A stretch of DNA of 64,000 bases, taken from positions 1 to 64,000 of the forward strand of contig NZ_FNFO01000004.1 in assembly GCF_900100765.1 (NCBI RefSeq). The letters run 5' to 3'. The stretch comes from Catalinimonas alkaloidigena. GTDB taxonomy: Bacteria > Bacteroidota > Bacteroidia > Cytophagales > Flexibacteraceae. The position numbers and the translations under genes are program-made. Below are positions 1 to 64,000 of the stretch, piece after piece. The notes under the pieces are model-generated. The model did no database searches. It was not told the origin of the DNA and saw only the letters and a list, made by a program, of their open reading frames with translations. Position 1 is the first letter of the stretch. Every line of letters begins with the position of its first letter.

Positions 1-410
1 TTGTAAGTCAGGTCAAAATTTCTTCGTGGTTTCATAGAGGACAAGATAGGAATTAGGGGCTTCTATTTTCTGTCCGTCGAAAGCTAGGAAGTTCACGCTT
101 GGGTATAAGACGCCCGAAACTATCTACAACCTAGCCGCTTGAACCAACTTAAATTCTAACGAACGCTGTCCTAACATTGGGGACCACCATAGGCAAAGGA
201 GTGCAAAGAGGTGCTTGCCGCCAACGGAACCCGTCGGTAGGCAGGGCGTACGCGGCCGGAGGTTGGTGCGTAAGGTCTCCCCTTCTTTTATTTTCTTTTT
301 CCGGGAGATCCGCTATTTTTCGTTCCCTTCCCGGCCGGCTTCTGGTGAGCCATCGCAAGCGCGTGCCGGGAACGCGTTGAAATCTAGCAACCTATTTTCT
401 CCCTGCACCC
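1..410. other. Intergenic region at the left edge, no gene seen
   Basis: I see no convincing gene here. The short reading frames lack family motifs and overlap on both strands. The right part precedes the esterase-like gene and presumably carries its promoter, but I found no clear TAnnTTTG box. Confidence 0.5.
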
Positions 411-1304
411 ATGCGTACCACCATGCCCTTGCTTGCTTTGCTTCTGTGTTCACAGGTCCTCCTGGCCCAATCGCGGGAAGTCCGGATTTATCCAGGTCCG
501 GCGCCTGGTTCCGAACAATGGAACTGGAAAGAGAAGCAAAACAACCGGAATGCCATTCAGTTGATGACGGTCTTCAACGTGGTTAACCCTACGCTGACGG
601 TGTTTCCGGCCGATCCTGGTGTTGCCACCGGGGCGTCCGTCATCATCTGCCCCGGCGGCGGTTTTCACTTCCTGGCGATCGACAACGAGGGGAACGACGC
701 GGCCCGGTGGCTCGCGAAAAAAGGCATTACGGCGTTTGTGTTAAAGTACCGGACGGCGCACATCGACACCGACGATCCGTTTGCGGACATGATGGCGGGC
801 CTTAACGGACCGCGGCAGGCCGCCTGGCACGCAGAAAACGAAGCGACCATTCCACTGTCAATTGCCGACGGGCGGGCCGCCCTCGCCTACGTCCGGCAAC
901 ACGCGGCTGACTTCGGCGTCGATCCCGACCGGGTGGGCATCCTGGGCTTTTCGGCCGGGGGGACGGTGACCGCGGCGGCAGCGTTTGACTACACGGCCGC
1001 CAACCGACCGGCGTTTGTGGCCCCGGTGTACGCCTACATGCCCGACTCGTTGCAAGGGTCTGTCGGGTCCGATACCCCGCCCCTGTTTGTGGTCTGCGCT
1101 TCGGACGATCAGCTGCACTTGGCTCCGCACAGTGTAAGTCTGTACAGCAAGTGGCTGGCCGCCGAACGCCCCGCCGAACTGCACATGTACGCCAAAGGCG
1201 GTCACGGGTTCGGGATGAACACGCAACACCTGCCTTCGGATCACTGGATCGAGCGCTTTGCGGAGTGGCTCGCGCAACAGGGCTTCCTGGCGCCGCAACC
1301 TTAA
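411..1304 (+). CDS. Secreted alpha/beta hydrolase, acetyl-xylan-esterase-like
   Basis: A 297-residue alpha/beta hydrolase with an N-terminal signal peptide (hydrophobic residues 5-19, then AQS), so it is exported. An oxyanion-hole motif CPGGGF lies at residues 80-85. The nucleophile elbow GFSAGG places Ser181, the acid is Asp232 or Asp233 in ASDDQ, and the base is His265 in GGHGFGM. This arrangement and length fit the BD-FAE/acetyl-xylan-esterase-like group that removes acyl groups from plant polysaccharides. The next gene on the same strand is also secreted and carbohydrate-related, which supports a role in sugar-polymer breakdown. The substrate is inferred; the fold and triad are seen. Confidence 0.82.
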   Translation: MRTTMPLLALLLCSQVLLAQSREVRIYPGPAPGSEQWNWKEKQNNRNAIQLMTVFNVVNPTLTVFPADPGVATGASVIICPGGGFHFLAIDNEGNDAARWLAKKGITAFVLKYRTAHIDTDDPFADMMAGLNGPRQAAWHAENEATIPLSIADGRAALAYVRQHAADFGVDPDRVGILGFSAGGTVTAAAAFDYTAANRPAFVAPVYAYMPDSLQGSVGSDTPPLFVVCASDDQLHLAPHSVSLYSKWLAAERPAELHMYAKGGHGFGMNTQHLPSDHWIERFAEWLAQQGFLAPQP

Positions 1305-1408
1305 CGCCATACGGAAGGCGGTGAGTCACGTAGCCGCCTTTATCTTACCTCCGTAGTCGTCCCGAAGCCCCTGCCTTCCACGGTTTTTGTTCCCACTCAC
1401 GTAACCTC

Positions 1409-2884
1409 ATGAAAAACCTGCTGCGGTCCGCCGCCCTCTGCTTGTGCGTGTTTTGCCTTTCGCTGTGTGCGCTCGCGCAATCGTCTACCCGCCCCCGCGT
1501 CCTGGTCCTGACCGACATCGAAGCCGATCCGGACGATGCCCAATCGATGGTGCGCTTTCTCGCCTACGCCAACGAGTTCGATATAGAAGGACTGATCGCG
1601 ACGACTTCTACCCACCAGCGGATACGTGTGGTACCGGAAAGCCTTCACCAGTTGGTCGACGCCTACGGGCAGGTACAGCCTAATCTGGCCCGACACGCCG
1701 ACGGCTTTCCGACCGCCAAGGCCCTGAAAGGCATGATCAAACAGGGGCTACCCCGCTACGGCATGGAGGGCGTGGGCGAAGGCCAGGATTCGGAGGGATC
1801 GGATTGGATCATCCGGGTGCTCGAAAAACTGGATGCCCGGCCGGTATATGTCGCCGTGTGGGGTGGCGTCAACTGCCTGGCGCAGGCCCTGTGGAAAATT
1901 CAGCACACGAAGTCCAAGGCACAGGCGAGGACTCTTTACCAGAAGCTGCGCGTCTACACCATCTCCGATCAGGACGACGCCGGTCCCTGGATACGGAAAA
2001 CCTTTCCCGACGTGTTTTACATCGTCAGTCCGGGCAGTTACCGCCATGCGACCTGGGTGGGCATCACCGGCTTTATTCCCGAAGCTCAACAGGAGGTCAA
2101 CAGCAATGCGTGGCTTGAAGAGCACATTCAACAGGGGCACGGTCCGCTCGGGGCGGCGTATCCGGACGTGGCCTACGGCATGGAAGGCGACACGCCCTCG
2201 TTTTTAGGCCTGATTCCCAATGGGTTGAACGATCCGGAACATCCAAATTACGGCGGCTGGGGCGGCCGCTACGAGCTGTATACACCCGCCTACGAAGCGC
2301 CTGCCACCGCCCCTCAGCCCGGTCGCACGCAGGGTGGGGCCATGGTCACCGGTCCTGAGGCGGGTCCGGAAACGCGGCCGATCTGGACCAACGCGGACGA
2401 CACCTACACGCCCTTGCGCTCCTCCCCCTGGGGAAGGCCGGTGGTGGCCGATACGATCACCTACACGTCGCCCCAAGTGACACTTTGGCGCTGGCTGGAG
2501 GATTTTCAACACGACTTCGCTGCCCGTATGGACTGGATGGTCATGGACTACGCAGAGGCCAACCATCCGCCCGTGCCCCGACTGACGCACCCCGACGTGC
2601 TGCAGGTCAAATCCGGCGAAATCTTTAGCCTGAATGCCACCGGCACCACCGATCCGGACGGGGATGGCTTGAGTTACTACTGGTTTCAGTACCCGGAAGT
2701 GGGTACGTACAAAGGACTCGTCAGCCTGGCTCCGTTCTCCCCCAACTTAGCGAACCTCCACACGGTTGTGGCTCCCGAGGTGACCTCAAAACAAACCCTT
2801 CACTTTATCCTGAAAGTGACAGATAAGGGCACGCCTGCCTTAACGCGCTACAAGCGGGTGATCGTCGAGGTGTCGCCCCGGTAG
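1409..2884 (+). CDS. Secreted DUF1593 (Sde182-like) nucleoside-hydrolase-fold protein
   Basis: A 491-residue protein with a signal peptide (residues 4-23, ending ALAQ). It opens with RVLVLTDIEADPDDAQS, a DxxxDPDD pattern like the calcium/ribose-binding motif of nucleoside hydrolases and characteristic of the DUF1593/Sde182 family. That domain runs to about residue 310. The C-terminal ~100 residues form an Ig-like module (GTTDPDGDGLSYYWFQYPEVG then ILKVTDKG). Family members occur in saprophytes near carbohydrate-active enzymes and have been called cellulose-binding, but the activity is unsettled. It lies 104 bp after the esterase-like gene on the same strand. Confidence 0.78.
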   Translation: MKNLLRSAALCLCVFCLSLCALAQSSTRPRVLVLTDIEADPDDAQSMVRFLAYANEFDIEGLIATTSTHQRIRVVPESLHQLVDAYGQVQPNLARHADGFPTAKALKGMIKQGLPRYGMEGVGEGQDSEGSDWIIRVLEKLDARPVYVAVWGGVNCLAQALWKIQHTKSKAQARTLYQKLRVYTISDQDDAGPWIRKTFPDVFYIVSPGSYRHATWVGITGFIPEAQQEVNSNAWLEEHIQQGHGPLGAAYPDVAYGMEGDTPSFLGLIPNGLNDPEHPNYGGWGGRYELYTPAYEAPATAPQPGRTQGGAMVTGPEAGPETRPIWTNADDTYTPLRSSPWGRPVVADTITYTSPQVTLWRWLEDFQHDFAARMDWMVMDYAEANHPPVPRLTHPDVLQVKSGEIFSLNATGTTDPDGDGLSYYWFQYPEVGTYKGLVSLAPFSPNLANLHTVVAPEVTSKQTLHFILKVTDKGTPALTRYKRVIVEVSPR

Positions 2885-2989
2885 CGGGCAGGGACGCGCT
2901 TTCACGCTGCGCCGGCCCTGGTGCGCTGAAAGTTACTATTGGGACGAGGTGCCTGCACACGACTCTTGGCGGGGAGGGCCACGTATGAG

Positions 2990-3742
2990 TCATCTATCCT
3001 CGTTTACGTTTTCCAACTCCACGATGAGGGCATCCACGATGGCGCCGAGTTCCTCAAAACTCCGCACCAGTTCAGAATAGAGGAACAGGTGATTGTCCAG
3101 CAGGTTTTCAAATTCCAGCTCCATCAGCACGGCCCGGTTGTCCTGCACGATCGTCGAAGCGGGGAACGGCGCCTGGTTGAACTGATCGATATTTTTGAAC
3201 GCGATGCGCCGGTTGAGGTAGGGAATAAACTCGCTGGAAAAGATAGTAATGAGCGCGTCTTCCAGTTTGTAGTAGCCCCCACTCACCGTTTTGTACTGGA
3301 ACAAGAGTGACCTGATGTCAGGATTGTCGATCTGCTCGATTTTGTCGGACTCGATGACTTCCTGGTAGACGATGAACGAGGGATTGTACGATAAGGTAGC
3401 TAACGAACGATTGAGCAGACTATCGAATTCGTGGATGCCAAAGGCTTCCGGAGAGGTGCCGGTATGATTCAGAATCTGGATGATGGCCCGCTGCGTGGCG
3501 ATGCTCTGGTCAACGTTGCTGGCGTGCATCTCTTTCGCCGCACGGAACTCCGTTTCCAGGGCTCGGTAAATCCGATCTCGTTCCCTGTCGTTTTGTCGGT
3601 TGGCGTTCCAGGTATTCACCTGCAGGGCCAGCAGAATCCCGATCATCACCAGCGCAATTTCCCCGACGGCGTACAGCAGGTATTTCCTGAACTTTCCCTC
3701 ACCCACTACGTTTTGCCGGACCCTACGGAGAAATTGAAGCAT
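2990..3742 (-). CDS. DUF6090 family membrane-anchored protein
   Basis: A 250-residue protein with the DUF6090 head: a short cationic N-terminus, then a single transmembrane segment around residues 25-44 (YAVGEIALVMIGILLALQV) followed by NTWNANRQND. The remainder is helical and probably periplasmic, with charged, coiled-coil-like stretches. This family is restricted to Bacteroidota and has no established function. It is converging with the DUF1593 gene and starts 6 bp after the stop of the AT-rich membrane protein on the same strand. Its GC-rich codon use differs sharply from that neighbour. Confidence 0.72.
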   Translation of the reverse strand: MLQFLRRVRQNVVGEGKFRKYLLYAVGEIALVMIGILLALQVNTWNANRQNDRERDRIYRALETEFRAAKEMHASNVDQSIATQRAIIQILNHTGTSPEAFGIHEFDSLLNRSLATLSYNPSFIVYQEVIESDKIEQIDNPDIRSLLFQYKTVSGGYYKLEDALITIFSSEFIPYLNRRIAFKNIDQFNQAPFPASTIVQDNRAVLMELEFENLLDNHLFLYSELVRSFEELGAIVDALIVELENVNEDR

Positions 3743-3748
3743 TGAAGA

Positions 3749-4246
3749 TTAGGCTATGTCAGCGCGATATTTTCTTTTACGTACCTGTTTTAGCTTCTTT
3801 TTCAACTCTCTATAAAAAAGAGAATAATCCTTACTGTCCACAGTCATTTCATCTATTCTTAACGCGGCTTTACCTTTAAACTCTAGCTTTAACCGTTGAA
3901 ATTTTAAATACTTATTCCTATTTGTGAATAACCTTACGATGTTGAGAGGATTGCTTGGAAAATCAGTATTAATATTTCTCTTAGTGTACTTAATCAGTGA
4001 ATGTAAATTCCTTTCTCTACTAAACACGCCTAAGAAGTTTTTTTTAATCAAGACATTGTCGTTTAATTGGTAATTCTCGATCCTCCAAATTCCGTATAAA
4101 GCGACCAAAGACCACATACCTATCCAGAGCCAACCAAAGTTTGTTAAAGCAAAGCCATATGTAATCAGTAAAGGGATCGTAAAGCAACAGCTATACCCTA
4201 TGATAACATAAGGAATAGTAACATCTGCCTTAGTTTTTATTCTCAT
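3749..4246 (-). CDS. AT-rich two-TM membrane protein, unknown function
   Basis: A 165-residue protein I do not recognise. Two hydrophobic helices lie near residues 10-33 and 36-54, then comes a ~110-residue soluble part rich in beta-like, Lys-rich segments. This layout resembles small bacterial PH-like membrane proteins, but that is only an impression. I chose the ATG at 4246 over a GTG ten codons upstream, because the hydrophobic region follows directly. Base composition is far AT-richer than the flanking genes, which suggests recent acquisition with the adjacent HEAT-like gene. Confidence 0.55.
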   Translation of the reverse strand: MRIKTKADVTIPYVIIGYSCCFTIPLLITYGFALTNFGWLWIGMWSLVALYGIWRIENYQLNDNVLIKKNFLGVFSRERNLHSLIKYTKRNINTDFPSNPLNIVRLFTNRNKYLKFQRLKLEFKGKAALRIDEMTVDSKDYSLFYRELKKKLKQVRKRKYRADIA

Positions 4247-4319
4247 ACTGTTTGCGAAGAGCAGGTTTGGACACAAGGGGAATTATAGAAACACAGATAA
4301 CTCATCAAGCTATATCCCA

Positions 4320-4920
4320 TTATTTTTTTTCGTTTAATATCTTTCCGGATACCAATCTTAAATATTCATCTGTATCGTTGATGAATATTTCGGCTTGTTT
4401 TTTTGATTCAGTAACGTCAATCCTATTCAAGCTTAGCAAAGCACTGCGTTTAACATAGTTATCCTCGTCATCGCAGATTAGATTCATTAGTAACTCTCTT
4501 CTATCTGGGATATCAATCCTGCTTAGCAATTCGGCAATTTGCCATCTAGCCTGTCCCTGATTAGATTTTACAACATCGCTTATAAATTTGCCTTTGGGTA
4601 GGTACCAAGCTGCTCTCTATTTTTTCTAGAGTTGTTTCTGATTCATTATCAATAGCAAGAATCTGAATCAGCAGTTCTGCTACTTCTTCATTGTAACCGA
4701 GATTCAAAGAATCGATAATTTGATCAACCGCTTTGTACAGAATCTCCCAATTAGGATAGTCGGTCTCCCACTCACCACCCCCTCTATTGGATGCGTACTG
4801 ATCTGGACCCATACCAGCCCATTTCCAAAAAACAGAAATTTCTCTCTTGCAATCCAATCTTTTAGTTGTTTTTACATGGAGCACAACGCGCCTATGTACG
4901 CTAAGTAGTGTATATCCCAC
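4320..4920 (-). pseudogene. HEAT-like protein gene broken by a frameshift
   Basis: Two overlapping minus-strand frames read as one disrupted gene. The upstream part (4920 to about 4605) encodes helical, acidic sequence containing EEVAELLIQILAIDNESE. Near 4605-4615 the reading continues in another frame with AWYLPKGKFISDVV and then KSNQGQARWQIAELLSRIDI, ending at 4320. The second part (residues like YVKRSALLSLNRID) looks like HEAT-type helical repeats. The N-terminus is uncertain: the first frame can start only at a GTG near 4920. One indel would restore a protein of roughly 200 residues. It is AT-rich like its neighbour. Either a decaying acquired gene or a sequencing error. Confidence 0.5.
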
Positions 4921-4989
4921 CCAATCGGTGGATATGCGCTACTTCTGAGTTCGGTTTTAACAAAATTCTCAGATAAGATTCCTTCTGAC

Positions 4990-7191
4990 CTACTCGCTCT
5001 CCTCGCTTTTGATGCGTGGGTCGTCCTGGATGGTGATCTCGAAGGCGTCGGGAGGGGTGGCGTGCATCAGGTGCTCCACGAAGTAGTCCCAGCGGCGGCG
5101 CATCATGTAGTAGCTGTCCTTGCCGTAGCCGTGGCGCGCGTTGGGCAGGACCAGCATGTCGAAATCTTTGTTGGCTTTGATGAGCGCATCGGCCACCAGG
5201 TAGGAGTTGTAGGGCGGCACGTTGTCGTCCAGGCCGCCGTGGACCAGCAAGAGGTCGCCCTTCAGGTCTTTCGCGTAGAGTTGGTTGGCCTGCAGGCCGT
5301 AGTTGGTGTTGCCCTGTTCGGCGGGCACTTCCAGCCCGACGTAGCGCTCGCCCCAGTCGTCCTCGTAGTTGCGGTTGTCGTGGTTACCCGATTCGGCAAT
5401 GCCCACTTTGAAGAAATCCGGGTACTTGAACATGGCCGACACCGTCGCGAATCCGCCGCCGGAGTGGCCCCAGATGCCCACGCGGTCCAGGTCCAGAAAG
5501 GCGTAGCGGTTGGCCAGTTGCCGCAAGCCCGCCACCTGATCGGGCAGGGTATTCTGACTCATGTCGCCGTAACAGGCGTCGTGGAAGGACTTGGAGCGGT
5601 TCGGATTGCAGCTACCTTCCAGTTCCATCACCACGAAGCCCAGCTCGGCCAGCGCCTGGTTGTCGCGACGTCCGGCCTGGAAACTCCAGGAGCGCACGCT
5701 ACCGCCCTGCGGTCCCGGGTAGATGTAGACGATCACCGGATAGGTTTTCGTGCTGTCCAGGTCGGTCGGCGTGTAGAGGAGGCCGTAGAGGTCCCAGCGG
5801 TCGTCGGCCGAGCGGACCGAGAACGGCGTGGGCGGCTGCCAGCCGGTGGCCTGCAGGCGGGAAAGGTCGGTCTTTTCCAGCGTGGCGATCTGCTTGCCTT
5901 TCGTGTTTTTCACTTGGAAAATGGGCGGCACGTCGGGTTGCGAATACGCATCGAGGAAGTACTGGTGGTTGGGTGAGAACTGCACGGCATGGTCGCCGGT
6001 TTCGGGCGTCAGCAGCGTCAGGCCCCGGCCGTTCAGGTTGACGCGGTAGAGGTACCGGTAGTAGGGATTGCCCCCTTCGCGGCCACTGGCGATGAAGTAC
6101 ACGACCCGCGCCTTCTCGTCGACGTGCAGCACCTGCCGCACCACGTAGTCGCCGGAAGTGATCTGGTTTTTCAACTGACCGCTGGTGGCGTCGTACAGGT
6201 AGAGGTGGCCCCAGTCGCTCCGCTCCGAATACCAGATGATTTCGTTGCTGCCCGAGAGGTAGCTCCAGTTGGCCGTTCCCTGCCCCGATTCGTACTGCGT
6301 ATCGACGATCTCCTCAAACACGTCGCGCACCGCGCCGGTTTCGGTGTTGGCGATGCGCACATGGGCTTCTTTGTGGTCGCGGCTGGTCGAAACAAACGCC
6401 AGTTGCTTTCCGTCCTCGCTCCATTCCACGTCACCCAATGTACCGTCGCAGGCGATGTCGTCGCAGAGGGTACCGCGCCGGGCGTCCGGGCCCATCTTCA
6501 GGCGAACCATCTTCGGTTTCCCGGTGGTCAGGTCGATGATCACGCGGTGGATCTGGATGATGGCCGAATCACCGGGCAGCGGGTATTTCCACGCCTGAAG
6601 CTCGGGTGCGCCGACTTTGGTTTCAACCAGGTACATGTCCTGCACGTGCCGCTGGTCCTGCTGAAAAGTGGCGATCTTTTTCGAGTCGGGCGACCAGCTG
6701 AGGATGGGACGGTCGCTGTGCTTCCATCCGGCGTTGTCGGTCGCGTAGCCGAAGTCTTTCACGCCGTCAGTGGTCAGGGCCATCTCCTTGCCGGAAGTCG
6801 AGTCGCGCACCCAGAGGTTCCAATCGCGGATAAAGGCGATGTATTTTCCGTCGGGCGACACCACTTCGTCGCGCGAAGGTCGTTTCGGTTCCGGCTGGGC
6901 AGCAGCCTTTTCAAACAGTGCGGCTTTGGTATCGGCGGTGACCCATTTTTTCGTCGCTGGATCGAACAATTTGAATTCGGCCTTATCTTCCGTCAGCAAT
7001 TGGTACCACAACCGGTTGTCGGGCAGCCATTTCGGGTCGATGTCGCCATCGACAAACCGGGCCAGGTTTCCGTCCAGCATGGCAGCGGCCCGCTCGTAAT
7101 CGGCTTCGGTCAGCGTGGGAGCCGTTTGGCCATGCACAAACGTTCCGCCCAAGAGGCAGATCAGGAACAGAAGCAAGCGTGTGTGTTTCAT
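4990..7191 (-). CDS. S9 family dipeptidyl-peptidase IV-like serine peptidase
   Basis: A 733-residue exported peptidase starting at the ATG at 7191, where a signal peptide (LLLFLICLLGGTFVHG) begins. The upstream in-frame extension lacks such features. Residues ~60-450 form the DPP IV-type beta-propeller (for example VSPDGKYIAFIRDWNLWV), and the C-terminal alpha/beta hydrolase domain carries GHSGGG with Ser577, HGGLDDNVP with Asp655/656, and ARHGYG with His687. The triad is complete, so it should be active, cleaving short peptides in the periplasm or at the surface, often after proline. It appears to be a single-gene unit. Confidence 0.9.
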   Translation of the reverse strand: MKHTRLLLFLICLLGGTFVHGQTAPTLTEADYERAAAMLDGNLARFVDGDIDPKWLPDNRLWYQLLTEDKAEFKLFDPATKKWVTADTKAALFEKAAAQPEPKRPSRDEVVSPDGKYIAFIRDWNLWVRDSTSGKEMALTTDGVKDFGYATDNAGWKHSDRPILSWSPDSKKIATFQQDQRHVQDMYLVETKVGAPELQAWKYPLPGDSAIIQIHRVIIDLTTGKPKMVRLKMGPDARRGTLCDDIACDGTLGDVEWSEDGKQLAFVSTSRDHKEAHVRIANTETGAVRDVFEEIVDTQYESGQGTANWSYLSGSNEIIWYSERSDWGHLYLYDATSGQLKNQITSGDYVVRQVLHVDEKARVVYFIASGREGGNPYYRYLYRVNLNGRGLTLLTPETGDHAVQFSPNHQYFLDAYSQPDVPPIFQVKNTKGKQIATLEKTDLSRLQATGWQPPTPFSVRSADDRWDLYGLLYTPTDLDSTKTYPVIVYIYPGPQGGSVRSWSFQAGRRDNQALAELGFVVMELEGSCNPNRSKSFHDACYGDMSQNTLPDQVAGLRQLANRYAFLDLDRVGIWGHSGGGFATVSAMFKYPDFFKVGIAESGNHDNRNYEDDWGERYVGLEVPAEQGNTNYGLQANQLYAKDLKGDLLLVHGGLDDNVPPYNSYLVADALIKANKDFDMLVLPNARHGYGKDSYYMMRRRWDYFVEHLMHATPPDAFEITIQDDPRIKSEESE

Positions 7192-7502
7192 TAAAAAATC
7201 CAGGAAAAGCGTCTCAATCGAATTCCGAAAGATACCAAGTTTACGCGGGATGCGCACACGACACCGGCCTTCCTGAGGAGGCGTTCCACGCGGGGCGTTC
7301 CACGCGGGGCGTCCGGTTGCACAACTTCCTGGTGCGGCTACATTTCCTGCGGCAGGGATGGAGGCTAGAGCGTAACGCGCGCCGGGCGACGCGTCGGCCT
7401 AGGAGAAGTCCGCTTGCAAAAAGACGTCGGTTGGCCCCATCCCCCGGCATAAAAAAAGCCCTCGAACGTTTCCGAGGGCTTTTCAGACGCAACACGTGCG
7501 TG
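7192..7502. other. Intergenic region with a 14 bp tandem duplication and a terminator
   Basis: The stretch upstream of the S9 peptidase contains a perfect two-copy tandem repeat of GTTCCACGCGGGGC at 7283-7296 and 7297-7310. It also holds the terminator of the gene to its right. No gene is supported. Confidence 0.55.
7454..7483 (-). terminator. Rho-independent terminator of the duplicated-domain T9SS gene
   Basis: A perfect 11 bp inverted repeat (7454-7464 and 7473-7483, 8-base loop) ends in seven T residues on the minus strand. It lies about 20 bp beyond the stop codon at 7503. Confidence 0.85.
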
Positions 7503-8945
7503 TCAGTGTTTGATGAACTTGCGCACGTAGGTCGTTTTGTCGGCGTAAGCCCGCACGACGTAGAAGCCGGCAGACAGATCGCTCACGTCTACCCGCCGAT
7601 CTCCCTGCACCGTTTTGAGCACACGCCCGTTCAGGCCGACCACGTCGATCCGGTCGATCCGGTCAGGGCCGTCCAGGTACAACAGACTCGCCGTCGGATT
7701 GGGATAGAGCCGCAGTTGTGGTAATTGAACCACCGCCTCGCTCGATGTAATCACCAGGCTGTAGCTGACCAGTTCGTCGAACAGGATCTCGCCGGTGAAG
7801 GTATTTCCGATGCCCTCCGAACCTACCACCACCTGCATCTGGATCTCCCGAATTGCATTCAGGTAGAGTACACTGTCGTAGGATTGCATCCAGCTCGGAA
7901 TGGCAAATTCCGCAAACGGCACCAGCACCTCCTGCCACGCGCCGGACGAGTCGGTCAGCACGTTGGTCAGGCTGGCGTGCCACTCTTCCGTCCCGCCCGT
8001 GCTGTTCACAAACAGCTTGATGGTCAGGCTCGCCACCGGATCGTTCAGCGGCGTGAGCACCTTGTACGCCAGCCGGAGTCCGGTTTCGTCGGTCAGGTCG
8101 GGAAAGACCTCTCCCTCCATCGGCTGCGATTGCAGATCGACACTGCCGCCCCAGCCCTGGTCGGCCACGATGTTGTAGTTGAGCATCAGCGAGCTATCGC
8201 CCTGTACTTTGTCGGTCGAGCCCATCAGGGTGTAATCGCCCTCCGTGCTGTTTTTCCAGCTACTGACCGACGCCGCTCCTTCAAAGTCTTCGAGCAACTC
8301 GCCCACCATAATGGGGTCGCCCGGTTCCACTTCCAGGCCATACGAGGCGAGGCTATCGAACAAAATTTCGCCGGTGAAGGTATTGCCGATGCCTTCTGAA
8401 CCTACCACGACCTGCATTTGGATCTCCCGGATCTCGTTCAGGTACAGCATGCCGTCGTACGACTGCATCCAGCTCGGGATGGCAAACGCAGAAAACGGCA
8501 CCGATGCCGATTGCCATTCGCCGGACGGATCGGTCAGCACATTGGTCAGGCTGGTGTGCCACTCTTCCGTCCCGCCCGTGCTGTTGACAAACAGCTTGAT
8601 GGTCAGGCTCGCCACCGGATCGTTCAGCGGCGTAGTGACTTTGTAGGAAAAGCGCAGACCTGTTTCGCCACGCAAATCAGGAAACACGGTGCCGCCTTCG
8701 GGTTGCGATTGCAGATCGACGCTGCCGCCCCAACTCTGGTCGGCCACGATGTTGTAGTTGAGTACCAACGAGCTATCGCCCTGTACTTTGTCGGTCGAGC
8801 CCATCAGGGTGTAGTCGCCCTCCGTGCTGTTCTTCCAGCTGTTGACCGACGCAGCGCCGTCGAAATCTTCGAGCAAAATGCCCTGGGCAGCGGCACCGCA
8901 CATGCTGCCGCACGTGAGTAAAGAAAAGAGTAGAAAACGCTTCAT
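7503..8945 (-). CDS. Secreted protein with two near-identical ~190-residue domains and a T9SS sorting domain
   Basis: A 480-residue protein starting at the ATG at 8945, directly before a signal peptide (FLLFSLLTCGSMCGAAAQG). Two tandem domains follow with a 193-residue period, from about residue 23 (LLEDFDGAASVNSWKNSTEG) and residue 216 (LLEDFEGAASVSSWKNSTEG). Each has the length and beta-rich look of a jelly-roll carbohydrate-binding module, though I cannot name a family. The tail (~residues 405-480; LRLYPNPTAS and GFYVVRAYADKTTYVRKFIKH) is a type A T9SS sorting domain, so the protein should be exported through T9SS and attached to the cell surface or released. No catalytic motif is seen. 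Confidence 0.75.
   Translation of the reverse strand: MKRFLLFSLLTCGSMCGAAAQGILLEDFDGAASVNSWKNSTEGDYTLMGSTDKVQGDSSLVLNYNIVADQSWGGSVDLQSQPEGGTVFPDLRGETGLRFSYKVTTPLNDPVASLTIKLFVNSTGGTEEWHTSLTNVLTDPSGEWQSASVPFSAFAIPSWMQSYDGMLYLNEIREIQMQVVVGSEGIGNTFTGEILFDSLASYGLEVEPGDPIMVGELLEDFEGAASVSSWKNSTEGDYTLMGSTDKVQGDSSLMLNYNIVADQGWGGSVDLQSQPMEGEVFPDLTDETGLRLAYKVLTPLNDPVASLTIKLFVNSTGGTEEWHASLTNVLTDSSGAWQEVLVPFAEFAIPSWMQSYDSVLYLNAIREIQMQVVVGSEGIGNTFTGEILFDELVSYSLVITSSEAVVQLPQLRLYPNPTASLLYLDGPDRIDRIDVVGLNGRVLKTVQGDRRVDVSDLSAGFYVVRAYADKTTYVRKFIKH
7761..8879 (-). repeat. Tandem intragenic duplication, 579 bp period
   Basis: Copy A (8879-8301) and copy B (8300-7761) encode the two domains of the T9SS protein. 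They remain highly similar at DNA level, for example around 8380-8440 versus 7800-7860, which indicates a recent duplication or gene conversion. Confidence 0.85.
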
Positions 8946-9186
8946 GAGAGTGTCAATGTAGGTTTGAGGTTTATAAAAAGTAATGGTGTTGTTTTTTGCA
9001 GCCGGAACATGCCACCCGAAAGGGGTATGCTCCCTGCCTGGGAAACAATGGGGTCGAGGGCCCACACCTACTCACCTGCGCCTAAAAATTTCCTTCTTGC
9101 ACGGATTGTTCGACACGCATAGGCAACGCGTCTAAAAAGTAACCTCTCAACAAGAGAAAGGAATTAAAACTTGATCGATGCCTCCC

Positions 9187-10689
9187 TTACGGCAAGGCGA
9201 CTCGCTCCGAAACCGGCGTCAGCGGGGTATTGAACCAAGCGCTGACCTGCTGCTGCATGTACCCGTCTTCCTCCGGGCGACAGAATGCCACTTCGTTGTG
9301 CCGATCGATGCAGTAATCTTTCGCCCATGTGGGGTGATGAGCGGCCAGTTGCCGAAGGCTTTCCACAAGGTAGCGGATCTCGGCGTCGGAGGTGGTGGGG
9401 TGCAACGACAACCGAATCCAGCCCGGTTTCTGCGAGTAGTCACCCTGGTTGATCAGTTCGGTAATGCGCCGCGAGTACTCGCGTTCCACGTTCAGCAGGT
9501 AATGGCCGTAGGTGCCTGCGCACGAACAGCCGCCCCGCACCTGGATGCCGAAACGGTCGTTCAGGATTTTGACGCCCACGTTGTAGTGTAGCCCGTCGAT
9601 GTAAAACGAAACCACCGCCAGCCGGTCGCGATGCTGCGGGGCCAGAAGGTGCAGGTTCGGAATCTGGCTCAGCGGTTCCCACAACAAGTCGAGTTGCTCT
9701 TTCTCCCGGCGCAGCATGTTCTCCACGCCCATCTCTTCTTTCAACTTGATGCACAGCGCCACTTTGATCGTCTGCAAAAATGCGGGCGTGCCGCCGTCTT
9801 CGCGCGCCTCGATGTCGTCGACGTACTTATGCTCCCCCCAGGGGTTGGTCCAGTCGACCGTGCCGCCGCCGGGGTTGTCAGGTACGGCGTTGTGGTACAG
9901 GCTTTTGTGGAAGATGAGAATGCCGGTCGTGCCCGGTCCACCCAGGAATTTATGCGGCGAAAAGTAGATGGCATCCAGGTGGTGTCCCTCCTGCGGCGGG
10001 TGCATGTCGATGTCGATGTACGGGGCCGAACAGGCAAAGTCAACGAAACAGTAGCCCCCGGCGGCGTGCATCCGGGCGGCAATGTCGTGGTAAGGGGTGA
10101 AGATCCCCGTCACGTTCGAACAGGACGTCACTGCCGCCATTTTCAGTTTCCGGTGCTCGTATTTTTCGAGCAGGCGATCCAGGTCGTCCAGGTCGACCAA
10201 TCCGTCGGCATCGGCACCGATAATTTCCACGTCGGCCAGGGTTTCCAGCCACGAGGTCTGGTTCGAGTGGTGTTCCATGTGGGTGATGAACACCACCGGG
10301 CGGTCCTCTTCCGCCAGTTGGATCAGCCCTTTGTAACGCTCGTGGACGCGCAGGCCCAGAATGCGCTGAAATTTGTTCACCACGCCCGTCATGCCCGAGT
10401 AACACGACAGAATGCAGTCGTCAGGACCGGCATGGACGTGTTGTTTGATGAGGTGCAGTGCCTGGTGGTAGGCATCCGTCATGCCCCGGCCGGTGCTGTT
10501 GGTTTCCGTGTGGGTATTGGCCACAAACGGGTAAATCGCCTCGCACAGCCGCGCCTCGATGGGACGGTAGAGGCGTCCGCTGGCCGTCCAGTCGGCGTAA
10601 ACGATGGGTTGGTGCGCACCGTAAGGGCTGGAAAACTCCTGGTCGATGCCGATGATCTGCGTACGAAAGGGCGTAAAATGTGCTTCCAT
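9187..10689 (-). CDS. Class V aminotransferase-fold PLP enzyme (cysteine-desulfurase-like)
   Basis: A 500-residue PLP enzyme of fold type I, class V. Visible landmarks are the cofactor-binding Asp217 in CFVDFACSAP, the Schiff-base Lys247 in YFSPHKFLGGPGTTG, and a C-terminal GGCSCAGTYGH motif whose cysteines recall cysteine desulfurases. At 500 residues it is longer than typical NifS/SufS proteins (~400). I chose the ATG at 10689, 14 codons inside the longest frame. The substrate is unknown: cysteine desulfurase, selenocysteine lyase or another beta-lyase are all possible. No Fe-S assembly genes lie nearby. A TATCTTTG promoter box is just upstream. Confidence 0.75.
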   Translation of the reverse strand: MEAHFTPFRTQIIGIDQEFSSPYGAHQPIVYADWTASGRLYRPIEARLCEAIYPFVANTHTETNSTGRGMTDAYHQALHLIKQHVHAGPDDCILSCYSGMTGVVNKFQRILGLRVHERYKGLIQLAEEDRPVVFITHMEHHSNQTSWLETLADVEIIGADADGLVDLDDLDRLLEKYEHRKLKMAAVTSCSNVTGIFTPYHDIAARMHAAGGYCFVDFACSAPYIDIDMHPPQEGHHLDAIYFSPHKFLGGPGTTGILIFHKSLYHNAVPDNPGGGTVDWTNPWGEHKYVDDIEAREDGGTPAFLQTIKVALCIKLKEEMGVENMLRREKEQLDLLWEPLSQIPNLHLLAPQHRDRLAVVSFYIDGLHYNVGVKILNDRFGIQVRGGCSCAGTYGHYLLNVEREYSRRITELINQGDYSQKPGWIRLSLHPTTSDAEIRYLVESLRQLAAHHPTWAKDYCIDRHNEVAFCRPEEDGYMQQQVSAWFNTPLTPVSERVALP

Positions 10690-10728
10690 GGGATGGGGTA
10701 AGCCGGGCGTGAAGATGACGAAGCCAGA

Positions 10729-10736
10729 CAAAGATA
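10729..10736 (-). promoter_or_regulatory. Candidate -7 box for the class V PLP enzyme gene
   Basis: The minus strand reads TATCTTTG, an exact match to the Bacteroidota TAnnTTTG element, 40 bp before the ATG at 10689. A degenerate TTCG lies about 20 bp further upstream in the -33 position. Confidence 0.42.
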
Positions 10737-10837
10737 AGCTTCTTCGTTACGCGAACATAAACTCCCACCCTTTTTCCTGCGCCATCACCGTCCACTACTC
10801 CATTCCGTTCCGCCACGTAGTTTCCGTTTCCGGACGC

Positions 10838-13441
10838 CTATTCGCTTCTCAGCGCCTTCACCGGATTGGCCACTGCCGCGTGGAGCGTGCGGGTCGCGAC
10901 GGTCAGCAAGGCGATCAGCAAGGTTGCCGCACAGGGCACGGCAAAGAGCCACCACCCCAACGCAATACGGTACGGAAACGCTTCGAGCCAGCGCTGCACG
11001 GCCCAGTAACCCAGCGGAATGGCCATGACAAACGCGATTGCGACCAGTTTCAGAAAATCGCCTGACAACAGCACGACCAGTTGCGACGTGGCCGCACCCA
11101 GCACCTTGCGGATGCCGATTTCCTTCGTCCGTCGTTCGATGGAGAGGATCGCCAGCCCGAACAGGCCGATGCAGGAGATGAACAGCGACAGCCCCGCGCC
11201 GACCGTGATCATCTGTTTCCATTTCTGCTCGGCTTCGTAGTGCCGGGCGTTGATCGTGCTGGTGAATTCGTAGTCGAAGGGGCGGTAGGGTTGCAGGCGG
11301 TGGTGCGCCTCCCGAACGGCCGTCAGCCCGCGCGCCCGTTGGCCCGGTGCCAGTTTCACCCACAAATCGCCGGTGCCGACCTGAAACAAGAGGGGCGTGA
11401 TTTTCTCGCGCAGGGAGACAAAGTGATGGTCTTTCACCACGCCTACCACGGTGAACGGTTTGTTGGCGTAGGTCACCACCTGCCCGACGGGGTCGGTCCA
11501 GCCCGCTTCCCGCACGAACGTTTCGTTGACCAGCACGGCCTGGGTCGTGTCGGTCGGAAAGGCCGGGGAGAAGTTGCGCCCCGCCACAAGGGGAATCTGC
11601 AACGCAGGCAGGTACTGATCGTCGATCCAGCTGATGGCAAAGTCGATGTCCCGGTCGCCGATCGTACCGCGGGTGTAGCTCTGTCCGCCGCTTTTGGTCG
11701 CCACTGCCTGCAGCGCAGGCTCGTGGGCCAGGGTCTCTTTCAGTTGCTGCACCAGGTCGTTGTGCCGGCCCCGCCCCAGGTACACCTGAATCAGGTTCTG
11801 GTCGTTGTACCCCAACTCTTTCGTGGTCAGGTACTGCATTTGCGCGTAGAGCGCCGCCATGCCGATGAGCAGAAACGTCGCCAGCGCGAATTGCAACACC
11901 ACCAGTCCCTTCGTCAGCCCCTGTTTTCCCACGAACCGGTGGCGGTGATAAAGCGTCTGCACCGGACTGTAGCCCGACAACACCCACGCCGGATAGAAGC
12001 CCGCCAGCAGGCTCGTCACCACAAACAGCGCCACGTAGCTCAGCACCAGCTCAGCATCGAACAGGAACGACACACTCAGCCGCTTGTTTGCCAATTCGTT
12101 AAAAAAGGGAAGCACCGCCTGCACGAGCAGCAACGCCGCCACAAACGCCAGGAAGCACAGCACGAACGACTCACTCAAAAACTGCCGGATCAGTTGCCGC
12201 CGCTGCCCGCCGATCACCTTCCGCACCCCGATCTCTTTGCCCCGCTTCAGCGAATGCGCCACGGTGAGGTTAACGAAGTTGATGCAGGCGATGAGCAGGA
12301 TGAACACCGCGATGCCGCTCAGCAGGTACGTATACATCGGATCGCTGCCGTCGTGGAGGCCGTTGCGGATGTCGCCGTACGTAGGGTCAAGGTGAATCTG
12401 TTCAAAGGGCTGCAACCCAAAATGCACTTTCTCCTGAAAATTGAACTCGGCCTTCATCCGCTCCAGCTCGCTGTACGCCCGACTCAAAAATACCTCGTCG
12501 AGTTTGGGTTCGACCGCCGTACGGTCAGCGTCGGGCTGCAACAGCAGAAAGGTGTTGATGTAAAAACCGATCCACGACAGGTCCGTGAACTGCGACTCGC
12601 GGTAGGCAAACGGCATCAGCACCGAAAACTGAAGGGAAGAATTTTGCGGGGGATTTTCGGCAATGCCCGCCACCACGAACGACTCGAACGTGTCGCCATC
12701 GCCCAGCTCCAGCGTTTTGCCCAGCGCTTCGTCCGTCCCGAAATACTTCTCCGCCGCCGCTTCGGTCAGCACCACGTGGTGTAGTTCCGACAACACCGTT
12801 TCGGGCGCTCCGGCCCGCAAGGGGAACGAAAAGACCGAGAAGAAATTGGCATCCACGTAGAGCACTTCCTCCTCGAAGGTTGCGTCGCCGCGCCGCACAA
12901 TGCGGGGATTGGATTCGATCCGCACCGCCGCCGCCACTTCCGGAATCGCCTCGGCAAACGACGGCCCGACCACTTCGTTGGTGCTACCAAGCTGATGGAT
13001 GCCGTCCGGCCCGCTCATGGTGGCGGTGACGCGATAAATACTCGACCCCCGTTCGTGAAAACGGTCGAAACTCACCTCGTCTTTGGTATAGAGGAGGATA
13101 AGCATGCAACAGGCCAGCCCCAGCGAGAGGCCCGCCACGTGAATGAAAGAGAAGACACGGTGCCGGCGCAGGTTGCGCGCGGCCACGAGGAGGTAATTCC
13201 GGAACATGGCAGGATCGAAAAAAGGTAAAGGTTCAGTTGGAGGGCGTTTGAAGGCAAAAGGTCGCAGGAATCCCAGCACATCGCGCACGTACCGCCGACG
13301 GGCTTCGCGGACGTCCATCGTCAGGAGGCGCTCCTCAAACCGCTCCAGGAGGTCGCCCTGCATCTCTTCGCGCAGGTGCGGCGGACAGCACCAGGCCAGC
13401 AGGCGTTCGGCCCAGCGCGGGGGGTGTGACGAATGGGGCAT
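10838..13441 (-). CDS. FtsX/MacB-type ABC permease with N-terminal prefix domain (copy 1)
   Basis: An 867-residue permease. The first ~80 residues form a soluble prefix (HLREEMQGDLLERFEERL). Then come two MacB-type halves, each with a periplasmic MacB-PCD region and FtsX-type helices: TM1 near residues 105-125, a cluster of helices near 375-480, a second PCD region, and three C-terminal helices near 740-840. The motif RGKEIGVRKVIGG and its second-half equivalent RRTKEIGIRKVLGA are typical. No ATP-binding protein is encoded beside it, so it must borrow an ATPase or work as a signalling or mechanotransmission component. It starts 4 bp after the padR stop and is presumably regulated by that gene. 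Confidence 0.85.
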   Translation of the reverse strand: MPHSSHPPRWAERLLAWCCPPHLREEMQGDLLERFEERLLTMDVREARRRYVRDVLGFLRPFAFKRPPTEPLPFFDPAMFRNYLLVAARNLRRHRVFSFIHVAGLSLGLACCMLILLYTKDEVSFDRFHERGSSIYRVTATMSGPDGIHQLGSTNEVVGPSFAEAIPEVAAAVRIESNPRIVRRGDATFEEEVLYVDANFFSVFSFPLRAGAPETVLSELHHVVLTEAAAEKYFGTDEALGKTLELGDGDTFESFVVAGIAENPPQNSSLQFSVLMPFAYRESQFTDLSWIGFYINTFLLLQPDADRTAVEPKLDEVFLSRAYSELERMKAEFNFQEKVHFGLQPFEQIHLDPTYGDIRNGLHDGSDPMYTYLLSGIAVFILLIACINFVNLTVAHSLKRGKEIGVRKVIGGQRRQLIRQFLSESFVLCFLAFVAALLLVQAVLPFFNELANKRLSVSFLFDAELVLSYVALFVVTSLLAGFYPAWVLSGYSPVQTLYHRHRFVGKQGLTKGLVVLQFALATFLLIGMAALYAQMQYLTTKELGYNDQNLIQVYLGRGRHNDLVQQLKETLAHEPALQAVATKSGGQSYTRGTIGDRDIDFAISWIDDQYLPALQIPLVAGRNFSPAFPTDTTQAVLVNETFVREAGWTDPVGQVVTYANKPFTVVGVVKDHHFVSLREKITPLLFQVGTGDLWVKLAPGQRARGLTAVREAHHRLQPYRPFDYEFTSTINARHYEAEQKWKQMITVGAGLSLFISCIGLFGLAILSIERRTKEIGIRKVLGAATSQLVVLLSGDFLKLVAIAFVMAIPLGYWAVQRWLEAFPYRIALGWWLFAVPCAATLLIALLTVATRTLHAAVANPVKALRSE

Positions 13442-13445
13442 GGGG

Positions 13446-13775
13446 TCAGGAAAAGGCGGTTTTCGGAATCAGGTCCCAGAGTCGGTTGCGGGTGGTCCGC
13501 ATCTCGCGCAGCACGTGCTGCCCGGCAGGCGTCACGGCAAAGAGCCGCTTGCGTCGGCCCCCGCGGGTGGCGGTGGCGCCACCCAGTTCAGAGCGGACGT
13601 AGCCTTTCTCCAGCAGCCGGTGCAGCGCCACGTGGACGGCGGCAATGCTCACCGCCCGGCCGGTCTGCTGCTCCAATTCGTTGGCAACCGTGACGCCGTA
13701 GGCTTCCTGTCCGGCGAGGACGGCGGTGGTCAGCAGCACCAGCTCTTCAAACTCACCGAGGTAGGCTTTTCGCAT
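13446..13775 (-). CDS. PadR family transcriptional regulator (copy 1)
   Basis: A 109-residue winged-helix protein of the PadR family. Landmarks are the start MRKAYLGEFEELVLLTTAVL, the recognition region GVTVANELEQQTGRAVSIAA, and RRKRLFAVTPAGQHVLREM in the wing and C-terminal helix. PadR proteins repress adjacent membrane or efflux genes until a ligand binds. Here the next gene downstream, 4 bp away, is the FtsX-type permease, so the pair forms an operon that is probably autoregulated through the palindrome just upstream. Confidence 0.88.
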   Translation of the reverse strand: MRKAYLGEFEELVLLTTAVLAGQEAYGVTVANELEQQTGRAVSIAAVHVALHRLLEKGYVRSELGGATATRGGRRKRLFAVTPAGQHVLREMRTTRNRLWDLIPKTAFS

Positions 13776-13781
13776 GCGACA

Positions 13782-13813
13782 GGGATTTGATTACTATTTG
13801 CTAAACAAATCCC
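13782..13813. promoter_or_regulatory. Palindrome upstream of padR copy 1, candidate operator
   Basis: GGGATTTG (13782-13789) is matched by CAAATCCC (13806-13813), a perfect 8 bp inverted repeat with a 16-base spacer. A nested ATTTG / CAAAT pair lies inside it. It ends 7 bp before the padR start, where a PadR dimer could act on its own promoter. Confidence 0.45.
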
Positions 13814-13944
13814 TCGCCAGAAAAAACAAACCCTTCCATTTCGGCAGAATCGGCCTTGTTGCAAGCCGGTGCTGTCCAACATTGCCCGAAAACGAACGCC
13901 CGGTGTCCGGTTCTGTGCGCAATAGGAAGAATCATCTACTCATA

Positions 13945-14031
13945 TTGTCATCTCGACCGAAGGGAGAGATCTTTTGGCCCTACTCCATAGATCGCTCACG
14001 TCCGTTCGAAAGGATAGCGTGATGATAATGA
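13945..14031. repeat. ~88 bp imperfect palindromic repeat, left copy
   Basis: The element begins TGTCATCTCGACCGAAGG, followed by GAGAGATCTTTT, and ends with a degenerate inverted copy (CTCACG...CGTTCGAAAGGAT...GATAATGA). The same family recurs at 16974-17062 on the other side of the ROC-COR/TIR island in the same orientation. No protein is encoded. Confidence 0.7.
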
Positions 14032-14117
14032 GAAAGAAGTAAAACTTAGACTCGTCGCTTCTCCTCCTTTTCACAGTTCTGCAGGAATGATTAGTTTACC
14101 TAACCAAACAATTGACG

Positions 14118-16481
14118 ATGAGCGAATTAGCCCTCCGCCTGATCCAGCAGGCCAAAGAAGAACGCTGGCTTTGTCTGGATTTAGGGAATTGTGGTATCAC
14201 AGAGCTTCCTGAATCCCTGTTTGAATTGACTTGGTTAGAGGCGCTAAACTTGGGAGAAAATGTAATCTCTTGGAAAGGATTCGTAGGCAATGGTTTCCAG
14301 AGAAAGGAGAAGAACATGTTCACTTGCTTGCCAAACGGCTTTCGATACCTAAACGGCTTGACACACCTAGACTGTTTGGGAGTTCCCCTTAAAGATATAG
14401 ATGTTGTTCAAGCTCTCACAGAGCTCGAATATTTAGATGTATCTCAGACTTCTATAAGCGATTTAACACCATTAACTGAGTTAAAAAGTTTAAAATCACT
14501 CAGTTTTAGCTCTACGGAGGTATCAAACCTGACACCTATTTCAGGCCTAGTTAAGCTGGAGGTTCTATGTTTCGATTGCACTAACGTTCACGATCTTTCT
14601 CCACTTACGAATCTTTCGTCATTAGAAGCCATTTTTTTCTACGAGAACCCTATCACTGATCTTCAGCCCCTGTCAACACTAACACAACTCAAGGGCCTCC
14701 ATTTTGCAAGCACTCCAGTGCATGATCTCCAACCCATCTGGTATCTCAAAGAATTACGCTCTCTTTCTTTAGGCGGCAAAATCAACAAATTTCCCCGTTT
14801 CATTCTTCAACTTGAAAAGCTGGAAGGCTTGGAACTTTTAGGCTGTTCAGTAGGTGATATTCCTGATGAATTTCACGATATAGAGGACGAAGCACACTGC
14901 TTATCCAATGTTCGCAATTGGTTCAAGGCCTTAGAACGTGGCGAAGTTCTGAATAACGAAGTCAAGATTGTGCTAATTGGAAATGGCACAGTTGGAAAGT
15001 CAAGCCTCATGGAGCGCTTACTTTATGATTCATTTGCCCCCGGTCTACCTTCCACACATGGTATTGAAATCGATTCATGGTCGATCTCCCTTGCTGATGA
15101 TAGTCAAGTAAAAACATGGTTTTGGGATTTTGGAGGACAAGATATTTATCATGCAACTCACCGCTTGTTCTTACGTACAAAGGCCCTCTTTCTCTTGGTA
15201 TGGGATGCTGAAACCGAACAAAGACACCGCTACGCAGAGGAAATTGGCGGCACCCTGATTCCCTTCCAGCATGAGCCACTCGCGTACTGGCTTGAGTATA
15301 CGTGGGTACTGGGCGATGGAAGTCCGGTCATCGTGGTGCAAAATAAAACGGATCGCGATGGCGAACAGTATGCGTCGCGCGATCTACAAGAAAAGTACCC
15401 TAACCTCAAATTTTTTCGAAACGTGAGTGCTGCCACGGGTCGTGGCTTGTCGCAGTTGAAGGAAACCATGGTGGAAACACTTGCGGAAATGCCGGAGTTG
15501 CAACAAAAAATGCCGGAGTCGTGGTACAATGCTCGTGCACAAGTACGCGTACTGTCAGATAAGCAAATCTCAGTAGCTCGGTTCACAGAACTTTGTACAT
15601 CACAAGGCGTGCCTGAAGAGGAAGTCCCCACACTACTCTATTTTTTCCACGAAACAGGCGTCTTTTTTCATCGTAAGGGCATATTTCATGACCAGATCAT
15701 TCTCGACCAACAATGGGCTATCAATGCGGTTTACACCCTTTTCGACCGAGAAAAGGTTTATCATGAGTTGCTAGGCAAGCAAGGTCGATTCACATTGGCC
15801 TATCTTCAACAACGAGCATGGCAAGAGTTCTCCAAAGAAGAGTGTGAATTATTTATTTCTTTCATGGAGAGCTGTGAAATCTGTTTTTGCCTGGATAGCC
15901 CTTACGATCCAAATGCTACCTACCTAGCTCCTGCGTTACTACCAAAAACACGCCCCTCTGTAATCCACTTTGCTCCCGCTGATCTTTATTTTCAGTATCG
16001 GCATCAGTTTTTACATTCGGCGCTCATCCAACGATTTATTGTACGTACAGGCCGCCTTTCAAAGCAGCATTTGCTCTGGCGAAATGGTATTGAGCTTTCG
16101 TGGGACGGCAATGAAGCATTGGTAGAAGCACGACCCGATGATAAAACCATCAACATCCTCGTTCGTGGACCGCAAGCCCAGCTGCTGCTCGACCTGATCC
16201 GAAAGGAATTTGACAACATGCACGAAGCGAAGCAATTCGTTACCGAATGGGTTTCAGTCGATGGCAAGCGATACGTGGATTTAAAAGTATTGCGTGATTA
16301 CACTCAAGAAATAGATTGGGACAAAGTACCCGACGAACACAATAAGCCTGTTTTGATCAAGGATTTGACGGTTTACCTGCAAGCTCCATCAGAGTTTACA
16401 CAAACACTCTACGAAATCAACCAAACGCAAATGCTTTATCTCTTATGCACACGCCTACCCGGAATATTTCCAGGTGTTTAA
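14118..16481 (+). CDS. LRR-ROC-COR (Roco) GTPase; TIR domain displaced by a frameshift
   Basis: A 787-residue Roco protein. Residues ~15-250 are leucine-rich repeats of 21-22 residues (LTELEYLDVSQTSISDLTP and successors). The ROC GTPase domain (~281-450) has P-loop GNGTVGKSS (288-296), DFGGQD (337-342) and NKTD (409-412). The COR region follows (~470-740), including LLYFFHETGVFFHRKGIF and APALLPKTRP. The last residues after about 768 look out of frame: in the +1 frame the same DNA encodes RKCFISYAHAYPEYFQVF, the first strand and helix of a TIR domain that continues to 16971. The ATG at 14118 was preferred to a TTG two codons earlier. The gene is AT-richer than its surroundings and flanked by repeats. 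Confidence 0.85.
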   Translation: MSELALRLIQQAKEERWLCLDLGNCGITELPESLFELTWLEALNLGENVISWKGFVGNGFQRKEKNMFTCLPNGFRYLNGLTHLDCLGVPLKDIDVVQALTELEYLDVSQTSISDLTPLTELKSLKSLSFSSTEVSNLTPISGLVKLEVLCFDCTNVHDLSPLTNLSSLEAIFFYENPITDLQPLSTLTQLKGLHFASTPVHDLQPIWYLKELRSLSLGGKINKFPRFILQLEKLEGLELLGCSVGDIPDEFHDIEDEAHCLSNVRNWFKALERGEVLNNEVKIVLIGNGTVGKSSLMERLLYDSFAPGLPSTHGIEIDSWSISLADDSQVKTWFWDFGGQDIYHATHRLFLRTKALFLLVWDAETEQRHRYAEEIGGTLIPFQHEPLAYWLEYTWVLGDGSPVIVVQNKTDRDGEQYASRDLQEKYPNLKFFRNVSAATGRGLSQLKETMVETLAEMPELQQKMPESWYNARAQVRVLSDKQISVARFTELCTSQGVPEEEVPTLLYFFHETGVFFHRKGIFHDQIILDQQWAINAVYTLFDREKVYHELLGKQGRFTLAYLQQRAWQEFSKEECELFISFMESCEICFCLDSPYDPNATYLAPALLPKTRPSVIHFAPADLYFQYRHQFLHSALIQRFIVRTGRLSKQHLLWRNGIELSWDGNEALVEARPDDKTINILVRGPQAQLLLDLIRKEFDNMHEAKQFVTEWVSVDGKRYVDLKVLRDYTQEIDWDKVPDEHNKPVLIKDLTVYLQAPSEFTQTLYEINQTQMLYLLCTRLPGIFPGV

Positions 16482-16971
16482 AAAAGATTTTGAAGCGAAC
16501 GTAGGCAACCTTCCTTTCGCCGACATCCAGGTCTACACCGACGAACAAATTCCGCTTGGAGAAAACTGGCACGAGGCGCTGCAAACGGAAATTCATGCCT
16601 GCGACTTTGCCATTCTGCTGGTCAGCGATCAGTTCATGCACTCGAAATACATCAAGGAAGAAGAGGTAGCAAAGTTGTTTACGCGAAAGGAGAAGGAAGG
16701 CATCTTGGTCGTGCCGGTTTACTTTTACTCCTGCCGCTTTTACGATTGGAAAGTATTGAGCAAAAATCAACTTTTCAAACCGCTCGGGGCCGATTATGGT
16801 CGAGCCGACCGTGATCCTAAAAAACGCTTTTGCTATGCGGACCTAGTTCGCCTTGATTCCGTGAATGGCGTTAGAATTCCCCAACCCAATCCGGATCGGG
16901 GAAACTACATGATGGATTTTGTAGAGAAGCTGGAACCGCAGTTGAAAGCGTTGGCCAACAGCAAAAAATAA
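16423..16971 (+). pseudogene. TIR domain, out of frame with the preceding ROC-COR gene
   Basis: This frame is open from 16369 and encodes a TIR domain: RKCFISYAHAYPEYF (strand A and helix A), DIQVYTDEQIPLGENWHEAL (BB loop and the helix carrying the usual acidic catalytic residue), ACDFAILLVSDQFMHSKYI (strand D), then VVPVYFYSC. It has no ATG, GTG or TTG before strand A; the first start, a GTG at 16474, would delete strand A. It is therefore not a normal separate gene but the C-terminal effector of the Roco protein, split by one base. TIR domains of this type often hydrolyse NAD+. Translation needs a +1 (or -2) shift, or the sequence contains an indel. Confidence 0.72.
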
Positions 16972-16973
16972 AA

Positions 16974-17062
16974 CTGTCATCCCGACCAACGTGAGAGATC
17001 TCTTTCCAAAAGTTAAAAGATCTCTCACCGCTGCGGCGGACCGCTATCGTTCGAGATGACAG
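16974..17062. repeat. ~88 bp imperfect palindromic repeat, right copy
   Basis: The element runs from CTGTCATCCCGACC, then GTGAGAGATCT, to CGTTCGAGATGACAG; its ends are inverted copies of each other. It starts 3 bp after the TIR stop codon and matches the copy at 13945-14031. A terminator role for the upstream gene is possible because the RNA would fold. Confidence 0.75.
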
Positions 17063-17109
17063 TGAAAGGTAAATCAGTTAGAACGTAGCTGGCGGTTACA
17101 AACGACTGC

Positions 17110-17463
17110 TTAGAATGCGGTGTCGGTGACGTTCACGAGGCCATTGAGGGTCTGGCTCAGGATGCGCTTGTTGGTCGCGCCGCTGAAGCGCTGCACCAGT
17201 TCGCCGTCTTTGAAGACGAGGAGCGTCGGCACACCGCGCACGCCGAAGGCCACCGTGGTTTCCGGATTCATGTCGACGTCGAGTTCGGCGATGGTGGCGA
17301 GGCCCTGGTAGTCGCGGGCGAGTTCCTGCATGATCGGAGCCATCATTTTACAGGGGCCGCACCACTCGGCACCCAGCTCGACCAGCAACACGCCGTTCTG
17401 ATTTTTTATGTCCTGGAAGTTTTGGTCGGTCAGTTCCACCAACCCGTGCGATTCGGTTTTCAT
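17110..17463 (-). CDS. trxA: Thioredoxin
   Basis: A 117-residue cytoplasmic thioredoxin. The redox site WCGPCK is at residues 34-39, preceded by LLVELGAE. The cis-proline loop GVRGVPTLLVFKDGE and the C-terminal helix follow the standard order. Length and lack of a signal peptide fit a housekeeping thioredoxin that reduces protein disulfides with electrons from thioredoxin reductase. It stands alone between the palindromic repeat and a sigma factor gene on the same strand (~100 bp upstream). Confidence 0.92.
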   Translation of the reverse strand: MKTESHGLVELTDQNFQDIKNQNGVLLVELGAEWCGPCKMMAPIMQELARDYQGLATIAELDVDMNPETTVAFGVRGVPTLLVFKDGELVQRFSGATNKRILSQTLNGLVNVTDTAF

Positions 17464-17565
17464 GAGTTTGAAAGTTGAGTTTCTACTTCTTGATACCGAA
17501 ACGCGCCGAAAATCACCCGGAGGGAAAGAAAAAAGTTGCGGAGACGCAGCAGCCAGGTGCAGGGG

Positions 17566-18126
17566 TTATCGCTCTGCCACCTTCCGGATCTGCTGGATGC
17601 ACTTGTACTTCTGATTGCTGGCCGTGTGCTTGTTTTTCCAGCCCATCGTGTGCATCAACTCCTCCATCGGCTGCTCCTGAAAATAGAGCGACTGCAACAC
17701 CTGCTGGCAATGGTCGGTGATGTGCGTGAGCCAGGTGTGAACGGCCGTTTCGCGTTCTGGCTCGGCCGGTTCGGGGGTCTGCCACGCCTGCTGGTCGTGG
17801 AGCGCCGCCAGCCGTTCGGCGTCGTCGGTCGTAATCCACGTTTCGTCGCGCAACTTCTTAAGCCACAGGTTGCGGGCAATGGCGTAGAGAAACGTGTGGA
17901 GCGAAGCAGCAAGTTGAAAATTGGGGCGGGCCATTTTCTGATGCAGCACCAGCATGGCTTCCTGAAACAGGTCCTGCGCGTCGTCGTCCTGCCCGCGATT
18001 TTGCCGGACCAACCGGGCAATGGCCGGATACGCCTGCGCGTACAGCGCTTCGTACGCGGCAGCCTCTCCGGCACGGAGGTCGGCCAGCAATTGCGTCTGA
18101 CAAGGAGGATGCGGTCTTTCCATCAT
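17566..18126 (-). CDS. ECF-type RNA polymerase sigma factor
   Basis: A 186-residue sigma-70 family protein with regions 2 and 4 only. Region 2 includes DDAQDLFQEAMLVLHQKM and the DNA-melting segment LHTFLYAIARNLWLKKLRD (~residues 75-98). Region 4 near the C-terminus has CQQVLQSLYFQEQPMEEL followed by the helix-turn-helix AHTMGWKNKHTASNQ-like segment (here MHTMGWKNKHTASNQKYKC). No anti-sigma gene is adjacent: the downstream neighbour is thioredoxin, the upstream one divergent. It belongs to the orphan ECF-like factors common in Bacteroidota; the target regulon is unknown. Confidence 0.82.
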   Translation of the reverse strand: MMERPHPPCQTQLLADLRAGEAAAYEALYAQAYPAIARLVRQNRGQDDDAQDLFQEAMLVLHQKMARPNFQLAASLHTFLYAIARNLWLKKLRDETWITTDDAERLAALHDQQAWQTPEPAEPERETAVHTWLTHITDHCQQVLQSLYFQEQPMEELMHTMGWKNKHTASNQKYKCIQQIRKVAER

Positions 18127-18271
18127 ACCTGCTTTATACCCAAACGGACCTGAGAATCACCCGGGCAAGGTAAATAAATTTACGGTTGTGCCCTACGGTA
18201 CCCTGTATGCAGGAACCCAACCGGACCAGGTGCGTACATAGAGCAGTTTAGTCATCACACCTTTACCTCTC

Positions 18272-18673
18272 ATGAACATTTCTTTGCAAGACGCGCAGGC
18301 GGCCGTTCAGGCCGCGGTGGAAAAATCGCAATCGCTGAATCTGAAAATGAACATTGCCGTCGTCGACAGCGGCGCAAACCTGGTGGCGTTTGCCCGGATG
18401 GATGGCGCCTGGCTCGGCTCGATCGACATTGCGATCAAAAAGGCCAAGACGGCCCGCTTCTTCGACATGCCGACCGGCGACATCGGCCAGCTTTCGCAAC
18501 CGGGCGGCTCGCTGTACCACATCGAACATTCGAACGGCGGCCTGATTTCGTTTCCGGGCGGCATTCCGATCAAAAACGGCGAAGGCACCATCGTCGGGGC
18601 CATCGGCGTATCGGGCAGCACCGTTGAGGACGACCATACCGTGGCGCAGGCCGGTGTAGAGGCCCTCGGGTAA
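18272..18673 (+). CDS. GlcG/HbpS family heme-binding-like protein
   Basis: A 133-residue protein of the GlcG/HbpS (DUF336) family. It has the typical start [19 protein letters not shown], the core [22 protein letters not shown], and the end [20 protein letters not shown]. There is no signal peptide, so it is cytoplasmic. HbpS of Streptomyces binds heme and senses redox stress, and GlcG sits in glycolate loci, but most members lack a defined function. It is followed about 200 bp downstream by a PAS protein on the same strand; a functional link is possible, not shown. Confidence 0.85.
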
Positions 18674-18874
18674 ACGGCCTTCCGAAAGGGATTGTATGCG
18701 AAAGGAGTTGTGGTCGGATGCTGCCGACTACGGCTCCTTTTTCGCTTCGGTTCCCGCCGCTTCTTCCCTTTTCCCCCGCGGGAGGTGGGGTATAAACCCT
18801 GCGTGTGGTGTACCTTTACAGAGGACGCTCCCGCCGGGAGGCTTTCCGGAAACCCATTCCTCATTTTTTACCAG

Positions 18875-20326
18875 ATGATGCAAGACCACCTCTCCCCCGT
18901 TCAGCCGCGCCGCGTTGCCGACTCAAAACGCATCCACGTCGGGCCGATGGACGTGGCCGACATTTTGTTCGACGATACGTTTGCGGGGTTCTGGGATTGG
19001 GAAATTGCACACAAGTGGCGGCAGGACGACCAGCGTTTCCGCACGTTGCTGGGCTACGAACTGCACGAACTGGGCACCGACCCCGATGCCTGGCGGAAGC
19101 TGATTCATCCTGACGACTACCCGGTGGTGGTCGAAACGTTTCAGAAACATGTGGACACCCACGGGCGACACCCCTACAGCCACACGTGCCGCTACCTCCG
19201 CAAAGACGGTTCGCACATCGAGCTTTTCTGTCACGGCACCGTCCACCAGTGGGATGCCAAGGGCCAGCCGCTGCGCATGAGGGGGTACTACATCAACCTG
19301 ACGTCTACCTCGACCCAGACGCGGCATCACGTCACGGCGCAGACCGAACGCCTCAACCTGATTATGCAAGGCGTGGACGTGGGCCTCTGGGACTTCCAGA
19401 TTTCGAGCGGAAAAGCGTGGTGGTCGCCCCACTTCTACGAACTGCTCGGCTACTCGTTCGAAGAACTGAAGGCCAGTCAGGACTACTTTATTTACCTGAT
19501 GGTGCACCCGACCGACCGTGAGAAGCTGTTGCACGCCCTCCACCGGCATTACGAGTACAAAGATCCACTGCACCTGCAGTTGCGCATCCGCAAAAAGGAC
19601 GGCCAGTACGAGTGGTTCGACCTCTCGGGGCAGGCGCAATGGGACCACGCCGGCACGCCAAAACACATCGTGGGCCTTATCCGCAACATTCAGCTCGAAA
19701 AGCAGCAGGAACAGCAGTTGCAGCAGCGCGAGTTTCAGTTGCAGGAGACCAGCCGCATTGCGCACATCGGGGCGTGGGAAGTGGACGTGCTCGCCGGCGA
19801 AATCCTCTGGACCGACGAAGTATACAAGATTCACGAACTGCCCACCTCCTACCATCCGACCCTCGAAGAAGCGTTCGAGTTTTTTGCGCCGGCCTCGCGT
19901 CCGGTGCTGGAACGGGCGTTTTCGCGTACCATTACGCACGGCGAGCGCTACGATCTGGAGCTGGAGTTTGTCACCGCCAAGGGGCAGCACCGCTGGGTAC
20001 GAGCCATCGGCGAACCGGTATTCGACTCGCGGGGCAAAGCCGTGAAAGTGCGCGGCGTATTTCAGGACATCGACCGGCAAAAGCAAAACGAGCTTCAGTT
20101 GCAACAGCACGTGACCCGCCTGACCACCCGTAACGGCCAGCTGGCCGACGCCACGCACCAGCTTCACCAGCACGCACAGCAACTGGACACGCTGCTGGCC
20201 CGCTACGCACACGCCGCCGAGCCGTCCGAACAGCAGCAGGTGGTCGCGCAACTGCACCAACTCGCACAACAGTTTCAGGCCGCGTTACAGGAACTGGATC
20301 AGGCGACCCACGCCGATCCGACCTGA
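18875..20326 (+). CDS. Three-PAS-domain protein without a recognisable output domain
   Basis: A 483-residue protein with three PAS_3-type domains: ~25-130 (FAGFWDWEIAHKWRQ; YLRKDGSHIELFCHG), ~150-265 (VDVGLWDFQISSGKAWWSP; IRKKDGQYEWFDLSG) and ~285-400 (HIGAWEVDVLAGEILWTD; FVTAKGQHRWVRAIG). Each ends in the PAC-like VxGLIRNI/VRGVFQDI segment. The C-terminal ~75 residues are a Gln/His-rich coiled coil (QLHQHAQQLDTLLARYAHA). No kinase, GGDEF or HTH follows before the stop. I chose the ATG at 18875; the 61-codon extension upstream has no domain character. It may act as a sensory adaptor for a partner encoded elsewhere. Confidence 0.8.
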   Translation: MMQDHLSPVQPRRVADSKRIHVGPMDVADILFDDTFAGFWDWEIAHKWRQDDQRFRTLLGYELHELGTDPDAWRKLIHPDDYPVVVETFQKHVDTHGRHPYSHTCRYLRKDGSHIELFCHGTVHQWDAKGQPLRMRGYYINLTSTSTQTRHHVTAQTERLNLIMQGVDVGLWDFQISSGKAWWSPHFYELLGYSFEELKASQDYFIYLMVHPTDREKLLHALHRHYEYKDPLHLQLRIRKKDGQYEWFDLSGQAQWDHAGTPKHIVGLIRNIQLEKQQEQQLQQREFQLQETSRIAHIGAWEVDVLAGEILWTDEVYKIHELPTSYHPTLEEAFEFFAPASRPVLERAFSRTITHGERYDLELEFVTAKGQHRWVRAIGEPVFDSRGKAVKVRGVFQDIDRQKQNELQLQQHVTRLTTRNGQLADATHQLHQHAQQLDTLLARYAHAAEPSEQQQVVAQLHQLAQQFQAALQELDQATHADPT

Positions 20327-20527
20327 GCCTGACGCCACCGTCCACTTCCTTTCGGGTTTAGTGTAACGCGTGCGCATCACACGCAGCGCCTCGGCTCGCG
20401 CTTATTTTCGCATTTCCGTCGGCCGATTGGGTTGTTCCTGAAAAAAGAGCGCTCTTGTAAGGTATAAACCTGCACCGGAGCGATTCTTTCTCGGTGCAAC
20501 TCTATTTGTCTACTGACCCATTTTTTT

Positions 20528-22231
20528 ATGCATTTCCCGAAAGTTTCACCTCTCTTACTCCTGTTGCTGCTGTCCTGGCACACGTACGCGCAGGAAGTCA
20601 ACACCACCCCCATCGCCTTTCCCGGTGCCGAAGGGTTCGGCCGCTTCACCACCGGCGGGCGAGGCGGGCGGGTGATCTACGTCACCAACCTCAACGATTC
20701 CGGCGAGGGCAGCCTGCGCGACGCCATCGGGCAGAGTGGTGCCCGCACCATCCTCTTCCAGGTGTCGGGCATCATCGAACTGCGCTCGGACCTGCGCATC
20801 AAAAACGGCGACGTGACCATCGCGGGGCAGAGCGCCCCCGGCGACGGCATCTGCCTGAAAAACTATTCGGTGACGGTCGACGCCAACAACGTCATCATCC
20901 GTTACCTGCGCTCGCGCATGGGCGACGAAGCGCAACACGAGGGCGACGCCATCTGGGGCCGTAACCGGCGCGACATCATCATCGACCACTGTTCGCTGAG
21001 CTGGAGCACGGACGAGACAGCTTCGTTCTACGACAACGCCCGCTTCACCATGCAGTGGTGCATCCTCTCCGAAAGCCTGCGCAATTCGGTCCACGACAAA
21101 GGCACACACGGCTACGGCGGCATCTGGGGAGGCCACGGCGCGAGTTTTCACCATAATTTGCTGGCGCACCACGACAGCCGCAATCCCCGCATGAACGGCG
21201 CGCGCTACTCGAACCGCGCCGACCTGGAACTGGTCGATTTCCGCAACAACGTGGTTTACAACTGGAGCGGCAACAGCGGCTATGCCGGCGAAGGCGGCCG
21301 CTACAACTTCGTCAACAACTACTACAAGCCCGGCCCGGCTACCAGCTCGAGCAAGGCGGACCGCATTTTTTCTCCGAATCCCGACAACGGCGGCAACGCC
21401 CAGGCCGAAGGCGTCTGGGGCACGTTTTACGTCGACGGCAACTACGTATTCGGCACACCCGCCACCACGGCCGACAACTGGCTGGGCATCGACCCGAATC
21501 CGTCGAGCAAAGACAAGGCGGAACTGAAGTCGGATACCGCCTTTGCCAAGGGGCAGATCACGACCCATCCGGCCGAAGACGCGTTTGCGCAGGTATTGGC
21601 CTACGCCGGTGCCAGCCGCAGCCGCGACACCGTCGACCGCCGCATTGCCCGCGAAGTGGAAGAAGGCTCGTATACGTTTGAAGGCTCGAACGGCAGCACC
21701 AACGGCCTGATCGACACGCAAAGCGACGTCGGCGGATGGCCCACCTACGAAAGCACCGAAGCCCCGACCGACAGCGACGGCGATGGCATGCCCGATGCCT
21801 GGGAAGAAGCGCACAAACTGGACAAAGACGATCCGGCCGACGGTGCCACCTACGCGGTCGGCAACGCTTACACCCACCTGGAAATGTACCTCAATAGCCT
21901 GGTGGAAGACCTCACGGCCCTGCAAAACGAGGCCGGCACGCCCAACTACGTCGACGACTTTGTGACATCGGCGGCCCGCAACACGCTCGACGCACGTACC
22001 ATCACGCTCTACCCGAATCCTTCGTCAGGCCAGCAATTCACCGTCGAGGTGGGCGCTACCAACCGGATTCGGACGGTGCGGATTCTGCGGCCCAACGGGC
22101 AGGTGCTTTACGAACAGACGGGGCTGCACCGGGCTTCGATCGACATTCCGGCCCGCCTGGCACGCGGCTTCTACTACGTCGTGCTGACGACCGACCAAGG
22201 ACAAGCCACCAAAAAACTGGTCGTGCTGTAA
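20528..22231 (+). CDS. Secreted pectate lyase-like protein (PL1 type) with T9SS sorting domain
   Basis: A 567-residue exported protein. The signal peptide ([15 protein letters not shown]) precedes a right-handed beta-helix starting [17 protein letters not shown] and including [27 protein letters not shown] and [19 protein letters not shown], the hallmark of the bacterial PL1/pectate-trisaccharide-lyase-like group that cleaves pectate by beta-elimination with Ca2+. Around residues 415-430, [12 protein letters not shown] is a thrombospondin-type-3-like Ca2+-binding segment. The tail ([16 protein letters not shown] to TKKLVVL) is a T9SS type A sorting domain. The protein thus probably digests pectin at the cell surface. 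Confidence 0.88.
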
Positions 22232-22253
22232 CCGACCCAACCGCTCGTTACGC

Positions 22254-22290
22254 AAAAAAGGCGGGAAGTCGTGAACTTCCCGCCTTTTTT
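22254..22290. terminator. Bidirectional rho-independent terminator
   Basis: A perfect 16 bp inverted repeat (22254-22269 and 22275-22290, 5-base loop) with six A residues on one side and six T residues on the other. It lies between the convergent pectate lyase and HMA-like genes and can serve both. Confidence 0.92.
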
Positions 22291-22310
22291 ATAATCCGTT
22301 TCTGTATCGG

Positions 22311-22550
22311 CTACAGGTCGGAACCGCCCATGCCGATCACTTGCAGCAACTCGGCCGAAAAGCCGGCTTCCTGCAACAGATTTTCGACCTGTTGCGGGTC
22401 AACGTCGTTGCCGGTAATCGACAGAATGTGGTCGGCATCGTCGGTATCGACGTTCCACTGGCTGATATTTTCTTTCTTATCCAGCATCGGCGTGACGGTC
22501 GCCACGTTTTCTTCACTGGTCAGGTTCGTTTTAAATTTCAGAAGTTCCAT
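22311..22550 (-). CDS. Small HMA-fold-like protein lacking CxxC
   Basis: A 79-residue protein (ATG at 22550; an alternative ATG lies two codons upstream). Its order of strands and helices (LLKFKTNLTSEENVATVTPML, WNVDTDDADHILSITG, QQVENLLQEAGFSAELL) resembles heavy-metal-associated domains, in which a helix follows the first strand and the C-terminus reads QVxxLLxxAGF. The metal-binding CxxC between strand 1 and helix 1 is absent (TNLTSEEN instead), so it probably does not carry copper. Many Bacteroidota encode such CxxC-less HMA-like proteins; their role is unknown. Confidence 0.6.
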   Translation of the reverse strand: MELLKFKTNLTSEENVATVTPMLDKKENISQWNVDTDDADHILSITGNDVDPQQVENLLQEAGFSAELLQVIGMGGSDL

Positions 22551-22651
22551 AAGCATGTTTCGTTATCATGGGACGGCGGGCTCACCTTTAACGGCGGGAC
22601 CTCTCTTTCTTTTACTGCCGCAACGTGCCTTAGGTTTCCCGGTCGGCCCGC

Positions 22652-24691
22652 TTAGTAACTGAAGCCCAGCTTGTCCAGGCCGTTTTTGACTTCCGGCGCT
22701 GACATAAACAAATCCCACAACAGGCCGGTGCGGTGGTTTTCGATCATCACCGGAATGGGCCCCTGGTCAATGGCCAGATAGGAATTGCCGTACCAACCTT
22801 CCGTTACGTTGAAGGCATCGTAAAACCCGTAATCGCCCCAGAGTTTATCGCCCACTTCGTAGTAGAAAAACTTCATGGCCTTCATCGATTCGTCCGGCGT
22901 GTAGGGAAAGGACGACAACGCCGCCGTCGGGGTGATGACGCCCAGGTCGTTCGTCGGCGAGTGGGCCGAGTATCCCTGGTGGTTGTCGCTGGCCGTCAGG
23001 CCCCAGCACGAGTCGCTGTAGCTTACAAAATTCTGCGGATTGTCCACACCATAGGCGTGGTTGATCCGCGAGTGATTCACGTTCTGCGTCCAATAATCCG
23101 CGTACGGATCGCTTAGGTTCCGCGGGTCAAGCCCCAGAAACGAGTAGTGGGCAAAAAACAGCGGGCCGCCGTAGTCGTAGCCGACGGGGAGGGTGATGTC
23201 GTAAAACGATTTCCCGTTGACGATGCCGCCGTTGCGCGCCCAACCGTTCGTGTAGACCGACTTTTCGATGGTGTGGGTGGGCGAAGCCGCCGCCAGCACG
23301 TAGACGATCAGTGCTTCGTTATAGCCCGCAATGGGCATGTTCATGGCCCATTCTTTGTCGGGTGACCAGTGCCAGTACAGCACGTCCTGCCCACCGCGCG
23401 TGTACCAGTCCCACTCGACTCCCTGCCAGAGCGTGTTGATGCGGTCGATCAGCGCCTGTTCGGTCGCGTCAGCCGCATCGAGGTATTGTCGGACCGTCAG
23501 GAGTCCCTGCACCAGGAACGCGGTTTCGACCAGATCGCCGCCGTTGTCATTGGTGCTGAAAGGCTGCACACGGCCACTGTTGCCGTCGATCCAGTGCGAC
23601 CACGCACCGTGAAAGCGGTCGGTCCCTTCCAGGAAGGTGAGGATCTGGTCAAACCGGTCGAGGCCTTCCTGCCGGGTAATGAACCCTCGCTCGATGCCGA
23701 CGATGAGCGCCATCAGTCCAAAGCCCGACCCACCCGACGTGACCGTGTTGCCCGACGTGTTCCGTTCGCGGGCCATGCCGCTGGCCGGGTGCGCAAACTC
23801 CCAGAAGTAGCCGAACGTCTTTTCCTGCACCAGCGTCAGCAGCGCGTCGTCGCTGAGCAGCGGAAACTGCGGCTCGGCGGCCTTGGTGGTGTAGAACGTC
23901 CGACTGAAACCGGCAAAGGCTTCCCCTTTTTCGCCCTTCAACTGATTGGTCACCACCAACTGGTAACGGTTCAGGTGATCGAGGGGCGCGCTGGTGGTCA
24001 GGGTCAGCGTCTGGTTGTCGTTCGTCAGCGACAAGGTAGAGGCCCCTACTTTGGGACCGTTGAGGTAGACCAGGTTGGGCGTCAGACCGGCCGGATTGAG
24101 CGGGCGCGAAAAGTTCAGGATAATTTCGGGTTGCAGCGGCACGTCTACAAAGCGAGCGCTGCCTTCCACCTTCCGTTCGCTGATGAACAGCGATTCCAAC
24201 GTCAACGCCCCCTGTTCGGTACGAAACTGTACGGCAATCCCCTGAAACGTTTCGCCATTCGCCCCTTTGATGGCTTCGGAAACCACCAGCGTATAAACCG
24301 TATTCTCCTGCAACGCCGAATCGGGTTGGAACGAAACGGTCCGGTCGTTGTCCAGGTACGCAAATGTGCCCTCGACCGGCGTGGCCCCTTCCGCCAGCGC
24401 CACCGCCGTCGGTACGGTCTGGGTGTTCAGCGCGCTCGAAAAGGCGATAATGACCGGCTGGTCGGTAGGGGCGCCGGTGGTTTCCGCACCAACGTCCAGC
24501 ACCAGGGAGCGCGTTCCCACCCGAATGGCCGACAGTTGCAGCGTACCGGGGGCCACCGGGGGCTCTTCCTCTTCTTTACAGCCCACCAGCATAGCCAGCA
24601 GCAAGAGCCACAGCAAGCCCCCCCGCCCTGCGTACAACAGCGAGGAGCGTAACGAATGAAAACAGGGTTTTGGGTAAGTAAAAAGCGTCAT
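22652..24691 (-). CDS. Surface lipoprotein glycoside hydrolase, PF10091 glycoamylase/GH144-like
   Basis: A 679-residue lipoprotein. The ATG at 24691 precedes a lipobox LVGC; CKEEEE after the cysteine matches the Bacteroidota surface-export signal. Two SbsA/Big_5 Ig-like domains occupy about residues 35-240. The catalytic domain (~250-675) is the PF10091 alpha/alpha-barrel, with KTFGYFWEFAHPASGMARER, NEALIVYVLAAASPTH and FNVTEGWYGNSYLAIDQGPI. PF10091 includes GH144 endo-beta-1,2-glucanases, so beta-1,2-glucan is a reasonable but unproven substrate. It is the last gene of a SusC-SusD-LamG-enzyme locus and lies beyond an internal terminator-like hairpin. Confidence 0.82.
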   Translation of the reverse strand: MTLFTYPKPCFHSLRSSLLYAGRGGLLWLLLLAMLVGCKEEEEPPVAPGTLQLSAIRVGTRSLVLDVGAETTGAPTDQPVIIAFSSALNTQTVPTAVALAEGATPVEGTFAYLDNDRTVSFQPDSALQENTVYTLVVSEAIKGANGETFQGIAVQFRTEQGALTLESLFISERKVEGSARFVDVPLQPEIILNFSRPLNPAGLTPNLVYLNGPKVGASTLSLTNDNQTLTLTTSAPLDHLNRYQLVVTNQLKGEKGEAFAGFSRTFYTTKAAEPQFPLLSDDALLTLVQEKTFGYFWEFAHPASGMARERNTSGNTVTSGGSGFGLMALIVGIERGFITRQEGLDRFDQILTFLEGTDRFHGAWSHWIDGNSGRVQPFSTNDNGGDLVETAFLVQGLLTVRQYLDAADATEQALIDRINTLWQGVEWDWYTRGGQDVLYWHWSPDKEWAMNMPIAGYNEALIVYVLAAASPTHTIEKSVYTNGWARNGGIVNGKSFYDITLPVGYDYGGPLFFAHYSFLGLDPRNLSDPYADYWTQNVNHSRINHAYGVDNPQNFVSYSDSCWGLTASDNHQGYSAHSPTNDLGVITPTAALSSFPYTPDESMKAMKFFYYEVGDKLWGDYGFYDAFNVTEGWYGNSYLAIDQGPIPVMIENHRTGLLWDLFMSAPEVKNGLDKLGFSY

Positions 24692-24708
24692 GGTGGTAGA
24701 ACGTAAAA

Positions 24709-24740
24709 AAAAGGTTTCCGGTCTGCACCAGAAACCTTTT
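24709..24740 (-). terminator. Hairpin with T-tract between LamG and PF10091 genes
   Basis: A 10 bp perfect inverted repeat (24709-24718 and 24731-24740) ends in eight T residues on the minus strand, between the LamG stop (24766) and the hydrolase start (24691). Its place inside the locus suggests partial termination that lowers expression of the enzyme relative to SusC/SusD. Confidence 0.75.
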
Positions 24741-24765
24741 GTGAAAAATGACAAAAGAGGCCGGA

Positions 24766-26040
24766 TTAAGGTTTTTCCGAGTTGTACATCAGCTCGATTT
24801 CCTGGGCAGTCAGGGGCGTATGGAAAATTCGAACGTCGTCCATTTGTCCTTTGAAGTGGTTGGAGGTAGGAATGTCGTACCCGCCCCACGGTTCGGCATC
24901 CCACAGCGTGCCGCCCCGCGACTGGATGAAACCAAACGCTAGCACCGGCTCAACATCGGGCTCGGAACCGCCGTATTTCAATCCTTGAACAGTTCTTTCT
25001 TTCGCATCGTCAGGCCACAGGTTAAAGTTATCTTGTTGCATCAACTGTCCATTAATATAGAGACGACGCGTTTTTTCCGCCTGAGTATACGTATAGACGA
25101 TGTGCGCCCACTTGTCTTTTACCAGCGACGATACGCCACCCGAACCGCTCAAATCTTTGCTAACTTCTGTACCCTGCCAACCTCCGTTGTCTTTGGTTTT
25201 GCCCTCACCATTGAACGAAAGGTTGCCGCCTGTACCGGTAGTGCCATCACCATACAGGTATTGTACCGGCAGTTGAATCGATCCGTAGCTGGAAGGAATC
25301 TCCATCTGGAAACCATAAAACGCCCCCAGTCCGATCACAAAGTGACCCGCCGGGTTACCGCTGGCATCCACGTGGCCATCCGAATTGGTCTTCACCCACA
25401 TGCTGAGTGTGAAATCTTCGGTGTTCATCAGTTGGTCGCCGTTGGGCACCTCGATGATGCTGGCGTCGCCGTCGAACGTAGCGGCCTGACCGGCAGCGGC
25501 GTTACGGGAATCTGTGTACGTGATGGCTACCGCATCGGAAGCGTTGTAGCTGCCCATTTCGTCGTTGGCGTTGCCTTCGAACGTCCAGTGCGCCACCACG
25601 CCCGACGGCGCAAAGGTGCCCTCGGTGGTGAACGAACGGGTTACTTCGGTCAAGGCCAGTCCGTCGGTCGACATCAGGCCCGCGCCCAGTTTCAGGGCGT
25701 ATTGCGTACCGGTTCCCAGCTCTTCGGTGGGCGAAATGGTGATCGTGCTGCCGGAAGGCGTAATGGTCAGCGGTACGCTGGCGTTGTCGTAATTTCGGGT
25801 CAGCGTGATGTTAGTGCTGTCGACGGTGGCCGGGTCGACGTTGGTCGAGAAGGTAGCCACGATGTCGGCATCGGGTGCGACGTCGCTCGGGCTGGTGGCC
25901 GCGTTCAGATCGGCGTCGCCGGCCATCAGCGAACTGAGGGTGAAGGCGGTCGGCTCGTCATCTTTTTTACAACTCACCAGCACAACGGCCAGTAGAGCAA
26001 ACGCCAGAAGGCGTGTGGAAATCCAATGTAGGTGATTCAT
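24766..26040 (-). CDS. LamG-domain surface lipoprotein in the SusE/F position
   Basis: A 424-residue lipoprotein: ATG at 26040, lipobox LVSC, then KKDDE, a likely surface-export signal. Residues ~25-125 form a Big_5-type Ig-like domain (DIVATFSTNVDPATVDSTNI). From ~130 to the end is a LamG/concanavalin-like lectin domain (VVAHWTFEGNANDEMGSYNA; FTLSMWVKTNSDGHVD; GQMDDVRIFHTPLTAQEIEL). It has no catalytic signature. Coming directly after SusD, it takes the place of SusE/SusF and probably binds the glycan at the cell surface. Confidence 0.83.
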   Translation of the reverse strand: MNHLHWISTRLLAFALLAVVLVSCKKDDEPTAFTLSSLMAGDADLNAATSPSDVAPDADIVATFSTNVDPATVDSTNITLTRNYDNASVPLTITPSGSTITISPTEELGTGTQYALKLGAGLMSTDGLALTEVTRSFTTEGTFAPSGVVAHWTFEGNANDEMGSYNASDAVAITYTDSRNAAAGQAATFDGDASIIEVPNGDQLMNTEDFTLSMWVKTNSDGHVDASGNPAGHFVIGLGAFYGFQMEIPSSYGSIQLPVQYLYGDGTTGTGGNLSFNGEGKTKDNGGWQGTEVSKDLSGSGGVSSLVKDKWAHIVYTYTQAEKTRRLYINGQLMQQDNFNLWPDDAKERTVQGLKYGGSEPDVEPVLAFGFIQSRGGTLWDAEPWGGYDIPTSNHFKGQMDDVRIFHTPLTAQEIELMYNSEKP

Positions 26041-26082
26041 ACAATAGAAACGATTATACATTTTGGTAGATAGGTTACTTGC

Positions 26083-27576
26083 TTATTGCCAGTTTGGGTT
26101 CTGTTCGATGGTTCCCTGCGACAGGTCAATCTCGGTCTGCGGAATGGCCAGCAGGTTGTGCTTGCCTTCCACGTAGCCCAACGGCCCCAATACCGTGGCC
26201 GCACGGCCGGTCCGCACTAGATCGAAGAAACGGTGGCTTTCCATCGCCAGTTCGTGGCGACGCTCCGTGAAGATGAGGTCGTCCAGCGTAGCGGGGTCGG
26301 TTTCGGTGATGTCGGGCAGGATGCCGGAATTGCCGCCCCGTGCGCGGGCCCGCACCTGGTTCAGGTACGTCAGCGCCTCGGCCGACTTGTTGTTCTTGTT
26401 CAGCGCTTCGGCCGCCATCAGCAGCACGTCCGCGTAGCGAATCACGCGGCGGTTGTAGCCAAACTGCGTCTGGGTGTTGGTGCCCGGTGTCCAGACTTTC
26501 TGGTTGTAGCATTCGATCTGCACCAGATTGCCGTTAGCATCGTACGTTTCGTCCGGTGTGCCACCGTCGCCCTGGATCGTGACGCCGTCGAGCACTTCGC
26601 CCAGGTAAATGACCGTTGCGTCGAGCCGCGGATCGCCCGTTTCGAACGAATTTTGCAGGTCGAGCGACGGACGGTTGAAGCCCCAGCCCCGGTTGGGGGT
26701 GCCGCGTACGCCCTGCACGTTGCCGTACTGGTTGCCGCCGTTTTCGGTCGCGAAGGGCATCGCCCCGATTTCGTAGACCGATTCCACGCCGTGCTCTCCG
26801 TTTACTCCGTTGGCATCTTCGAAGTTAGGCTCCAGGCTGTATTGCCCCGAGTTGATCACTTCCAGCGCATACTTCTCGGCGTTGGCGAAGTCGTTACGGA
26901 ACAGGTACATCTTCGCCAGCAGCGCTTTGGCTGCTCCTTTGGTGGCGCGACCCAGGTCCGCGTCGCTGTAGTCCGATTTTTCGGGCAGCGCGTTGATGGC
27001 CGCCAGCAGGTCTTGTTCAATCAGCGCGTAGACCTCGTCGGCCGAGGCGCGGCGCAGGTTAGTTTCCGGAGCGGTGGTGGTCACCAGCGGCACGCCTCCC
27101 CAGGCCCGCACCAGATCGAAGTAGAACAACGCCCGCAGGAACCGGGCCTCGCCCACGTAACGGTCGCGCAACCCGGCGTCCATTGCGATGCCGGGCACCA
27201 GTTCCACCACCACGTTCGCCCGCTTCACACCCTCGTACAGGGTGTTCCACCAGCGGCTCAGGTTGCCTTCGGTGGGCAGGTAGGTAAAGTTATCGTACGG
27301 CAGGGCCGATGAAGCGCCGTCGTCGGGATTGGAGCCTTTCAGGCCGTCGTCCGACATAATGTCCAGAATCGGGAAAAGTCCCTGGTTGAAGCCGCTTTGC
27401 CGCTGGACGTTGTAGATCGCGTTGGTGGCCAGCAGGGCATCTTGCTGCGAAACCGGAAAGTTTTCCTGCGTCAGTTCGCCCTGAAGGGGTTTCTCCAGGA
27501 AGTCGGAGCAGCCCGCCAGCACGACAAACGCCGCAACCTTGATTCCCGTCGAGAAGAAGTTTTTCAGTATAGTCAT
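26083..27576 (-). CDS. SusD/RagB family glycan-binding outer membrane lipoprotein
   Basis: A 497-residue SusD/RagB protein. Lipobox LAGC is followed by SDFLEKPLQGELTQENF, the standard opening. TPR-like helices follow (ARFLRALFYFDLVRAWGGVP is diagnostic), and the C-terminal part has RYADVLLMAAEALN and ERRHELAMESHRFFDLVR. SusD proteins sit as a lid on the SusC barrel at the outer membrane and hand over oligosaccharides. It starts 14 bp after the susC-like stop, so the two are co-transcribed. Confidence 0.93.
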   Translation of the reverse strand: MTILKNFFSTGIKVAAFVVLAGCSDFLEKPLQGELTQENFPVSQQDALLATNAIYNVQRQSGFNQGLFPILDIMSDDGLKGSNPDDGASSALPYDNFTYLPTEGNLSRWWNTLYEGVKRANVVVELVPGIAMDAGLRDRYVGEARFLRALFYFDLVRAWGGVPLVTTTAPETNLRRASADEVYALIEQDLLAAINALPEKSDYSDADLGRATKGAAKALLAKMYLFRNDFANAEKYALEVINSGQYSLEPNFEDANGVNGEHGVESVYEIGAMPFATENGGNQYGNVQGVRGTPNRGWGFNRPSLDLQNSFETGDPRLDATVIYLGEVLDGVTIQGDGGTPDETYDANGNLVQIECYNQKVWTPGTNTQTQFGYNRRVIRYADVLLMAAEALNKNNKSAEALTYLNQVRARARGGNSGILPDITETDPATLDDLIFTERRHELAMESHRFFDLVRTGRAATVLGPLGYVEGKHNLLAIPQTEIDLSQGTIEQNPNWQ

Positions 27577-27589
27577 GATGGAAATGCGT

Positions 27590-30565
27590 TTAGAAAGTGA
27601 CGTTCAGACCCACAGAATAGATGGACGAGACGGGATACGAATCGTTGCCTCCGGAATCGATGCCGTTGTCGATCGAGCTGCTGCTGGCCACCTCGGGCGA
27701 GTAGCCCGTAAATTTGGTCAGGGTAAACACGTTTGTGCCGCGCAGGTACACCCGCGCTGAGCGCATTTTGGCCTGTTGGGCGATGGCCTCCGGCAGGGTG
27801 TACCCCAGCGTCAGCGTCCGCAGCCGGAGGTAAGACCCGTCCTGCACGAAGTAAGAAGACGGAAGCCAGTTGTAGCCACCGGCCGTAGCCCGTGGTTCGG
27901 TGTTGCTGGTACCGGGGCCGGTCCAGCGGTTGATCACGTGCTGCTCGAAGTTGTAGAGGTCGGGCCGAACGGTTTCCTTGATGTTGTAAATCTTGTTGCC
28001 GGTCTGTCCCTGAAAATCAGCCGTCAGGTCAAAGCCTTTCCAGCCGAATTCCATGTTCAGGCCGTAGATGAACGATGGAATCGGTGAACCCAGGTAGGTC
28101 CGGTCGTCGCTGTTCAACACGCCATCGGCGTTGGTATCGACGAAACGCAGATCGCCCACGCCCGCAGTCGACAGGTGCGGATACGCGTTGAGTTCCTCTT
28201 GGGTTTGGAACACGCCATCGACCTGGTAGCCGTAGAACGCACCCAGCGGCAGGCCGGGGCCGGTGGCCGTGGTGATGCCGCCGTTGAACAGCCGATCGCC
28301 CGAGCCACCCGTGCCGAACACTTTTAGCGCTTCGTTGTGGATGGTGGTCCCGACGGTCCCGATCCGGTAGGTAAACTCGTTCGCCGCGCCGCTCCAGACC
28401 ACGTTGTACTCGAACCCGCGGTTCAGCACCTCGGCGGCGTTGTAAGTAATGGTGGCGCCGTCGCCATTGCCCAGGTACCCGGGCACCGGCAGGTTGATCA
28501 GGATGCCTTCCGTACGTTTGTTGTAGTAGTCGACCTCCACGTTCAGGCGGTTGCTGAACAGGCCAAATTCCATCCCGATGTCGGTCTGGTACGTGTTTTC
28601 CCAGCTCAGGTCAGGGTTGCCGGTTTCGCCGAACGTCGAGCCGGGATACATCATGTCGCCCCGCCCGAAGACCGCTGCCAGGCCGTTTTCGACCCGGGAA
28701 TACTGCCGGTTGTAGTCGATCTTTTCGTTGCCGATGATGCCCCAGCTTCCCCGTACTTTCAGGTTCGAGAGCATAGGCACCTCCTGCATAAACGCTTCGT
28801 TGATCACGTTCCAGCCCACGGCAAACGACGGGAAGTTCCCCCAGCGGTTGTTGTCGCTGAATTTGGAAGAACCGTCGCGCCGGAACGTGGCCGTAAACAG
28901 ATAACGGTTGTCGAACGTGTAGTTGGCCCGCGCCAGGTACGACATGATCGCGTAGTTCTGACTCAGATCGACCGTGTTTTCGATGGACGTCGAGACGATG
29001 TTGTTCGGGTTCAGGTACCAGAAATCGGGATCGTTGCGCAGGATGTCCTGCCCGGCGGCCGCGAAGCGCTCGGAACTCGACTCCTGCATCGTATAGCCGA
29101 CCACAGCGTTGATGCGGTGCCGCCCCAGCTCTTTCCGATAGTTCAGCGTGTTTTCCCACAGCCACGAGACGCGGTCGCTGTACGACTTGTTCAGGTCGTT
29201 GAGGTCGTTCTGCTGCTGCGGCGACACGAAGAACACGGGCGTAAAGCTCTCGGTTTTTGTGTATTGCATGTCGACCCCGAAGCTGGTGCGGAGGGTCAGG
29301 CCTTCCAGCAGATCCAGTTCGCCGTAAATGTTGTCGACCGTACGGATGCCGCGCTCAAAGCTGTTGTTGTACTCGATGTCGGCCAGGAAGTTGCCCACAC
29401 CCGGCACCACCGAGTAGCTGCCGTCGGCCTGGTAGGGCGTCACCACCGGCTGCGAGCGGTAAGCCACAAAGGGCGAGTTGCCCCGCGTGTTCTGCTGGCG
29501 GTAGGGCGTAAAGCTCAGGTTGCTCCCGATGCGCGCCCAGTCGGCCAGGTTGTACGTGTTGTTGAACTTGAGGGTCACCCGCTCGTAACTCGATTTCGGA
29601 ATGATCCCCTGTTGGTTAAAATAGCCCAGGCCAAAATAGTACTGCATCTTTTGCGTAGAGCCGGAGGCCGAAACCTGATAGTTGTGGATCGGCGCATCGC
29701 GGAACAGCAGATCCTGCCAGTCGGTGCTGGGCACGGCGCTCACGTTGTTGTAGGTTCCGGGTTTGATTTCGTTGACGACCGTAGCAAACTCCGGCCCGTT
29801 CAACAGATCGATGGGCCGTTGCATCCGCTGCATGCTGAATTCGCCCGTCACGTTGAAGGTCGTGCCTTCCTGCCCGCGCGCGCCCTGCCGCGTCGTGACG
29901 ATCACGACCCCGTTGGCGCCGCGCGACCCGTAGATGGCCGTAGCCGACGCATCTTTCAGTACCTCCATCGATTCGATGTCGGCCGAGTTCAGGTAGTCGA
30001 TGTTATCGAGAATCACGCCGTCGACCACGTAGATGGGGCTGGCGTTGTTGAACGTGCCCGTCCCGCGGATGCGCACGACCGTGCCCGAGCCGGGTGCGCC
30101 GTTGGTGCTGGTCACCTGCACACCCGATACCTTCCCCTGCAGGGCCTGGGTGGGCGATACGGCCGGCACTTTGGTCAGGTCTTCGCCGCGCACGGACGAC
30201 ACCGATCCCGTCAGGTCCGACTTGTTCACCGTTCCGTAGCCGATCACCACCACGTCTTCCAGCGTCTGGGCGTCGGTTTGCATCACCACGTCGATGGTTG
30301 ACTGGTTGCCCACCGGAATGGTCTGGGTCTGAAAGCCAATGAACGAAAATACGAGCGTATTTTCTTCGGGAGTGAGGGTAATCGAATAATTGCCTTCGAT
30401 GTCGGTTGTGGTCCCTTTGCTGGTTCCTTCGACAATCACATTCGCGCCGGGCAGTCCTTCACCGTCCTCGGCGGTGGTAACTCGTCCACTTATCGTCTTG
30501 GTTTGCGCTAACGCCACCGACAGGGGTAAGAGGCAAGTCACGAGAAACGTAAAAAAATACTTCAT
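27590..30565 (-). CDS. SusC/RagA family TonB-dependent outer membrane transporter (locus 1)
   Basis: A 991-residue TonB-dependent receptor of the SusC type. The ATG at 30565 precedes a signal peptide (FFTFLVTCLLPLSVALAQ). A carboxypeptidase-D-like beta-sandwich follows (ISGRVTTAEDGEGLPGANV), then the TonB-box region, the plug (VVVIGYGTVNKSDLTGSV; DASATAIYGSRGANGVVIVT) and the 22-strand barrel ending VSSIYSVGLNVTF. There is no STN domain, so it is not itself an anti-sigma signaller. It imports oligosaccharides with the adjacent SusD and opens the PUL. Confidence 0.94.
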   Translation of the reverse strand: MKYFFTFLVTCLLPLSVALAQTKTISGRVTTAEDGEGLPGANVIVEGTSKGTTTDIEGNYSITLTPEENTLVFSFIGFQTQTIPVGNQSTIDVVMQTDAQTLEDVVVIGYGTVNKSDLTGSVSSVRGEDLTKVPAVSPTQALQGKVSGVQVTSTNGAPGSGTVVRIRGTGTFNNASPIYVVDGVILDNIDYLNSADIESMEVLKDASATAIYGSRGANGVVIVTTRQGARGQEGTTFNVTGEFSMQRMQRPIDLLNGPEFATVVNEIKPGTYNNVSAVPSTDWQDLLFRDAPIHNYQVSASGSTQKMQYYFGLGYFNQQGIIPKSSYERVTLKFNNTYNLADWARIGSNLSFTPYRQQNTRGNSPFVAYRSQPVVTPYQADGSYSVVPGVGNFLADIEYNNSFERGIRTVDNIYGELDLLEGLTLRTSFGVDMQYTKTESFTPVFFVSPQQQNDLNDLNKSYSDRVSWLWENTLNYRKELGRHRINAVVGYTMQESSSERFAAAGQDILRNDPDFWYLNPNNIVSTSIENTVDLSQNYAIMSYLARANYTFDNRYLFTATFRRDGSSKFSDNNRWGNFPSFAVGWNVINEAFMQEVPMLSNLKVRGSWGIIGNEKIDYNRQYSRVENGLAAVFGRGDMMYPGSTFGETGNPDLSWENTYQTDIGMEFGLFSNRLNVEVDYYNKRTEGILINLPVPGYLGNGDGATITYNAAEVLNRGFEYNVVWSGAANEFTYRIGTVGTTIHNEALKVFGTGGSGDRLFNGGITTATGPGLPLGAFYGYQVDGVFQTQEELNAYPHLSTAGVGDLRFVDTNADGVLNSDDRTYLGSPIPSFIYGLNMEFGWKGFDLTADFQGQTGNKIYNIKETVRPDLYNFEQHVINRWTGPGTSNTEPRATAGGYNWLPSSYFVQDGSYLRLRTLTLGYTLPEAIAQQAKMRSARVYLRGTNVFTLTKFTGYSPEVASSSSIDNGIDSGGNDSYPVSSIYSVGLNVTF

Positions 30566-31210
30566 GGTAGATAGGTTGGTAATACCACCCTGGCGGTCGG
30601 TGCACAACACGCCGCCAAACTGGTGACGAACTAGTTACAATAAGAGCATGTGCAAACGATTGAATTAGACTACGTTACCTGAATTACGTAACCCGTTTAC
30701 AATCAGTTGCCTCCCCGATTTGCCGGCCGTGACGGCTGTCGACGCACCGGCCTACAGGGGACAGACCCTGTGGCACCCGTACGGCGCTTAGCGGCAAAAT
30801 GTTGTTCCCGGAGGGGCAAAACGCGAAAAAGAAAGGAAGTTGAGGCCGAAGCCTCCACGGACTTCGAAGCACGCACGGTGATGTGGTCACAGGCGGTATT
30901 CCGGCGGCACGAAAGCAACAGAGTTCCTGTGTTGTCGATCAGGTACATAAAAACGTAGGTCGAAAAAAGCGGCGGCAAAGATAGAGCGTCCCCTCACAGG
31001 AAGGGGCCATTTTTAGTCTTACCAGGCGTTTTTTTCGTGCAACCGCCGAGCCGTTCCGCTAAAAATAATTTCCGGCCCCAGTAGGTTGCCCCGCCCGACC
31101 CCCTTCTTACCTGCGCTGTCCCCGCCGGGCGGCAGGCGCGTCGGCTATGCAAGCGTTTACGTAACCGCAACCGGCCCGATGCTTTATATTGCGCTCAAAA
31201 CCACTACCCC
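30566..31210. other. Divergent regulatory region between PUL and pentose-catabolic genes
   Basis: No gene is supported in these 645 bp. An inverted GTTAC (30674-30678) / GTAAC (30688-30692) pair with a 9-base spacer lies ~110 bp upstream of susC and could be an operator. On the minus strand, TATCTTTG at 30983-30976 matches the Bacteroidota -7 box exactly but is over 400 bp from susC. Overlapping short frames on both strands have no motifs. Confidence 0.4.
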
Positions 31211-32065
31211 ATGCGTCTTTTCCATACCACCCGGGGAGCAATCCTCGAACAAAACGACCACTTCTGGCAGCTTCCCGACTCGTCGTGGGATGCGCTCATC
31301 AACCGCGACGACCTTCCTGACCATCTGCAACAGTACATTGCCGAACATCCGGCCGATGCGCAGGCCCCCTCGGCCAGCGAACTTCTGCCCCCCATCGGGC
31401 AACAGGAAGTGTGGGCCTCGGGCGTGACCTATTACCGGAGCCGCGAAGCCCGCATGGAAGAGTCGGAGGCCGTAGGCGGCGGTAGTTTTTACGACCGCGT
31501 GTACCACGCCGATCGCCCCGAGCTGTTTTTTAAAGCCACGGCCGCCCGAACGGTCGGGCCGGGTGGTACGGTCAACATCCGCACCGACTCGACCTGGAAC
31601 GTGCCGGAACCAGAACTGACCCTTTTTGCCACTTCGAACGGAAAAATTGTGGGCTACACGGTGGGCAACGACATGAGCTCGCGCAGCATCGAGGGCGAAA
31701 ATCCGCTGTACCTTCCTCAGGCCAAGTCGTACGAAGGCAGCGCCGCCCTGGGGCCTTGCTTGTTCGTCACCAGCACGCCGCTTCCGCCGTCTACCGACAT
31801 TCAACTGGTGATTTTCCGGGAGCAGGAGAAAGTGATTGACGAAACGATCAAACTGGAGCAGATGAAGCGCACCCCGGCAGAACTCGTCGATTATTTATTT
31901 CATTCCCTGCGTTTCCCACACGGCTGTTTTCTGATGACCGGCACCGGCATCGTCCCCGACAACTTTACGCTGCAACCCGGCGACGAAGTGCGCATCAGCA
32001 TTCAGGGGATCGGCACCTTGGTCAACCCCGTGGGGGTGGTCGGTAAGCCGAACAGGGTAGTGTAG
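31211..32065 (+). CDS. Fumarylacetoacetate-hydrolase family, probable 2-keto-3-deoxypentonate dehydratase
   Basis: A 284-residue FAH-superfamily enzyme. The metal ligands are visible as Glu133 and Glu135 in VPEPELTLF and Asp154 in VGNDMSSRS, with Lys172 in QAKSYEGSAALGP. The segment SSRSIEGENPLYLPQAKSYE is typical of the subgroup that dehydrates 2-keto-3-deoxy-xylonate or -arabinonate to 2-oxoglutarate semialdehyde. The next gene encodes the matching semialdehyde dehydrogenase, which strongly supports this over a true fumarylacetoacetase. Cytoplasmic. Which pentose is used cannot be told. Confidence 0.82.
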   Translation: MRLFHTTRGAILEQNDHFWQLPDSSWDALINRDDLPDHLQQYIAEHPADAQAPSASELLPPIGQQEVWASGVTYYRSREARMEESEAVGGGSFYDRVYHADRPELFFKATAARTVGPGGTVNIRTDSTWNVPEPELTLFATSNGKIVGYTVGNDMSSRSIEGENPLYLPQAKSYEGSAALGPCLFVTSTPLPPSTDIQLVIFREQEKVIDETIKLEQMKRTPAELVDYLFHSLRFPHGCFLMTGTGIVPDNFTLQPGDEVRISIQGIGTLVNPVGVVGKPNRVV

Positions 32066-32289
32066 CGAGCAAAATGAGTGAGTGGCGCAAAGCGCAGGGT
32101 CCAACGTGGGCAGTTAGCGAAGTGTGAGGTGTTCATCGCCGTGAAGCGGGCACATCGCCACCAACGCCCTTCGATCTTTAAGCTTAGCACGCTGAACTCA
32201 TAACCACGCCGAACGCTCCTCCACTTGCTTACCCGAGCATTTGCCCGCTCCATCTGTAATTTAAAAATCTGAAATCTGACTTTTACCTC
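32066..32289. repeat. Dispersed degenerate repeat between FAH and ALDH genes, copy 1
   Basis: The spacer contains, on the minus strand, AACTGCCCACGTTGG followed by TGCGCCACTCACTCATTTTG-like sequence (GCGCCACTCACTCATT). A related block occurs at 37738-37785 on the plus strand (AACTACCCACGTTGCGCC then CGCCATTCACTCATT). Nearby TGTAATTTAAAAATCTGAAA-type AT-rich stretches occur in both. It interrupts what should be a tight operon. Confidence 0.5.
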
Positions 32290-33870
32290 ATGCAACTGAC
32301 TGGAAAAAACCTGATCGGGTTGATCGATACAGCCGAAGGGGCTCACACCTTTACGGGCGTGGACGCCACGCTGGGCACCGAACTGCCCACCACGTTCTAC
32401 GAAGCGACCGACGCGGAAGTAGACCGGGCGGTGGTGCTGGCCGACCGGGCCTTCGCCACCTACCGCCGGAAAAGCGGCGCCCAGAAAGCCGACTTCCTCG
32501 AAAAAATTGCCGACGAAATTATGGCGCTGGGCGATGCGCTGCTGGAGCGGTGTCATCAGGAAACGGCGCTGCCCCTCGGCCGTCTGCAGGGCGAGCGCGG
32601 CCGTACATGCGGCCAACTGCGCCTGTTTGCGGAACTGTTGCGCGAGGGCTCGTGGGTAGAAGCCCGGATCGATACGGCCCTGCCCGACCGCCAGCCCCTG
32701 CCCCGCCCGGATTTGCGCCAGATGCTGATTCCGCTGGGTCCTGTGGCGGTGTTCGGGGCGAGCAACTTCCCGTTGGCTTTTTCGGTGGCGGGTGGCGATA
32801 CCGCTTCGGCGCTGGCCGCCGGCTGTTCGGTGGTGGTAAAGGCCCATCCGGCGCACCCCGGAACGTCGGAGATGGTCGGGCGCGCGATCCGCAAAGCGGC
32901 GGAAGCCACCGGCATGCCCGAAGGCGTCTTTTCCCTGGTGCATGGGGGCATCGCGCCCGGCACCAAACTGGTAGGCCATCCGCTCATCAAAGCGGTGGGA
33001 TTCACCGGCTCGTTCCGGGGAGGAAAAGCCCTGTACGACGCGGCCGTTCGCCGGCCGGAGCCCATCCCGGTCTATGCTGAAATGGGCAGCACCAATCCTG
33101 TTTTTGTGTTGCCGGGGGCATTGAAAGAGCGCGGCGCGGCACTGGCCCAGGGACTGGCCCAATCCGTCACGCTGGGCGTCGGGCAATTTTGCACCAATCC
33201 CGGCGTCGTGGTGGTCGAACAGTCGGACGAAGCCGAGGCCTTTTTAAAGACCACCGGCGAACAACTGGCGAACGTCGCCCCCACACCGATGCTCACCAGC
33301 GGCCTGTTGCAGGCGTACCACAAGGGCATTGAAGGCCTCAAGAAGATGGAAGGCGTGGCGGTTATGCAGGCCAACGTGGCGGATGGCGCCACCCTGGCCC
33401 CGGCCCACTGGCTGCGCGCTTCGGTGCAAACGGCGCTGCGCCACCCGGAACTGACGGAAGAGGTATTCGGGCCTTCGTCGGTCGGGCTGGTGGCCGAGCG
33501 CAAAGAAGAGTTGTACGAATTTGCGCGGCAACTGCACGGGCACCTTACGGCGACCCTGCACGCGACCGAAGCGGATCTGGCCGAATACCGTGACCTGGTC
33601 GCACTTCTGGAACAAAAGGTCGGTCGGCTGATCGTCAACAGTTTTCCGACCGGCGTGGAGGTGAGCCATGCCATGAACCACGGCGGCCCTTACCCCGCAA
33701 CGACCGACGTCCGCACCACCTCGGTCGGCACGCAGGCGATCAAACGGTTCGTGCGGCCCCTCTGTTACCAGGGCTTCCCGTCGGCGGCTTTGCCGGAGGC
33801 GTTACAGGACGCCAACCCGCTCAACCTCTGGCGCCTGGTGAACGGCGAATGGAGCAAAGAAGCGATTTAA
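32290..33870 (+). CDS. NADP-type aldehyde dehydrogenase, probable 2-oxoglutarate semialdehyde dehydrogenase
   Basis: A 526-residue aldehyde dehydrogenase. Asn159 in FGASNFPLAF, Lys184 in VVVKAHPAHPG, the general base Glu264 in AEMGSTNP and the nucleophile Cys301 in GQFCTNPG are all present. VAGGDTASALAAGCSVV and AMNHGGPYPATTD are characteristic of the alpha-ketoglutaric semialdehyde dehydrogenase (2,5-dioxovalerate dehydrogenase) group. It would oxidise the product of the preceding dehydratase to 2-oxoglutarate, the last step of a Weimberg-type pathway. The expected dehydrogenase, lactonase and first dehydratase are not in this window. Confidence 0.87.
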   Translation: MQLTGKNLIGLIDTAEGAHTFTGVDATLGTELPTTFYEATDAEVDRAVVLADRAFATYRRKSGAQKADFLEKIADEIMALGDALLERCHQETALPLGRLQGERGRTCGQLRLFAELLREGSWVEARIDTALPDRQPLPRPDLRQMLIPLGPVAVFGASNFPLAFSVAGGDTASALAAGCSVVVKAHPAHPGTSEMVGRAIRKAAEATGMPEGVFSLVHGGIAPGTKLVGHPLIKAVGFTGSFRGGKALYDAAVRRPEPIPVYAEMGSTNPVFVLPGALKERGAALAQGLAQSVTLGVGQFCTNPGVVVVEQSDEAEAFLKTTGEQLANVAPTPMLTSGLLQAYHKGIEGLKKMEGVAVMQANVADGATLAPAHWLRASVQTALRHPELTEEVFGPSSVGLVAERKEELYEFARQLHGHLTATLHATEADLAEYRDLVALLEQKVGRLIVNSFPTGVEVSHAMNHGGPYPATTDVRTTSVGTQAIKRFVRPLCYQGFPSAALPEALQDANPLNLWRLVNGEWSKEAI

Positions 33871-33888
33871 ATTTTTCGCACAGTACCC

Positions 33889-33929
33889 ACGCAGCCTGTC
33901 GGGAATATCGCTTTCCCGACAGGCTGCGT
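33889..33929. terminator. Long perfect hairpin between convergent genes
   Basis: A 16 bp perfect inverted repeat (33889-33904 and 33914-33929) with a 9-base loop follows the aldehyde dehydrogenase stop. The T-tract is short, so termination may be less classical, but its position between convergent genes fits. Confidence 0.75.
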
Positions 33930-33996
33930 GCGTTTGGACCCGTTCCGGTAACGTGCGTGACTTCATGCGCTTCGAAGCGGCGCGCGATTCACTTTC

Positions 33997-34515
33997 TTAT
34001 TCCGGCTGCATCCTTCTGAAAGTCAGACTGATGCGTCCTTGATCCGTATCGGTGCGCGGGATGGCGTGTTGCCATTCGTGCTGAACGCGCTGCGTCATGT
34101 AGAGCAGCGATCCGGCAGGCAGCGGAACGTCATGCGTGAGCGTGGGATCGGCAATATTCCGGAAGCGCAAGGTACGGCATTCGCCCAGGGACACGATGGC
34201 TACCCCCGTATCGGGCGCGAGGATGTCGGTCTGGTCCGAATGGTAACCCATTTTAGAGCGGCCATCCCGGTAATAATTGAGCAAACAGTTGTTCGGCCGA
34301 AACCCCAGGGTTCTCTCCAATGCGTCACACACGGACGCCAGTGCCGGGGGCATGGGCTGAAACGGATAGTGGACCTGCGAGTAATTGTACGCCACGCCAA
34401 AGCTGGCCGTCTTACGAGCCGCCATGCGTTCGTCCCAGGCAATTTGGGTTTCTAAATACCTGAATAGGTCTTCGGGATGATCCAGAAAACGGTCCCGATA
34501 CGTAATACCGTCCAT
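33997..34515 (-). CDS. AlkB-like 2-oxoglutarate/Fe(II) dioxygenase
   Basis: A 172-residue AlkB-family enzyme. Iron ligands are His92 and Asp94 in MGYHSDQTD and His150 in EWQHAIPR; 2-oxoglutarate-binding arginines are Arg161 and Arg167 in GRISLTFR. NCLLNYYRDGRSKMGYHSD is a typical AlkB homologue signature. It probably repairs alkylated nucleic-acid bases by oxidative demethylation in the cytoplasm. It starts 3 bp after the DUF2628 stop and is the last gene of the run that begins with eboA. Confidence 0.88.
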   Translation of the reverse strand: MDGITYRDRFLDHPEDLFRYLETQIAWDERMAARKTASFGVAYNYSQVHYPFQPMPPALASVCDALERTLGFRPNNCLLNYYRDGRSKMGYHSDQTDILAPDTGVAIVSLGECRTLRFRNIADPTLTHDVPLPAGSLLYMTQRVQHEWQHAIPRTDTDQGRISLTFRRMQPE

Positions 34516-34518
34516 CGT

Positions 34519-35043
34519 TTATGGAAATAGGGTGGGCAACACGCCGAACTTCATCAGGAGCATCGCACCGATGAGGAACAGCAAAATGAGGAGGTGAGGC
34601 CGGAGGGTGACGCCACCCAACTGCGCGAGACGGGCTTTGATGTGCTCCTTGTCGTCCAGCTCGTCGGTGACCGATTCGATGGTGCGTGCGGCCTGTTTTA
34701 GGTAGAGGTTATTGCCGAGGAAGCCCATCAGGAAAGCCCAGGCCACCATTTCAGCATTGCCGATGAACTCGATGGTGGCTTCCGACAGGTGCAACCGCAT
34801 CCACAGGGACGATTCCAGGGCGGACGACAACAGGATCAGGCCCAGGAGCACCACCATCGGGCGGTACATTTTCCGGTACAGCATCCACGACAGCCCGAAC
34901 ACAAAAGCAAAGACGTTGAAGGTGTACGTGCGGCCGTCGCCATATTCTTCCACTTTTTGCCAGTAGTAGTCGGCACTCTGGCCAAAATACGCCCGAAAGT
35001 ATTCTTCCCGGTCCAGGGCCTCCTGATCTTTCTGTTCTTCCAT
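34519..35043 (-). CDS. DUF2628-like small membrane protein
   Basis: A 174-residue protein. An acidic N-terminus leads to YFRAYFGQSADYYWQKVEEY, then FAFVFGLSWMLYRKMYRPM, the pattern of DUF2628 proteins. Helices lie near residues 47-75, 92-112 and 150-172, the last at the very C-terminus. The function is unknown. It sits 10 bp after eboC and 3 bp before the AlkB-like gene, so it belongs to that transcription unit. Confidence 0.65.
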   Translation of the reverse strand: MEEQKDQEALDREEYFRAYFGQSADYYWQKVEEYGDGRTYTFNVFAFVFGLSWMLYRKMYRPMVVLLGLILLSSALESSLWMRLHLSEATIEFIGNAEMVAWAFLMGFLGNNLYLKQAARTIESVTDELDDKEHIKARLAQLGGVTLRPHLLILLFLIGAMLLMKFGVLPTLFP

Positions 35044-35053
35044 CGCTAAACCA

Positions 35054-35947
35054 TTAAGTCACTGCAAACAAACGCCCCAAACCCATCGAAAGCGGCAGGA
35101 GAATCAACACCATGAGGCCGTATTGCCATCCCGCAAAAACCGTTGCCAGCGCGGCATCGAGCACAATGAGGGAAATCACCCCGGCTTTGACGGCCTTCCC
35201 GATGTTTTGCGGGGCGGCATCGCGCAGCGCACGGAGCAGCGGCGGAAAAATAAGGTAGCCAAAAAGGACTACAAAAAACAGCACGGTGTAGAGGGAATCT
35301 TCCGTGAAAGCGAGCGTCAGAATGGACAACACAACCAGTCCGTACAGCGCCAGACCACCACGCAGGGCGGGTTGGTTTTCGCCGTGTACTTCGCCGCGGC
35401 TGATCATGGTAATGGCGGCGATGTAAACGATCGGAATCAGGGCCAGGTACCACCGCTCGTACAGCATGGCGGGGATGGCACTCATGCCCAGCAGGAGGTT
35501 GACGCCGCGGCACAGGCCCATGTTCAGCGGTCCGAACCACGATTGGTGTTTCCCCCAGGCGTCGTAAAGCACCACCAGCACGCAAATGAGCATGGCCAGT
35601 CCGGCGCTCAACAACGACACTTGTCCCGCCGTGACGATGCCCGCCAACAGCAGCCCGCCGCCCAGCAGTTGCGCACCCGTTTCGGTGGCGTCACCCCGTG
35701 GAATGGGTCGCTCCGGTCGTTCGGTGCGGTCCAGTTCGGCGTCGAAATAGTCGTTCAGCACCACCCCGCCGCCGTACAGGCAGACGGTCGACACGATCAG
35801 CCAGCCCAGGGTGCCCCAGCCGACTTCCTGTTCTACCAGGGCCGCTCCTGCCCCCGAGGCGGCATAGCCCAGCAGAATATCGGCCACGGCCGTCACCAGA
35901 TTGGCGGGGCGCATCAGTTGCAGGTAAGCCCAGAGACGGCGTTGCAT
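35054..35947 (-). CDS. eboC: UbiA-like prenyltransferase EboC
   Basis: A 297-residue UbiA-fold membrane protein starting at the ATG at 35947 (MQRRLWAYLQLMRPANLVTA). The two Asp-rich motifs of UbiA are visible: NDYFDAELD near residue 71 and YDAWGKH near residue 135. About eight or nine transmembrane helices are apparent. The sequence fits EboC, the UbiA member of the ebo cluster, which in cyanobacteria is needed for export of the scytonemin monomer and in Bacteroidota has no known product. EboA and EboB are encoded upstream on the same strand, which supports the name. Confidence 0.85.
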   Translation of the reverse strand: MQRRLWAYLQLMRPANLVTAVADILLGYAASGAGAALVEQEVGWGTLGWLIVSTVCLYGGGVVLNDYFDAELDRTERPERPIPRGDATETGAQLLGGGLLLAGIVTAGQVSLLSAGLAMLICVLVVLYDAWGKHQSWFGPLNMGLCRGVNLLLGMSAIPAMLYERWYLALIPIVYIAAITMISRGEVHGENQPALRGGLALYGLVVLSILTLAFTEDSLYTVLFFVVLFGYLIFPPLLRALRDAAPQNIGKAVKAGVISLIVLDAALATVFAGWQYGLMVLILLPLSMGLGRLFAVT

Positions 35948-36004
35948 AAACAATGAGTTGAAGAATGAGGTTGAAACCAACGGCAGACTGCCGAGGCAGG
36001 GATG

Positions 36005-36592
36005 CTACACATTTCCTTTTTTCACGGCGACGACTATGCCCGTGGCCCAGTCCTGCCGGGTGAGGTACAGGTCATCGCGTTCGGCCAGCGTGGTCTGCAG
36101 CTTGGCAGCTTTTTCGGCGTGCCCTTCCGGCCAGTTGGGCTGCGGCAACATGTCGTCGATGATGTAAAACCCACCGGGTTTGAGCAGGGCCAGCGCTTCG
36201 TCGAGCATCAGGTACTTCCCGTGCCAGGTATCGGCAAAAATGTAATCGAACTTGGATCGAGCGTGTTGCGTCAGCCACTCGCCCCCGTCGCTTTCCACAA
36301 AGGTGACGCGCGGATCGTGGCCGAGGTAGCGTTGCGCAATGGACAAAAACTCCGGGGCGTTGTCGACCGAAACCAGCGTAGCGGTGGCGTCCATGCCGTC
36401 CAGCATCCAGGCGGTCGACAGGCCGGTACCGGTGCCCAGTTCCAGAAAGGCGCCGCCCGGTTTGGCCGCCGCCAGGGTACGCAACAGGCTGCACGTCAGC
36501 ACATCCGACGCCATGGTAAAGCCGGACGCTTTCGTGGCCTGATCAATCAACAAGTACTGTTCCGGGTAATTCGTGCGATGGGTTTCGGGCAT
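36005..36592 (-). CDS. SAM-dependent O-methyltransferase-like protein inside the ebo run
   Basis: A 195-residue class I methyltransferase of the small O-methyltransferase type. FLELGTGTGLSTAWMLDG is motif I, VSVDNAPEF the acidic ribose-binding strand end, and YIFADTWHGKYLMLDEAL with LLKPGGFYIIDDMLPQPNW the later motifs. It begins 24 bp after eboB and ends 57 bp before eboC. A methyltransferase is not part of the standard eboABCDEF set, so it may tailor the unknown ebo product here. The substrate is unknown. Confidence 0.75.
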   Translation of the reverse strand: MPETHRTNYPEQYLLIDQATKASGFTMASDVLTCSLLRTLAAAKPGGAFLELGTGTGLSTAWMLDGMDATATLVSVDNAPEFLSIAQRYLGHDPRVTFVESDGGEWLTQHARSKFDYIFADTWHGKYLMLDEALALLKPGGFYIIDDMLPQPNWPEGHAEKAAKLQTTLAERDDLYLTRQDWATGIVVAVKKGNV

Positions 36593-36616
36593 CCATTCAG
36601 GTGATTAAGGCGGTGC

Positions 36617-37537
36617 TTAGTTGGGTACAATGTCAGAATCGGAACTCCCGATTTTCGGCGTTTGCCCCCCACGCAGCACGGAGTTTCCGCGGAACAGCTC
36701 ACGCTGGTCTACCTCAGAGATTTGCCAGTCGGCTTCGTTGATCTGGCCGCTTTGCCCGTAGGCGTCGAGCGGGTTCTGGTAACAGGTTTTGGTGACGTAG
36801 TCTTCCGGCAGTCCGCGTTCCACAATCAGCGCGGCGGTCTTCGGAACGGCCAGCGGATCGCTCACGCCCCAGTCGGCGGCACTGTCGACAATGATGCGCT
36901 CGGGACCGTATTTGCGTAACACTTCCACCATCCGCTCGCTGCCCATTTTGGTATGCGGATAGATCGTAAACGCACACCAGAAGCCCCGGTCCAGCACGTC
37001 CTGCACGGTTTCTTCGTTGTTGTGATCGACGATCACCATGCTCGGGTCGATGCCGTGTTCCAGCGCCACTTCCATGCTGCGGATGGTCCCGCGTTTTTTG
37101 TCGCGGTGCGGCGTATGGATCTGCACCGGCAGGTTCAGTTCCTTGGCCAGTTCCAGTTGCTGACGATAATACTTGTCTTCCGCGGGGGTCTGGTCGTCGT
37201 ACCCGATTTCCCCGACCCCTACTACCCCTTCTTTGCAGAGGAACAGCGGCAGAATTTCCATCACCTGTTCGGCCAGCGCCTCGTTGTTCGCCTCTTTCGA
37301 GTTCAGCCCGATGGTGCAATAGTGCTTGATGCCGAACTGGCTGGCGCGGAATCGCTCCCACCCGATCAGCGTGTTGAAATAATCTTTGAACGAACCCACT
37401 TCCGTGCGAGGCTGCCCCTGCCAGAACGCCGGCTCCAACACAGCCACCACACCCGCCTTGCGCATGGCTTCGTAGTCGTCGGTAGTGCGGGACACCATGT
37501 GTACGTGGGAGTCGAAAAAAATTCTATTGCTTGACAT
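36617..37537 (-). CDS. eboB: TatD-like metal-dependent hydrolase EboB
   Basis: A 306-residue TIM-barrel hydrolase. The HxH metal pair is His11/His13 in FDSHVHM. VGVGEIGYDDQTPAEDKYYRQQLE carries the bridging Glu, VQIHTPHRDK another His, and IIVDSAADWGVSDPLAVPKT the late Asp. The pattern FWQGQPRTEVGSFKDYF is characteristic of EboB rather than of housekeeping TatD. The gene is separated from the upstream LOG gene by a 268 bp repeat-like spacer, then runs into the methyltransferase and eboC. Confidence 0.83.
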   Translation of the reverse strand: MSSNRIFFDSHVHMVSRTTDDYEAMRKAGVVAVLEPAFWQGQPRTEVGSFKDYFNTLIGWERFRASQFGIKHYCTIGLNSKEANNEALAEQVMEILPLFLCKEGVVGVGEIGYDDQTPAEDKYYRQQLELAKELNLPVQIHTPHRDKKRGTIRSMEVALEHGIDPSMVIVDHNNEETVQDVLDRGFWCAFTIYPHTKMGSERMVEVLRKYGPERIIVDSAADWGVSDPLAVPKTAALIVERGLPEDYVTKTCYQNPLDAYGQSGQINEADWQISEVDQRELFRGNSVLRGGQTPKIGSSDSDIVPN

Positions 37538-37805
37538 GTCGAATTACAAATTGAAGATTACAAATGACAAATTCTGGTGGCCACGTGGCTCCGGTGGCAA
37601 GTTGAATGGGTTACAAGTCTCAGGTTTCAGGTCCTTTAAGTATCCGTTGATCGGAAGTATTGAGTTAAGAATTTTGAGTTTACAGTTTAACGCTCAAAGA
37701 GCATCGGAGACCATGCGTGGTGCTCTTGCTCGCTGTTAACTACCCACGTTGCGCCAAGCGCGTCACGCCATTCACTCATTACGCTTTGCACCCCGCGCTA
37801 TCCGC
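37538..37805. repeat. Dispersed degenerate repeat between LOG gene and eboB, copy 2
   Basis: Unusual spacer within an otherwise compact gene run. It contains AT-rich words such as TTACAAATTGAAGATTACAA and then AACTACCCACGTTGCGCC plus CGCCATTCACTCATT, which resemble the spacer at 32066-32289 read on the other strand. No open frame is convincing. Confidence 0.5.
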
Positions 37806-38390
37806 TCATTTGAGTGCAGCGTCCTGAATCGCGCCGGAATTCCACGAAGGAGAATTTTGAATGGCAGGGATCACTGCTTCAGGTTCGTCGACGAAGCGCC
37901 ACATGTCGCGGTGGCTGTCGGCCATGAACTTTTCAGTGATGCACCGCTCCAGCATCTGCGCCAACGGATCGTAATAGCCTTTGGTGTTCAGGATGATGAT
38001 GGGCTGCGCGAACAGGCCGAGGCGTTTCAGCGTGATAACTTCCATCAGTTCTTCCAGCGTACCGCAGCCCCCAGGCAGGGCCACCACCGCATCGACACCT
38101 TCCAGGAAGCGCTTCTTTCGCTCGTGCATGTCGGCGACAAACACAAATTCCTTCACCGCTTTGTGCGCCCATTCCACTTCGTTCATGAACTGCGGCATAA
38201 TGCCGAGGATGCTGCCGCCTTCGGCCAGGACCGTATCGGCCAGTTTGCCCATCAGCCCGACGGCACCTCCGCCATACACCACCTGAATGTTGTGCCGGAC
38301 CAGTTGCCGGGCCAGCCGTTCGGTGGCCTCAAAATAAACGGGATCGATCCGGGCGCTGGAGGCGCAATAAACACATACGCGTTTGATCAT
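37806..38390 (-). CDS. LOG family (TIGR00730) phosphoribohydrolase-like protein
   Basis: A 194-residue Rossmann-fold protein of the LOG/YvdD family. VVYGGGAVGLMGKLAD precedes Arg94 in ERKKRFLE and the signature PGGCGTLEELMEVIT (106-120). These are the residues that hydrolyse cytokinin riboside 5'-monophosphate or other nucleoside 5'-monophosphates. I chose the ATG at 38390. The stop of eboA lies only one base upstream, so the two are translationally linked. LOG genes are not normally in ebo clusters, so a role in the same pathway is possible but unproven. Confidence 0.87.
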   Translation of the reverse strand: MIKRVCVYCASSARIDPVYFEATERLARQLVRHNIQVVYGGGAVGLMGKLADTVLAEGGSILGIMPQFMNEVEWAHKAVKEFVFVADMHERKKRFLEGVDAVVALPGGCGTLEELMEVITLKRLGLFAQPIIILNTKGYYDPLAQMLERCITEKFMADSHRDMWRFVDEPEAVIPAIQNSPSWNSGAIQDAALK

Positions 38391-38391
38391 C

Positions 38392-39282
38392 TCAGTTTTT
38401 GGTTTCCTGATGCCGGGCCCCAATTTCGTCCCACGTCAGGGTGGAAGGATCGGTATCGCGATCGACCCACTGGCTGACGATCAGGTCGTTGCTCTGCCAG
38501 CAGGCCAGCATACCGGCCTGCCGTTCCAGCGGATTGTCGCTTTGCAAAAGTCGTTTGATGTCGGCTTCCGACTCGGGTTGCAGAAATGGCCCGATCATCC
38601 GCCACAACTCGGGCGTGACGGTGCGCCCGGCCGACCAGCGCTCGTGCACGTAGTCGAGGAGCGTGTGCGCCAGTTCGGCATTGACCCGCTTGTCGAGTCC
38701 GTCGATCTGGTAAAGCGGCCGGTCCGTGAAGACCGACTTCAGCACCAGCTGGTTCCAGGCCGGATCGGCGAGGTGCTCGGCCGGATAAGGATTGCGCAGC
38801 ACGATGGCGTCCAGCACCGACGTTATGTTCGTCCGGATGCCCTCAGCGGTCTGGGCGACCCACCGCTCGGGAAACGCCAGCAGGGGCAAAGCGCCGTAGA
38901 GCGTTCGCTGCTCGTTCATGTCGGCCGTATCGAACAATTGCTTCAGCGTCTGTTGATACTGGTCTTCGTCCTGCGTGGGCATCAGCAGTAACAGAAACGT
39001 ACGGGCGGCCTGATCGCACGTCCAGGTTGAGGGGTCCCAGCCGGACCGCAGTTCGTCGGCGCGTTCGTGCTGCGCTCCCGACAGCTCCAGCGGCGTTTTG
39101 CTGAAAAAGCGGGGCACCATGCTGAAGGCCATGTAGAGCGTGCGGCGTGCGTAGTCGGTGGTGTACTTTTCCTGCTGCTGTGCCAGCCAGGCCAGCGCCT
39201 GGGGCGAAGCATGCGCGGACAATACGTCCCGGAGGAACGTCCGTGCGGGCTCGGGTGCGACTTGGTGAAGGGTTCCTGTCAT
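38392..39282 (-). CDS. eboA: EboA domain protein
   Basis: A 296-residue protein, mostly helical, with no transmembrane segment. I chose the ATG at 39282; the 58 codons before it have no protein-like character. DYARRTLYMAFSMVPRFFSK and LLLLMPTQDEDQYQQTLKQL match my recollection of EboA, whose fold is HEAT-like and whose function is unknown. The C-terminal half (MLACWQSNDLIVSQWVDRD) is alpha-solenoid-like. It is the first gene of the run containing LOG, eboB, methyltransferase and eboC. EboD, EboE and EboF are not present in the window. Confidence 0.75.
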   Translation of the reverse strand: MTGTLHQVAPEPARTFLRDVLSAHASPQALAWLAQQQEKYTTDYARRTLYMAFSMVPRFFSKTPLELSGAQHERADELRSGWDPSTWTCDQAARTFLLLLMPTQDEDQYQQTLKQLFDTADMNEQRTLYGALPLLAFPERWVAQTAEGIRTNITSVLDAIVLRNPYPAEHLADPAWNQLVLKSVFTDRPLYQIDGLDKRVNAELAHTLLDYVHERWSAGRTVTPELWRMIGPFLQPESEADIKRLLQSDNPLERQAGMLACWQSNDLIVSQWVDRDTDPSTLTWDEIGARHQETKN

Positions 39283-39650
39283 AGACCGGGTAAAAATAGG
39301 CAAATGGATGTAACTGGTTCGGAAAACGCAAGTTACGGACAGGATTCGCCACGAAAAAGAATTTTTGTCACCCGGCCCCCCGCCCCGTTTTTCGCAGGCC
39401 TTCGTGACGCGCCACGCCTTGGCCCGACCAACGGCCCGGTGGTGTCGGCAAAGCATGGTACTTACAACCTCCAGGGTTTGCCGGGCTGCGCTTCACCGGC
39501 CGATGCCACGACGTTCTTCAGGAGACGTGGCCGGCCGCGGAGGCGTACCATTTCACCCGATTGGAGAGCTCTTGTGGCGGGACGAGGCGGTTACCATAAA
39601 AAAAGGTGCCGTCGCGTACGCCGGCACCTCGGTAATTTGCTCAGGACTTT
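39283..39650. other. Intergenic region upstream of eboA
   Basis: 368 bp without a supported gene. It should contain the eboA promoter (minus strand), but no exact TAnnTTTG was found. The terminator of the lipoprotein gene is at its right end. Confidence 0.45.
39604..39629 (-). terminator. Rho-independent terminator of the lipoprotein gene
   Basis: An 8 bp inverted repeat (39604-39611 and 39622-39629) is followed on the minus strand by a run of seven or more T residues. It lies ~20 bp past the stop at 39651. Confidence 0.8.
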
Positions 39651-40193
39651 CTACCACTGCATGGGTCGGAAATAACTTCCATCCTCGTCGTCCGGCGAGA
39701 AGCGGATGACCAGATGCTCTTTGCCGTATTCGTCCGTCTCGAACGTGTAGTAATACGTGCTGGCTTTCAGTTCGTCCGGCTTGGCTTTGCGGTTGAAGTT
39801 CTGGCTGGGGCTACAGGTGTAAAATCCCCGGTAACTGCCTTCGGTCGGGTGCATCGTAAAGGAGTTGTTGTCGTGGAATTCTACCGTGCCTTTTTCGTAG
39901 GTAAAGGCTTGTGTGCGGCAGTTGTAGTAGGCACTGCTGCTCATGAAGTACATTTCGATCTCGCCGTTTTTCTTGAAATCGAACGCCACGGCCAGCTCGA
40001 AAGCGTTGCCGACGTAGCTTCCGTCGTACTTCCAGAAGTCGGTCATCGAGAACGTGCCGTACATCCACTGTCCCTGCATTTTGGCGGGGACTTCGGAGCG
40101 CGGGGTTTGGGGCGCAGGGTCGTCTTCAATGCACGACGAAAGCATCAGGCCTAGGGCCACTACCCCCAGTAAAGACCAGGTTTTCAGGTTCAT
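39651..40193 (-). CDS. Putative lipoprotein, unknown function
   Basis: A 180-residue lipoprotein starting at the ATG at 40193: MNLKTWSLLGVVALGLMLSSC, with IEDDP after the cysteine, a possible surface-export signal. The mature part is beta-rich and repeats aromatic/turn patterns (MQGQWMYGTFSMTDFWKYDG; FYTCSPSQNFNRKAKPDELK), which suggests a lipocalin-like barrel, but I do not recognise a family. It is monocistronic, followed by a strong terminator. Confidence 0.65.
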   Translation of the reverse strand: MNLKTWSLLGVVALGLMLSSCIEDDPAPQTPRSEVPAKMQGQWMYGTFSMTDFWKYDGSYVGNAFELAVAFDFKKNGEIEMYFMSSSAYYNCRTQAFTYEKGTVEFHDNNSFTMHPTEGSYRGFYTCSPSQNFNRKAKPDELKASTYYYTFETDEYGKEHLVIRFSPDDEDGSYFRPMQW

Positions 40194-40289
40194 AGCTGTG
40201 AGAGATTTTGGTTGATACCGCAAAGTTGCGCGCATCGCTCTCCTGCAGCGTAGGAAAAACCCGACCTGTAGCGGCGGTGAATCCCGACG

Positions 40290-41369
40290 TTAGAACTTCA
40301 CAACCTTCTGACGGTTTACCCACGTCTGGCCCTGTACTTCCAGAAGATACACCCCGGCAGGCACTTGTTGAATAGCGTTGATTTCCAGTTGGTTGGCACC
40401 TTTTTGCAACGCATACGCCTGCACCAACGCTTCTTGCCCGCGGGCATCGAACAGACGCACCTGCACCTGCGCCGACGAAGGCGAATACAGACTTAGCATG
40501 AGACGCTCACGAAACGGATTGGGCTGTACCTCCACCCGGTCCAGCTCGGTAGGGCGCTGGAGCGTAACCACGGGACTGTAGTGGAATGAGCCGTCAAAAT
40601 CCACCTGCCGGAGGCGGTAGTACAGCACAGGGCTTAGGAGCGAAGCCGCTTCCGGATCGGCAAATTCGTACCGATGGGTCTGGCTGGACGAGCCCGCACC
40701 CGCCACTTCGGCAATGGCCTCGAACGCATGGCCGTCGACCGAGCGCTCCACCGAAAAGTAGTGGTTGTTGTGTTCAGAAGCCGTGGCCCACTGCAATACC
40801 GCCGCCTGCAGACTGGCCGTAGCCGTAAAGCTGACCAGTTCGACCGGCAACGGATTTGCCAGGTCGATCGGCGCGGCCATGCGCCCGGCGGTAGGCGTGA
40901 AACTTCCCTGAATGGTGCCGCAGTTGCTAGAGCAGCCGTTGCCCGACCACACATTGGTATCCTGCACCCTAATGAACATGTTATCCCCTTCAAAGTAAGT
41001 GTTGTCGTTGACGGTTCCTCCTTCTTCGACAATAACGCCCGAGTCTTCGCCGGTGAAGGTCAGGTTCCCGTAGGGAATGCAGAAGCACCCGAAACTGAAA
41101 TCGCCGTTGCTCATGTTCAGCGTTCCTTCCACAATGAGGATCGAGTTGTTCAACGTATGGCTGGTGCCCCTGACCGTCACGACCCGATCGGCCGGAATGA
41201 GGATCACGTCGTTGTCGCCGGGCATTCCGCTCGGGGTCCAGGTGCTGGCCGCATGCCAGTTACCGTTCTGGGCAGCGGTTTTGGTGACCTGTGCAAAGCC
41301 CGGAACCGATAGGACGACCGTCAGTAAAGAAACCAAGACGAGCAGTGGTGAAATTGCGTATTTACCCAT
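40290..41369 (-). CDS. Secreted G8-like/beta-helix protein with T9SS sorting domain
   Basis: A 359-residue protein starting at the ATG at 41369, before a signal peptide (PLLVLVSLLTVVLSVPGFAQ). The N-terminal region (GNWHAASTWTPSGMPGDNDV then IPADRVVTVRG) resembles the WxxxxTW opening common in Bacteroidota surface proteins with short beta-helices. Around residue 190 comes LPVELVSFTATASLQAAVLQ, the typical linker-type fibronectin-like segment before a T9SS domain. The C-terminus (VQPNPFRERLMLSLY to WVNRQKVVKF) is a type A sorting domain. Probably a surface adhesin or structural protein; no enzyme motif. Confidence 0.75.
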   Translation of the reverse strand: MGKYAISPLLVLVSLLTVVLSVPGFAQVTKTAAQNGNWHAASTWTPSGMPGDNDVILIPADRVVTVRGTSHTLNNSILIVEGTLNMSNGDFSFGCFCIPYGNLTFTGEDSGVIVEEGGTVNDNTYFEGDNMFIRVQDTNVWSGNGCSSNCGTIQGSFTPTAGRMAAPIDLANPLPVELVSFTATASLQAAVLQWATASEHNNHYFSVERSVDGHAFEAIAEVAGAGSSSQTHRYEFADPEAASLLSPVLYYRLRQVDFDGSFHYSPVVTLQRPTELDRVEVQPNPFRERLMLSLYSPSSAQVQVRLFDARGQEALVQAYALQKGANQLEINAIQQVPAGVYLLEVQGQTWVNRQKVVKF

Positions 41370-41425
41370 GTTACAAAAAGATGATGGGCAAAGAAAAGGT
41401 CTTTCGTCGCCAAAAGGGCTGAACA

Positions 41426-41447
41426 TATGTACATAACCTTACTTTTG
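41426..41447 (+). promoter_or_regulatory. Promoter candidate for the AraC-family gene, with palindrome
   Basis: TACTTTTG at 41440-41447 is an exact TAnnTTTG -7 box. Just upstream, TATGTACATA (41426-41435) is a perfect 10 bp palindrome where a regulator could bind. No clear -33 element was seen, which fits an activator-dependent promoter. The next start codons are at 41473 and 41527. Confidence 0.5.
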
Positions 41448-41526
41448 TACTTGTCGAATAAAATGAAGGGCATTGCAGAGTTGGCTGCCGCGGCCAGCTC
41501 GGCTGACCTTGCGGCAGTTCGATGCC

Positions 41527-42423
41527 ATGTCCACATCATCTAACACGCCTATGTCTGTCTGGAACCTGCCGTCGGCATTGCGGGAGTTTACGTTCCGCCG
41601 GATTGCGGCCCCCGGCCTCGAAGTGGTACAGTACCAGGCGACCCGCACCACCGAACGGGCGCACATTCAATTTGCACACAATGCGGTGGTTCTGCTGCGC
41701 AACGGCAGCAAGGAAGTATTCACCCCGCATCAGACGTTGACTTTGAAAGAGGGTGAAGGCTTTTTTATCAAGAAGGGCCATTACCTGATGACCGAGCGGC
41801 CCGCGAACGACATGGTCTACGAAAGTCTGATGCTTTTTTTCGACGATGCCACGGCACACGCCCTGGGCGCGGCACTGCTTGGCGAAGCACGTCCCCCCCA
41901 GGCACCGCCGCCGGAAGTAGGCACCCTGCCGGCCAGCGCCCCATTGGAGTCGTTTGCCCAGTCGCTCAAAACGTACCTAACCTCCGACCTGCCCACCCAC
42001 AATTCCGACGTGTTGTTGCGCCTGAAATTGCAGGAACTTTTCTGGATTTTAGCGGCCGACCCGGCGATGGGGTTCGGCAATTTTTTAGCCCATTTGCACC
42101 TGCCTCAACAGCGCAGCCTGGAACAACTCGTCGAACAGCATTACAAAGAAAATCTTTCGCTGGCGCAACTGGCATTTCTGGGCGGGTTCAGCCTTTCTAC
42201 GTTCAAACGCCGGTTTGAGGAACATTATCGTATGCCGCCCCGGAAGTGGCTGCGGGCGCGGCGTTTGCAGGAAGCCCAGCGCCTGTTGCAAACGACCGAC
42301 AAAAATGTGTCGGAAGTTTGCCTGGAAGTAGGCTTCGAAAACGTGTCGCATTTCGTGCAGGCATTCAAAGAAGCGTTCGGCCACACGCCCAAGCAGTTTC
42401 AGGCTCAGGCCCCGTCGCCATAA
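41527..42423 (+). CDS. AraC family transcriptional regulator
   Basis: A 298-residue regulator. The N-terminal ~170 residues are a cupin-like effector domain (TTERAHIQFAHNAVVLLRNG; LKEGEGFFIKKGHYLMTERP). The C-terminal ~100 residues form the double helix-turn-helix: LSLAQLAFLGGFSLSTFKRR and KNVSEVCLEVGFENVSHFVQ, then AFKEAFGHTPKQF. The start is uncertain: an upstream frame begins at 41473, but the ATG at 41527 leads into the conserved region. Genes for DinB, cupin and SDR proteins follow on the same strand and may be its targets. Confidence 0.88.
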   Translation: MSTSSNTPMSVWNLPSALREFTFRRIAAPGLEVVQYQATRTTERAHIQFAHNAVVLLRNGSKEVFTPHQTLTLKEGEGFFIKKGHYLMTERPANDMVYESLMLFFDDATAHALGAALLGEARPPQAPPPEVGTLPASAPLESFAQSLKTYLTSDLPTHNSDVLLRLKLQELFWILAADPAMGFGNFLAHLHLPQQRSLEQLVEQHYKENLSLAQLAFLGGFSLSTFKRRFEEHYRMPPRKWLRARRLQEAQRLLQTTDKNVSEVCLEVGFENVSHFVQAFKEAFGHTPKQFQAQAPSP

Positions 42424-42483
42424 GTTGAACCGCCCGCCACATTTTTTGGACCTTGGGCAATACCCACCCCTCCGTCGTCCGCT

Positions 42484-42491
42484 TACCTTTG
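42484..42491 (+). promoter_or_regulatory. Candidate -7 box for the DinB-cupin-SDR genes
   Basis: TACCTTTG matches TAnnTTTG exactly and lies 28 bp before the DinB start at 42520. No good -33 element was seen at the right spacing. Confidence 0.4.
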
Positions 42492-42519
42492 CCTGCACAA
42501 GGCCCCTGCGTTACCCCCA

Positions 42520-43026
42520 ATGCACGCTTTCTACCTCAATGTTACCGCCATGGAACGTGATTTAAACGACTGGTTTACCTACAACCACGAAGCGAACGTC
42601 GAAACCATTGCCGCCCTGCGGGAGGCACCCCACCCCACCGACAAGGCGCTGTCCATCATGGGACACGTGCTGAATGCGCACCGCGTCTGGCTCCACCGCA
42701 TCCACCCGCTGGAAAAAGAAGCGCCCCAGCCCTGGCAGGCAAATGATCCGGCCACCTTTGCTGCCACGAACGACCGCCTGTTGCGCGACACGCGCCTCTA
42801 CCTGCAATCTGGTGCGTTCGGCCTCTCGCTGCACAAGCCCATCACCTACACCAACACCAAAGGCGAACGGTTCGAAAATACGATCCTGGAAATTTTCTTC
42901 CAGATTCTAGCACATTCGGCCTACCACCGGGGGCAGCTCGCGCTGATGCTTCGCCAGGACGGCGTGGCCCCTCCCCTGACCGACTATATCTTTCTGCGGC
43001 GAAACCCGCAGCCCGTGCTCTCCTGA
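42520..43026 (+). CDS. DinB-like four-helix-bundle protein
   Basis: A 168-residue DinB-family protein. Candidate metal ligands are His48 in MGHVLNAHRVW and the pair in ILAHSAYHRGQLALMLR near residues 133-137, the usual DinB arrangement. A second ATG ten codons in (42550) is an equally possible start. DinB-like proteins often act as bacillithiol- or mycothiol-type transferases, but most are uncharacterised. It precedes the cupin gene by 12 bp and the group is likely one operon. Confidence 0.85.
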   Translation: MHAFYLNVTAMERDLNDWFTYNHEANVETIAALREAPHPTDKALSIMGHVLNAHRVWLHRIHPLEKEAPQPWQANDPATFAATNDRLLRDTRLYLQSGAFGLSLHKPITYTNTKGERFENTILEIFFQILAHSAYHRGQLALMLRQDGVAPPLTDYIFLRRNPQPVLS

Positions 43027-43038
43027 TTTGATCTGAAC

Positions 43039-43386
43039 ATGCACCAGAAAATTGCACTGCTGGCGGCCCGACACGCGCTCCACGCTTCCGGTCAGGAATT
43101 CAAAACGTTTTTTGAACACGGTACGCTCGCGGTCGAACTGTACAAGCCCGACGGTACCGACAAGCAAACGCCACACGACCGCGACGAGGTTTACCTTATT
43201 GCGTCGGGGCACGGCACGTTTGTGCTGGAAGGCGATTCTACCACGATCCAGACGGGCGATTTTCTGTTCGTACCGGCAGGCGCCGCGCATCGTTTTGTAG
43301 AATTCTCGGCCGATTTCAGCACGTGGGTGTTGTTTTACGGACCTTCCGGTGGCGAGTCCGGCACGCCGATCAACCACCTTTCTTAA
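43039..43386 (+). CDS. Cupin-domain protein
   Basis: A 115-residue single-domain cupin. Motif 1 is DKQTPHDRDEVYLIASGHGTF, giving His and Glu ligands, and motif 2 is DFLFVPAGAAHRFVEFS with the last His. The protein is cytoplasmic and probably binds a metal ion. It lies 12 bp after DinB and 7 bp before the SDR gene, so the three are likely co-translated. The substrate is unknown. Confidence 0.85.
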   Translation: MHQKIALLAARHALHASGQEFKTFFEHGTLAVELYKPDGTDKQTPHDRDEVYLIASGHGTFVLEGDSTTIQTGDFLFVPAGAAHRFVEFSADFSTWVLFYGPSGGESGTPINHLS

Positions 43387-43393
43387 TCCGCCG

Positions 43394-44140
43394 ATGGAAA
43401 ACGTGCTGCTCGTGACCGGTGCCAGTCGCGGCATCGGGGCCGCGACGGCGGTGCTTGCCGCGCAACGGGGCTACCGGGTCTGTGTGAACTACCGGCAGGA
43501 CCATGCCGCGGCCCAGAGCGTGGTGGACACCATCCGCCGTCGCGGAGGGAAAGCCGAGGCCTTCGCCGCCGACGTCTCGTCCGAAACCGACGTACGGTCT
43601 CTGTTTCAGACCCTGGACCGGCAGGTCGGACGCCTGACTGCGCTGGTCAACAATGCAGGCACGCTGGAAACGCAGCAACGCGTGGAAGCGATGGAAGCGG
43701 CGCGATGGCATCGCCTGTGGCAGACCAACGTCCTGAGTTGTTTTTTATGCACCCGGGAGGCGATTCACCGCATGTCGACCCGGCGGGGTGGCGCGGGCGG
43801 TGCCATCGTCAACGTCTCGTCGCTGGCGGCGCTAACCGGCGCGCCTCATGAGTATGTCGATTACGCTGCCTCCAAAGCGGCGGTCGAGGCTTTCACGCGT
43901 GGCCTGGCCCACGAAGTAGCCGCCGAGGGCATTCGCGTCAACGGGGTCAGGCCAGCCTTTATCCATACCGACATCCACGCCCGGGGCGGCGAGCCTGATC
44001 GGATCGAGCGGATCAAACCCCACATTCCGCTGCAACGCGGCGGGCAACCCGAGGAAGTAGCGCGTGCCATTCTTTGGCTTCTTTCCGATGAGGCATCGTA
44101 CAGCACCGGCACCTTTCTCGACGTCACGGGCGGGAAGTAA
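43394..44140 (+). CDS. Short-chain dehydrogenase/reductase
   Basis: A 248-residue classical SDR. The cofactor motif TGASRGIG is at residues 8-15, NNAG at 86-89, and the catalytic set Asn112, Ser142/143, Tyr157 and Lys161 is complete (EYVDYAASKAAV). The C-terminus DVTGGK is typical of FabG-like members. It probably reduces or oxidises a small carbonyl compound with NADP(H). I chose the ATG at 43394; the longer frame would overlap the cupin gene by 38 bp. Last gene of the AraC-associated group. Confidence 0.9.
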   Translation: MENVLLVTGASRGIGAATAVLAAQRGYRVCVNYRQDHAAAQSVVDTIRRRGGKAEAFAADVSSETDVRSLFQTLDRQVGRLTALVNNAGTLETQQRVEAMEAARWHRLWQTNVLSCFLCTREAIHRMSTRRGGAGGAIVNVSSLAALTGAPHEYVDYAASKAAVEAFTRGLAHEVAAEGIRVNGVRPAFIHTDIHARGGEPDRIERIKPHIPLQRGGQPEEVARAILWLLSDEASYSTGTFLDVTGGK

Positions 44141-44142
44141 AT

Positions 44143-45438
44143 TCAGAAGGTCCACCCCCAGGCGTCGACGCCCAAGGCCAGTAGCGCCCCCATCCCGTTG
44201 TGGAGCGTATGCGCCAGGATGGAGGGCCAGAGGCTGCGCGAACGCTCGTACAACAGGGCGAACACGGCTCCGCCCAGCGCCGCGTTGCTGGCCTGCAACG
44301 GTTGCAGGTGCGTAAGGGCAAAGATGCCGGAACTGAGCAGGATCGCCCCCCATACCGGAAATTTCGTGCGGAAACGCGCGTAGAGAAAGCCCCGGAAAAA
44401 CAACTCTTCGGAGAGGGGCACCAGCCCCACAATCAGAAAGAGCAAGATGCCGTTTTCCCAGCCGGGGTATCCGTTGTGGAGAAATACGCCCTGCGCCGTT
44501 TGCCGCCAGGCGGGCAGCCACGCCCCGATTCCTTTCGCCAGCGGCAGCATTACCCACGTGAGCGACAAGCCTACCCCCCCACCGATCAGCAGCCAGCGCG
44601 TCGTTGTCTTCCGAAAACCCACCGCCGCCCAGCGGTGTTTCTGCCACAGCACCTTGATGCCCAGAACACCCGCCGTGAGGCCCAGCGCCTTGCCGAAATG
44701 GTTCACCAGATGCACAGCCAGGGGCATCGACGTTCGCCCTTCAAAAAATTTCTCGAAGCCTATGGTGTACTTCACGTAGCCCATTGCCAGGACATTGACC
44801 AGCCCGTAGATGCCGACGAACACCAGGAGGATCAGTGCGGTATCGCGACCGGAATAACGTATAAATCCCGTTGCAGCGCGGGACGGCTCAACTGTCGGCT
44901 CGTACTGGCGGAGGTAGCCGGTCCATTCGTTCAGGTAAGGCTGGTAGCGGCGCCGAATCACCAACGCCTGCAACACCGATAGCCCCACGCCGACAAGCAG
45001 CAGCGGCAGGTTGTCGGGATCGTACCGGATGCCCAGCATCAACAGCGCAGGCACCACCCCCAGGAGCAGAAGCAGTTCGAGCGAGCGGTACCATTTTACG
45101 CGGCGAATCAGCAGCCGCAACCGTTGCGGCAACGCCTCTCCATAACGGGTCGTCCGGAAATCGTAGTGGAGCGCGAAGAACCCCACCCAGATCAACAGCA
45201 ACACCCCCAGCATTTTTAGAAAGCCGCGCCCGGACCCGGGGTCGTGCAGGAAATTGGACACGAGCAGAAACAGCACCAGCGCCGCCAGACTCCCCCCCCC
45301 GATGATCCACCGCAACCGACGATTGCGCGACTGCAACTGCGTACGTCGCGTGTGCAATAGGTCGTGCAAGGCGTCGGCCGAGAGTGCCGCCGGTTCAGGG
45401 GTTTGTTGCCAGGCTTGTTTCAGCTCATCGAGTTTCAT
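44143..45438 (-). CDS. Anti-sigma-like N-terminus joined to a CPBP intramembrane protease
   Basis: A 431-residue polytopic membrane protein. The C-terminal part is a CPBP/Abi (Rce1-like) glutamic protease: EELFFRG (Glu344, Glu345), His377 in IFALTHLQP, and His410/Asn414 in LAHTLHNGM. The first ~165 residues differ: a soluble head (MKLDELKQAWQQTPEPAALS...LLHTRRTQLQSRNRRLRW), then four helices. Such a head-plus-helices pattern is common in small membrane proteins encoded after sigma factors in Bacteroidota, which are taken as anti-sigma factors. It overlaps the sigma gene by 14 bp. I infer a membrane anti-sigma protein carrying its own protease; the anti-sigma role is not proven. Confidence 0.7.
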   Translation of the reverse strand: MKLDELKQAWQQTPEPAALSADALHDLLHTRRTQLQSRNRRLRWIIGGGSLAALVLFLLVSNFLHDPGSGRGFLKMLGVLLLIWVGFFALHYDFRTTRYGEALPQRLRLLIRRVKWYRSLELLLLLGVVPALLMLGIRYDPDNLPLLLVGVGLSVLQALVIRRRYQPYLNEWTGYLRQYEPTVEPSRAATGFIRYSGRDTALILLVFVGIYGLVNVLAMGYVKYTIGFEKFFEGRTSMPLAVHLVNHFGKALGLTAGVLGIKVLWQKHRWAAVGFRKTTTRWLLIGGGVGLSLTWVMLPLAKGIGAWLPAWRQTAQGVFLHNGYPGWENGILLFLIVGLVPLSEELFFRGFLYARFRTKFPVWGAILLSSGIFALTHLQPLQASNAALGGAVFALLYERSRSLWPSILAHTLHNGMGALLALGVDAWGWTF

Positions 45439-45919
45439 GCCGCAGGAGGTGTTTTAGTTTCTTTTTGATACGATTCAGTTTCACGCCGACGTGCGTGGGC
45501 GTCAGGTCCAGCAGTGCGGCAATGTCCCGGTAACTTTTCTCTTCCAGGTACAACAGCACGAGGGCTTTTTCGAGCCGGTCGAGTTGGGCAATGGCCCGGT
45601 ACAACGCCGCTTCGGCATCCGGCAGTGCGGCAGAAGGGGGCGCGGGCAACGTTTCGGTGTGGCGCAGCGCCAGCGGCACCAGGGCCGGGCGGCGCGTCGT
45701 TTTCCGTACGTAGGTAATGGCGGTATTCAGCGCCACCCGGTACATCCAGGTCGAAAACGGAAGCTCCGCGCGGTACGACGGCAACGACCGCCACAGTTGC
45801 AGCACCATCTCTTGCATCAGGTCTTCCCGCTCCTCGGCCTCACGTGCGTACATCCGGCCGATCTTGTGCAGGATGCCCTGGTGTTGCGAAAGGAGTTCGA
45901 GAAAAGCGGATTCGGTCAT
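45425..45919 (-). CDS. ECF-type RNA polymerase sigma factor
   Basis: A 164-residue sigma factor. Region 2 is seen in EREDLMQEMVLQLWRSLPSY and LPFSTWMYRVALNTAITYVR; region 4 in LEKALVLLYLEEKSYRDIAA and LLDLTPTHVGVKLNRIKKKL. It overlaps the start of the CPBP fusion gene by 14 bp, which means translational coupling and suggests that the two products interact. Divergent from the PadR gene at 46080. Confidence 0.87.
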   Translation of the reverse strand: MTESAFLELLSQHQGILHKIGRMYAREAEEREDLMQEMVLQLWRSLPSYRAELPFSTWMYRVALNTAITYVRKTTRRPALVPLALRHTETLPAPPSAALPDAEAALYRAIAQLDRLEKALVLLYLEEKSYRDIAALLDLTPTHVGVKLNRIKKKLKHLLRHETR

Positions 45920-46027
45920 GCAGCTACCCGGTGATTCGCCCCAAAGAAGAGATTATTACAGAAACAGGGAAAATTTTTTGCCATTCTTCCGCACAGGACG
46001 CCGCTCTTCCTTTTCGAAGAGGCGGAA

Positions 46028-46059
46028 TTTGGTCTGATACTTCATAAAAACTACATTTA
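46028..46059 (+). promoter_or_regulatory. Promoter candidate for PadR copy 2
   Basis: TTTG at 46028-46031, then a 20-base spacer, then TACATTTA at 46052-46059 (one mismatch to TAnnTTTG). Spacing matches Bacteroidota promoters and the ATG follows 20 bp later. Confidence 0.4.
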
Positions 46060-46079
46060 GGAAAATTATACCTCCGCCG

Positions 46080-46415
46080 ATGAAAGGAACGTACCTGGGT
46101 GAGTTTGAAGAACTTGTTTTACTGACCGTCGCCGTGCTGTACGAAGAGGCCTACGGCATCGCCATCAAAAAAGAGATGGAAGAGCGGCTGGAGCGGTCGG
46201 TGAGCGTCGGCGCCCTGCAATCGGCCCTGGCCCGGATGGAGAAAAAGAGCTACCTCTCCTCCCGCCTCGGCGACGCCACGCCCGAACGCGGCGGCAAGCG
46301 CAAGCGCTACTACACCGTGACGCCGGCGGGCTACAAGGTGCTCCGCGAAACGAAAGAGACGCGCCTGCAACTCTGGAACGCCATTCCTCGCCTCGCCTTC
46401 GACTTTAGTCAGTAA
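46080..46415 (+). CDS. PadR family transcriptional regulator (copy 2)
   Basis: A 111-residue PadR protein nearly parallel to the one at 13446-13775. It shares YLGEFEELVLLTVAVL, GIAIKKEMEERLERSVSVGA, LQSALARMEKKSYLSSRLGD and RYYTVTPAGYKVLRETKE. The FtsX-type permease begins 3 bp after its stop. It probably represses its own operon. Confidence 0.88.
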   Translation: MKGTYLGEFEELVLLTVAVLYEEAYGIAIKKEMEERLERSVSVGALQSALARMEKKSYLSSRLGDATPERGGKRKRYYTVTPAGYKVLRETKETRLQLWNAIPRLAFDFSQ

Positions 46416-46418
46416 GGT

Positions 46419-49052
46419 ATGTCCACACCGCGCCCTCCCCATATCGCCCACTGGTTTCTCCGATGCTTCTGCCGTCCCGAACTGCTGGAAGCCGTCGAGG
46501 GCGATCTGCACGAACTGTTCGAAGAACGGCTCACCACGCTGGGAACGCGGCGGGCCCGCTGGTACTACGTCCGCGATGCGCTGGTGCTGTTTCGTCCGTC
46601 CCTCATCCGTCATGTCTCACTCTCTTTCTTTCTTGTACCCATGCTCCAGAACTACTTTAAAGTCGGCCTCCGGCAATTGTTGCGCCATAAATTTTACGCC
46701 ACCGTCAGCCTTCTGGGACTGGCTGTCGGCATGGCCGCCTGTCTCCTGATTTCGCTGTATGTGGCCGATGAACTGAGCTACGACCGCTACCATGCGCACG
46801 GCGATCGCCTGTACCGCGTGGCAGGCAACTACCGACACGGTGGAGATGAACCGCAGCGACTGGCCCTCACTAATTTTCAGTTAGCGCCCCTTCTGGAAAA
46901 CGATTTTCCGGAAATAGAGCAGTGGGTACGGCTGGATTTTATGAGCAAAGTGGTGGCCAACGGAGCGCAAAAGCATCAGGAAACGAATGTCCTGGTGGCG
47001 GATTCCAGCTTCTTCGAACTGTTTTCTTTCCGTCTGGTGCAAGGAAGTCCCGCCACAGCGCTGTCGGGTCCTCAACAGGTGGTGCTGACTGAGGTTACCG
47101 CACAGAAGTATTTCGGTACCCAGGATCCGATGGGGCAAACGCTGGAGATCGACGACCAACCTGTCCTGGTTACGGGCGTGATGGAGGCCATACCGACCAA
47201 CACCCATTTCCACGCCGATCTGGTGCTTTCGATGGCAACGCAAGTGCCGCTCTATCCCGACTACGTAGTTCGCTACCGAACGGGAGCCCTGACGCAGTAT
47301 ACGTACGTCCTTTTGGAGGAAGGGACCGATCCGCAGCAACTGGAGGCACAACTGGAAAACTTCGTAGCCACACACGACGGACCGGAAGCGGTCGACGAAA
47401 CGCAGTATTTCCTGCAGCCGCTTGCCGATATTCATCTGCGCTCTGATCTGGGACAGGAGATTGAGCCCAACGGTAGCATCACTTACGTGTATATGTTCAT
47501 GGCCGTGGCGCTGATTATTCTATTGCTGGCCTGCGTCAATTACGTGAACCTGGCGACCGCCCGTGCCACCGAGCGCGCCAAAGAGGTCGGTCTGCGTAAA
47601 GTAGTCGGGGCGCACCGGTCACAACTGATCGGGCAATTTCTGGGTGAATCGCTCCTGATTGTGTTGCTGGCCTCCGTACTGACGGCCGTACTGGTCTGGG
47701 CGGCGATGCCTCTCTTCAACCAGCTTGCCGACAAGCAACTGGCGTTTCGTCCGTTTTCGAACTTCCCGCTTCTGGGAGGTCTCCTGCTCTGCGCGGTGAG
47801 CATCGGCGTGCTGGCCGGTAGCTATCCGGCGCTGGTACTGTCGGCCTTTCGGTCGGTGCAGGTGCTGAAGGGAGGCAGCGTCTCTCCCGGGCGGCGGTCG
47901 CTGGGGACGCGGAAAATCCTGGTGCTGGGCCAGTTTGTGCTCTCCATTGCGTTGGTCATCGCTACGTTGGTCATCGGTCAGCAACTGCATTTCCTGCATC
48001 ACAAACGCCTGGGATTCAACACCCATCAGGTGGTGACCATGCCGCTTTCGCCTGAGGGTTTTCAGCGTTTCGGGGCGCTGAAAGAAGCATTGCAGCGCGA
48101 CCCTCGGGTGACGTCCGTCACGGCTTCGAATTCCCCCCTGACCGAACGCGTCGGCGGGTGGCGACAATACCGCATGGCGGGGCGTACGCCAGAGAGTGGC
48201 CTCAACATACCCACCATCGATGTCGACTTCGACTTCTTCCAGACCATCGAGGCGGAGATGGTGGCCGGCCGTAGCTTCTCGTCCGACCGCCCCGCCGATA
48301 CCCTCAATGCCTACATTTTGAACGAAACAGCCGCCCGCTTCCTGGAACTGGATGATCCGGTCGGTGCTAGTTTGCAGGGTACACTTTTCAACGGGGCACA
48401 ATGGTCGGGCAAAGACGGGATTGTCATCGGCGTGGTGAAAGATTTTCACTTTGCGTCGTTGCACAACAAAATCGAGCCGGTGGTATTCAGTCTTTATACT
48501 ACGCAAACGTTTCCGTTGCGCTGGGTGTCCGTACGCCTCCGCAACGAGGATGTGAGCGAGGCGTTGGGTTTTCTGGAAACCACCTGGCAGCAGTTTGATC
48601 CCGAGCTACTGTGGCACTACTCGTTTGTCGATCAGGAACTGGCCGAGAAGTACCGGGCCGAGGCGCGCTTTCTACAGGTATTCAGTCTGTTTTCCGGGCT
48701 GGCCATTCTGATTGCCTGTTTGGGACTTCTGGGGCTGACGGCCTTTGCCGTACGGCAGCGGACCAAAGAAATCGGCATCCGCAAGGTGCTGGGTGCTTCA
48801 CTGGCCGATCTTGTGTTGCTGCTTACCCGGGAGTTTCTGTGGCTGGTGCTTCTTGCGTTTCTCATCGCCGTTCCGCTGGCGTGGTACTTCATGCGACAGT
48901 GGCTCGACGATTTTGCCTACCGCATCAACCTGACCGCCTGGCCCTTTGTGCTGGCCGGGGCATCGGCCCTGCTGCTGGTGTGGCTGACCTGTAGTTCACA
49001 GAGCTTGCGGGCGGCGCTGGCCAATCCGGTCCGTTCGCTTCGCAACGAGTAA
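46419..49052 (+). CDS. FtsX/MacB-type ABC permease with N-terminal prefix domain (copy 2)
   Basis: An 877-residue permease with the same build as the one at 10838-13441. A soluble prefix (FCRPELLEAVEGDLHELFEE) comes first, then TM1 near residues 90-110, a MacB-PCD domain, the helices around 355-470 with ERAKEVGLRKVVGAHRSQL, a second PCD domain, and C-terminal helices with RQRTKEIGIRKVLGASLADL. No ATPase gene is adjacent. The two permeases are clear paralogues but diverged in the periplasmic domains, so they may respond to different ligands or stresses. Confidence 0.87.
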   Translation: MSTPRPPHIAHWFLRCFCRPELLEAVEGDLHELFEERLTTLGTRRARWYYVRDALVLFRPSLIRHVSLSFFLVPMLQNYFKVGLRQLLRHKFYATVSLLGLAVGMAACLLISLYVADELSYDRYHAHGDRLYRVAGNYRHGGDEPQRLALTNFQLAPLLENDFPEIEQWVRLDFMSKVVANGAQKHQETNVLVADSSFFELFSFRLVQGSPATALSGPQQVVLTEVTAQKYFGTQDPMGQTLEIDDQPVLVTGVMEAIPTNTHFHADLVLSMATQVPLYPDYVVRYRTGALTQYTYVLLEEGTDPQQLEAQLENFVATHDGPEAVDETQYFLQPLADIHLRSDLGQEIEPNGSITYVYMFMAVALIILLLACVNYVNLATARATERAKEVGLRKVVGAHRSQLIGQFLGESLLIVLLASVLTAVLVWAAMPLFNQLADKQLAFRPFSNFPLLGGLLLCAVSIGVLAGSYPALVLSAFRSVQVLKGGSVSPGRRSLGTRKILVLGQFVLSIALVIATLVIGQQLHFLHHKRLGFNTHQVVTMPLSPEGFQRFGALKEALQRDPRVTSVTASNSPLTERVGGWRQYRMAGRTPESGLNIPTIDVDFDFFQTIEAEMVAGRSFSSDRPADTLNAYILNETAARFLELDDPVGASLQGTLFNGAQWSGKDGIVIGVVKDFHFASLHNKIEPVVFSLYTTQTFPLRWVSVRLRNEDVSEALGFLETTWQQFDPELLWHYSFVDQELAEKYRAEARFLQVFSLFSGLAILIACLGLLGLTAFAVRQRTKEIGIRKVLGASLADLVLLLTREFLWLVLLAFLIAVPLAWYFMRQWLDDFAYRINLTAWPFVLAGASALLLVWLTCSSQSLRAALANPVRSLRNE

Positions 49053-49068
49053 ACGTTTGGCTAGCAAA

Positions 49069-49093
49069 AAAGGCCATCCTGAGGATGGCCTTT
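49069..49093. terminator. Bidirectional hairpin terminator
   Basis: AAAGGCCATC...GATGGCCTTT forms a strong stem between the convergent permease (stop 49052) and protease (stop 49136) genes. An A-run on the left gives a T-run for minus-strand transcripts. Confidence 0.85.
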
Positions 49094-49135
49094 CCAACGC
49101 TAACGGTCTATTATCTTATTCTTTTTCGTTATATC

Positions 49136-51328
49136 TTATTCTTTCATGACCCGCATTTGTGTGCGGTAGTGGGGCGATTGCGCCTCCAGAATGTAAACGC
49201 CCGCGGGCAGCGGTGACAGGTCGAGGTCAAGCGGAACTCCCGCTTCCGTCTGATGACTCCGCAACCGTTTGCCCGTCACGTCCAATAGCGTGATCGAGAT
49301 CGGAGACAGATCCTGACCTTCTTCCAGCAGCATGACCGTCAGGCGGTTGCGTGTCGGATTCGGGTAGGCCTGCAAGCCTCTGACGTTGGCATTGGCCAGC
49401 GGTTGGGCATTCACTTGCGCGCGCGGGGCCAGAGCCTTGGCGGCTTTGACGGCGGGTTCTGCCTGCAACATGCCGTAGCCGGTGGCGTAATCGAACCCGG
49501 TGTCGAATCCTTTGGTGCGTTCGTCGTTCATGTCCAGCGCCGTGTTCCGCAAAATGTCTTTGATCTGCTGGCCGGTGATCTGATGTTTGCTCGCCTCCTG
49601 CATCAATGCTGCCACGGCGGCGGCGTGGGGAGCGGCGGCAGAGGTTCCGAAGAAGTTCGGCAGACCGTCGCCTTCGTAATCTTCTCCGAAAAACGTGGTG
49701 TTCCCGCCCTGAGGCGCCAGCACGTCGGGTTTGCGCCGTACGGTCCGGCTGATGCGTTTCCCCTGATAATTGAACAAAATGGGCGTACCGCCGGTAGACG
49801 AGAAGCTCTCGCGGGTGGGAGGATACACGCCGTAGGTAGGCGTCTGATCGTAACGCACCGCCCCGATGGTGATGGCGCCGGCCGCGTTGGTGTGGCCGTA
49901 ACTGGTGCTGCTGTGCGTGCGATACTCTTCGATCGTCGCGTTGCCGAAGTTGACGTACTTCATGTACGTAGGCAGTTTTTTCAGCTTATCCCGTTCGGCG
50001 GTCGTCATGTTGCGTTCAATCCGCTTGCCAATCACCAGATAGGCCGTTTCGGGTTCTTCCTGGTACGCACCGGCCGCCAGAATTTCGACGGCGTCGCCGC
50101 CTACGTTGTATTCCATGCCGGACAACATCGAAAACATGCTCCCGAAATCGCCGTCTTTCATGGCCAGAAAAATATCCAGATCCGACTCTGCCCCGGGGCA
50201 GGTCTCACAGGCCGACGCAAAGGGCTGGTCCCACTGAAACGACAACACAATGTCACCGTCCGGCGGAATGGTGATTTCCTGAAACAGGTCTACGCCCGGT
50301 CCCGGATCGAAGTCGTGCAGGTAGTACTCGCCAATGATGTCGCCGACGTCGTAGTTTTTGAGAAGCTTGGTAGCGCCGTACCGAAACTCACTTTCGTACG
50401 AGTTGTCGTTTACGTTCCCGGCGGCCGAAAAATAGGGAATGCCCCGCTCCTGCACCTGATTGACGGCCTGCGCAATGATGCCGTCCTGAAACATGGGTTC
50501 GTCGTAGTACACCACGTCGTCGACGATGATGGTGCTGCCCGCATTGGCCAGATTAATGATGCCCTGGGCAAAGCTGGCCTGACCCATGAAGGCAGTGGTG
50601 AACTGAAGTTTCGACGAAAAGGCAATGTCGTGGATGATTTCGGCCATGGCGCGTCCTTCGTCTGTGCCCCCTTCCGGATAGTCTTCCAGCACTTTGACGG
50701 GTGTGCGGTCGCCCTGCGGATTGCCTTCGCCGGGCAGATCGCCGTCGCGCACCGACTTGCTGGCACCGCCCAGGTTGTTGTAGCTATCGGACAGAATGCC
50801 CACCGTGGTGCCGCGCCCCATGACGCCGTATTTCCTGCGGGCGACGTTCGAACGCTGAGCGCCATCTCCCTGCGTATAAGCCTTGCCCAGATTGGTGAGC
50901 GGTTTGTAGGCAGGCCGCACAAACCGCAGCGTTTGCACGCGCTCCAGGGCCGACAGGTTGGCGATGGGCATCAGGCCCGATACGCGCCGTCCGAACCGCG
51001 CTCCTTTTTGCAATCCCTTGGCTTCCAGATCGGCCAGCAAGTCGGCACTGCTGCCTTCGGCCACCGCATCGATCACCACGAAGCCCTCTACGACCTGTAA
51101 CAAATCGGTTTTTTGCCGCAACGGCGAAAGCTGCTGGCCCGTGGGCGGTGGTGTGTTTTTTCCACGTTGCGCGGCATTGGTTTGGGCCAGTCGCAACAAA
51201 TCGCCCGATATCTTAATCGACTTGGTCACCGTAGTTTGTGCCCTCAGTGCGCTGGCATTCGCCCATAAAAGAGAGAATGCGGCCAGCCAGACGAAACAGT
51301 GATGCGGAGTAGCGTAGCGTTGAAGCAT
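49136..51328 (-). CDS. Secreted subtilase-fold (S8-like) protease with T9SS sorting domain, copy 1
   Basis: A 730-residue exported protein: signal peptide (residues ~10-30, ending ALRAQ) and prodomain-like region to ~170. The subtilase core has Asp181 in VGILSDSYN, oxyanion Asn305 in YFSAAGN and the nucleophile Ser563 in FFGTSAAAPHAAAVAAL. Where subtilisin has HGTHVAG, this protein has DEGRAMAEII, so Glu224 occupies the catalytic His position. A beta-rich insert (PPDGDIVLSFQWDQPFA) lies between Asn305 and Ser563. The tail (LQAYPNPTRNRLTVML to TQMRVMKE) is a T9SS sorting domain. It is probably an active surface or secreted peptidase of a Glu/Asp/Ser kind, but activity must be tested. Confidence 0.8.
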   Translation of the reverse strand: MLQRYATPHHCFVWLAAFSLLWANASALRAQTTVTKSIKISGDLLRLAQTNAAQRGKNTPPPTGQQLSPLRQKTDLLQVVEGFVVIDAVAEGSSADLLADLEAKGLQKGARFGRRVSGLMPIANLSALERVQTLRFVRPAYKPLTNLGKAYTQGDGAQRSNVARRKYGVMGRGTTVGILSDSYNNLGGASKSVRDGDLPGEGNPQGDRTPVKVLEDYPEGGTDEGRAMAEIIHDIAFSSKLQFTTAFMGQASFAQGIINLANAGSTIIVDDVVYYDEPMFQDGIIAQAVNQVQERGIPYFSAAGNVNDNSYESEFRYGATKLLKNYDVGDIIGEYYLHDFDPGPGVDLFQEITIPPDGDIVLSFQWDQPFASACETCPGAESDLDIFLAMKDGDFGSMFSMLSGMEYNVGGDAVEILAAGAYQEEPETAYLVIGKRIERNMTTAERDKLKKLPTYMKYVNFGNATIEEYRTHSSTSYGHTNAAGAITIGAVRYDQTPTYGVYPPTRESFSSTGGTPILFNYQGKRISRTVRRKPDVLAPQGGNTTFFGEDYEGDGLPNFFGTSAAAPHAAAVAALMQEASKHQITGQQIKDILRNTALDMNDERTKGFDTGFDYATGYGMLQAEPAVKAAKALAPRAQVNAQPLANANVRGLQAYPNPTRNRLTVMLLEEGQDLSPISITLLDVTGKRLRSHQTEAGVPLDLDLSPLPAGVYILEAQSPHYRTQMRVMKE

Positions 51329-51856
51329 AGTGAAAAATTGGCTGGAGTTTGAATATGACTAATCCCCTGAAAATCTGGATCTAAGTTACAAATAACCCGC
51401 AGCAAGTAAATTATATTTTATTATTAATTTAAAAAATACAAAGCAATTGCAACCAAAAAAGAGCCTTTGCTCAAGTAGGCCGCACTTTGCCAAAAAAATC
51501 ATGAAATAATCACATCAGAGTAACATCACATGGCTTTTCCGGTGCAGTGGGTGCGTCACGTTTTTACGAGGAGTTGAGTTAGTAAACGGTAGTTCCTGGT
51601 CCCTGAGCGCCTTTTTCAGCGGCAGCGTTGTAGGGCTCTCTACCTCTTACGGAGAAAAAGCCGAGAAGATTAGGCTCCGCCACAATTCTTCTGAATTTCA
51701 GCCCGAACTGTCGCTTCGGCCGCAAGCGTGCGCATAAAAAAACGGAAGCCCGTTGCAGGACTTCCGTTTGGCGTTTTCAGCAGGTTAGGGAGATTTCCCT
51801 TTTCGCTGTGTGGACCTGTGGCAACCGAGGCGGCTCCTCAGGCCGACGCGGTCTTT
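51329..51856. other. Intergenic region between the two subtilase genes
   Basis: About 528 bp without a gene. The part at 51380-51520 is AT-rich and probably holds the promoter of copy 1; no exact -7 box was found. The terminator of copy 2 is in the right part. Confidence 0.5.
51740..51769 (-). terminator. Rho-independent terminator of subtilase copy 2
   Basis: AAACGGAAG (51740-51748) pairs with CTTCCGTTT (51761-51769). The A-run at 51736-51742 gives a T-tract on the minus strand. Confidence 0.8.
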
Positions 51857-54037
51857 TTATTGTTTTAGCACCCGCACCTGATGCTGCGCTTGCGCTGTAT
51901 TCACCTGCAACACGTACATGCCGGGCAACAGGTCCGATACGTCGAACGAAGTACTCACCCCAGCCTGTGTCTCCTGCTGCAACAGCAGCTTACCCGTCAG
52001 GTCGTACATTTTGAGCGAAGCCGGTCCTTCCAGGTCGAGCCAGTCTACGTTCAACTGATTGCGCACCGGGTTGGGATACACCAGCAGCCCCTCGACCTGT
52101 TGCGACGCGTTGGTGCTGGCCTGCCAGGGCGACCGGGCCGCCAGTACTGCGCCCACGGCGCGGTGTGCCTGCAACAGCCCGTAACCCGTCGCGAAATCGA
52201 ACCCGGGGTCGGGATAAGGCGTGAACGGGTTGTCCATGTCGATGGCGGTCAGTTGCATCGCCTTCAGAATCTGCTTGGGCGACAGCGAGTAATCGGAGGC
52301 TTCCAGCATCAGCGCGGCTACCCCGGCGGCATGCGGGGCCGAAGCCGATGTTCCGAAGAAATTCGGCAGGCTGTCGCCTTCGTAATCGAAGCCAAAGAAG
52401 GTGGTGTTCCCCCCCTGCGGAGCCAGTAACTCCGGTTTCTTGCGCACTTTCGGGAAGATGCGGCGCCCCTGCGTGTTGAACAGCGTGGGCGTGCCTCCCA
52501 ACGAAGAAAACACCTCCAGCGTGGGGGGATTTACCCCGAATACGGGGGTGCGGTCGTAGCGCACCGCCCCAACGGCAATGGCATGTTCGGCATTGGCGTG
52601 GCCATACACGGTGCTGCTGTTGGTGAAGTACTCGTCTACGTCCGAAAACCCGAAGTTGATGTATTTGATGTAGCTGGGCACGTACTTGAGCAGAAGTTTC
52701 TCCACAAAGCCGGCATCCTCGGGAATGTACTTGCCGATGGCCAGATAGCCGGTAGCGCCGGAAGCGGAAGCGGCCGACAGAATCTCGACCGCATCGCTGT
52801 TCAGGTTGTTGTTGATGCCGGAAAGCACGCTAAGGACACTGGCAAAGTTGCCGTCTTCCAGCACCAGCAAAATGTCCAGATCGGTGCTCGAACCGGGGCA
52901 TCCTTCACATACGGACGCAAAGGGCTGGTCCCACTGAAACGATAGCAGAATGTCGCCGCCCGGCGGAATGGTGAACTGCTGAAACAGATCCACACCCGGT
53001 CCCGGATCGAAATCGTGCAGGTAGTAGGTTCCCAGCGTATCGCCAGACAGCACATCGTTCAACATATGAGTCCCCCCGTAGCGGAAAAACGACTCGTACG
53101 AATAGTTGTAGTTGTTGCCCGCCGCCGAAAAGTACGGCACGCCGTTTTGGCTGACGGCATCGGCCGCCTGCGCGATGATGCCGTCCTGAAACATCGGCTC
53201 GGCATAGTAGAAGACGTCGTCCACAATTACGTCGCTGCCTGCGCTGGCCAGGTTCAGAATGCTCTGCGCAAAATTGGCCTGTCCCAGAAACGCCGAGCTA
53301 AACGCCAGGCTGCTGGCTGGCGCCACGTCCAGCACGATTTCGGCCATGCCGCGTCCTTCGTCCGAGCCCGCGCCGGGCAGTTCTTCCAGCACATTGACGA
53401 GCGTTTCGTTACCGTTCGGGTTGCCCGGTCCGGGCAGGTCACCGCTGGCAATGCCCGCCGCCGCGCCGTTCAGCGTGTTGTAGCTGTCGGACAGAATGCC
53501 GATGGTCACGTCGCGCCCTTTTACGCTGTACAGTTGGCGGGCCAGTGCAGAACGTTGCGCGGCATCGCCCTGGCTCGTGACCGATCCCACGTTGGTAGAC
53601 GGTTTGTAGGCAGGACTCATGAAGCGCAGCGAGGTTACCTCGTCCAGCGACGTAAGGGCCTCGATGGGCATCAGTCCCGATACCATCCGGCCGAATTGCA
53701 CGCCATTTTTCAGGCCTTTCGCCTGCAGATCGGCCAGTAGGTCAGCGCCGGAGCCTTCTGCGGTCGCTTCGACCACCACGTATCCGTCTACCACCTGCAA
53801 GAGGCCTGTTTTTGGTTGAAACGGAACAACCTGTAGCGTACGAAGGCTTTGTTTGGGGGAAGGAGCGGCTGGTTTTTGCGGCTGCGCCAGATCGACCAAC
53901 GCGGGGGCCACTTTCGACGCTTTGGCCTTTGGCCCGAGAAGCGTCTGGGCCTGCAACGGCGCTGGCGCATGGGTGAGTACGAGCAAAGCGACTATCCCGG
54001 CCAGCGGGAAGCGCTTCCAGAAGTAAGCTTGTTGCAT
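51857..54037 (-). CDS. Secreted subtilase-fold (S8-like) protease with T9SS sorting domain, copy 2
   Basis: A 726-residue paralogue of the 49136-51328 protein, in tandem on the same strand. The ATG at 54037 starts a signal peptide (LAGIVALLVLTHAPAPLQAQ). It keeps Asp184 in IGILSDSYN, Glu227 in SDEGRGMAEI in place of the catalytic His, Asn in YFSAAGNNYN, and Ser in FFGTSASAPHAAGVAALM, which is closer to the classical GTSxAxPHxAG motif than copy 1. It shares the PPGGDILLSFQWDQPFA insert and ends in a T9SS domain (LVYPNPVRNQLNVDWL to QVRVLKQ). A tandem gene duplication with separate regulation is likely. Confidence 0.8.
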   Translation of the reverse strand: MQQAYFWKRFPLAGIVALLVLTHAPAPLQAQTLLGPKAKASKVAPALVDLAQPQKPAAPSPKQSLRTLQVVPFQPKTGLLQVVDGYVVVEATAEGSGADLLADLQAKGLKNGVQFGRMVSGLMPIEALTSLDEVTSLRFMSPAYKPSTNVGSVTSQGDAAQRSALARQLYSVKGRDVTIGILSDSYNTLNGAAAGIASGDLPGPGNPNGNETLVNVLEELPGAGSDEGRGMAEIVLDVAPASSLAFSSAFLGQANFAQSILNLASAGSDVIVDDVFYYAEPMFQDGIIAQAADAVSQNGVPYFSAAGNNYNYSYESFFRYGGTHMLNDVLSGDTLGTYYLHDFDPGPGVDLFQQFTIPPGGDILLSFQWDQPFASVCEGCPGSSTDLDILLVLEDGNFASVLSVLSGINNNLNSDAVEILSAASASGATGYLAIGKYIPEDAGFVEKLLLKYVPSYIKYINFGFSDVDEYFTNSSTVYGHANAEHAIAVGAVRYDRTPVFGVNPPTLEVFSSLGGTPTLFNTQGRRIFPKVRKKPELLAPQGGNTTFFGFDYEGDSLPNFFGTSASAPHAAGVAALMLEASDYSLSPKQILKAMQLTAIDMDNPFTPYPDPGFDFATGYGLLQAHRAVGAVLAARSPWQASTNASQQVEGLLVYPNPVRNQLNVDWLDLEGPASLKMYDLTGKLLLQQETQAGVSTSFDVSDLLPGMYVLQVNTAQAQHQVRVLKQ

Positions 54038-54494
54038 GAGGATGGAAGTGAGGTTAGGAAAAAATTGAAGATTCTCAGGAGGGAATATACTCGTTTCGCG
54101 TATGGGTTGGCACCCGACCCGGCACATTAGTCGATAAATCCTATTTATTCATGATTGTTAAAAGCACACTCACGTTCAGGGACTTGCGTTTTTACAAGGG
54201 TCGCTCGGGCCGGACCGTGCAGCGGCAACTCGTTCGGCAGAAGAGCGGACGGAAGATAAGACCGCGGGAGCTAGCATCCGGTGCACGACGTCCCTGAAAG
54301 CAGCACGGCAGGAAGCGACGAAGAAGCGCTCGTGTAGATCAGAGCAAGACGATCAGGCGTCGGGAACGCTCCGGCAGGCCTGCGATTCGACCAGGAACCT
54401 CATCGTGTGGAGGTTGTCGAAGCAAATGAAGCGAAACACGCTAACAACCTCAATACTGATTTTTCAGTATTTCGTGCCGCCCCCCCGAGATTCG
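54038..54494. other. Intergenic region, no gene seen
   Basis: 457 bp between subtilase copy 2 (minus) and the stop of the DUF2339 gene (minus). It should contain the protease promoter, but no exact TAnnTTTG box was found. No tRNA or repeat recognised. Confidence 0.5.
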
Positions 54495-56786
54495 CTATGG
54501 TTTTTCTTCGGTGATGACGTGGCGGTACTTGTTGTACAGAAACGAGACCATCAGCATCAGTACGCCCAGCACGACCAGGACCAGGGTCTTCCCGAGGGTA
54601 GACGCCCTGGACAAATCGTACAGAAACAGCTTGAGCAGCGTGATGGCGAACAGCACGATTGCGCCGATGCGAAGCAGTTTACGGCGTTGCCGGATGCCCA
54701 GGACGCTCAACCCCAGCGCATAAGTTCCCCAGAGCACACTCAGTCCCAACCGGCGGGGGCCGGCAAACCCCGCCAGCGACATCCACTGTACTAGCTCGCT
54801 ACTCAGGGCGGCCAACACGCTGAGGTGCAGCAGCACTTCAAAGGCAGGTCGCCACGACACCCGCCCGAGGGGAACGCGGGTGGCCGACCTCAACAGAACC
54901 AGCAGCCCCACAACCAACAGCAGCAGGGTGTACCGTGTCAGGAAATACCACGGGCGCCACCGTTCCCCGTCCGGCAGTTCGGTCAGGGCGACGCGCAGTT
55001 GTTCCCAGGCGGGCCAAGCAGCTATAACGACGCCCACCAGCAGCAGAAAGCCCGCCCCTACCGTAACGACGCGCAGCGGTTCGCTCGTGAGGTACCGGCG
55101 GTTCAGCCCTACGCAAACGGCCACAAACAGCAACGTGTAGTTGAAAATCCAGAAGTCGTGCAGGTGCTCGTACACCAGGTAATCCGGCGCATACACCGCC
55201 ACCGACGGCAGCCAGCGGTTCAGGCCCGTGGTCAGTTCGATTTCGAAAGCCAGGTAAGCCACCACCAGCGCCATGCCCCCCAGCGCGTATGGCAACCAGG
55301 TTCGTCCGGTCGTCGGCGTCTTCGCGGACCTGACCAAGGCGGTGATCGCGCCGAAAGAGGTCAGCACCCACAGCGACGTCATAAACCGCAGGTTCAGGAA
55401 CGGCATCAGGTCACGTCCCAGGTAGGTCAGCCAGTCGTAGACCAGACTACCGAAAGTAAAGAAGTAGAGCGGGTAGGCCAGTTTGGCGTAGAACGTCACG
55501 CCCCGCTTCAGGCCGATCCACGCCAACAGGGCCGCTTCGGCCGCCCAGAGGAGCGTTACCCAGTGGCCGTCGAATTGTACCGGCACTGCAATGGCGGCAA
55601 ATACCAGCCCCAGGCCGGTCACCAGGTAAAACAGGTGGGTGTCGGCGCCCCGGCGGCGATACAGCAGCCCACTGACCACCGCATGCACCGCGGCATTCGC
55701 TAGCGTGAAAAGCCCCAGCCCCTGTGTATAGGCCGGCACGTCTAGCAACTGGTAGCCCAATCCGTAAAAGACGAACGAGTTCAGCATCAGCAGCAGCACG
55801 TCGTCTTTCTGAAACGGTTCGTTGCGCAGGAGCTTATACCCCAGAAATGTCAGGTAGAACAGCAGGTAAAACAACGTCAGGAAGCCGAACGCCAGCGCAA
55901 AATCGGCCGGGGTGTAGCGCGTTTCCACCCAGCCCGCAAACACCAGCCACGTCAACAGAAACGCAGCATAATAGAGTAGTTTCCAGTACGTTTTGAGCGA
56001 TAGCGCCAACACGCCCAGGTTCAGGATGGTCATGTACACGAACAAGACCACGACCCGCCCGGAGCCGTCGCTGAGCAGAAAAGGCACTCCGTACGCGCCG
56101 ACCAAGCCCAGGTGCGCGATGATCTGTTGATCGTACCGCAGTGCCGCCCCCACCGTAAACCCCGTAAAGAGTACCATCAGGCCAAACGCCACGCCCTGCG
56201 GCATCAGGTGGTAATAGTCGAAGGCGAAGTAGGTGACGAAATACAGAATTGCCATGGCACCGCTGAGCAGCACCGCACTGAATGCCAAGTACCTGGACTT
56301 CAGCCAGAACGCTGCGCCCAGCAACCCCGCCCCCACGGCATACGACAGGCCGATGCGCCCCCAGGGACTGATCAGCTCCTGGTCGATGGCGTACTTCGCG
56401 CCGATGCCCACGCCAATCACCAGAATGAGGATGCCGATTTTATTGATCAGGTTGCCCCCCACAAACGACTCCAGGTTTTTCAGGCTGAACTGCCAAGTCT
56501 TATCAGCAAACGCATCGGACGGCGGCGGATCGGCAGTCGTCAGGTCCTTTACCGACGCCGCCAGGGGGACGCGCTGAGGCAGAACGGCAGTTGGCTGATC
56601 TTTTTGCAGAGTAGGAGCCGACCCGGGGCGAGGTCCTGTGACCGGCGCAACCGGGTGGGGTGCCCCGTTTTTCAACTGGTGGACTTCCTGCCGAAGCGCC
56701 TGCACCTCGCGTTGCAGCGTTTCCTGTTGCCGGATCAGTCTGGCCAGGGTTTCGCGTAATTCTTCCTGAGAGGATTCGTCCGACAT
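54495..56786 (-). CDS. DUF2339 polytopic membrane protein
   Basis: A 763-residue membrane protein. A coiled coil (LARLIRQQETLQREVQALRQ, residues ~10-40) and a Pro-rich linker precede ~20 or more transmembrane helices. LESFVGGNLINKIGILILVIGVG opens the DUF2339 region (~residue 100), and the C-terminus (LRIGAIVLFAITLLKLFLYD) closes it. The family is widespread in Bacteroidota and proteobacteria and has no established function. I took the second ATG (56786); the first is two codons upstream. A good promoter lies just before it. Confidence 0.85.
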   Translation of the reverse strand: MSDESSQEELRETLARLIRQQETLQREVQALRQEVHQLKNGAPHPVAPVTGPRPGSAPTLQKDQPTAVLPQRVPLAASVKDLTTADPPPSDAFADKTWQFSLKNLESFVGGNLINKIGILILVIGVGIGAKYAIDQELISPWGRIGLSYAVGAGLLGAAFWLKSRYLAFSAVLLSGAMAILYFVTYFAFDYYHLMPQGVAFGLMVLFTGFTVGAALRYDQQIIAHLGLVGAYGVPFLLSDGSGRVVVLFVYMTILNLGVLALSLKTYWKLLYYAAFLLTWLVFAGWVETRYTPADFALAFGFLTLFYLLFYLTFLGYKLLRNEPFQKDDVLLLMLNSFVFYGLGYQLLDVPAYTQGLGLFTLANAAVHAVVSGLLYRRRGADTHLFYLVTGLGLVFAAIAVPVQFDGHWVTLLWAAEAALLAWIGLKRGVTFYAKLAYPLYFFTFGSLVYDWLTYLGRDLMPFLNLRFMTSLWVLTSFGAITALVRSAKTPTTGRTWLPYALGGMALVVAYLAFEIELTTGLNRWLPSVAVYAPDYLVYEHLHDFWIFNYTLLFVAVCVGLNRRYLTSEPLRVVTVGAGFLLLVGVVIAAWPAWEQLRVALTELPDGERWRPWYFLTRYTLLLLVVGLLVLLRSATRVPLGRVSWRPAFEVLLHLSVLAALSSELVQWMSLAGFAGPRRLGLSVLWGTYALGLSVLGIRQRRKLLRIGAIVLFAITLLKLFLYDLSRASTLGKTLVLVVLGVLMLMVSFLYNKYRHVITEEKP

Positions 56787-56813
56787 CGGCACGGTGGTTC
56801 GTAGGTATCCTTC

Positions 56814-56843
56814 AAAAATAGCCGGAATCCTGACAAGTTCAAC
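56814..56843 (-). promoter_or_regulatory. Promoter candidate for the DUF2339 gene
   Basis: On the minus strand, TTG (56843-56841) is followed after 19 bases by TATTTTTG (56821-56814), an exact TAnnTTTG box with the correct -33/-7 spacing. The start codon is 27 bp downstream. Confidence 0.55.
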
Positions 56844-56858
56844 ACGACGAACGCGGCT

Positions 56859-57770
56859 CTACCGGCGACGGGTTGTAAGGTACAGACCGCCCAACACCAG
56901 AAATCCGCCCGGCACCAGCCACACCGACGGCACTTCGCCCAGCACCACCAGCGCAAAAATGGCCGCAAAGACCGGCGTCATCAGGCGGGTCGTGGTGGTC
57001 AGCACCACCGGCAAGCGCCGCGACGCCGCACTGTAGCTGAACGTAGGCACCACCGTCGAGATCACCCCCAGCGTCAGCAGTGCCGCCAGTAGATGTCCCT
57101 GCGAACTCACCCGCGCTACCTCCTCCGGGTTTTGCGCCAGCCACATCCCCAGAAGCGGTGCTCCGGCCGCAAAGGTGCCGGTCGCCACTGCCGTCGGCGC
57201 CGGATCTTCGCCGCGCTCCGCTCCCCGACGGTAAAGGATCGAGTATGCCGCCATCACCCCGGCCGAAGCCAGCGCACACGCATCGCCGATCAGACGACTC
57301 TGCCCGCCGCCGTTGGCCTTTGCCAGTTCGGGTAGTACAATCACTCCTACCCCGATCATCGCCAGTGTGACGCCCACTTTCTCGTTCCGCGAGGTCGGCA
57401 CGCCACGCAGCAGCTGATAGGCGACTGCAAACAAAGGCGAGGAATTGATCAGCAGCGTTGCTTCGGCCACCGGCGCGGCCTGAAAGGCCACCACCGCCAG
57501 TCCGTAATAAAACACCATCATCAGGCTCAGGCCCCACGTGAGGCGCAGATTCGCGTGCTGTGGGTAGAACGATTGCCGCCGCTGCCAGAGCCACAGGGGC
57601 AACATCACCAGCAACGCCACAAACAGACGGCCCGTCACGACGCCCAGCAGCGACACTCCCGGCAGTAGTTTGACCCACACGCCCGTCAGACCCCAGGTCA
57701 CGGCTGTCGCCAGCGCAAAAAGTAACCCGACCCGATGGTGCGAAGCAGTAGACGTCCTAGAAGTGGGCAT
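56859..57770 (-). CDS. EamA/DMT family transporter
   Basis: A 303-residue permease with ten transmembrane helices in two EamA repeats, from FALATAVTWGLTGVWVKLLP and from SRLIGDACALASAGVMAAYS. The second repeat has the typical APLLGMWL and PVFAAIFALVVLGEVPS. It starts at the ATG at 57770; the upstream extension is not hydrophobic. Members export metabolites or amino acids; the substrate is unknown. It is separated by 57 bp from the DUF2339 start, and a TAGCTTTG -7-like box at 57810-57803 may be its promoter. Confidence 0.88.
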   Translation of the reverse strand: MPTSRTSTASHHRVGLLFALATAVTWGLTGVWVKLLPGVSLLGVVTGRLFVALLVMLPLWLWQRRQSFYPQHANLRLTWGLSLMMVFYYGLAVVAFQAAPVAEATLLINSSPLFAVAYQLLRGVPTSRNEKVGVTLAMIGVGVIVLPELAKANGGGQSRLIGDACALASAGVMAAYSILYRRGAERGEDPAPTAVATGTFAAGAPLLGMWLAQNPEEVARVSSQGHLLAALLTLGVISTVVPTFSYSAASRRLPVVLTTTTRLMTPVFAAIFALVVLGEVPSVWLVPGGFLVLGGLYLTTRRR

Positions 57771-57802
57771 GAACCAAACGTGATTTACGGCGGAAAACGC
57801 AC

Positions 57803-57810
57803 CAAAGCTA
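57803..57810 (-). promoter_or_regulatory. Candidate -7 box for the DMT transporter gene
   Basis: The minus strand reads TAGCTTTG, an exact TAnnTTTG match 32 bp before the ATG at 57770. No clear -33 element. Confidence 0.38.
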
Positions 57811-57845
57811 CGCCATTGGAACGGCTCGTTCCGGTGAAAAAGCAA

Positions 57846-57873
57846 AACAGCCGACCCGTTCGGGTCGGCTGTT
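57846..57873 (-). terminator. Terminator of the second SusC/SusD operon
   Basis: A perfect 12 bp inverted repeat (57846-57857 and 57862-57873, 4-base loop) lies 25 bp beyond the SusD stop. The minus-strand T-run is short (TTTTGC), but the stem is very stable. Confidence 0.8.
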
Positions 57874-57898
57874 CGGCAATGGATTCACCCCACGGCGC

Positions 57899-59401
57899 TT
57901 ACGGTTCGGTGAACCAGAGCGGTTTGGTGTGGTAATCGTTTTCCAGTCCGCCCTCGGCGGCGATGTTTTCCTGGTTCCAGTCGTATTCCGAATACTGGGT
58001 AGGCAGGCACCGTTCTACGGGTTTGCCCATGTTTTCGGGGCGCAGCGTGTCGGGCAGCGCAAAGCCCATGAACACGTCGCCGCTGTAATCGTAGCGACGC
58101 AGGTCGGCCCAGGTTTCGTTGTTCGTAAACAGGGCGATGTACTTCTGCGACATGATGTGCGCCAGTGTCAGGTCCGTGCTCGCTTGCGGCAACGCATCGC
58201 TCGCCAGGTAGTCGGCGGCGGCTCCTGCATCGACGCCCACGTAATCCATGTGCGAACGCACTCCTTCCTGAAACGCCGCCAGGGCCGTTCCCAGATCGCC
58301 TTTGTGGAAAGCCGCTTCTGCCTTGATGAACTGTAACTCGAAGTAAGTCATCAGCGGATAAGGCGCGCCGTCCAGGAACAGGTACTTGCCGTACATCCGC
58401 GGAATGGCGTTGGCCACCGTATCGCCCCCGGGCGTGACCGTCATCTGTCCGGCCAGCGTATCGCCCAGCGGGAACGAAACGCCGTGGTAGTCGCTGTCCG
58501 GGTTGGCGTTGAACATCAGCGGCAAGCGGGGGTCTTCCACGCCGTTGAACTGCGTGCCGTCGAGTAGTTCGATCACCACCCGCCCCTGCCGGTAGTTGTT
58601 GTAGTTGGCCCGCGATGCCCCCAGGAAGTTGGCCGTTGCCGAGCTGTTCCCTTCGAAATAGATGTTCAGGTTGTCGTCGTTGCTCTCGAACGCGTTATCG
58701 ACGTACTGAATCACCTGATCGGGATTGTACAGAGCCTTGTTGGAAAGGTGGTTGGCCCGCCGGGCTTTTACCGCGTAAACCATCTTGCGCCACTTGCTCA
58801 GGTCACCGTTGTAGATCAGTTCCCACTCGGGCAAGTTCACGTCCTCGGTCGCATCGGCGGCTTCAAGCGCCACCAGGGCTTCGTCGGCCAGCTTGTCGAT
58901 CTCCCCGTAAATGTACTCCTGCGTGTCGTAGGTAAACTTGGTTTGGGTGTTGTCCCACGCCTGCTGGTAGGGCATCGGTCCGTAGGTATCGGTAGCCTGC
59001 AACCAGCTCCACGCCATGATGGCCTTGCCGATGCCTTCGTACGCACCGTACCCGCGCTCTTCGGCGGCTTTCATCACTTCGTTGACGTTGGAGCCGATCG
59101 ACCAGTAGTGGTTCCGCCAGCGTTGCGCGGCGGCCGACGGGTTGTCGGCCGTGCCCCGGCTGCCGTGCATGTCGTAGTTGTAATACGGGTTCACGTAACT
59201 CCAGTACTGGCTGTACTCGCCCACGTAACGGCTGTCGAACATTTCGCCTTCGGCCATGGCGTAGGCAATCTGCGGCAGGTACAGGTGCGGCTCGGCCACC
59301 TGCGGCAGGTACGGATCGTCGTTGATGTCGAGGTAGTCATCGCACGCCGTCAGGCCCGCGATCAACAACCCGATCAGAGAAAATGAATATCGTTTTTTCA
59401 T
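57899..59401 (-). CDS. SusD/RagB family lipoprotein (SusD-like_2 type, locus 2)
   Basis: A 500-residue lipoprotein with lipobox LTAC followed by DDYLDINDDPYLPQVAEPHL, which is the SusD-like_2 (PF12771) opening, distinct from the locus 1 SusD. AYAMAEGEMFDSRYVGEYSQ and YEGIGKAIMAWSWLQATDTYGPMPY are typical of this subgroup. It pairs with the SusC-like gene 21 bp upstream. SusD-like_2 proteins are often found with SusC partners without nearby glycosidases, and their ligands are mostly unknown; peptides are one possibility. Confidence 0.9.
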   Translation of the reverse strand: MKKRYSFSLIGLLIAGLTACDDYLDINDDPYLPQVAEPHLYLPQIAYAMAEGEMFDSRYVGEYSQYWSYVNPYYNYDMHGSRGTADNPSAAAQRWRNHYWSIGSNVNEVMKAAEERGYGAYEGIGKAIMAWSWLQATDTYGPMPYQQAWDNTQTKFTYDTQEYIYGEIDKLADEALVALEAADATEDVNLPEWELIYNGDLSKWRKMVYAVKARRANHLSNKALYNPDQVIQYVDNAFESNDDNLNIYFEGNSSATANFLGASRANYNNYRQGRVVIELLDGTQFNGVEDPRLPLMFNANPDSDYHGVSFPLGDTLAGQMTVTPGGDTVANAIPRMYGKYLFLDGAPYPLMTYFELQFIKAEAAFHKGDLGTALAAFQEGVRSHMDYVGVDAGAAADYLASDALPQASTDLTLAHIMSQKYIALFTNNETWADLRRYDYSGDVFMGFALPDTLRPENMGKPVERCLPTQYSEYDWNQENIAAEGGLENDYHTKPLWFTEP

Positions 59402-59422
59402 AAGATGCGAAATCTGGTAAGG

Positions 59423-62400
59423 TTAAAAAGAAGCACGCAGTCCGGCCGCAAACGCAATGGGCGGAGGCACCGAGAAGTAGTCGAACCCGATGGCGCCGCT
59501 TCCCCGCGCGGAGGCGTTCAGGCCGTTGACGTCCGGATCGCCGCCCGAATAGTTGGACCACAACCAGAGGTTCGTACCTGTCAGGTTGATGCTCAGGCTC
59601 TTGACAAACGTCTTGGAGAATAGCGCCGAAGGCAGTTGGTAGGCCAGCGACACGTCGCGGAGGCGCAGCCAGTTGATGTCTTTCTCGATGAAGAGTGACT
59701 CGTTGTAGCCCCGCGCGCTCGACTGGTAGTACGTCTGGTCGAGGGGCACTTCCTGCGTATTGCGGCTGCCGTCTTCCAGCACGCCGTCGAACACCACCAT
59801 TTCGCCCCGGTTGGCCGTGCGCTCGCTCAGGCCGTAGAAGGTCAGCAGACGATTCGTAGCGTTGAACACGTCGCCGCCCTTCCGGATGTCGAAGAGAAAC
59901 GAAAGCGTGAAGTCCTTCCAGTTGAGGCGGTTGGTCAGGCCCAGCGTGAAATCCGGCTGGCGGTTGCCGATCTCGATAAAGCCGGTCTCTTCGATCGGGT
60001 AGCCGTTTTCGCCGATCAGCAGTTCGCCATTCTCGTTGCGCTGGAACGAATTACCCGTGATCGAGTAGAACGACTGCCCCGGCACGTACCCGGCGCGGGC
60101 GTTGCCGTTCAGCCAGGTATCCGACAGGTAGAACTCTTCGAAATTCCCCGGCAGTGCCACCACTTTGTTGCGGTTCAGGGCAAAGTTGGCCGTCGCGTCC
60201 CAGGTGAACGTTCCTTTCTTGACGGGCGTCGCCGTCACCAGCAATTCCACCCCCTGGTTCTGAATCTCGCCGGCGTTGACCAGTTGCAGAATATAGCCCG
60301 AAGCGTAGCTCAGGCGGGGCTGAACGATCTGGTCGCGGCTCGACACGTTGTAGTACGTCGCGTCGATGCCCAGCCGATTCTGGAAGAAACGCAGCTCCAG
60401 ACCGGCTTCGTACGAGACGGTCGTCTCAGGTTTGATGTTGCTGTTCGGGCCGTAAAAGCCCACGTAGAACCCACCGCCGGTACGGGTAAAGGCGCTGAGT
60501 GCCGGTTGTGTCTGGTGCGCGGGAGCATCTTTCCCGACCTGCGCAAACGATGCCCGCACTTTGCCGAACGATAAGGGTCCGCCGATTTGGAACGCATCGG
60601 AGAACACGAACCCGAGGCTCACGGACGGATAGAAGAAGCTGTTGTTCTGCGGCGGCAGGGTGCTCGACCAGTCGTTACGGCCGGTCAGCGTCAGAAACAG
60701 CAGATTGCGGTAGTCGGCCTTGAATTCGCCGAACAGGCCGACCAGTTTCCGGCGGTAGCCTTTGGTGGCAATTTCGCGGGTATTCTGGTCGGTGTTGTTG
60801 ATGCTGTAGAGCCCCGGCACCTGGATGTCTTCGGCATACCACGAATCGACACGGTAGGTGCGGTTTTCCAGGTTGTTGCCCAGCGTCAGGCTGGTGCTGA
60901 CGTCGCCGAACGACTTGTGCAGGTTCAGCATCAGAAACGAGTTGACCAGATGGCTCTGGATGTTGTATTCCGACATCAGGCCGTTGACAGCCGAAGCCTG
61001 GCTGCGGTTCGGGAACGACTGGAACGACTGCGGATCGAGGTATGTGTAGCCGAAAGTGCTGTACACGTCGGCCCCGATGCGGCCCGTCAGGTTCAACCAC
61101 GACAGCGGATCGTACGAGACACTACCGTTCAGCAGCAGGCGGTCGGTGCCGTCGCCCACTTGGTTTTTGTTCACCGAGAAGTACGGGTTGTCGAACGTAT
61201 CGTCGCCATCTTCGTAGACCCGCCGCAACGTTCCGTTGGAGTTTTGCCAGTTGCGCATGTCGTCGGTCGACGGCCAGATCAGCGCGTACTGCAACAGGCT
61301 GGCGTCCCCTTTCGATGCCCGCTCCACGTCCGTCCGCAGGTAGTTGGCCGAGGTGGTCACGTTGAGTTTGCTGCTGAGCTGCGCGCCCACGTTGGCCCGG
61401 ATCGACTTCCGCTGGTAGCCGGTTTCGGGAATAGAGCCCTGTTGGTCGAGCAAGTTCCCCGACAACACGAAGTTGACCCGCTCACTGCCCCCACTCACGC
61501 TCAGGTTGTGCGTCTGCATAAAACCCGTCTGAAAAAAATTCTCCAGGTTGTCGTAGGTCTGCGTCCCGGCCGGAATGGGCGCACCCCAGCGTTGCAGCGT
61601 GCCGTTGTAGGTCGAATCGCCCACGCCGGTATTGTAGGTTTCCAGGCGGTCGGGGAAGCGGGTGATGCGCTCGAACCGGAAGTTGTTGTTGTAGTTGACC
61701 GCCATCTGCCCGGCTTTGCCTTTTTTCGTGGTGATCACGATGGCCCCGTTGGCCGCGTCGATACCGTAGAGGGCGGCTGCCGAAGGGCCTTTCAGCACCG
61801 TTACGCTCTCGATGTCGTTCGGGTCCAGGTCGGCAATGCGGTTCGAGTAATCGCCGCCCCGGTTGGCCCCGTCGTTCAACAGATACCCTTCGCGCAGCGT
61901 CGTGTTGTCGACCGGAATCCCGTCCACCACAAACAGCGGCTGGTTGTTGCCGTCGAGCGACGTCCCCCCCCGGATGATGATGGACGACGACGACCCCGGC
62001 GAGCCACTGGTGGAACCGACCTGAACGCCGGCGATCCGCCCCTGCAAGGCGTCGACCATGTTGGGACGCACCGTTTCGGCGAGCTGCTTGCCCTCCACTT
62101 CCTGGACGGCGTAGCCCAGTTCGCGACGTTTCTGTTCCCGTCCGAACGACGTCACGACGACTTCCTGCAACACCTTGGTGTCTTCTTCCAGCGTGACATC
62201 GATCACCGACCGCGCGCCGATTTCCTGTTCGGTTGTTACGTAACTCACGTACGAGAACGTCAGCGTACTGACGTCGGGTGGTACGGAAAGCACGTACTTT
62301 CCGTTGATGTCGGTGATGGTACCGATGGTCGTGCCTTTGACCAGCACCGACACCCCTGGCAGCGGGTCCTGGGTGCTGGCATCCGTTACGGTTCCCGAGA

Positions 62401-62488
62401 CGCTACGCGATTGCGCGTGCAAGGGCCCCACCCAAGGAAGCAGCAACAACAAGGCTCCTACTACCTGAACTAGTAGCTTTTTTTGCAT
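59423..62488 (-). CDS. SusC/RagA family TonB-dependent transporter (locus 2)
   Basis: A 1021-residue SusC-type receptor. The ATG at 62488 (or 62491) precedes a signal peptide (LVQVVGALLLLLPWVGPLHAQ). A carboxypeptidase-like domain (VSGTVTDASTQDPLPGVSVL), plug (VVVTSFGREQKRRELGYAVQ; GPSAAALYGIDAANGAIVIT) and barrel follow, ending PPPIAFAAGLRASF. No STN domain. No carbohydrate-active enzyme is encoded with it in this window, so the imported ligand is open. The operon is SusC-SusD only, closed by the terminator at 57846-57873. Confidence 0.93.
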   Translation of the reverse strand: MQKKLLVQVVGALLLLLPWVGPLHAQSRSVSGTVTDASTQDPLPGVSVLVKGTTIGTITDINGKYVLSVPPDVSTLTFSYVSYVTTEQEIGARSVIDVTLEEDTKVLQEVVVTSFGREQKRRELGYAVQEVEGKQLAETVRPNMVDALQGRIAGVQVGSTSGSPGSSSSIIIRGGTSLDGNNQPLFVVDGIPVDNTTLREGYLLNDGANRGGDYSNRIADLDPNDIESVTVLKGPSAAALYGIDAANGAIVITTKKGKAGQMAVNYNNNFRFERITRFPDRLETYNTGVGDSTYNGTLQRWGAPIPAGTQTYDNLENFFQTGFMQTHNLSVSGGSERVNFVLSGNLLDQQGSIPETGYQRKSIRANVGAQLSSKLNVTTSANYLRTDVERASKGDASLLQYALIWPSTDDMRNWQNSNGTLRRVYEDGDDTFDNPYFSVNKNQVGDGTDRLLLNGSVSYDPLSWLNLTGRIGADVYSTFGYTYLDPQSFQSFPNRSQASAVNGLMSEYNIQSHLVNSFLMLNLHKSFGDVSTSLTLGNNLENRTYRVDSWYAEDIQVPGLYSINNTDQNTREIATKGYRRKLVGLFGEFKADYRNLLFLTLTGRNDWSSTLPPQNNSFFYPSVSLGFVFSDAFQIGGPLSFGKVRASFAQVGKDAPAHQTQPALSAFTRTGGGFYVGFYGPNSNIKPETTVSYEAGLELRFFQNRLGIDATYYNVSSRDQIVQPRLSYASGYILQLVNAGEIQNQGVELLVTATPVKKGTFTWDATANFALNRNKVVALPGNFEEFYLSDTWLNGNARAGYVPGQSFYSITGNSFQRNENGELLIGENGYPIEETGFIEIGNRQPDFTLGLTNRLNWKDFTLSFLFDIRKGGDVFNATNRLLTFYGLSERTANRGEMVVFDGVLEDGSRNTQEVPLDQTYYQSSARGYNESLFIEKDINWLRLRDVSLAYQLPSALFSKTFVKSLSINLTGTNLWLWSNYSGGDPDVNGLNASARGSGAIGFDYFSVPPPIAFAAGLRASF

Positions 62489-62491
62489 CAT

Positions 62492-62799
62492 GAAGAATTG
62501 ATTTGTTGGGAGTAAAAAAATGGTGGATGCGCTAAGGTATAGGCCAACCGCTAGATAAAAAACACTTTCGGACAGATACTGCCCGAAGGTCGTTAACATT
62601 TACCCAGCAAAATCCTCCTAAAACCAAATAAACACAAAGTACAACGCGGGTTTCTTGAAATTTCATCAAGAACCACCTACTTCCCTCCCAAGCGAGGCAC
62701 AAGACCCGCGTACGACACCGAGGCCGCTCACAGGTCGACAAAGAATGATCAGAAAAATGCTCCGGAAGAGCGGCCGCCCGTATCGGTGATGTGCAGGGC
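62492..62799. other. Intergenic region upstream of the locus 2 SusC gene
   Basis: Roughly 300 bp with the promoter of the SusC gene expected; AT-rich from 62500 to 62660. No exact TAnnTTTG was found and no gene is supported. Confidence 0.45.
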
Positions 62800-64000
62800 T
62801 CAGGCCTGGGTCAACGTCGGCGCTTTCCGCTCGTACTTGCGTTTGCGCCAGAAATAGCGCCCCACCCCAAACAGCACCAGCAGCGCCAGCGGTGCCACAA
62901 GGTTGAGCAGTTGCCACTGCACCCGTTCCTGCTCGATGCGGGGTGCATCCAGCGGGCGGAGGGCAATCTCTTTGTTGCGCGCCAGCACCACGCCGTCTTC
63001 GTCCAGCATGTATTCCAGCGCGTTCATGATGAAATCGCGGTTCGAAAAGGTCAGGCCCGACACCCGGTCGAAGCCAAGCGGAAATGCGTCGGTCCGGTCG
63101 CGGTTCACTTCGTTGCGGGGCAAATCGCCGTCGGAGACGATCAGCACCTGGGAAGGTTCGTTCTGCTCCCGGAACTCGAACGTCTTGACCGTGACCGGCG
63201 AAAGGCGGTTGGTGTAGAGGGATTGGAAGCGCCCTTCGAGCAGGTACGCGACGGCCTGCGGTCCCGCCTGGAACTGCTCCCGCTGAGGTTGCAACCGGGC
63301 CTCGTTGAAGTTGACCCGCGCGGGCGACGGCCGAATCCGCGAGTACTGCGAGGTGAACATCAGGGGCGTTTTGGTGATGCCGTCGGCCTTGACCGTGTCG
63401 ATGGTACTGACAAAGCGGAGGTACACCGCATCGAGGTTTTTGGTGATGGGGTGGTCGGCAAACTGGTTGGCCAGCGGGAAGAACCACCACGGCATCGGGC
63501 GCATTTGTGGTTGGTCGCCCATGTAGCCGACGAACATCGGGATGTAGGCGGCATTCAGGTCCTGAATCAGGTCGGGGTTGATCCGCACGCCCCACTTGAA
63601 AAACAGGTCGAGCAGGTTGAGTTCCAGCGGAAAGGCCACCGTCCCATCCGGCCCGATGCTATCGAGCTCGATTGCCAGCGGATCGACGAAGAACAATGCC
63701 CGGCCTCCGTTCACCACAAACTGGTCGATCTTGAACTTGTCGGGTTCGCTAAAGGCCGAATCGGGCTTCGCGACGATGATGGCGTCGAACCCCTCCAGGC
63801 TCACCTGCTGGTCGAGGTCCACCTTCTGCACGTCGTAGATGCGCTGGAGGTCCTGCGTCAGGCTGTAGGTCTCGTAATCGTCCAATTCACCATGCTTCCG
63901 GATCAGGCCGATCTTCCGCCGCTGCGTCAGGGTCGCCCGCTGGATGGCCGACGCGAGGCGGTACTCCACCCCTTCCACCGACTGGTTCAGACGGGCTTCC
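62800..64000 (-). CDS. gldG: Gliding motility ABC-type protein GldG, C-terminal part (cut by window edge)
   Basis: The frame is open to the right edge, so the N-terminus lies outside the window; the in-frame GTG near 63978 is not the start. At least 400 residues are visible. They match the GldG/ABC-type_uncharacterised family: IGLIRKHGELDDYETYSLTQ, FDAIIVAKPDSAFSEPDKFK, VNGGRALFFVDPLAIELDSI and VSDGDLPRNEV. A C-terminal helix (LLNLVAPLALLVLFGVGRYF) anchors it, followed by a basic tail. GldG acts with GldA and GldF in gliding motility of Bacteroidota, fitting the many T9SS cargoes here. Confidence 0.88.
   Translation of the reverse strand, partial: EARLNQSVEGVEYRLASAIQRATLTQRRKIGLIRKHGELDDYETYSLTQDLQRIYDVQKVDLDQQVSLEGFDAIIVAKPDSAFSEPDKFKIDQFVVNGGRALFFVDPLAIELDSIGPDGTVAFPLELNLLDLFFKWGVRINPDLIQDLNAAYIPMFVGYMGDQPQMRPMPWWFFPLANQFADHPITKNLDAVYLRFVSTIDTVKADGITKTPLMFTSQYSRIRPSPARVNFNEARLQPQREQFQAGPQAVAYLLEGRFQSLYTNRLSPVTVKTFEFREQNEPSQVLIVSDGDLPRNEVNRDRTDAFPLGFDRVSGLTFSNRDFIMNALEYMLDEDGVVLARNKEIALRPLDAPRIEQERVQWQLLNLVAPLALLVLFGVGRYFWRKRKYERKAPTLTQA

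Follow-up and report, generated by a model that had tools for sequence, protein, structure and literature searches.

A predicted CPBP intramembrane protease fused to the probable membrane anti-sigma partner of a Bacteroidota ECF sigma factor

CarR of Myxococcus xanthus, a membrane protein with six transmembrane (TM) helices, is translationally coupled to the ECF sigma factor CarQ and is reported to sequester CarQ directly (PMC8156234). In B. subtilis, the anti-sigma factor RsiW is cleaved by PrsW, a member of the superfamily that holds the CPBP/Rce1 proteins (PMC4602095, PMC9263693). An earlier note on the DNA analysed here, made from the letters alone, took cleavage of the anti-sigma factor by a separate protease to be the rule in known systems; this is so for PrsW and RsiW but does not extend to CarR, whose mode of inactivation and of CarQ release is described as unsolved (PMC8156234). 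RsgI anti-sigma factors of Clostridium thermocellum are reported to be released by proteolytic steps, among which ‘autoproteolysis’ is named and the membrane cut is ascribed to RseP (PMC12203970). Among the Bacteroidota, Dma is described as having a single TM helix and a long, disordered tether, with a beta-barrel at the C-terminus (PMC13088901), and an ECF/anti-sigma pair is annotated in F. psychrophilum (PMC9723704). A class I anti-sigma domain is reported near only ~6% of Bacteroidetes ECF sigma factors, and other anti-sigma classes are suspected (PMC7406223); from so small a share, an unrecognised anti-sigma class is to be expected.

The locus described here lies on the minus strand of a 64,000-nucleotide stretch of Catalinimonas alkaloidigena DNA, the whole of which is called ‘the window’. 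A gene for an ECF sigma factor of 164 aa (45425..45919) is followed by an ORF of 431 aa (44143..45438) in which ORF analysis, Pfam and motifs distinguish a four-TM sigma-partner ‘head’ and a CPBP intramembrane protease domain. As in CarQ–CarR, an ECF sigma factor is coupled to a predicted multipass inner-membrane partner; CarR, however, has six TM helices and belongs to the DUF1109 group, whereas the head family has a predicted four and shows no DUF1109 among the Pfam matches of 31 members, and the head carries a CPBP domain whereas the cited portion of PMC8156234 mentions no protease domain in CarR. The cited portion of PMC12203970 likewise mentions no protease fused to RsgI. In SigW–RsiW–PrsW the protease and the anti-sigma factor are separate proteins and here they would be one chain; the PrsW motifs are EExxK and HxxxD (PMC4602095), as against EExxxR and HxxxN in the window, which thus lacks the PrsW signature. 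Abx1–CovS of Group B Streptococcus and SpdC–WalK of S. aureus resemble the locus in that a CPBP/Abi-domain protein is reported to control a membrane signalling partner, but both are separate proteins with histidine kinases as partners, where the window has a fusion to the probable anti-sigma factor of a sigma. EcfO–Reo and Das–Dma, described from Bacteroides and Phocaeicola, share with it a Bacteroidota ECF sigma factor and an adjoining membrane anti-sigma; the head departs from the Dma/Reo layout, with four long helices in an all-helical model and neither tether nor beta-barrel. The parts are of known kinds (ECF sigma, probable multipass anti-sigma, CPBP protease), and the joining of the last two was seen nowhere else that was searched; nor did the titles and abstract openings listed in literature searches yield an anti-sigma factor fused to a CPBP protease.

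The sigma gene and its overlapping partner

The sigma gene matched both Sigma70_r2 (PF04542, E 4.7e-15) and Sigma70_r4_2 (PF08281, E 7.4e-11) above cut-off, and TIGR02937 at 81.9 bits (cut-off 42.9); with Sigma-70 regions 2 and 4 in about 165 aa, it belongs with the ECF sigma factors, in a Bacteroidota subfamily that has a four-TM partner at its 3′ end. Against the NCBIfam GFO_1088/PG0214 ECF sigma family (NF058625) it scored 51.7 bits, below the curated 130 bits, as did the sigma of another locus, L022 (79.5 bits). Identity to the 33 other sigmas of alignment A4 was 32–49%. Elsewhere in the subfamily, a sigma from genus g17 of the window's order (L032) was 89% identical to a Hymenobacter sigma (L191).

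Recomputation returned the two frames, their strand and coordinates, and the 14-bp overlap (45425..45438, gap −14) that the earlier note had given, the ATG of the fusion lying within the end of the sigma gene. Five pairs with standalone heads share this −14 overlap (L037, L039, L048, L069 and L093). More generally, gaps between sigma and head were mostly between −20 and +66 bp, with −14, −4 and −1 recurrent.

Pairing of sigma and head was close to constant from whichever side it was approached. Searching by head gave 79 distinct head ORFs (E 1e-4, window included), 78 of which had a sigma immediately 5′ of them in the same orientation; the 79th was truncated at the end of its locus, and its own sigma was found once more sequence was taken. 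The earlier note had named heads occurring without a nearby sigma gene as what would count against its reading, and among the heads counted there were none: 78/78 non-window heads have a sigma directly upstream. Searching by sigma, with a scan of genome contigs and the best 80 of 589 relatives (Hymenobacter, Rufibacter, Pedobacter, Aquimarina, Spirosoma and others), placed a head at the 3′ end of the sigma in 78/80 loci, 77 of them adjoining and one, L190 (head E 1.1e-9), overlapping the open frame of the sigma. The two loci where no head was counted were L134, at a contig edge, and L179, where a 233-aa ORF gave a marginal match. The 7.1-Mb genome of the window contains 35 ECF hits, from which chance adjacency is estimated at <1% per gene, and it holds two further sigma–head pairs, L222 (head E 7.2e-6) and L223 (8e-14), both unfused. 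Downstream of the pair no third gene was conserved, the largest cluster comprising 5/39 downstream ORFs. By profile and sigma adjacency (gap −14), the window's protein is a member of the four-TM sigma-partner family, and gene order gives good support to the pairing of an ECF sigma with a probable multipass anti-sigma.

Homology of the head to this family does not depend on the window's own sequence. A profile of the 30 other rows of alignment A3, the window removed, matched the fusion at E 1.1e-16 (profile positions 1–195, residues 1–176), and the match persisted when the three closest relatives were also left out (E 3.9e-14). The stronger value from the full 31-row profile (E 2.7e-33) is not independent, as A3, like the four-row A1, includes the window's own row. 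Chance likeness was rejected, given that the head-first and sigma-first searches converge and the window-free profile still matches. When residues 1–180 alone were compared with 291 genomes of the order, three good standalone matches were recovered (E 1e-6 to 4e-5). These came from a single genus, and each was 195–197 aa long and lay 3′ of a sigma 43–45% identical to that of the window. Seven weaker single-sequence matches (L023–L029, E 4e-4 to 0.0085) later matched none of the head, sigma and CPBP profiles and were dropped; L052, which likewise matched none of the three, was not counted as a head, and both it and L057 were excluded from A3. The earlier note had likened the head to the small membrane anti-sigma proteins of Bacteroidota, and profile and synteny bear this out as far as homology goes: the relatives of the head are small membrane proteins, widespread and regularly encoded just 3′ of this sigma subfamily. 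Its estimate of about 165 residues was somewhat short: the head extends over about 180.

The head (residues 1–180, 44899..45438, minus strand) is a probable anti-sigma unit, comprising by family profile and AlphaFold2 model an N-terminal LDELKQAW motif, four TM helices and a cytosolic tail. The family model (AlphaFold2, 129 rows, residues 1–196, pLDDT 82.9) is all-helical, with a short N-terminal helix (3–11) and four long ones (21–63, 71–90, 103–139 and 141–183). Alignment A6 took 127 of 148 non-redundant heads (the 21 omitted being mostly the weakest) together with the window's head and that of L223; a mixed full-length alignment, A5, was discarded because the C-termini of heads had been aligned onto the CPBP domain. 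Four TM helices would account for the hydropathy of the window's head, which peaks at about 50–57, 78–86, 125–132 and 151–155. The concentration of basic residues in the N-terminus, the TM2–TM3 loop and the tail probably puts these segments in the cytosol and the periplasmic part close to nil, an arrangement that would allow the head and CPBP modules to face the same side. The best-conserved family positions include L3, D4, L6, K7, W10, E46 and L107 and, in the tail, Y165, G166, L172, E178 and L179. Covariation between sigma and head (149 pairs) placed 40 of the top 100 signals in head residues 1–42, against 23.7 expected; this bias is weak, shared ancestry inflates such signals, and the regions compared, like the tail positions discussed below, were picked after the alignment had been viewed.

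The CPBP domain and the fusion

The CPBP (Rce1-like, PF02517) part occupies residues 198–431 (44146..44847, minus strand), with its Pfam match at residues 331–416 (E 4.8e-22, 78.5 bits, gathering cut-off 22.4). All three motifs are intact: EELFFR at 344–349 (EExxxR), FALTH at 373–377 (FxxxH) and HTLHN at 410–414 (HxxxN). In an alignment of residues 177–431 with 24 other CPBP domains, E344, E345, R349, F373, H377 and H410 were invariant and N414 was present in at least 90%. A model of the same residues from this 25-row alignment (pLDDT 77.4) superimposed on SpdC (6u0o; Z 14.2, rmsd 4.6, 205 aligned) and on Rce1 (4cad; Z 11.8, rmsd 4.2, 195 aligned), the next structure scoring Z 5.9. Foldseek also placed SpdC and Rce1 first, with probabilities of 0.99 and 0.98 but E-values of 0.11 and 0.13, none reaching 0.001. 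At the level of a predicted structure, the CPBP part thus has the Rce1/SpdC fold. The C-terminal CPBP protease of the earlier note, with its EExxxR, His377 and HxxxN, is borne out by motifs and fold alike, and the part is a predicted intramembrane protease. Head and CPBP part were modelled separately, so each model describes its own module and the placement of one against the other lies outside both.

A CPBP domain is attached to the head in the window alone of all the head loci examined, and the others, with flanks of ~1.5 to 4 kb, gave no CPBP match anywhere within them. GTDB genome contigs were scanned with the whole protein, a search limited in reach to close relatives; it matched 62 stretches, but there was no relative of the fusion among them. 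In 59 relatives the CPBP part alone was matched elsewhere. Standalone heads, ~200 aa long, ended within 8 residues of the profile end in all but one of the head-first loci, the exception (L054/L271) having an 80-residue extension with an extra hydrophobic stretch; nine further heads from the sigma-first loci extend 34–67 residues beyond the profile. In head frames of ≥300 aa, among the matches listed, the additional length, 108 to 237 residues of open frame, lay mainly on the 5′ side, two such frames (L272 and L273) also running ~50 residues beyond the profile, and none ended in a CPBP domain; frames of 250–300 aa were covered in part. The fusion is therefore real and so far seen once. The earlier note had proposed looking for the same fusion beside sigma genes in other genomes; it was absent from everything searched, leaving the switch without comparative support as a fusion, and with no relative in those genomes selection on the unit is not demonstrable.

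Possible routes of sigma release

The arrangement suggests a sigma/anti-sigma switch in which the fused CPBP module frees the sigma factor by cutting or reshaping the head, a reading whose chances we hold to be evenly balanced. The head would be a complete copy of the four-TM partner of this ECF sigma subfamily in Bacteroidota; its cytosolic N-terminal helix (LDxLKxxW), TM2–TM3 loop and tail would keep the sigma on the inner side of the membrane, and a full CPBP protease would have become joined to the partner's C-terminus in this genome. The CPBP module would then sense a membrane or envelope signal and free the sigma, either by cutting cytosolic or membrane segments of the head, within one molecule or its oligomer, or by altering the shape of the head. 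Sigma inhibition, the signal and cleavage are all three things that we infer. The switch proposed in the earlier note thus keeps much of its basis, in that the head family is a regular sigma partner and the CPBP part has all its active-site residues and a matching fold, and loses the part that relatives of the fusion would have given it.

How far the protease itself is used is a narrower question. That the CPBP module controls release in some manner is about as probable as that it does not; that it is a one-protein switch of regulated intramembrane proteolysis, an anti-sigma factor whose own glutamate-type protease cuts the head in cis or in a dimer to free the ECF sigma, is unlikely enough that we put it forward tentatively. 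Precedents point both ways: PrsW, from the same superfamily, cleaves its anti-sigma factor, and Abx1 acts by contact. RsiW, which has one TM helix, is cut outside the membrane; for the head such a cut is unlikely, as hardly any of it is predicted to be periplasmic.

Control without cutting is possible, if rather unlikely: the head would be an anti-sigma factor and the CPBP module a sensor or scaffold that shifts its hold on the sigma. Abx1, a CPBP protein with all the motifs, is reported to control CovS in this way, through protein–protein contact, and to remain functional with alanines at two glutamates and two histidines (PMC3578759). SpdC, the best structural match to the window's CPBP part, perhaps acts likewise on WalK and is reported to interact with 10/16 S. 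aureus histidine kinases (PMC5854430). Against such a reading, every catalytic residue is kept in the window's protein, in keeping with the 24 other CPBP rows; retention is nonetheless no proof of use, since Abx1 keeps its own residues too.

It is less probable that the fusion has no joint function, the anti-sigma gene of an ordinary pair having run into a CPBP gene and the two halves now working independently or drifting. Occurrence in one genome only, among those searched, and the two unfused pairs of the same genome fit this, as does the composition of the junction, where the 17-codon linker (residues 181–197, 44848..44898, minus strand) has a GC3 of 0.412 compared with 0.794 in the head and 0.803 in the CPBP part. 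So too does the state of the head. Whereas 5/5 conserved positions of the N-terminal motif are kept, the tail motif of the family, YG..L..L...EL, is reduced to 2/6 positions, so that by its tail the fused head falls outside the family pattern, and E46 and Y121, kept in 78% and 67% of rows, are absent. A tail score of 2 or less was found in just 4/129 rows, window included, the other three being L055, L211 and L212 (family f55). Such losses could mean that the fused head is drifting; the tail loss, spotted post hoc, would also fit a role lost or taken over after fusion. In the other direction, the 431-codon frame is intact and the N-terminal motif and all CPBP motifs are kept, and the distance of both halves from their nearest relatives suggests that the fusion is not brand new.

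More improbable again is that the head is some partner other than an anti-sigma factor, for example a membrane receptor that recruits the sigma or switches it on. The head has no recognisable anti-sigma domain: class I anti-sigma, FecR and DUF1109/CarR-NrsF were all absent from the 14 Pfam families matched by 31 heads (E 0.01, sequence comparison only). Its cytosolic part is also small, with ~42 N-terminal residues, a loop and the tail. Its position, its overlap with the sigma gene and its near-constant pairing with an ECF sigma are, however, the usual pattern of an anti-sigma factor, and CarR is described as a multipass anti-sigma of similar layout (PMC8156234). From the tight pairing and the overlap, the head is probably an anti-sigma factor.

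That a sequencing or assembly error joined two adjacent genes is very improbable: it would suit a single assembly with a linker GC3 below that of either half, but codons 160 to 206 of the frame contain no in-frame ATG, GTG or TTG, so that translation of the CPBP part alone has nowhere to begin ahead of its first hydrophobic stretch and this part is hardly a separate gene, the other head loci examined hold no CPBP match, and the contig is 754 kb long in a genome 99.51% complete. With much the same GC3 in its head and its CPBP part, the fusion ORF is neither a chance ORF nor an obvious frame error.

Were the fused protease to cut the head, one chain would do what otherwise takes a pathway of several proteins. 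The CPBP fusion offers a concrete guess at how multipass anti-sigma factors are switched off, a matter unsolved even for CarR.

Distribution of the head family

Since almost all the loci examined show it adjoining its sigma subfamily, the head family is a good candidate for an unrecognised anti-sigma class of the kind expected in Bacteroidetes, and a self-cleaving switch in the window, if true, would hint at the release mechanism of a large and un-modelled family of four-TM partners in Bacteroidota. The four-row profile A1 found heads in at least 29/395 genomes drawn from the phylum (E 0.001). At E 1e-5, profile A3 found them in at least 69/395 genomes of the class, at least 193/390 drawn from the window's order and at least 21/195 of another class. 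These tallies are lower bounds, for the best 8 candidates at most were scored per genome (16 in the survey of another class) and the draws overlap; the class-level A3 survey did not pick up L222 and L223, the unfused pairs in the genome of the window. Ten genomes of the same taxonomic family gave no head at E 1e-5, again with the 8 best candidates at most scored in each. Plasmid records gave 0 head matches, and 20 records matched the CPBP part.

The family itself may already be recorded in the ECF reclassification. Neither Pfam nor NCBIfam has a model for it, any single model being matched by at most 2/31 members; no PDB sequence matched the head better than E 0.05, and a fold search with the head returned generic helical bundles alone, with no meaningful PDB match. 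Scattered matches, taken as noise, were best for DUF3611 (E 6.7e-7, two members), with SLATT in two members and RseC_MucC in one (E 0.0025). RseC is by name a sigma-E regulator, and that last match is a coincidence or possibly a hint.

Extended and possibly divergent heads

The head tolerates additions at its C-terminus, as seen in an extended head encoded behind its own sigma gene in another locus (L271, 3687-4622 on the reverse strand; also L054, 2675-3364), in which the C-terminal extension comprises 80 residues and includes an additional hydrophobic stretch. A second, ordinary sigma-head pair adjoins this extended-head pair.

In C. alkaloidigena itself, a second sigma pair (L222 and L274, contig C4 near 518 kb) encodes a partner that matched the head profile weakly (E 7.2e-6) and is similar, by eye, to the ORF behind the sigma gene of L179, one of the 80 best of 589 sigma relatives. 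This partner is perhaps a divergent branch of the head family.

Sigma and CPBP genes in the genome

The sigma profile had 35 matches in the genome. Another ECF-type sigma gene of the window (17569-18156, reverse strand), recognised by a region 2 match, falls outside the subfamily of the sigma encoded at 45425-45919. PF02517 was found at three loci: the fusion, one ordinary CPBP gene (L219) and a locus interrupted by a TAG (L220, contig C12 near 82.6 kb).

Flanking genes

On the forward strand, the gene for an 877-aa MacB/FtsX permease (46419-49052) follows that for a PadR regulator (46080-46415), and both are transcribed away from the sigma gene. On the other side, a short-chain dehydrogenase gene (43349-44140, forward strand) is convergent with the fusion gene, the two ORFs ending 2 bp apart.

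Pairs in records labelled outside Bacteroidota

Among the same 80 relatives, sigma-head pairs with weaker head scores occurred in three records labelled as non-Bacteroidota: Rhodanobacter (L152, 41.9 bits), a MAG with the label Proteobacteria (L178, 41.9 bits) and Wenzhouxiangella sediminis (L190, 34.4 bits). These pairs may have been transferred, the family may be older, or the bins may carry wrong labels.
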